Source of the DNA: a virus
Virus record (IMG/VR): IMGVR_UViG_3300031857_001515
Location: 1-22,419 of that record
Strand: one strand, 5' to 3'
DNA length: 22,419 bases
Both the position numbers and the translations under genes were made by a program. This document shows, one piece after another, positions 1 through 22,419 of the stretch (position 1 is the first letter of the stretch; each line of letters opens with the position of its first letter). The notes under the pieces were generated by a model, which did no database searches, had not been told where the DNA came from, and saw nothing but the letters and a program-made list of their open reading frames with translations.

Positions 1-584
1 TCCAATTCTTTTATTTGCTTTTCAATACCATATCTTTTCTGGTATGCAATACCTCTTTCATCTGGTGTATTGAACTTATCTTCTTTTATTAATTTATTTA
101 ATTCTTTTAATTCTTCTTCAAGTTCAATTTTGTTATTTAATACATTATCTGGTACATTGTCTAATACTTTATCTAATAATAAAGGTTGTATAATACTGCC
201 AACTTCTCCGACTAATGACGTGTCGGTTTTCCGACTAACACGGTTCGGTTTTCCGACCAGTAGTGTCGGTTTTCCGACTAATGGATTCGGTTTATCGACC
301 AGTGAAACCATCCTCAACGGAACGATAGTTCTTTTCTCTTTTCCATTAATCATCTGTCTATCACATTTGATATAACCTAAACTTTCCAACTTTGTTACTT
401 TTTCACTTGCGGTCGTTCTACTAATACCCATCATATCTCCCAACATATTATTTGATATAAAACATTCTTTTTTATTATCATAAAAGGAATAGATAATTGC
501 AAGTGTCATCTTATCTCCAAAATTTAATTCTTTATTTCTCATCAAAGTATGTGGTATCTTTGTGAATTGTTCTTTATTTGCCAT
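1..584 (-). CDS. Replication initiator-like helix-turn-helix protein, C-terminus cut by window edge
   Basis: The ATG is at 584 and 194 codons are readable before the left edge, with no stop. Residues 1-75 look like the HTH_36-type domain common in phage and plasmid replication proteins: it opens with MANKEQFTKIPHTLM, and a recognition-helix region follows at about 44-72 (SNNMLGDMMGISRTTASEKV, then LESLGYI). Residues 97-127 are repetitive (VDKP, VGKP, VGKP, then SRKTD, then LVGE), produced by DNA repeats that look like iterons. Residues 140-152 carry a second short repeat (LDKVLDNVPDNVLNN), and the readable end (153-194) is charged and helical. The likely role is binding its own internal repeats to start replication; this is inference from family resemblance and the repeats. 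A plain transcriptional regulator is the alternative. The gene diverges from the rightward genes and has a structured leader at 600-681. Confidence 0.7.
   Translation of the reverse strand, partial: MANKEQFTKIPHTLMRNKELNFGDKMTLAIIYSFYDNKKECFISNNMLGDMMGISRTTASEKVTKLESLGYIKCDRQMINGKEKRTIVPLRMVSLVDKPNPLVGKPTLLVGKPNRVSRKTDTSLVGEVGSIIQPLLLDKVLDNVPDNVLNNKIELEEELKELNKLIKEDKFNTPDERGIAYQKRYGIEKQIKEL
141..176. repeat. AT-rich 12-bp tandem repeats next to the iterons (candidate DNA-unwinding element)
   Basis: Three consecutive 12-mers are visible on the plus strand: TACATTATCTGG, TACATTGTCTAA and TACTTTATCTAA, flanked by further AT-rich sequence (about 130-185). They encode the LDKVLDNVPDNV segment of the initiator-like protein. 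AT-rich repeats beside iterons are typical of origins opened by an initiator; the role here is inferred from position. Confidence 0.45.
204..300. repeat. Iteron-like array with internal dyads (candidate replication origin)
   Basis: On the minus strand GTCGG or GTCGA starts at 299, 278, 257, 235 and 212, a spacing of 21, 21, 22 and 23 bp, about two helical turns. The central units contain GTCGGAAAACCGAC or close variants, which is a dyad (TCGG and CCGA around AAAA). The unit at 299 is degenerate (TCGATAAACCGA) and the unit at 212 is a half unit. Upstream bases alternate between TTA and CTG. The array lies inside the initiator-like gene, as lambda ori lies inside gene O. The origin role is inferred. 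Confidence 0.7.
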
Positions 585-599
585 ATTGTTAAATTAAAA

Positions 600-650
600 A
601 GGGTCACCAAATACTCACTGCTTCTCACGTCAGTTTTCTTTGGCAACCCT
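600..650 (-). terminator. Leader hairpin with U-tract upstream of the initiator gene (possible attenuator)
   Basis: In the minus-strand RNA, AGGGUUGCCAA (650-640) pairs with UUGGUGACCCU (610-600) over 11 positions, two of them wobbles. UUUUUAAUUU follows directly and then the start codon at 584. On the plus strand the two wobbles become mismatches, so the structure favours a leftward transcript. A shorter ACTG/CAGT stem (617-620 with 631-634) sits in the loop. Its position between promoter region and start codon suggests attenuation rather than plain termination. Confidence 0.5.
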
Positions 651-788
651 CAAAATCTTTAATGTCCTATAATGTGAGAAGGGACTATACTAATAAATAC
701 CAAAAATTTTTCGTAAATCCAAATCCAATCAAAAAAAGTTACCAACTTTTCCACATTCCGTATATATGTATATATTTTTCTAAACTTT

Positions 789-820
789 TTTGGAAATATA
801 AAATATTTATTGTAAATTTA
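789..820 (+). promoter_or_regulatory. Bacteroidota-type promoter for the gene at 846
   Basis: TTTG (789-792), exactly 20 bp, then TAAATTTA (813-820), one mismatch to TAnnTTTG. The spacing equals that of the four better promoters between 2150 and 2701. The start codon lies 26 bp downstream. Confidence 0.55.
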
Positions 821-845
821 GATAAACAATTAAAACTTATTAGAA

Positions 846-1316
846 ATGGCAAACAAACCGTTACAGCAGTATTACAACACTACCAACATTGATGGAGAGG
901 AACTTCGTCAACGTATGGAAAGTTGTGAAAGCCAGAATATGGAAATATTAGAACTGGCAAGAGAAGTTAAAACAATTTGGAGATGGAAGTTAATCGAATT
1001 GTATCAACAGTACAAAGGTCAATTATTATTGGATGCAGTTGCAAGTAGGGCTCTATCTGATTTACGTGCGATGGGTTACCTAATTGAAACAGGAGAGAAG
1101 GTTAGAGGTAGTAGAGGTGCATTCAATATCATTTATGAAATTAATCCAAATCCACCAATTGACCCAATTAAAATTCCAAAGAAGATTTGTGTGGCATTAC
1201 GATTTGTAGAAAATCAAGATGGAGAATTGGAATTAGATTTGGAAGGAATGTCAGATGAATTTATTTCAAAGTTAAATCATTGGGACGGAATTTTCACACC
1301 TCAAAACAATAAATAA
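846..1316 (+). CDS. Winged-helix-like DNA-binding protein, function unknown
   Basis: This encodes 156 residues. The middle (about 45-100) reads as a winged helix: WRWKLIELYQQYKG, then SRALSDLRAMGYLIETGEK, then VRGSRGAFNIIYEIN. The pattern of a recognition helix ending in a hydrophobic turn and followed by a basic wing with glycines is common in small phage HTH proteins. The tail (100-156) is proline-rich, then acidic. The start is supported by the promoter ending 25 bp upstream; no Shine-Dalgarno sequence is seen. It is the first gene of the rightward cluster and abuts the next gene with a 1-bp gap. A regulatory or replication-accessory role is plausible from its place opposite the initiator gene, but this is inference. 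Confidence 0.65.
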   Translation: MANKPLQQYYNTTNIDGEELRQRMESCESQNMEILELAREVKTIWRWKLIELYQQYKGQLLLDAVASRALSDLRAMGYLIETGEKVRGSRGAFNIIYEINPNPPIDPIKIPKKICVALRFVENQDGELELDLEGMSDEFISKLNHWDGIFTPQNNK

Positions 1317-1317
1317 A

Positions 1318-1542
1318 ATGGCAAACGATTATCAGAAAAATCAGGAAAGTATTGTTAGACAATCTACACTTAAATTTGTAGGAGAGTATTGCAGAATGAT
1401 TGGTACACCACTTACACTTAAAGAAGTGGTTGGTATCACAAATGTATTGACAGATTATTGTCAATCTGGTTACAACAAAGAGATTGGTGAACGATTAGAG
1501 AAGATTGATAAACATATCCAATCAAAGTTTGAAGAAGTATAA
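1318..1542 (+). CDS. Small protein of unknown function
   Basis: A 74-residue product that I do not recognise. It is mostly helical in appearance (LTLKEVVGITNVLTDYC in the centre, an amphipathic EIGERLEKIDKHIQ near the end), soluble, with two cysteines at about positions 26 and 48. It starts one base after the stop of the winged-helix gene and should be co-transcribed and probably translationally coupled with it. A strong intrinsic terminator follows within about 25 bp, so these two genes look like a complete two-gene operon. Confidence 0.6.
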   Translation: MANDYQKNQESIVRQSTLKFVGEYCRMIGTPLTLKEVVGITNVLTDYCQSGYNKEIGERLEKIDKHIQSKFEEV

Positions 1543-1565
1543 TTCTTTTTGTGTTTAATAATAAT

Positions 1566-1608
1566 AAGGGGTTTTGGACTGGTGTACCAATTCCCCTTTA
1601 TTTTTTTT
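1566..1608 (+). terminator. Intrinsic terminator of the 846-1542 operon
   Basis: AAGGGG (1566-1571) pairs with CCCCTT (1593-1598), extended inward after a TT/TT internal loop by TTGG pairing with CCAA. A T-rich run (TATTTTTTTT) follows at 1599-1608. Confidence 0.75.
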
Positions 1609-1619
1609 CATAGTATTGA

Positions 1620-1707
1620 TATATTTATATATGGGGAGGACGAGAAACCTGATATTTTCATCTATTCTAAATTTGCCATTTTATAATATATCGTCCTCCC
1701 TTTTTTT
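1620..1707 (+). ncRNA. Possible small structured RNA or leader with long-range stem
   Basis: GGGAGGACGA (1634-1643) is perfectly complementary to TCGTCCTCCC (1691-1700), enclosing 47 nt, with T7 immediately after (1701-1707). TATATTTATA at 1620-1629 could be a weak promoter box placing the RNA start at the G-run at 1633. The element lies just after one terminator and ends directly at a start codon (1708). It may be a free RNA of about 75 nt, or a leader controlling the membrane peptide that follows. Confidence 0.4.
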
Positions 1708-1842
1708 ATGAAGAAACACATAGAAGATTTAATTGAAGTTATTATCACTATGTTGGCATTTACAGTCGGAATGTTCCTAATGTTTTTTATTTTTAATTTC
1801 GCTTGGGCTTTGGTAAAGTCATTTTTTTCTGTTATATTTTAA
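1708..1842 (+). CDS. Small single-pass membrane peptide (44 aa)
   Basis: This short frame begins MKKHIEDLIEVIITMLAFTV and continues with a phenylalanine- and leucine-rich stretch. Residues about 10-36 form one clear membrane segment, followed by a short tail ending SFFSVIF. The charged N-terminus and single hydrophobic helix fit a small phage membrane protein, for example holin-like or superinfection-related, but no family is recognised. The start codon follows the T-run of the 1634-1700 hairpin directly, and an intrinsic terminator sits about 35 bp after the stop. Absence of a ribosome-binding site is normal for Bacteroidota. Being flanked by its own leader and terminator supports a real gene; a chance frame in AT-rich DNA remains possible. 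Confidence 0.45.
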   Translation: MKKHIEDLIEVIITMLAFTVGMFLMFFIFNFAWALVKSFFSVIF

Positions 1843-1875
1843 ATGTAAACCATTCTATATATAAATACGAAAATC

Positions 1876-1903
1876 CCCCGCCGTTTCTACGGTGGGGTTT
1901 TTT
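1876..1903 (+). terminator. Intrinsic terminator after the 44-aa gene
   Basis: CCCCGCCG (1876-1883), loop TTTCTA, CGGTGGGG (1890-1897), then T6. One G-T wobble in the stem. Loop and right arm match the terminator at 2614-2643. Confidence 0.8.
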
Positions 1904-1910
1904 ATTGCAC

Positions 1911-1932
1911 AAAAAAAGGGGTTTCCCCCTTT
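1911..1932 (-). terminator. Intrinsic terminator of the leftward 52-aa gene
   Basis: On the minus strand AAAGGGGG, loop AAA, CCCCTTT (1932-1915) continue into a T-run matching the A-run at 1911-1917. It lies just past the stop at 1935 and faces the rightward terminator at 1876-1903. Confidence 0.65.
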
Positions 1933-1934
1933 CT

Positions 1935-2093
1935 TTACTTCTTTTCCTCTTGTAGGAATTTAATCATAATTCCTTCTAAACTGTCTCCTACCGTGTGTCC
2001 ACCATCTCCTCTAAAATTGTGTCGTAGTTGTTCAATTTCATAGGATAAGTCTTTGATTGCCTCTACGATTTGGTTTACTTGTTCTTGTGTCAT
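1935..2093 (-). CDS. Small protein of unknown function (52 aa)
   Basis: The product starts MTQEQVNQIVEAIKDLSYEI, an amphipathic helix, and ends GIMIKFLQEEKK. It is soluble and acidic-to-neutral, and I do not recognise it. Support for a real gene comes from its surroundings: a promoter with exact TTTG-N20-TAACTTTG layout on the minus strand (2181-2150), a leader element shared with two other genes (2126-2104), and a terminator right after the stop. It is the only leftward gene in the rightward early region, so it may be a separately controlled regulator; that is inference. Confidence 0.6.
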   Translation of the reverse strand: MTQEQVNQIVEAIKDLSYEIEQLRHNFRGDGGHTVGDSLEGIMIKFLQEEKK

Positions 2094-2103
2094 TTTAATT
2101 TTT

Positions 2104-2126
2104 GTTCAGATTTTGTCCTGTCCCCG
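2104..2126 (-). promoter_or_regulatory. Conserved leader element, copy A
   Basis: On the minus strand CGGGGACAG (2126-2118) is followed by TCTGAAC (2110-2104). Copies B and C carry the same two blocks. It lies in the predicted 5' untranslated region of the 52-aa gene. Confidence 0.6.
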
Positions 2127-2134
2127 AGTTTAGG

Positions 2135-2159
2135 TTTAACTTTGTGGAACAAAGTTAAA
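2135..2159. repeat. Perfect inverted repeat over the -7 box (candidate operator)
   Basis: TTTAACTTTGT (2135-2145) and ACAAAGTTAAA (2149-2159) are exact reverse complements separated by GGA. Similar but weaker dyads overlap the other two TAACTTTG boxes (2261-2283 and 2698-2711), which suggests a shared repressor site. Confidence 0.6.
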
Positions 2160-2181
2160 AGGTATTTTTCAATCTACCAAA
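2150..2181 (-). promoter_or_regulatory. Bacteroidota-type promoter for the 52-aa gene
   Basis: On the minus strand TTTG (2181-2178), 20 bp, TAACTTTG (2157-2150). The -7 box is one arm of a perfect 11-bp inverted repeat (2135-2145 and 2149-2159). The plus-strand arm also contains TAACTTTG (2137-2144) with TTTG at 2112-2115, spacing 21, so a second, opposite promoter is possible. Confidence 0.75.
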
Positions 2182-2186
2182 TAAAC

Positions 2187-2195
2187 TTATCCACA
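2187..2195 (+). promoter_or_regulatory. DnaA box
   Basis: TTATCCACA, a perfect match to the bacterial DnaA-box consensus. It lies immediately upstream of the leftward promoter (2150-2181) and next to a very T/A-rich stretch (2196-2240). It may regulate that promoter or contribute to replication. Confidence 0.55.
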
Positions 2196-2237
2196 TTTTT
2201 ATGTTAATAACTTTTTTTTATTTTTTTTTAAAAAATG

Positions 2238-2269
2238 TTTGGTGGTTAAATATAAATGTATTAACTTTG
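2238..2269 (+). promoter_or_regulatory. Bacteroidota-type promoter for the 71-aa gene
   Basis: TTTG (2238-2241), 20 bp, TAACTTTG (2262-2269). An inverted repeat TTAACTT/AAGTTAA (2261-2267 and 2277-2283) spans the box and the likely transcription start. Confidence 0.8.
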
Positions 2270-2284
2270 TATAAACAAGTTAAA

Positions 2285-2306
2285 CGGGGGACAGCGGTTC
2301 TGAACA
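2285..2306 (+). promoter_or_regulatory. Conserved leader element, copy B
   Basis: CGGGGGACAGCG (2285-2296), 2 nt, TCTGAACA (2299-2306). Nearly identical to copy C. It lies between promoter and start codon, 8 nt before the ATG at 2315. Confidence 0.7.
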
Positions 2307-2314
2307 CAAATGGT

Positions 2315-2530
2315 ATGAAAGTTTTAAGTCACACAAAATCGAGAGACCAGTTAGGTAAACCTATCACAGTTGCAATTGTCATCAGTGAGTTAGGTACATT
2401 AGAACTAAGAAGATTAGTTGAGACCAAGTTACCATCCAACCAAGACTTTTACGTTGATTTAATTAACGACTATAAAAGTGGTGAGAAGATGTATCACGTA
2501 ATATCTCTCAAGGATTTTCATTTAAAGTAA
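2315..2530 (+). CDS. Small protein of unknown function (71 aa)
   Basis: The chosen start is the ATG at 2315 (MKVLSHTKSRDQLGKPITVA). An in-frame start at 2201 would give 109 residues, but it lies upstream of the promoter at 2238-2269 and its extra sequence is low-complexity, so it is rejected. The protein seems a compact alpha/beta fold: a beta-like ITVAIVISEL, a helix LELRRLVETKL, then FYVDLINDY and a beta-like MYHVISL. No family is recognised. The gene has its own promoter, the conserved leader, and no neighbour in its transcript before the next promoter at 2537, so it looks monocistronic. Confidence 0.6.
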   Translation: MKVLSHTKSRDQLGKPITVAIVISELGTLELRRLVETKLPSNQDFYVDLINDYKSGEKMYHVISLKDFHLK

Positions 2531-2536
2531 ATTAAA

Positions 2537-2568
2537 TTTGGTGGGGAATGAAAAGTTCCCTACCTTTG
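2537..2568 (+). promoter_or_regulatory. Bacteroidota-type promoter with no gene of its own
   Basis: TTTG (2537-2540), 20 bp, TACCTTTG (2561-2568). The spacer carries an inverted repeat GGGAA (2544-2548) / TTCCC (2556-2560). An intrinsic terminator ends about 70 bp downstream with no plausible reading frame between. Confidence 0.65.
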
Positions 2569-2574
2569 TATTGT

Positions 2575-2643
2575 TGAATTTCCATTCAATTGTTTTTTTA
2601 TTATTACTAATAACCCCCGCTGTTTCTACGGTGGGGGTTTTTT
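2575..2643 (+). ncRNA. Possible small RNA of about 70 nt
   Basis: It is delimited by the promoter at 2537-2568 and the terminator at 2614-2643; the 5' end is estimated. It contains an AT-only-closed hairpin TTGAAT/ATTCAA (about 2574-2589, loop TTCC) followed by T7, then the GC-rich terminator hairpin. CGCTGTTTCT within it can pair with GGGGACAGCG of leader copies B and C, counting three G-U pairs. Confidence 0.4.
2614..2643 (+). terminator. Intrinsic terminator, twin of the one at 1876
   Basis: CCCCCGCTG (2614-2622), loop TTTCTA, CGGTGGGGG (2629-2637), T6. It ends transcripts from the promoter at 2537 and those reading through from the 71-aa gene. Confidence 0.8.
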
Positions 2644-2669
2644 GTTTATAAAAATATTTTGAAAATAAA

Positions 2670-2701
2670 TTTGGATATTCTAAAATGTTGCAATAACTTT
2701 G
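2670..2701 (+). promoter_or_regulatory. Bacteroidota-type promoter for the 2744-3807 operon
   Basis: TTTG (2670-2673), 20 bp, TAACTTTG (2694-2701). A short dyad TTTGT/ACAAA (2698-2702 and 2707-2711) overlaps the box. Confidence 0.8.
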
Positions 2702-2712
2702 TGGAAACAAAT

Positions 2713-2734
2713 CGGGGGACAGCGTATCTGAACA
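2713..2734 (+). promoter_or_regulatory. Conserved leader element, copy C
   Basis: CGGGGGACAGCG (2713-2724), 2 nt, TCTGAACA (2727-2734), nine bases before the ATG at 2744. It differs from copy B only in the two-base gap between blocks. Confidence 0.7.
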
Positions 2735-2743
2735 AAACAAGTT

Positions 2744-2956
2744 ATGACAAAAAATCAATTTTCAAACAAAATGATTGACATTACAAATGATGTTAATCGA
2801 ATTATGGATGAATTTAATCCATCAAAAAAGAAACTTTTAATACAAGCATTAACTTTATTGTTAATGAAACAGAACTTAACATACTCAGAACAATTAGAAT
2901 TATCTGATTATATTAAGGAACAAACTATCAAAAATAGAAATACACAATTAATCTAA
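2744..2956 (+). CDS. Small helical protein of unknown function (70 aa)
   Basis: The product appears entirely helical: MIDITNDVNRIMDEF, then KKLLIQALTLLLMKQ, then YSEQLELSDYIKEQ. No family is recognised. It is the first gene of a three-gene operon driven by the promoter at 2670-2701. The start is fixed by the leader element just upstream; the context AGTTATGA recurs at the next two genes. The following gene begins five bases after its stop, so co-expression is likely. Confidence 0.6.
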   Translation: MTKNQFSNKMIDITNDVNRIMDEFNPSKKKLLIQALTLLLMKQNLTYSEQLELSDYIKEQTIKNRNTQLI

Positions 2957-2961
2957 AAGTT

Positions 2962-3390
2962 ATGAAAAATTACACAACGATGGGTGAACTTATGGAAGTA
3001 GCCCAAACCAAAATGGATTGTCATCAAAAAATGATTATATGGTATAATCGTTTAAAAAAGGAATTAAAAAAAGAATGGAATTTAACAAAGAAAAAAGATA
3101 AAACTTTTTCTAATATTCCGTTTGAAGTTTATATTCTAATGACACATAATGCTTACAGAAGAAAAGACACTAATCCAAATCAAGTTGAAATTGATTATAT
3201 TGATGATGTAACTGAATTTTATTTACAAAATTATCAAGAAGTGAATGAAGAATATCAAATTGATAAGAGAGGTTGTAAATCTCTATTTGAATATATCTTC
3301 ACTGCATTTGATATTCATTTGTCAAGAAATTGGAGTATGAGTTTATCTGATGTAAGTAAATTATTTAAAAATTTTACACCACAAGATTAA
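2962..3390 (+). CDS. Protein of unknown function (142 aa)
   Basis: A lysine-rich N-terminal helical part (about 20-47, including RLKKELKKEWNLTKKK) is followed by FEVYILMTHNAYRRK and an acidic middle (IDYIDDVTEFYLQNYQ), then a C-terminal helical region ending SDVSKLFKNF. It has two cysteines, no membrane segment, and I do not recognise the family. It is the middle gene of the 2744-3807 operon, 5 bp after the first and 12 bp before the third, with the same AGTTATGA start context. The conserved tandem arrangement suggests shared timing, probably early, but the role is unknown. Confidence 0.6.
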   Translation: MKNYTTMGELMEVAQTKMDCHQKMIIWYNRLKKELKKEWNLTKKKDKTFSNIPFEVYILMTHNAYRRKDTNPNQVEIDYIDDVTEFYLQNYQEVNEEYQIDKRGCKSLFEYIFTAFDIHLSRNWSMSLSDVSKLFKNFTPQD

Positions 3391-3402
3391 AATAAAATAG
3401 TT

Positions 3403-3807
3403 ATGAACGATTATAAACAAGCGTTAGAATTATCTGAACGATTAAAACAAACCTATATGGATGAGGAACAACAAGCTACCTTATCTATTTTCTGTGACCA
3501 AGTATGGAACGAAGTGAATGGTGATTATGATACTGCTTGTACACAAAGTAATATTATTAATGTACTACAACATTATGTAGATACAGGTGGTAGTATTGCT
3601 GGTGGTTACATCCATTGTGTACCTAACATCATTAGGTTTATTGAAACCAATTATGATTTTTATAAACCAATCCATACACAACTAAAAGAAAGAGGATTGT
3701 ATAGGATGGATATATTAGAGTTTTTATTAACTCAATATAGAGAATTTATATTTCAAAACTACAATTCCACAGCACTCAGTTCAGACGAACTTACAAACAC
3801 TGTTTAA
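3403..3807 (+). CDS. Protein of unknown function (134 aa)
   Basis: The sequence is mainly helical (YKQALELSERLKQTYMDEE at the start; FLLTQYREFIFQNYNS near the end) with a glycine-rich turn in the middle (VDTGGSIAGGYIHCVPNI). It has three or four cysteines, no signal peptide and no membrane segment. No family is recognised. It is the last gene of the operon starting at 2744, and is followed by a terminator shared with the convergent virion genes. Confidence 0.6.
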   Translation: MNDYKQALELSERLKQTYMDEEQQATLSIFCDQVWNEVNGDYDTACTQSNIINVLQHYVDTGGSIAGGYIHCVPNIIRFIETNYDFYKPIHTQLKERGLYRMDILEFLLTQYREFIFQNYNSTALSSDELTNTV

Positions 3808-3835
3808 GGTTTCCGTAACTTGTACCTTGAACAAT

Positions 3836-3862
3836 AAAGGGACCTGTAATGGGTCCCTTTTT
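3836..3862. terminator. Bidirectional intrinsic terminator between early and virion genes
   Basis: AAAGGGACC (3836-3844) and GGTCCCTTT (3852-3860) are perfect complements with a 7-nt loop. T-runs lie on the rightward side (3858-3862), and a shorter T-containing stretch on the leftward side. Genes at 3403-3807 and 3903-4241 converge on it. Confidence 0.8.
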
Positions 3863-3902
3863 CATTTGTGTTTAGTGTTTGATACATTTATTTTTTTTGT
3901 CC

Positions 3903-4241
3903 TTATTCTCCTCTTAACTTTCCGTAGCAAATTCCAAGTGATTGGTCTTGGTCATACTCACCATAAATTTCTTTCATACATCTACTGATAAATTCATCAT
4001 CACTTTCTCCACCTTCAGGAGAAGGGATTGGGAAACCTTCTTTCTTTACCTTAGATTGTTCTTCTTTGATTGGAACGCAATTAGGGACCATTTTTCCATC
4101 TTTCTCTTTCATACCAATAGGTTCATAACCTTCCCAACACGCACCTTCTAATCCTTCACCTTCTTCCATCTTATTGGGTTTAATATCAGATAAATTTAAT
4201 TTTATCTTTCTTACCAAATTAAATCTTTCTAACTTGTTCAT
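3903..4241 (-). CDS. Small protein with paired cysteine motifs found in phage head proteins
   Basis: The 112 residues have two recognisable blocks. Residues about 34-58 read CWEGYEPIGMK...GKMVPNCVP, a motif I know from the ends of various phage head proteins. Residues about 80-108 read DDEFISRCMKEIYGEY followed by LGICYGKL, another motif often seen at the C-termini of phage structural proteins. Here both occur in a stand-alone protein after a basic N-terminus. It is the last gene of the leftward cluster and overlaps the preceding gene by 4 bp (TATGA), so translation is coupled. The motifs suggest a virion-associated or assembly role; the cysteines could bind metal. That is inference. Confidence 0.6.
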   Translation of the reverse strand: MNKLERFNLVRKIKLNLSDIKPNKMEEGEGLEGACWEGYEPIGMKEKDGKMVPNCVPIKEEQSKVKKEGFPIPSPEGGESDDEFISRCMKEIYGEYDQDQSLGICYGKLRGE

Positions 4242-4495
4242 AGTTTCATTTTTTTGAGTTTCTTATTTTCATCCATTAGTTTCATAACCTTATTTTCAAG
4301 GTCTTGGATTTTGTTATTTAATTCGTGTATTTCATTTTTTAAATCATCAATTATATTTTTATATATACCAATTGATAATTCTAAATTTCGTAACACTTGA
4401 TTGTCTGTTTCTGCTTGTTGACGTTTCTTTCCAACAAACCACGCAGCTACTCCTGTAAGTGCGTTTGATAAAATTAATAGTAATTCGTTATTCAT
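4238..4495 (-). CDS. Membrane-anchored coiled-coil protein (85 aa)
   Basis: Residues about 3-21 (ELLLILSNALTGVAAWFVG) form a single hydrophobic segment, followed by KKRQQAE and then a long heptad-like coiled coil (about 30-85, with LKNEIHELNNKIQDLENKV). Such a layout occurs in spanin-like, holin-associated and other small phage membrane proteins; I cannot choose between them. It follows the connector gene with one base between stop and start, and overlaps the next gene by 4 bp. No lysis enzyme is visible next to it, which weakens a lysis assignment. Confidence 0.6.
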   Translation of the reverse strand: MNNELLLILSNALTGVAAWFVGKKRQQAETDNQVLRNLELSIGIYKNIIDDLKNEIHELNNKIQDLENKVMKLMDENKKLKKMKL

Positions 4496-4496
4496 A

Positions 4497-5120
4497 TTAG
4501 TAACAATCGTAACAAGGCGGTGATGATGATTCTATTTCACTATATGATGGTAAGTTTCCAATACCACCACTACCTCTCTTTGCATAACCATAACGAGTGG
4601 TGTGATTTAGAACAATCGGGTTATTGTATTTTGCTGACTTGTCAGGTATCATTCCATCAATAGTAGATGTAGATAGATAGTCGGGGAAAAGGTTCTGACC
4701 TTGACCAGTAATTAACCAGTCTTGTAACCTCATCTTATAAAAGTCTGCGGTTTGTTTTTGTATTGAACGAAGATATTTCATCGTTTCTAAATCAACAGGT
4801 GTACCACCTTCGGTCTGACCTTCAATTATCGCACGGTTCATCGTTCTATAATGTAAGTGAGGAATTGCACGAAAATAACTTGCTTGTATAAGATATGGTG
4901 CAATATAATCATTCACCAAAGTCAATTCATTTGCATTAAATGTATTACCTGTTGATGATACTTGACTCAATAAATGATTATAGAACTTTGTTCCCAATAG
5001 TGGTTGTAGTTCTGTATCTTGTGTTATTTGTACTTCCGCACGTAATACATCCATATCAACATTCTTATTGATATTTGTGAAATTTTTTAATTTGGTTTCT
5101 GATATTAATAGTACTCCCAT
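4497..5120 (-). CDS. Head-tail connector (neck) protein
   Basis: The start chosen is the ATG at 5120 (MGVLLISETKLKNFTNINKN), one base after the portal stop, giving 207 residues. A longer reading from 5183 would overlap the portal gene by 62 bp in another frame and is less likely. The N-terminal half is helical with TDELQPLLG-like features (TQDTELQPLLGTKFYNHLLS, about 32-51), then NELTLVNDYIAPYLIQASYF, as in Bacteroidota phage proteins placed just after the portal and thought to be gp6-like adaptors. The C-terminal tail is glycine- and serine-rich and ends with two cysteines (PCYDCY). Its job would be to bridge portal and tail. Assignment relies on position and general similarity. Confidence 0.6.
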   Translation of the reverse strand: MGVLLISETKLKNFTNINKNVDMDVLRAEVQITQDTELQPLLGTKFYNHLLSQVSSTGNTFNANELTLVNDYIAPYLIQASYFRAIPHLHYRTMNRAIIEGQTEGGTPVDLETMKYLRSIQKQTADFYKMRLQDWLITGQGQNLFPDYLSTSTIDGMIPDKSAKYNNPIVLNHTTRYGYAKRGSGGIGNLPSYSEIESSSPPCYDCY

Positions 5121-5121
5121 A

Positions 5122-6288
5122 TTATAATACTTGTGTTGGTTGTTCAGGTTTATCTTCAACAACTGGTTGTTCAACCACATCACCTACTTCATAGATTGAT
5201 AATGGTTTAATTTCAAATGTTGTTGGTCTTTGAGATTTAAGAGATACCAATTTGTTAAAGACTGGTAATAGTTCAGATTGATATGGCATAATAACCATCT
5301 TTCTGATATATTCTGAGTGGTCCACAATCTCGTTTCTTGTTCCTAACTTACCACTCGTACTGATACCATATAACTCACCAGAACTAATCCTATGACCTGA
5401 CAGGATGGTTCTGATAATGTCATCGTATATTGCTTGATAATACCCATCGTTTGATGATGGGGCAATCTGTGTGATTTTTGGTGAAAGTTCAGCACTCTCA
5501 TTAAATGATATGATTGGACGACCAGCATTATTAACAGAAGAATATTGTTCTTCGAGTGCACGTGTCATCAATCTTTGATTTTCTTCATCAGGGATACCGT
5601 TCACAAAATCTATCCAAAGACTTGGTAACATACCATTCTTTAAATTGTTACTGTGAAACTCCTTGATGTTTACATCAATTTCAATAGCAGCCAAAGCACC
5701 GCTATAATCTGGATTAGGATAATAAGAATTACTTGGTTGGTATTGTTTGTAATAAAGGATTTGAGATGGTTCACCATCTTCTTGACTGAATGTATCATAT
5801 TCCTCAACGGGATGTTTTTTGATATTTGTCCAATCAGCTGAATAATAGTATTTTTCAATTTCATCTGTTTCAGGATTAATCTTACCACATCTTACTCTAC
5901 TAAAATCCAAATGATATATTTCAGCAATACTTTCTCTATCTCTACTCCATATTACATTCAAACTGTAACCTCCGAATAGTACAAGGTCTAACGCACATTT
6001 CTTCATCACTTCAGAAACGTTTTCTTTCTTATTAATTAAATTAACAGAAGCCATAGGGTTATTGATGGATACAACTCCATCACCCATAATCTGATTAACC
6101 TTGCTTGTAACGATTGCCTTATGTATTGCTGAATTATTATATCTGGTTATTAGATATTGTGGCATCAAATTATTGTCACCATAATATACCCAAGGTACTC
6201 TTTGAAATAATTCTGTGAACTTTGGTAATATTGGTTCTTGTCTGAACGCAATTTTATTTAATTGATATTTCTTTTTTTCTTCACTCAT
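5122..6288 (-). CDS. Portal protein
   Basis: The 388-residue product forms the dodecameric DNA gate at one capsid vertex. Supporting features are the N-terminal WVYYGDNNLMPQYLITRYNN (about 33-52), the segment AIHKAIVTSKVNQIMGDGV that follows, typical of portals of the phage_portal/PBSX type, and the central ALEEQYSSVNNAGRPIISF region with a later YDDIIRTILSGHRISSGELYG, matching the portal clip/stem region. The length is within the family range, at the short side. The C-terminus is proline- and valine-rich and disordered. It lies between a beta-rich small protein and the connector, with gaps of 1-3 bp, so these genes form one transcription unit. Unusually, it comes after the capsid gene in transcription order. 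Confidence 0.85.
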   Translation of the reverse strand: MSEEKKKYQLNKIAFRQEPILPKFTELFQRVPWVYYGDNNLMPQYLITRYNNSAIHKAIVTSKVNQIMGDGVVSINNPMASVNLINKKENVSEVMKKCALDLVLFGGYSLNVIWSRDRESIAEIYHLDFSRVRCGKINPETDEIEKYYYSADWTNIKKHPVEEYDTFSQEDGEPSQILYYKQYQPSNSYYPNPDYSGALAAIEIDVNIKEFHSNNLKNGMLPSLWIDFVNGIPDEENQRLMTRALEEQYSSVNNAGRPIISFNESAELSPKITQIAPSSNDGYYQAIYDDIIRTILSGHRISSGELYGISTSGKLGTRNEIVDHSEYIRKMVIMPYQSELLPVFNKLVSLKSQRPTTFEIKPLSIYEVGDVVEQPVVEDKPEQPTQVL

Positions 6289-6290
6289 AA

Positions 6291-6665
6291 TTAATCTTGT
6301 ATATAAATATAATTGGAATTATCTTCATCTGGTGAAACATATTCTGTGAATGGATTTGACTCCTGTGTTCCATTTAATTGTGCCATACCTGTATATACAA
6401 GGTTGGAACCATTACCAAATATTTGAAGTTGATATTGTCCTAAGTAATTTAAGTCTTGTCCCGCATTTTGTAAATTGAGAATTATTTCACAATATCTATC
6501 ATTCTCAGCATATTGTGCGGGATTTGATGTACTGACTGTATATGATTTTACTTCTTGTGATACAACGTGTGTGAATGTCAAAGTATAACCTGAAAAATCA
6601 GTTCTTGAATTGTTATTAATGTTTAACACCAATTCATTTTGTTGACCTTTGTTTAATATTAGCAT
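6291..6665 (-). CDS. Small beta-rich virion protein (124 aa)
   Basis: The sequence alternates beta-strand-like segments (NELVLNINNNS, YTLTFTHVV, YCEIILNLQNAG, GQYQLQIFGNGSNLVYTGMA) and ends in an acidic tail with SPDEDNSNYIYIQD. It resembles an immunoglobulin-like sandwich. I recall similar small proteins next to portal genes in Bacteroidota phages, but no function is established to my knowledge. It may be a capsid decoration or neck component. It begins the portal-connector transcription unit, 61 bp beyond the terminator at 6727-6750, so it probably has its own promoter; none with a TAnnTTTG box is visible. Confidence 0.55.
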   Translation of the reverse strand: MLILNKGQQNELVLNINNNSRTDFSGYTLTFTHVVSQEVKSYTVSTSNPAQYAENDRYCEIILNLQNAGQDLNYLGQYQLQIFGNGSNLVYTGMAQLNGTQESNPFTEYVSPDEDNSNYIYIQD

Positions 6666-6726
6666 ATTAGTGACTGTATAACTATAAATATAAAAAAATT
6701 AAAATTGAATTGATATATTAATAAAA

Positions 6727-6750
6727 AAAAGGGTCCGAAGACCCCTTTTT
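6727..6750 (-). terminator. Intrinsic terminator after the tail-tube-like gene
   Basis: On the minus strand GGGTC, loop TTCG, GACCC (6744-6731) followed by a run of eight T (6730-6723). A UUCG tetraloop makes it especially stable. The plus strand also carries a T-run, but no rightward gene ends here. Confidence 0.85.
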
Positions 6751-6788
6751 ATAGGATATATGAATAAAATGGAGATATTCTCCTAATA

Positions 6789-7340
6789 TTATCCTTGGAA
6801 TGTTGCACCTGAGAAGACAGATGATAATACTCCATCAATAACACGTGCGGGAACTGGTTCCTGACCTGTTAGTGTGAAATTCATACCATTTCTATCACCC
6901 AATGCTAATCCTGATGTTAACGCACCTGCTGATACGTACATACCTCTTACTTGACCCAACATATATTGTGTTTCATTTTGGTCAATTGCAATTACTTGCA
7001 AATTGTCTTTCTGTGCTAAGTTCAATATGATGTTTCTTTTATCTTCATCATATTTGTATAACACCATTTCCAAAAGTTGTTCAAAGAAAACAGTTCCGTT
7101 TTCAAATGATTTTTGAATATTTTGAGTAAGTTGAGAAGTTCCTCTTTTTAGTTCAAATCCGTAAAATATTGTTCCTGATGCTGCAGTTGCACCTGTAATT
7201 GCATCATCACCGTTGTATGTGAAACCTGTTACACCACCAAGAGTAGTACCAGTTCCACCAGCGATATATACCTTTTGGATACCACCTATAGAGTCTGAAC
7301 ATTGATTTAAACTAATTCCTTCTGAAATATAGCAACTCAT
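6789..7340 (-). CDS. Tail-tube-like major structural protein
   Basis: The 183 residues start with a short cysteine-containing segment and IQKVYIAGG, continue with a glycine/threonine-rich beta region and FELKRGTSQLTQNIQ, and then NGTVFFEQLLEMVLYKYDED (about 81-100), followed by a beta strand-turn region and the ending FTLTGQEPVPARVI. The TLTGQEP ending and size are typical of major tail proteins in Bacteroidota siphophages as I recall them. It is a single-copy transcription module: terminators lie both upstream (after the capsid gene) and downstream, as expected for a highly expressed virion protein. Its location between capsid and portal genes is unusual for a tail tube, so another abundant virion role, for example decoration, remains possible. 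Confidence 0.5.
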   Translation of the reverse strand: MSCYISEGISLNQCSDSIGGIQKVYIAGGTGTTLGGVTGFTYNGDDAITGATAASGTIFYGFELKRGTSQLTQNIQKSFENGTVFFEQLLEMVLYKYDEDKRNIILNLAQKDNLQVIAIDQNETQYMLGQVRGMYVSAGALTSGLALGDRNGMNFTLTGQEPVPARVIDGVLSSVFSGATFQG

Positions 7341-7378
7341 ATTATTTATTATTAATTTTTTTCGTTTATTTTAAAATT

Positions 7379-7397
7379 GGGAGGACTTTCACCTCCC
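7379..7397 (-). terminator. Hairpin after the capsid gene
   Basis: GGGAGG (7379-7384) pairs with CCTCCC (7392-7397) around a 7-nt loop. Leftward the hairpin is followed by AATTTTAAAA, a weak U-tract; rightward by GTTTTTT. Its place just past the capsid stop suggests a partial terminator or an mRNA 3' stabiliser. Confidence 0.6.
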
Positions 7398-7419
7398 CGT
7401 TTTTTATATGGAAAAACGA

Positions 7420-8397
7420 TTATGCTAATCCGTTAGTTGCAAAGTAATTTACACCTGAGAAAGTAACGATTGCTGCACCATAGTTGTAATTACCACGGAT
7501 ACGAATTTCGTCATTGTCACGGCTCCACCACATATCCAATCTTTCGTGGTCTGACATAAGGTCAAAACCTACTACGAAATAATCAGCTGGTCCAATAACA
7601 ACTTGGTTAGAAGATGCAAGACCTAATGTTGGATATACCTTTACAGTTGAGTTTGGATGTACTGCGAAAGCATTTGCTTCACCACCAATTACAGTAGATG
7701 AACCAATGTAATTTTGGAAGAAGTTAGCCTTAGTTAATGCTTGTACATACAATCTGTAGTTAGGATAAGACATAAACACTACAAGATTTTCAATTGCTTG
7801 TGCATTGTCATCAAGTGCGTTGATTAATTTATCCACCTCAGTGATTGGGTTACCATTAGAACCATACGCTGCAGTTGGTGAGAAAGTTGTACCTGAAGCA
7901 GATACAGCAACACCAGTTGCACCTGATACGATTAATGATTTAAAACCATCGAAACAATCACCACCTGATACTGTAGCACCCCATAGTTTTTGTTCAATTC
8001 TTTGTTGGATTTGTTTTACTTTTAATTCTGCAATTTGTTGTTCAAATGGAACTGATTCTTCAGTTTCACCTTTTTGTAACAATAATGACTGATAAGTTGA
8101 ATATAACGCATCAGGACATAGTGATTCGTTAATTCTTTCAGGACATACAGTCAAAGAGATTTGAGAGAAAGTGGTTGTACCACTTGCAGACCATCCACAC
8201 GCACCAGCTTGGAACGCAGGAGTACTGTCTAAAATTTGGATTTGTTGGGTTCCCTTAACGCCTAATTTTACGTTACTTACCTTTGCGGTTGTTCCACCTA
8301 CAAGGGCTTTCATCATCAACTCAGTTGATGTTTGGTCAGTAAAACCAGTAATACTTGAAACTACATATTGAAAATCCTCTTTTGAATAATTTTTCAT
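7420..8397 (-). CDS. Major capsid protein (HK97-fold type)
   Basis: The 325-residue product is the likely shell protein. Visible features: the helical N-terminus MKNYSKEDFQYVVSS; a helical spine-like segment with EEQIAELKVKQIQQRIEQKLW-like composition (about 125-140); a glycine-rich region; LINALDDNAQAIENLVVFMS followed by YPNYRLYVQAL (about 190-220), a pattern recurrent in Bacteroidota phage capsids; and the ending RIRGNYNYGAAIVTF. It follows the scaffold-like gene with a 24-bp gap. No prohead-cleavage site can be assigned with certainty; the absence of a long N-terminal delta domain fits a separate scaffold protein. The hairpin just downstream supports high, separately limited expression. 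Confidence 0.8.
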   Translation of the reverse strand: MKNYSKEDFQYVVSSITGFTDQTSTELMMKALVGGTTAKVSNVKLGVKGTQQIQILDSTPAFQAGACGWSASGTTTFSQISLTVCPERINESLCPDALYSTYQSLLLQKGETEESVPFEQQIAELKVKQIQQRIEQKLWGATVSGGDCFDGFKSLIVSGATGVAVSASGTTFSPTAAYGSNGNPITEVDKLINALDDNAQAIENLVVFMSYPNYRLYVQALTKANFFQNYIGSSTVIGGEANAFAVHPNSTVKVYPTLGLASSNQVVIGPADYFVVGFDLMSDHERLDMWWSRDNDEIRIRGNYNYGAAIVTFSGVNYFATNGLA

Positions 8398-8421
8398 TTT
8401 TTTAATAGTTTTATTTTGTTT

Positions 8422-9159
8422 TTATTTTTTTCTCATACTCATAATAGAAGCGATTCTTGCATCTAATGAGTCGATGTTTTCTTGTTTATTAAATTCTGTT
8501 TTACCATCAGATATTTTTTTACCTGCTGGTTCTTTTTTGAATGACTTAAATTGATTTTCGATTGATGACATTTTTTCTTCCATATTCTTCATTTTCTCAG
8601 ATACTTTTTTCATCATATCTTCAAGTAAAGAATATAGTTCTTTCATACCATCACCCATATCTTCAGACTTAACTTCAATTTCAACTTCAGCTTCAGGTTC
8701 TTCTTCTTTAGGTCCTTCAACCTTAACAATCACCCCATCTTTAGTTTCAACTTTACTACCGTCCTCCAATTCGTGAACACCATCAGGTGCAGGAACTTCA
8801 GCTTCTTCGGTTACTACTACGACCTTAGCACCTTCAATTACTTCTTCTCCTTCTACCTTAATAGGTGTACCATCAACCAATTTTGCATCAACAAAAATTT
8901 CTTTGACAGAAACAATTTCACCATTTTTAACTTCTAATTCAAAGTTTTCTACTAATCTATATGAACCATCTTCCAATACAACTCTTTCAAAATCTTCACT
9001 AATTTTGGTAATTTTGTTACCTACTTTAAGTTCAGGAGTTTCTACAATTGTATTGTCTTCAAGTTTAAAAGACGCCATAGTCACTTCACCATCAGCTAAA
9101 AATCCGAATTGCTTCATCAATTTTTTAATTTCTTGAATTGCTGTTTTTGGATTTGACAT
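8422..9159 (-). CDS. Capsid scaffold-like protein
   Basis: The 245 residues are highly acidic and low in complexity. Residues 1-20 form a helix; residues about 24-150 contain repeated beta-hairpin-like units around DG turns (LEDNTIVETPELKVG, LEDGSYRL, VDGTPIKVEG, LEDGSKVETKDGVIVKVEG). Residues about 165-215 are a coiled coil (DGMKELYSLLEDMMKKVSEK and following), and the C-terminus is basic (SIMSMRKK), as in scaffolds that contact the capsid protein through a basic end. It lies directly upstream of the capsid gene and downstream of the protease fusion, the usual place for a scaffold. The DG-turn module is also seen in other Bacteroidota phage head proteins as I recall. The assignment is inference from composition and context. 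Confidence 0.65.
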   Translation of the reverse strand: MSNPKTAIQEIKKLMKQFGFLADGEVTMASFKLEDNTIVETPELKVGNKITKISEDFERVVLEDGSYRLVENFELEVKNGEIVSVKEIFVDAKLVDGTPIKVEGEEVIEGAKVVVVTEEAEVPAPDGVHELEDGSKVETKDGVIVKVEGPKEEEPEAEVEIEVKSEDMGDGMKELYSLLEDMMKKVSEKMKNMEEKMSSIENQFKSFKKEPAGKKISDGKTEFNKQENIDSLDARIASIMSMRKK

Positions 9160-9213
9160 AATACTTTAGTTTATTATTGTTTATATATAGAAATATAAAT
9201 TATTATCAGTAGA
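9160..9213 (-). other. AT-rich leader of the scaffold-like gene
   Basis: This 54-bp gap contains only A/T-rich sequence with TATATTTCTATATATAAAC in leftward sense. No TAnnTTTG box and no terminator is visible. Confidence 0.4.
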
Positions 9214-11124
9214 CTATAAATCTTTTATAATTTTAGCTACTTCTCTTAAAAATTCTTGTTCTTTATAGAATTGTTCTATTTCCTCAAAGAAACCTGATAC
9301 GGAAAATCCGTTTAGTTTCTTCTCTTTTACCATCTTCCAAACATCGTCATTTCTTACTTTCATAGAAACAAACCAAGTTCCCACAGGTAAATCTTTATAA
9401 CCATATTTGTTAGACTTGTCATTCTCATCTTCTTTAATCCAACTCTCTACTACATACACATCCTCTGCAGCCTCTCCATTATGTTCTGTATCGTTATTGT
9501 CAGTATATTTGTTTCTCATATACTTCTCCATAATCATTTTGATTGTGTCCTCTTTGAACACCACATAATATGGGTTACCCTTTTTATCTTTACGGAATAT
9601 TTTCAAGTTTGGAACCATAGCGGGACCTACCACAATTCTTTTATCTTCATCTACTTGGAAGTTTTGTTTTGACATTTTCTCTCTGTCAATAGAATTGATT
9701 TTGCTTTCAGCCCAACTAAGTGCTGATTTACCTCCCCAACTATCATACATCAACTTACCACAACCATCATCATAAGATTTACTTGATTGTAGGTCTACTT
9801 CGTGTCTTGATAGATAAGAGTACATCCTACGTATCGTGTCCTCTGAGATTGGGTTTCCTTGTGCAAGGTCGTTTGCTCTTTGTTTACCCACGGCGGTTCC
9901 ACAAGAACCCCATCCATTTTCTTCAACATACTTAAGTACAGCCTTAGCATTGTTCTTTACACTATCAGGATAGTCAGTATATGATTCATAGTTACTTCTT
10001 TTCTTCTTTTTCTTTCCAATACCTTGGTCAACATATCCTGTTATTGTACTAACATCATACCCCATATCTTCTTGTAGATATTCCGCAATCAACTCAATAT
10101 GGTCATCCATAAAAGATAAGTCGTGTTCCATACCTACTCTTTTATCAACCTCAGACATAATATCTTTTATATCATCAACTGATATGAGTGCTTCTTCGTA
10201 TTGATGTTGTGTTACTTCTTCTGATTTAACTACTTCAATTTCAATTTTAAAAACATTATCTGCCGCACGTGCAGCACTTCTAATCATTCCTTTTGTATCC
10301 TCGTCTATTTCCATAGTTATAAGGTGTCTGAATAATTCTTGTGCTGAAGGACACAAAGCAAAATATCTTGTATGGTAACCAAATACATTTACGTTTTGGT
10401 CATCAATTTCCATTTTTTCTTTTGATAAACCCAAGTTCTTAATTGTTGAAGGTGATGGGTTAGCCAAAGTTTTATTTGTAACCGTATCAGGTTCAGAATA
10501 TCCCAATACTCTTGTATCAGGTGCAATATCATTTGGAAACCCACCTACTAAAACTTTTCCTTTGTTTATAGACGCCTTATTTGTAATTGTAGCATCTTTT
10601 CTATACTTGATACGAGACCATACGTGACGACAATTGTAACCACCTCTCCATACCATTGCAGATTGACCAAAATCATTCTGAGTGGCATCCATATCTTCTA
10701 TTCTCCAAACGTAATTACGATTGATTAGAGTTTTACAAAAATCTCTTGTTGTGGGAATAATAGGTGCAGTTGATATATTAGGTTTTAGAATATACTTGTA
10801 TCTAACATTATATTCTTCTTCATCTTCAATAGAAGGACCATTCGGGTCAGTAGAAATAAAACTATTTTTACCATCCAATATCTCAATACTATCTACAACC
10901 CATCCTTCATCAAACAATTCCTGTTCATCTTGTGCGGTTGCAATAAGTTTTTGAATATATTTCTCATCTTCCCCTTCAGGAATATGAAAGTCCTCTGATT
11001 TTACTTTGTTGAATGCTACCCAATTTATTTCAATTGCTGGTTCTGAAACTAAAGATATACTGTCGATACCCGATATTTCATCGTCTTCTTCTATCCTTAA
11101 TTCATATACTTTATCTTTCTTCAT
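9214..11124 (-). CDS. Minor head protein fused to XkdF-type prohead protease
   Basis: The 636 residues fall into several modules. Residues 1-40 (YELRIEEDDEISGIDSISLV, then SEPAIEINWVAF) are typical of the start of XkdF-related Bacteroidota phage proteins. Residues about 125-175 hold TTRDFCKTLI and WRGGYNCRHVWSRIKY, the cysteine/histidine pattern of minor head (MuF-like C-terminal) proteins. Residues about 370-375 are a lysine run. Residues about 385-476 match a module known beside phage proteases and head proteins (YPDSVKNNAKAVLKYVEENG, GWGSCGTAVGKQRAN, RHE, CGKLMYDSWGGKSA). Residues about 489-615 resemble the XkdF serine protease domain, with candidate catalytic His548 (EHNG) and Ser608 or Ser610 (GFSVSGFF), and GTWFVSMKV between. 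It would mature the prohead. The gene lies directly before the scaffold gene, as expected. The fusion is large for the family. Confidence 0.75.
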   Translation of the reverse strand: MKKDKVYELRIEEDDEISGIDSISLVSEPAIEINWVAFNKVKSEDFHIPEGEDEKYIQKLIATAQDEQELFDEGWVVDSIEILDGKNSFISTDPNGPSIEDEEEYNVRYKYILKPNISTAPIIPTTRDFCKTLINRNYVWRIEDMDATQNDFGQSAMVWRGGYNCRHVWSRIKYRKDATITNKASINKGKVLVGGFPNDIAPDTRVLGYSEPDTVTNKTLANPSPSTIKNLGLSKEKMEIDDQNVNVFGYHTRYFALCPSAQELFRHLITMEIDEDTKGMIRSAARAADNVFKIEIEVVKSEEVTQHQYEEALISVDDIKDIMSEVDKRVGMEHDLSFMDDHIELIAEYLQEDMGYDVSTITGYVDQGIGKKKKKRSNYESYTDYPDSVKNNAKAVLKYVEENGWGSCGTAVGKQRANDLAQGNPISEDTIRRMYSYLSRHEVDLQSSKSYDDGCGKLMYDSWGGKSALSWAESKINSIDREKMSKQNFQVDEDKRIVVGPAMVPNLKIFRKDKKGNPYYVVFKEDTIKMIMEKYMRNKYTDNNDTEHNGEAAEDVYVVESWIKEDENDKSNKYGYKDLPVGTWFVSMKVRNDDVWKMVKEKKLNGFSVSGFFEEIEQFYKEQEFLREVAKIIKDL

Positions 11125-11153
11125 ATATTAAAATATAAATATTTTGGTTTATA

Positions 11154-11282
11154 CTATCTACCTTGCCCGCGGTACTTCTTAGGTTTTTGTGATTTAGGAC
11201 CATATGACTTTTTACCGTTAGGTTGTGACTTACGTTTACCAAAACTGATTTTATTACTTCTTTCTGATTTACCCTTTTTCAT
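11154..11282 (-). CDS. Very basic 42-residue protein
   Basis: The product starts MKKGKSERSNKISFGKRKSQ and ends KYRGQGR. About a third of the residues are Lys or Arg, with Gly, Ser and Pro filling the rest and no hydrophobic core, so it should be disordered and able to bind nucleic acid or an acidic partner. The start codon overlaps the stop of the tape measure gene (TAATG), which makes translation coupled and supports a real gene. It sits between tape measure and protease fusion. Possible roles are an assembly factor or a packaged internal peptide; no family is recognised. Confidence 0.55.
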   Translation of the reverse strand: MKKGKSERSNKISFGKRKSQPNGKKSYGPKSQKPKKYRGQGR

Positions 11283-14005
11283 TATAATGTTGATAGGTCT
11301 TTAAGTCTTGCCTGTCTTTGTTGAGTTGATGTTAATTCACTCTCAACAACATAGGTCTTCATTATTACAGGTTGTTGTTCCATCGCAGGATTTTTAACTT
11401 GTGGATTGTCAGGTAAACCGACATTTAAATCACTTGTAAACGCCGCACCACCACCCATTTGGTTCATCATAGATAATAACGGTGCGAACATAGTTACAGC
11501 ACCACTTGTCATTACTGCCTCCCCATTTGATAATCTTGCGGGGATACTATCTGATTTAGGTCCACCAGGTCCTCTTACAATACCACCATCTGCATATCCT
11601 CTACCTAATTGGTTACCAGCATTTCCTCCACCACCACCTTCAGTTGACTCAAACTGTGTTCTTTTGATATTTGAAATTTGTACTGCAGTTGCAATTGCAA
11701 GTGCCGCCGCATTTACACCTTTTACAATCCAATCAAATGGTGATGGTAAAGTTGAAGGTTGTGCAAGGATTTGAATTATACCTGAAGCCGCAGACATAGT
11801 TGCGGTTGCAATTTGTAATTTCTTTCTCTTTTCAAATGCCGCTTTACTTGTCTTCGCTTCCTCATCATAAGATGATGCAATTGCACTTGTTAATCCTGCA
11901 AACGCACCTATGGTTTCACCTATGGCACTAAGTGTAGCCATCTTCTCTTGATTATCAAGGTCCTTTCTTAACTTAACATATTTCTCCTTGATTGCGGTAA
12001 TTTCTTTTTCTTTACCTTCTGCCGCAGCAATTTCTCTTGCCTCAGCAGCCGCAAGAATATCTCTTTGACCATCATAGAACGCCTTAGTTCCCGCTCTGAT
12101 GGCTTCTTGACGTATTTGTAAAAATCTTAATTCATCATCAAGTTTCTTAAGATTATCATCTGCTTCTTCTTTATTTCTATTTTTTGTAATTTCTCTATCT
12201 TCATTCGCATACTTCTGACGAATATTTTTTCTTACTTCTTCTTTCTCTTCCTCTAATAATTTTATAAATTCTTTGTCTTCTTCTAAATCCTCTAAATCTC
12301 TTTGTAATTTAATTTGTCTTTCAGCATCTTCTCTCTTTTTCTTATCCTCAATTGCAGCAATTTCTATATCTTCTCTTTTTCTTGTAAACTCTTTTGCTGA
12401 TTTTAAATCTTCTTCTTGTCTTTTAAGATTAATATCGTTTTGTTTTGCGTCAAATTTGAGTCTAACTTGTTCTAATAATTTGTTCTTTTTTTCATCACTA
12501 ATCTGTAACGCCTTAATCTTATTTTCCTCATTGGTTTTTTGATTGGCTAATTCTTTATCCTGTCTTTCTCTATCTGTTTTTAACGATAATACCGCATTCT
12601 CTTGTTGTAATGCAAGAAGTTGTTCGTCTGCAGATTTATTATCGGCAATAATTTTATCATTCTTCGCCTTATTATCTGCAATTGTTTTATCATTTGCTGC
12701 CTTTTGTTGTTCCTTCTTCTTTTCTGCCGCCTTAATATCATCTTGAAGTTCAGCAATTTTGATTTGGTTTCTAAGGTCTTTTACCTCTTGGTCCAATTCA
12801 AGCTGTCTTTTACCAATAGTTTCTAAATCCTTTAAGGCGTTTTCATCAGTTCTTTTTAATGTTTTGTTATATAAATCTGTTGCATCTACTAACGCCTGTT
12901 GTTTTAACGCGAAATTTTCTTTTAGACCTTCAAGACTTGCATCATTAATTTCTTTCTCTGATGCACCCCTTGCTTTAAGTTCTGCGACTCTTAAATCTTG
13001 TCTTCTTTTTGCAGCCCTTAAATCTAAATCTAATAATGTATTGGTTCTTTCTAATTCATCATTAAATTGTTTTTGTGCTGCTTCTGCTTCTTTAGTTCCT
13101 GATACCCAATCTGCAAATAATGTAATTAATTGACCAAGAAGAACAATTAAAACACCTATACCCGTTGCAATTAAAACACCTTTTATAGTATTACCTAAAG
13201 TTGTAGTCCAAAAGGTTGCAGCTTTTTCTGCAACAACTAAACCTTCGGTAGTAACTGTAAGAGTTTTACCTGCAGCAACTGCCGCGACTTGACTTTCAGT
13301 TAATTTTAAAGTTTCACCTTTTAAACCTTTTACTGAAATTGATGCTTTCTCAACAACATCATTACCATCAATAATCTCAGCATATAGCGGGTCTAAACCT
13401 TGTTTTGTTAAATTATCATATGCTTTAAGTGTATCATCTAATGTTAAATTAGTTTTGGCTAAATTTGTTTCTAAACTTGTAAATTTTGCGGTGGCATTAC
13501 CAACAACGGCACCTGTTGCACCCGCTTCTGCGGCTGTATTTGATAAACTTCTACCTAAACCATCAACATTATCTGCAGCTTCTTTTGAAGAATTTGCAAC
13601 ATCTTTATTGGTCTTATCAAAACCAAGAAAATTATTTGAAATTTCTACAACGTCATCTTTTATATCACCCAAAGAATTTTTAATATCTTTGAAAGTGAAT
13701 GAACTAAAGACCTTTAGTGTATCTACAACACCCAATAATGAACTACCAAATGCACCAACAGGACCAGGTAAAGTTGATAAAACACCAAAAAAGTCCTTAG
13801 ACCTTACAGTTGTTTTAGCAATTTGGTCCTCTGTATCACCAATCTTTTTACGAAGAATATCAAATTGTTCAGGTTTTAAATCACCTCTTTGTAATTCTTT
13901 CTTTAATATACGGAGTTGTTGAGTAAGTGACAGGGTTTCACCATTAGCAATTTTTAAATCACTACTGTCTATGTCATACTCAATAAAAATTTTCTTACCC
14001 GCCAT
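11282..14005 (-). CDS. Tail tape measure protein
   Basis: This 907-residue protein sets tail length and occupies the tail lumen. Residues about 1-70 are charged and helical, 70-100 glycine/leucine-rich, and 277-300 form one hydrophobic segment (VLIATGIGVLIVLLGQLITL) that may insert into the host membrane. Residues about 305-690 are a very long, Lys/Glu-rich coiled coil. Residues about 700-790 are alanine-rich. Near the end comes GYADGGIVRGPGGPKSDSIP followed by ARLSNGEAVM, a motif typical of tape measure C-termini. At roughly 1.5 angstrom per residue the tail would be about 135 nm long. It is the longest helical protein in the window and is followed by the 42-aa gene with overlapping stop and start. 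No peptidase or lysozyme domain is seen. Confidence 0.9.
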   Translation of the reverse strand: MAGKKIFIEYDIDSSDLKIANGETLSLTQQLRILKKELQRGDLKPEQFDILRKKIGDTEDQIAKTTVRSKDFFGVLSTLPGPVGAFGSSLLGVVDTLKVFSSFTFKDIKNSLGDIKDDVVEISNNFLGFDKTNKDVANSSKEAADNVDGLGRSLSNTAAEAGATGAVVGNATAKFTSLETNLAKTNLTLDDTLKAYDNLTKQGLDPLYAEIIDGNDVVEKASISVKGLKGETLKLTESQVAAVAAGKTLTVTTEGLVVAEKAATFWTTTLGNTIKGVLIATGIGVLIVLLGQLITLFADWVSGTKEAEAAQKQFNDELERTNTLLDLDLRAAKRRQDLRVAELKARGASEKEINDASLEGLKENFALKQQALVDATDLYNKTLKRTDENALKDLETIGKRQLELDQEVKDLRNQIKIAELQDDIKAAEKKKEQQKAANDKTIADNKAKNDKIIADNKSADEQLLALQQENAVLSLKTDRERQDKELANQKTNEENKIKALQISDEKKNKLLEQVRLKFDAKQNDINLKRQEEDLKSAKEFTRKREDIEIAAIEDKKKREDAERQIKLQRDLEDLEEDKEFIKLLEEEKEEVRKNIRQKYANEDREITKNRNKEEADDNLKKLDDELRFLQIRQEAIRAGTKAFYDGQRDILAAAEAREIAAAEGKEKEITAIKEKYVKLRKDLDNQEKMATLSAIGETIGAFAGLTSAIASSYDEEAKTSKAAFEKRKKLQIATATMSAASGIIQILAQPSTLPSPFDWIVKGVNAAALAIATAVQISNIKRTQFESTEGGGGGNAGNQLGRGYADGGIVRGPGGPKSDSIPARLSNGEAVMTSGAVTMFAPLLSMMNQMGGGAAFTSDLNVGLPDNPQVKNPAMEQQPVIMKTYVVESELTSTQQRQARLKDLSTL

Positions 14006-14020
14006 AATCTTTTATAATAA

Positions 14021-14218
14021 TTATTCTGTTATATGTAGAGATAGTTCTTCTAAGAACGCTTTGTTCAAAATATTCTTATCCCCTTTTAGTTTATTGATTG
14101 AACTAAAATCTAAATGATATTTTTCAAACAATTCTCTATTTCTCAACAAACTTTCCTTATGATTTTTAATCACAATCTCATTTAAATTCTCATTATCTAT
14201 TTCAAAGTATATTTTCAT
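14021..14218 (-). CDS. Small protein upstream of the tape measure (65 aa)
   Basis: The product begins MKIYFEIDNENLNEIVIKNH and is charged and helical after one beta strand. It has no recognised domain. Position directly before the tape measure gene, with a 15-bp gap, is where tail assembly chaperones are usually encoded, but those are often larger and made in two forms by frameshifting; I see no obvious slippery site at its end. A chaperone role is therefore only a guess from position. Confidence 0.55.
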   Translation of the reverse strand: MKIYFEIDNENLNEIVIKNHKESLLRNRELFEKYHLDFSSINKLKGDKNILNKAFLEELSLHITE

Positions 14219-14233
14219 ATATATGTATATATT

Positions 14234-15184
14234 TTATGGTATTGTACCACTATCAATTGTTATTGCTATTTGTTGTATTGATGGTGCGTCCATCACATAT
14301 GTATAAGTGGTAGCACTTCCTGACGATGATGGACAAGAAGATGATGAACCATTTCCATTCATTACACACGCAATACTTGTTCCAAATTCAATACTATCAA
14401 ATTGTGTTAATCCTGTTATAGTATATAAATTTGTACAACTAATAGGTAATTGTGCACCTGTATAACCAGGTACGTTTATTGAACCACCGCCATTAATACT
14501 ATAAAATAATGTTAAAGTTGATGGTGTTCCATCTACATCTTGACCATAAATTTCTAAACTAAGACCGCTTGGTTCAGGTGTTGGTGTAGGAGTAGGTGTC
14601 GGTGTACTTGTAGGTGTAGGTGTAGGTTCACCTGGTGTAGGTGTAGGAGTACTCGTTGGAGTAGGAGTTGGTGTTGGTGTTCCCGTAGGTGTTGGAGTAG
14701 GTGTTGGTGTAGGTGCAACTAAATTTAAATTTGCACAAACAGGTAAATAACATAACTCACCAATAAATCTAAATTCAAAATAATACATACCATCTGTAAA
14801 ACCTGTAAGTCCTACATTTGCGGGTGTAACAGTAAAACTAAAATTATTTGTTGAACTTGTTGCTGTTGTTCCTGTTGTTGATATGTTATGTACCGTCCTC
14901 CAAGGTTTAAAATAACTTTGAGTTGGTGCCAACATATGAATAGAAACAAGAGATAAATCCCCATTAGATTGTAAAAATCTTTTTGAATTATTTAGACTCC
15001 AAGATGTTGTACCTGAAAAGGTAATACTACTTGAACTTACTGTTGTTGCAGTAAAAGTTATAACACTTCCACTTACACAATCATCATATATATCGTGTAT
15101 AATTTCTGTATCATATTCTTTCCTTACTTTGTTTGGATAAACAAAATCTGAATTAACTAATTGTCTTATATATTTTCTACTCAT
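14234..15184 (-). CDS. Virion appendage protein with proline-threonine linker
   Basis: The 316 residues have three parts. Residues 1-156 are an N-terminal beta-rich domain (DCVSGSVITFTATTVSSSSI, a YYFEFRF strand, two cysteines near 145-150). Residues about 157-206 are an almost pure PT repeat linker with occasional G, S and E. Residues about 207-316 form a second beta-rich domain (LSLEIYGQDVDGTPSTLTLF) with serine-rich loops and cysteines. PT linkers are extended, stiff spacers, so the two domains probably work at a distance, for instance an attached base and an exposed binding domain. It lies among tail genes between fibre-like and tape measure genes, which suggests a tail-associated adhesin or fibre. 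The binding target cannot be deduced. Confidence 0.65.
   Translation of the reverse strand: MSRKYIRQLVNSDFVYPNKVRKEYDTEIIHDIYDDCVSGSVITFTATTVSSSSITFSGTTSWSLNNSKRFLQSNGDLSLVSIHMLAPTQSYFKPWRTVHNISTTGTTATSSTNNFSFTVTPANVGLTGFTDGMYYFEFRFIGELCYLPVCANLNLVAPTPTPTPTPTGTPTPTPTPTSTPTPTPGEPTPTPTSTPTPTPTPTPEPSGLSLEIYGQDVDGTPSTLTLFYSINGGGSINVPGYTGAQLPISCTNLYTITGLTQFDSIEFGTSIACVMNGNGSSSSCPSSSGSATTYTYVMDAPSIQQIAITIDSGTIP
14567..14716 (-). repeat. Low-complexity PT-coding repeat
   Basis: The sequence repeats short CCTACACCWACW-type units in leftward sense, encoding alternating Pro and Thr. It is divided by GT, ST and GEP interruptions. Such repeats are prone to replication slippage, so linker length may vary between relatives. 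Confidence 0.8.
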
Positions 15185-15197
15185 ATTATGTTATATA

Positions 15198-15731
15198 TTA
15201 ATTTTCTCCTATTTGTGTAAATGTTGCAACAAAAGAAGAACTTGCAATAGGCACATCATTAACTACTAATACAACACTTGAAGTTGTTGGACTCATATAT
15301 CTTGCTTCGGTATTTTTAAATTGTTCGGTATCAATATTATAATTAAACATAACATTACCAGAATAATTGTCTGTAAATGGTGTGGCAAAATTTAGTGTAT
15401 AATATCTTAAAGAACCACTACCAGGATAAGTCCACCCTGAGGTTCCATTAATAATAAAACTTTTTGTTTTTAAACCACTATTAGTATTATTTGTTCTTTC
15501 CAATTGGTTTGTTGATGTATTATACATTACAACTTGATTTGAAGAACTACCTGATGGAATATCTGTAACTCTTAATGAACCTGTAATTGTTGCATTACCA
15601 TTATAAGGAAATACCCAATTCTCTTTTCTAACTTTATATGTAGCGGCAGAACCACTATCATTCATTACTATATAACTACCTGAGGTATTTCCACCATATT
15701 CAGGTAGTTGTGATATTTTTATATTTGACAT
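15198..15731 (-). CDS. Tail fibre-like structural protein
   Basis: The 177 residues open with NIKISQLPEYGGNTSGSYIV, a pattern I know from the N-terminal attachment parts of phage fibre-like proteins, then KVRKENWVFPYNGNATITGS and LRVTDIP, then a beta-rich C-terminal domain (FATPFTDNYSGNVMFNYNID; VVLVVNDVPIASSSFVATF). Serine, threonine and asparagine are abundant, cysteine absent. A similar KVRKE motif occurs near the start of the neighbouring PT-linker protein (residues 19-23), which may mark a common docking site. The gene lies between the beta-propeller and PT-linker genes. Function as a short tail fibre or fibre base is inferred. Confidence 0.55.
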   Translation of the reverse strand: MSNIKISQLPEYGGNTSGSYIVMNDSGSAATYKVRKENWVFPYNGNATITGSLRVTDIPSGSSSNQVVMYNTSTNQLERTNNTNSGLKTKSFIINGTSGWTYPGSGSLRYYTLNFATPFTDNYSGNVMFNYNIDTEQFKNTEARYMSPTTSSVVLVVNDVPIASSSFVATFTQIGEN

Positions 15732-15751
15732 ATTTATAAATATTTATAAAT
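15732..15751. repeat. 20-bp perfect AT palindrome
   Basis: ATTTATAAATATTTATAAAT reads the same on both strands and lies directly before the fibre-like gene, overlapping the stop of the propeller gene. It contains the AATATTTATA motif that also precedes the genes starting at 17327 and 11124. Confidence 0.7.
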
Positions 15752-17327
15752 CTATTATTAAATTTAATTCGTTTTCTGTTGTTATTGATTCTGATAATTC
15801 TGTCATTAATTCAATTTCTATATTATCACACATAAGTAAATTACCATCTCTATCACATTCAAATATTTTTCTATATGTGTTTCCGTTAACAGTAACAAAT
15901 CCTCCACCCACTATTATATTACCATTATCTCTTACTGCAATACTTTCTTGTGTAGCAGAGAATGTTTGGTCAAATAGAACGGGATTGAATGTTGTATCTA
16001 ATGAACCGTCTGAATTTAATCTATATAAACCATCTATATCAGGGGATGTACTTGTAACTAACATTAAAATTTTATTATCAGGTAGAACATAAAAATCTGT
16101 AACAACCTCACCCACAAAATATGTATCTGTGGTAAATGTTGTATCTAATGAACCATTTGAATTTAATCTGGCTAAACCATAAGATGTACTTCCACTTATG
16201 GGAAAATCAAATATTCCACCTATCATTATTTTACCATCTGATAAAATTTCTGTAGTTAAAACATTTGATGCAGTACCAATTGTACCAGCAAATGGTGAAG
16301 TGAAAGTACCATCAATTGAACCGTCTGAATTTAGTCTTACAATTTTATCTGCTGATGCAACATTATTGTAATTTAAAAAATCCCCACTAATTAACATTTT
16401 ACCATCAGAATATAAACTAATATCGGTTATAATTTGTGAACTACCTGCACTATTTGTATTACCACTAAAACTTGTATCTATACTACCGTTGGAATTTAAT
16501 CTACATATATTTCTAATCGATGTTCCATTATAAGAGGTAAAATTACCACCAGCTAATATCTTACCATCTGGTTGTATTTCTAAATCATATATCTGTGGAA
16601 TTGCACCACCAAAACCTGTACCTGTAACAAATGTATTATCTATGGAATAATTGTTATTAATTCTAACAATACCATTTTTTGTTACACCTGAATATGTTGT
16701 AAATGAACCACCAAGTAATACCTTCCCATCACTTTGTTGTTCAATTGTAGAAGCAAATGCGTTTAAAGTTATAACATTAAGAGGAAACGTTGGGTCAATA
16801 GAACCATTATTATTTAACACAGTAAAACAACCTGTCACAATACCTTGGTATTGTGCGAAGTTTCCCATACAATATATCTTATTGTTAATGAGTTTCACTT
16901 CTCTTACCGCATAAGAACCGAATGGTGACAAACCCTGATTAAATCCTGTTTGAATATTTAAACAATTTTGTACAGTACTATCAACTTTATATTCAAATCC
17001 ATATGCGTCATTTCTTGTTGTTGCAGTAAATGTTATAGAGACACCAGTTATTCCTGAGGTTGATGATATGTTTGTTGTTTTAATTCCTCTATCACCATTT
17101 TCATCGTCTGTTGTATAGTCAGTTCTTGATATTGATAATGTTTTATCATAATTGTCATCAAAAAGACTTACTGTAACTACATCCCCAATATTAATATTTG
17201 AGGAATATAAATTAGACATACCATAATATGCTCTATATGTTTCATTTCCGTTCACAACAACAGTATAATATGGACCACCTAAATCAGAGAAAAACTCGTC
17301 AAATGTAACTACTAAAGAACCTCTCAT
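15744..17327 (-). CDS. Seven-repeat delta-60 beta-propeller virion protein
   Basis: Residues 1-115 are an N-terminal beta-rich region (GSLVVTFDEFFSDLGGPYYT). Residues about 128-500 contain seven repeats of roughly 50 residues of the delta-60 type. The best have the form DGKILAGGNFTSYNG, then a short link, then CRLNSNGSIDTSF. Repeat ends are visible near 181, 233, 287, 342, 398, 447 and 495. Seven blades would close a propeller. The last 30 residues are acidic. Such repeats occur in bacterial surface and phage proteins; here the gene lies between two tail-tip genes and a fibre-like gene, so it is probably an exposed tail component binding the host surface. The repeat identity is strong; the binding role is inferred. 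Confidence 0.75.
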   Translation of the reverse strand: MRGSLVVTFDEFFSDLGGPYYTVVVNGNETYRAYYGMSNLYSSNINIGDVVTVSLFDDNYDKTLSISRTDYTTDDENGDRGIKTTNISSTSGITGVSITFTATTRNDAYGFEYKVDSTVQNCLNIQTGFNQGLSPFGSYAVREVKLINNKIYCMGNFAQYQGIVTGCFTVLNNNGSIDPTFPLNVITLNAFASTIEQQSDGKVLLGGSFTTYSGVTKNGIVRINNNYSIDNTFVTGTGFGGAIPQIYDLEIQPDGKILAGGNFTSYNGTSIRNICRLNSNGSIDTSFSGNTNSAGSSQIITDISLYSDGKMLISGDFLNYNNVASADKIVRLNSDGSIDGTFTSPFAGTIGTASNVLTTEILSDGKIMIGGIFDFPISGSTSYGLARLNSNGSLDTTFTTDTYFVGEVVTDFYVLPDNKILMLVTSTSPDIDGLYRLNSDGSLDTTFNPVLFDQTFSATQESIAVRDNGNIIVGGGFVTVNGNTYRKIFECDRDGNLLMCDNIEIELMTELSESITTENELNLIIDL

Positions 17328-17341
17328 ATTTTATAAATATT

Positions 17342-20300
17342 TTATGGACACGGCGAACCACAACTTATTATGGTCCAATTTCCTAAATCAAATAATGGAT
17401 ATGCATACCTTATACTTTCACAATCTACACAACCAGAAATAACTGTACTACCCAAAGAACCAAAGTATGTATCAACAGTTCCTGAAGGTGTATCATATCT
17501 GATATATCCTGTATCCGTTACGTTTATGGTCACACCAGTATTATATGTAGAACCTGTAATTGCTTGTCCGTAATTCACTCCAATTGCGTCTGCTGAGGTA
17601 TAAAAGTCAGCACAATCCGTAAATACATTTAGTATTGCTTGGGTTTGTCCTGAGTTAATTAACCATACAGGATTGTCTTGATTATATATTGTACTTATAG
17701 GTTCTTCCTCAATACTCAATAAGAAGAAATATTTATTTGGGTCAGATGTATATATTATTCCACCCGCATCATAATCACTCTTAGTTGTTTCGTATATTGA
17801 GTAAGGGAAATATGTTGAACCTGTATAAGAAATAGAACTTGTATATCCACTTACATTACCACCTAATGCACCCACAAAATAATCATATAGAATAGAATAA
17901 TAATATAAACTTTCATATATACTATCTGTTCCTGTAAATTCTGTTTTGAATTTATAGATTGTTGATGGGTCAGTACAATAAGAATATTTAAAATATCTTG
18001 TTGGGTAACTTTGTGGATTATAGTTTGCTTGGACCAATTCTACTTTTGTAAGTTCTGCATTGGTTAAGTTAAAATTATCTATTTTATTCCAAGTGAAATA
18101 TTGGTTATTGATTTTAATTAAATCTTTTGCTGTTAGATTTTTTACATCACCTAACTTCAAATCAAAATAACCTACAATCATTCTTGTATTTTTATCAAAC
18201 GCATTCTCTACTCTATTCTGATAAAATAAATTGTATAAATCTTGGTTTGTATATGCATCAAATAATGACACACTATCACCAGCAATTGTGGTAGGTTCTT
18301 CTGAGTTGAATAAGATACAAATACTATCGTTATTAATCTTATTACTGTCAGGGTTACCCATCGGCATTGTGTGTGAAATAACAGGAGATATTAAACCACC
18401 TGAAGGATTTGATGCATCACTCTTTGTAACTCTAAAATAAGATGTTGTTACACCTGTCAATGTAAAAATTTCAGTAGGGTCATCCAAGAATGGTGAGAAG
18501 TTACCCAAGTTATAGAATAACTTTGGTTTTGTTTTAACACCTTTATATATCCAATCTACTTTTGATTTATCTGTACTACTAATTTCTTGTGATTGTTCAA
18601 CATAAGAAACACCTAATGGGATACCTACGTCATTTGAGAATGCAGCATTAGGACCATTATTAGGATTCCACTTTCTAACAATCATCGGTGAGAAATTAGT
18701 TTTAATTTCTTTTGTTTGTGATTTAAATTCTGTTGGGTTATATACTTTATGCTCACCATATACCCTACTATTACTATCCTTAAAATCTTTGTTGCCTGCG
18801 TCACCATCTTCTACATCTGTAAGAATTAATTCACTCTCAACAAAGTTCTGTACGGGTTCTACACTAAATCCTTTATCCCAAGATAATTTATCTGACCAAT
18901 CATATATATTACCCGTACCAACATAATAGTTGTATGGTTCAATTATGATTTGATTCTGAACTTCAGGGTCAGGAATAAATAACAATCCAAACTTCTTTGC
19001 AATACTTGACAGAATATCAATCTGTTTTATGTTTTGGTCTATGATTAAACTAAAATCAACATACTGATTTTCAACAATCTCAACTGTTTGATTTGAAGTT
19101 ATTGGTAAGTAAGCAAGAGGTTCAGAAGATAATCCTACATTTGATGATAAGGGTAAGAAACCGTTGTTTACCTGTGATTCTGCCGTATATGGACACCCAA
19201 ATCCACAATCTACATATTGTAATTCCGTATAGTTATAAGTCGTTCCTGTTGCATTTGCTGGTATTGTGATTGGTAATGGGTAGTTTGGAATCGTACCAAA
19301 ACAAAAGGTTGTGGTAAAATCAAAGTTTAATGTAATTTCTTGGTTACAAAATACAGGGATACCAGTTCCCTTTTTTACAACATAGAATGTCCAACTTACA
19401 TCTATCTTTGGATATGTTGTTGAACAATAATTTTCAAGTTGGTAATTAGTACTTTCTACCATTACAACTTCCACACCATCCAAACCATATGTTTGAACCT
19501 GTGGTGTTTTGTATGAAAACTTTGCCGTATCGTTGGAAAAATATCCATACATATATAATAACTTCATCCAAGGACTTGACATAAAATCTGATTTGATTGT
19601 ATATCCATATGTCTTGAATATGAGTTTTATAATTGAATATAAATTAAGTGCTGGTTTTAATTGATTGTCTCTGATACCATCTTCAGGTGAATTAATTCTA
19701 TATCGTTGTACACCATTTGAATATGCGGTAGCATTGTTTGCCCAACTTCCTAATTTTGTTGTTGTATATAATGAATTACCTGTAAGTCCTGTGAATAATA
19801 CTTGTGATGTTTCACCACTAACTTGATAATTGTAACCATTATGTACCACAGGATAGAAATAATTTGATGGTACTTCCTGTGTTGATTTTAGAGTTTCATA
19901 TCTCCATCCTGCAATTACATCATCTCTTGTAAAAACGTGGTTGAAATGATAGTCAGGGTTTCTAAAATCTAAGTCTTTAAGTAAGTTATTTCCAATCTTA
20001 CCATATAAATCTCCTATGTTTGAATAAAGAGTTACCTCATATTCAATCTTTCCTAATAACACATTAACTCTATTGAGTTTCATATATCCTGTAAAATAGG
20101 ATTCATCATTAATCAATACATTACATTGAACCTTTGCTGTTGCATCAAAATATAATGATTGTTGGTCCACATTAAAAAAATTCTCAAAGAACGCATTGTT
20201 CTTTTTAGAACCAGGTAACCTAACACCAACAGAATAGTCAGAGTTACGTTTACCAATATCTTGTATCTCGGCGTATGATTTATTTATTGTAAGTGGAATA

Positions 20301-20776
20301 TCAGAATATAAATCTAAAAAGTCATATTCGTTTGGTATTGTTTGTAGTGTTTGATTATCACCAACAAAATAAACACTGAATGTTCCACCTGCATATCCTG
20401 CACCTTGTTTTACCGCAACAATATCACCATCTCGTACCAAAAAATAATTCTCATTATTTGCCGCAAACGATGTAAATATTGTTCTAAAAAATTCATCACC
20501 AGGATGTTTTATAAACATCTGTAGATAATTTTGACCTATTTGAGTATTTGTTAAAGTTATATCATAGTAAAATGTACCACTACCTGTAACCTCACATTCA
20601 AAAAATACAGATGAGTTTGGAAAATTACCTACGTATGGTGATGCACTTGTTCCACTACCAGTTGCCGTTGTACCTGTGGTAGAACCACTAAACGTCATTG
20701 ACGTGGTTCCTGTAATAATTATTGAACTTGGTTTATTGGTTTGAACCCTTAAAACTGTTTGTTGTAATTGTGACAT
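17342..20776 (-). CDS. Large tail-tip or baseplate protein (1144 aa)
   Basis: This is the largest gene in the window. Residues about 20-140 are beta-rich and Thr/Ser/Gly-rich. A segment near 150-235 (YDFLDLYSDIPLTINKSYAE, then NAFFENFFNVDQQSLYFDAT, then GYMKLNRVNVL) resembles a domain in the tail-tip proteins of Bacteroidota phages with distal-tail-like features. The middle contains ALNLYSIIKLIFKTYGYTI and later DILSSIAKKFGLLFIPDPEV, a helical-turn pattern as in tail hub proteins. The C-terminal 250 residues are tyrosine-rich and end in a cysteine-dense tail (GCVDC and CGSPCP). It starts three bases after the preceding tail gene and would form the tail hub or receptor-contacting tip. No enzymatic motif is seen. 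Confidence 0.65.
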   Translation of the reverse strand: MSQLQQTVLRVQTNKPSSIIITGTTSMTFSGSTTGTTATGSGTSASPYVGNFPNSSVFFECEVTGSGTFYYDITLTNTQIGQNYLQMFIKHPGDEFFRTIFTSFAANNENYFLVRDGDIVAVKQGAGYAGGTFSVYFVGDNQTLQTIPNEYDFLDLYSDIPLTINKSYAEIQDIGKRNSDYSVGVRLPGSKKNNAFFENFFNVDQQSLYFDATAKVQCNVLINDESYFTGYMKLNRVNVLLGKIEYEVTLYSNIGDLYGKIGNNLLKDLDFRNPDYHFNHVFTRDDVIAGWRYETLKSTQEVPSNYFYPVVHNGYNYQVSGETSQVLFTGLTGNSLYTTTKLGSWANNATAYSNGVQRYRINSPEDGIRDNQLKPALNLYSIIKLIFKTYGYTIKSDFMSSPWMKLLYMYGYFSNDTAKFSYKTPQVQTYGLDGVEVVMVESTNYQLENYCSTTYPKIDVSWTFYVVKKGTGIPVFCNQEITLNFDFTTTFCFGTIPNYPLPITIPANATGTTYNYTELQYVDCGFGCPYTAESQVNNGFLPLSSNVGLSSEPLAYLPITSNQTVEIVENQYVDFSLIIDQNIKQIDILSSIAKKFGLLFIPDPEVQNQIIIEPYNYYVGTGNIYDWSDKLSWDKGFSVEPVQNFVESELILTDVEDGDAGNKDFKDSNSRVYGEHKVYNPTEFKSQTKEIKTNFSPMIVRKWNPNNGPNAAFSNDVGIPLGVSYVEQSQEISSTDKSKVDWIYKGVKTKPKLFYNLGNFSPFLDDPTEIFTLTGVTTSYFRVTKSDASNPSGGLISPVISHTMPMGNPDSNKINNDSICILFNSEEPTTIAGDSVSLFDAYTNQDLYNLFYQNRVENAFDKNTRMIVGYFDLKLGDVKNLTAKDLIKINNQYFTWNKIDNFNLTNAELTKVELVQANYNPQSYPTRYFKYSYCTDPSTIYKFKTEFTGTDSIYESLYYYSILYDYFVGALGGNVSGYTSSISYTGSTYFPYSIYETTKSDYDAGGIIYTSDPNKYFFLLSIEEEPISTIYNQDNPVWLINSGQTQAILNVFTDCADFYTSADAIGVNYGQAITGSTYNTGVTINVTDTGYIRYDTPSGTVDTYFGSLGSTVISGCVDCESIRYAYPLFDLGNWTIISCGSPCP

Positions 20777-20779
20777 ATA

Positions 20780-22360
20780 TTAGAAACCTTTGTTTACGAA
20801 GAAACTATCTGCGTATTTACAAGTTATTTTATATTTGTTTAATTTTTTATGTTTAACATTTATCGTTTCAACTTCTGTTGAAAGAACTTGTATTGGTCTA
20901 AGGTCTTTATAATATTTGTCTTGTCTATCTAATGGACTAATAAAATCAGGTTTCATCTCATAAACTTGTGGTGAATAAAACAATTCCTCTAACCAATCAC
21001 CCATACCCTCACTAAGAAAATCACTTTCTAAAACAAATTCCCTTTCAACATCAGTATCGAATGTTTTAACTGTTCTACCCATATCCCTATCGGGAGAAGA
21101 CAAATTGGTTGCATAATATCTATTATCATACGTTTGTCTTGTTATTTTCTTTTTATCTTGTCTATATTTTGTAAATGTGAAATAGTCAAACCCACCTCTA
21201 CTGTTTAAGAATGTTAATCTTGTATCTTCAGGTCCACAATTATCATATAGATAGAAGTAGAATGTTTCTGATGAAGGTCCTACTGCACCTTCTGATATTC
21301 TATTTGTACTATTTGTTGGGTATCCATAACATAGTTCAACTGTGTAATAAGATACTCCTGACCAAGCAACCGTTGAAAAGATATTATCAATATCAATTGG
21401 TCCACAAGGTAATGCCCATATTTTTAAATTGTCAGTATTACCTGTTGGTGATGCGTATGTTGTACCACTATAATTAATTTGTTCTTCAATATATCCTACT
21501 AATACATTGTCTTCATCATACATTCTAAAAACAACAAAGTCACTTTCCATTACTTGCCTGTCACCTGTTTGACCGTTCAAGAAATATAATACGTAATTTT
21601 CACTTTCTTGTATAGCCTGAATGCGTGGTGACTCAGTTAAAAATCTTGCCGTTTCACTATCTTGTGGAAGAATTGGTCCATCAATCATAAATTGTGACAT
21701 AGGACTCAATCTTCTGTTTACGTCTATTGTGTTAATTGTCAACCCCGTACCTACAACTGTTCCTAACTCTTGGTCAAAATTTGGTAGGTAATATTTCTCA
21801 TTCATTTGGAATGCACCACCAACATAATTAAAATACTCTCCTGTGTTTGTAAAACCACTTGCTGTAAATCCTGTTGAAGTTGCACAATAAGGAATATCTG
21901 TATAATGTACAACATTATTTGATGGACTACCTGTATATTCTGTTACAACAGTTGAACCTGTTAAGTATCTATATCCATATTTTAAATTTGTTTTTATAAT
22001 ATTAGGATATGGATTGTTTATGTTTATATCTTCGTTTGTTTGTTGCCAATCACCTAACCAATAATTGTTATAGTGTTGTGATTTGACATAGTTTGATAAA
22101 TACTCATATGGTCTAATATTAAAACGATAGGTGAATGTTGCGCCTGATTGTGTTACATTATATGGGACCAAACTCATTCTACCAACTTGCTCATCGTCAC
22201 TAAATAAATCCACATCAAGTTCCATAGATGTTTGGTAAGTATTACCAGTTAATACAACCTCATAGGTTCCACCTCTTTGGTAAACCATATCAGTTGACCT
22301 TCTCAACTGAGTGTTGTTGTTCAAACCATTTGCGTATAATTGTGGGTATCCAAAACTCAT
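20780..22360 (-). CDS. Tail-tip structural protein (526 aa)
   Basis: The product begins MSFGYPQLYANGLNNNTQLR and is beta-rich through most of its length, with abundant Tyr, Asn and Thr. Noticeable segments are FTYRFNIRPYEYLSNYVK (about 75-92), DVNRRLSPMSQFMIDGP in the middle, and a more charged C-terminal part (RDMGRTVKTFDTDVEREFVL, then LEELFYSPQVYEM). The last segment resembles the C-terminal region of tail proteins that I have seen paired with large hub proteins in Bacteroidota phages. It is followed by the 1144-aa gene after 3 bp, so the two should be made together and probably interact. Start context AGAAGGAATATAAAATG has a purine-rich stretch that could aid initiation. Confidence 0.6.
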   Translation of the reverse strand: MSFGYPQLYANGLNNNTQLRRSTDMVYQRGGTYEVVLTGNTYQTSMELDVDLFSDDEQVGRMSLVPYNVTQSGATFTYRFNIRPYEYLSNYVKSQHYNNYWLGDWQQTNEDININNPYPNIIKTNLKYGYRYLTGSTVVTEYTGSPSNNVVHYTDIPYCATSTGFTASGFTNTGEYFNYVGGAFQMNEKYYLPNFDQELGTVVGTGLTINTIDVNRRLSPMSQFMIDGPILPQDSETARFLTESPRIQAIQESENYVLYFLNGQTGDRQVMESDFVVFRMYDEDNVLVGYIEEQINYSGTTYASPTGNTDNLKIWALPCGPIDIDNIFSTVAWSGVSYYTVELCYGYPTNSTNRISEGAVGPSSETFYFYLYDNCGPEDTRLTFLNSRGGFDYFTFTKYRQDKKKITRQTYDNRYYATNLSSPDRDMGRTVKTFDTDVEREFVLESDFLSEGMGDWLEELFYSPQVYEMKPDFISPLDRQDKYYKDLRPIQVLSTEVETINVKHKKLNKYKITCKYADSFFVNKGF

Positions 22361-22361
22361 T

Positions 22362-22419
22362 TTATATTCCTTCTAAACTGTTAATCAATTCTTCAAAAGC
22401 CTCATTTCCTAATGCCTCG
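22362..22419 (-). CDS. C-terminal end of an upstream gene, cut by window edge
   Basis: Eighteen codons and a stop are readable (EALGNEAFEELINSLEGI), with one base before the start of the next gene. The frame is open to the edge and coupled to the tail-tip gene, so it is probably another tail gene. Nothing more can be said from so short a piece. Confidence 0.55.
   Translation of the reverse strand, partial: EALGNEAFEELINSLEGI

Follow-up and report, generated by a model that had tools for sequence, protein, structure and literature searches.

Phage lambda, lactococcal phages and staphylococcal plasmids provide known cases of replication origins that lie inside the gene of their own initiator protein. 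The lambda ori occupies the central part of the initiator gene and consists of iterons followed by an AT-rich tract (PMC7466680), and we find four iterons in gene O, 20–24 bp apart, at 39034–39118. In the staphylococcal RepA_N plasmid pSK41, the winged helix of Rep binds boxes within its own gene, the linker encoded by the ori can be dispensed with and DnaG is bound by the C-terminal domain, and the pfam13730-containing Rep of the HTH_36 hybrid pPR9 replicates autonomously (PMC5703833). A comparable in-gene layout is found in initiator genes of Lactococcus, Lactobacillus, Enterococcus and Staphylococcus phages. For the group of Bacteroidota phages considered here, literature searches returned no experimentally mapped origin, and for in-gene origins in Bacteroidota phages they returned nothing direct. 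Here, we describe a 22,419-base IMG/VR virus fragment (record IMGVR_UViG_3300031857_001515; the whole stretch analysed is called the window) that appears to carry a phage replication origin embedded in its own initiator gene. We put at about 88% the probability that this is a theta-type origin, bound by the protein it encodes and recruiting the host replisome, a function predicted from the sequence.

The same phage is represented by a longer contig (G001, 33,090 bases), which is 100% identical to the window over the 3,584 bases compared. Its ends (L011 1–207 and L012 14884–15090) overlap by 207 bases at 98.6% identity (3 mismatches) and a third contig spans the junction; hence the phage has a genome of approximately 32.9 kb that is circularly closed or permuted. 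Its terminase most resembles those of Flavobacterium phage 11b and Cellulophaga phage phi10:1 (44–45%), which suggests a Bacteroidota host, probably a Flavobacterium-like one. Among the scanned genes of the ~32.9-kb genome, none was recognised as coding for a helicase, primase or polymerase, so the phage most likely depends on the host replisome for replication. Elsewhere in the genome, L001:4642–5190, upstream of the small terminase gene, encodes a 182-aa protein that weakly matches a sigma factor (phrog_1740, 0.001), a possible late regulator. Window positions 14234–15184 encode a predicted tail-region protein containing an extended Thr-Pro repeat (TPTPTPTP...), and 15744–17327 a protein of 527 aa in which five beta-propeller repeats of the DUF5122 type (1.8e-60) are present, perhaps a host-contact protein.

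The initiator gene is cut by the window edge, with 194 of 200 codons inside, and the complete copy encodes 200 aa (Table 1). A first-pass annotation of the window had called its product an HTH replication-type protein; Pfam, PHROGs and fold searches agree and support a winged-helix replication initiator. The HTH_36 match reaches 33.2 bits against a cut-off of 25, and the PHROGs matches are to replication initiation proteins or DnaD-like loaders. HTH_36 is also the family of the pfam13730 domain of pPR9 Rep. In the AlphaFold model (mean pLDDT 63.5, built from 8 sequences), helices at residues 12–69 and strands at 72–89 form a winged helix, residues 92–143, the linker encoded by the repeat DNA, are of low confidence or disordered, and the C-terminal residues 146–199 form two helices. 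The linker is probably a disordered spacer, and the helical C-terminus is a candidate contact to the host helicase or primase. In contrast to pSK41 and pPR9, which are plasmids and in which the C-terminal domain contacts DnaG, the window is from a phage in which such a contact is a prediction. The closest solved folds, all weak matches (E ~0.005–0.02), are DnaD-N (2v79) and staphylococcal plasmid RepA (4pql, 4pt7 and 5kbj), which also has its origin inside its own gene.

Table 1 Features of the initiator gene and the candidate origin, in window coordinates
Feature	Position	Strand	Sequence	Plus-strand letters	Basis
Replication initiator gene	3–584	-			HTH_36 4.6e-8; phrog_270, phrog_428 and phrog_186 ~1e-8; complete copy L001:3001–3603
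Winged-helix DNA-binding domain, coding part (residues 12–89)	318–551	-			AlphaFold model m2b986029cbd9; PDB fold matches
Iteron 1, frame 0	286–299	-	GTCGATAAACCGAA	TTCGGTTTATCGAC	Sequence
Iteron 2, perfect dyad, frame 0	265–278	-	GTCGGAAAACCGAC	GTCGGTTTTCCGAC	Sequence
Iteron 3, frame 0	244–257	-	GTCGGAAAACCGAA	TTCGGTTTTCCGAC	Sequence
Iteron 4, perfect dyad, other codon frame (SRKTD, not VGKPT)	222–235	-	GTCGGAAAACCGAC	GTCGGTTTTCCGAC	Sequence
Degenerate fifth unit, 23 bp from iteron 4	199–212	-	GTCGGAGAAGTTGG		Half-sites direct, not inverted
Conserved block, codons 128–132 (VGSII)	189–203	-	GTTGGCAGTATTATA		Synonymous-site invariance in all homologues
Candidate unwinding element: three direct repeats of 12 bp, AT-rich (TACATTATCTGG, 141–152; TACATTGTCTAA, 153–164; TACTTTATCTAA, 165–176)	141–176	-			Sequence; lag analysis of homologues
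Helical C-terminus, coding part (residues 146–194 of 146–199)	3–149	-			Model pLDDT ~80

The initiator gene contains four GTCGG-N4-CCGAC dyads, spaced 21, 21 and 22 bp in gene order, with a further 23 bp to a degenerate fifth unit. The five GTCGG-type units at 21–23 bp and the three AT-rich 12-bp repeats that had been called from the letters are thus borne out, and the interval given for them (130–300) was right, with repeats at 199–299 and 141–176. The accompanying statement that most units have an internal dyad is also right: four do, two being perfect 5+5 dyads and two having one to two arm mismatches, and the degenerate fifth has its half-sites in direct order. Searching all 22.4 kb for the dyad with up to two mismatches returned these four sites only, against an expectation of 0.84 over the window; four matches, clustered or not, arose in 1 of 100 shuffles.

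Since the repeats are also coding sequence, they could be the by-product of an LVGKP-type protein repeat in the linker. Three of the four units do share one frame, reading V-(G/D)-K-P, and the linker is of low complexity. The fourth reads S-R-K-T-D, as the step of 22 bp moves it into another frame while the DNA stays the same, and the homologues have the same iteron DNA with the same frame shift, except that in L029 the shift comes a unit sooner and the gene lacks one unit. Over the 28 dyad copies (7 of the 8 genes), GTCG is kept in 28 and CCGA in 27, and the 4-base centre is variable. Eight of the 28 are read in another codon frame, at least one in every GTCGG-type gene (one per gene, two in L029). 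The window dyads also need rare codons (GTC, 3% of Val; CCG, 5% of Pro; CGG, ~0% of Arg), and when synonymous codons were resampled by phage usage with the protein fixed, four dyad sites arose in only 1 of 20,000 trials. Taken together, the frame changes, rare codons and resampling strongly support selection on the iterons at the DNA level, and a protein repeat is a very improbable cause. The frame shifts between repeats make this a clean case for separating DNA-level from protein-level selection.

The layout is retained among relatives of the initiator. Seven IMG/VR homologues (L015, L018/L020, L019, L027/L031, L029, L043/L044 and L045), with 41–65% alignment identity to the window protein, have 21–22-bp repeats at the same place in the gene. 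The refuting case named with the first-pass annotation, the same protein without DNA repeats, is thus not seen within the family: all eight genes keep them. The GTCGG-type dyad is present in six of the seven (7 of 8 genes counting the window). In L045 the repeats are different: copies of GTAGTTCC are spaced by 21 and 66 bp, and those of ACCACAGG by 21 bp; given that the 21-bp period is kept with another sequence, the layout outlasts the iteron sequence. A protein-profile scan of bacterial genomes did not find any relative, and bacterial matches to a three-iteron DNA pattern were rejected because most were repeats, microsatellite-like or dispersed, in open frames unrelated to it. The HTH protein of Bacteroides phage C3_41T2LP, a short relative (94 codons with stop), has no comparable tandem repeats in or near its gene. 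Initiator-like genes on unrelated G+C-rich viral contigs (L026:6878–8959, L032:1–357 and L025:2197–3582) contain GTCGG-N4-CCGAC dyads at 16–23 bp, and two of them have sub-threshold HTH_36 matches. The GTCGG half-site in these viruses may reflect convergence or shared recognition.

Between the iterons and the AT-rich repeats lies a 15-bp block with the consensus GTTGGC(AG/GC)TATTATA, which is invariant even at synonymous sites and includes GGC, a codon used for 1% of glycines in this phage. All 99 synonymous comparisons of its codons (99/99) show identity, versus 65% in the winged-helix part; the homologues compared are related, so the 99 do not count as independent, but within the same genes the difference is plain. 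Conservation is stricter for the block than for the iterons, given that the block is unchanged in L045 despite the different iterons there. In IMG/VR it was found in initiator genes only of homologues of the window initiator, the other matches being in unrelated contexts. We tentatively consider that it could be a separate origin element, perhaps a host-factor site or the start of strand opening, and it is possibly new.

Beyond the block, the AT-rich 12-bp units form a second periodic element. When 16 lags were compared over a fixed interval following the dyads, lag 12 came out best in 7 of 8 homologues, and the 70 bp after the iterons are 71–87% AT. Twelve base pairs equal four codons and the units are in frame, so a four-residue protein repeat may contribute in part. 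Per-gene synonymous p-values for the period are ~0.001–0.1 for most genes, optimistic values from scan-chosen windows, and the synonymous test only moderately favours DNA-level selection here. Lag 12 also follows the iterons in initiator genes of Lactococcus, Enterococcus, Lactobacillus and Staphylococcus phages, with some cases weak or absent. In LLC-1, iLp1308, FNU4 and R29.1, iteron-like periods of 23–27 bp are seen and the 12-bp AT period is not clear, and hence the 12-bp element is common but not universal.

The nearest phage counterparts are the lactococcal initiators (D6890, D7138, BK5-T and PLgT-1), whose N-terminal domain is homologous to that of the window protein (32%, E 8e-6) and whose genes likewise contain dyad-bearing repeats followed by 12-bp AT-rich repeats. 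The BK5-T record annotates a repeat_region inside the replication gene, with the same layout as in the window, D6890 and D7138. They differ in having other iterons (GGGGTATACCGAAG...) and a longer C-terminal domain. The first-pass comparison with lambda stands for the layout and order of parts, given that both genes run from the domain through dyad iterons and an AT-rich side to the C-terminal part. It does not extend to kinship: the Phage_rep_O (PF04492) match is sub-threshold (20.7 bits versus a Pfam gathering score of 28.7), and the nearest folds are those of DnaD-N and RepA. Lambda also has another iteron sequence and no 12-bp AT period in O, and the window phage is without a recognisable helicase loader like lambda P. 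RepA_N (PF06970) gave no match in a Pfam scan at E 0.1, so the likeness to RepA is by fold only. The window gene would be a further case of the known class of in-gene iteron origins (HTH_36, DnaD-like or O-like phage initiators) and would work like lambda O and the plasmid Rep genes, but by sequence it is not a member of Phage_rep_O or RepA_N.

Constraint on the DNA does not by itself tell function, and winged-helix proteins of the MarR and DnaD type bind dyads of this kind. The dyads could therefore be operators for the initiator's own gene or for antisense transcription, used by the initiator or another regulator, with the origin elsewhere. We regard this as unlikely, as the sites lie 285–385 bp into the coding region and the promoter has none, the 21–22-bp phasing and AT-rich 12-mers fit origins, and the family matches of the protein are to replication initiators. 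Less probable still is that the repeats serve packaging (pac) or partition and fall in the initiator gene by chance: small and large terminase genes do lie a few kb downstream, but comparable repeats occur in initiator genes of other phage families with other gene orders, and no partition gene was recognised. The GC skew of the 33-kb contig has no minimum at the initiator gene and is uninformative because nearly all genes lie on one strand, and DnaA boxes in the window (3 versus 5.9 expected) lend no support.

In sequence, the candidate origin combines dyad iterons about two helical turns apart (21–22 bp) with the block and then the 12-bp AT-rich repeats. The winged helix would bind each dyad, probably as a dimer, and the bound initiators would pack the iterons along a single helix face. 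The resulting complex would open the AT-rich 12-mers, and the helical C-terminus would bring in the host helicase or primase, given that the genome has no recognisable gene for either of these or for a polymerase.

If the conserved block were a separate element, the origin in phages of this group would be fired by one 200-aa protein with no helicase loader. The combination of dyad iterons and 12-bp AT repeats within an HTH_36 initiator gene is shared by phages of two phyla. For Flavobacterium-type hosts, the compact candidate origin and short initiator could underlie a small replicon.
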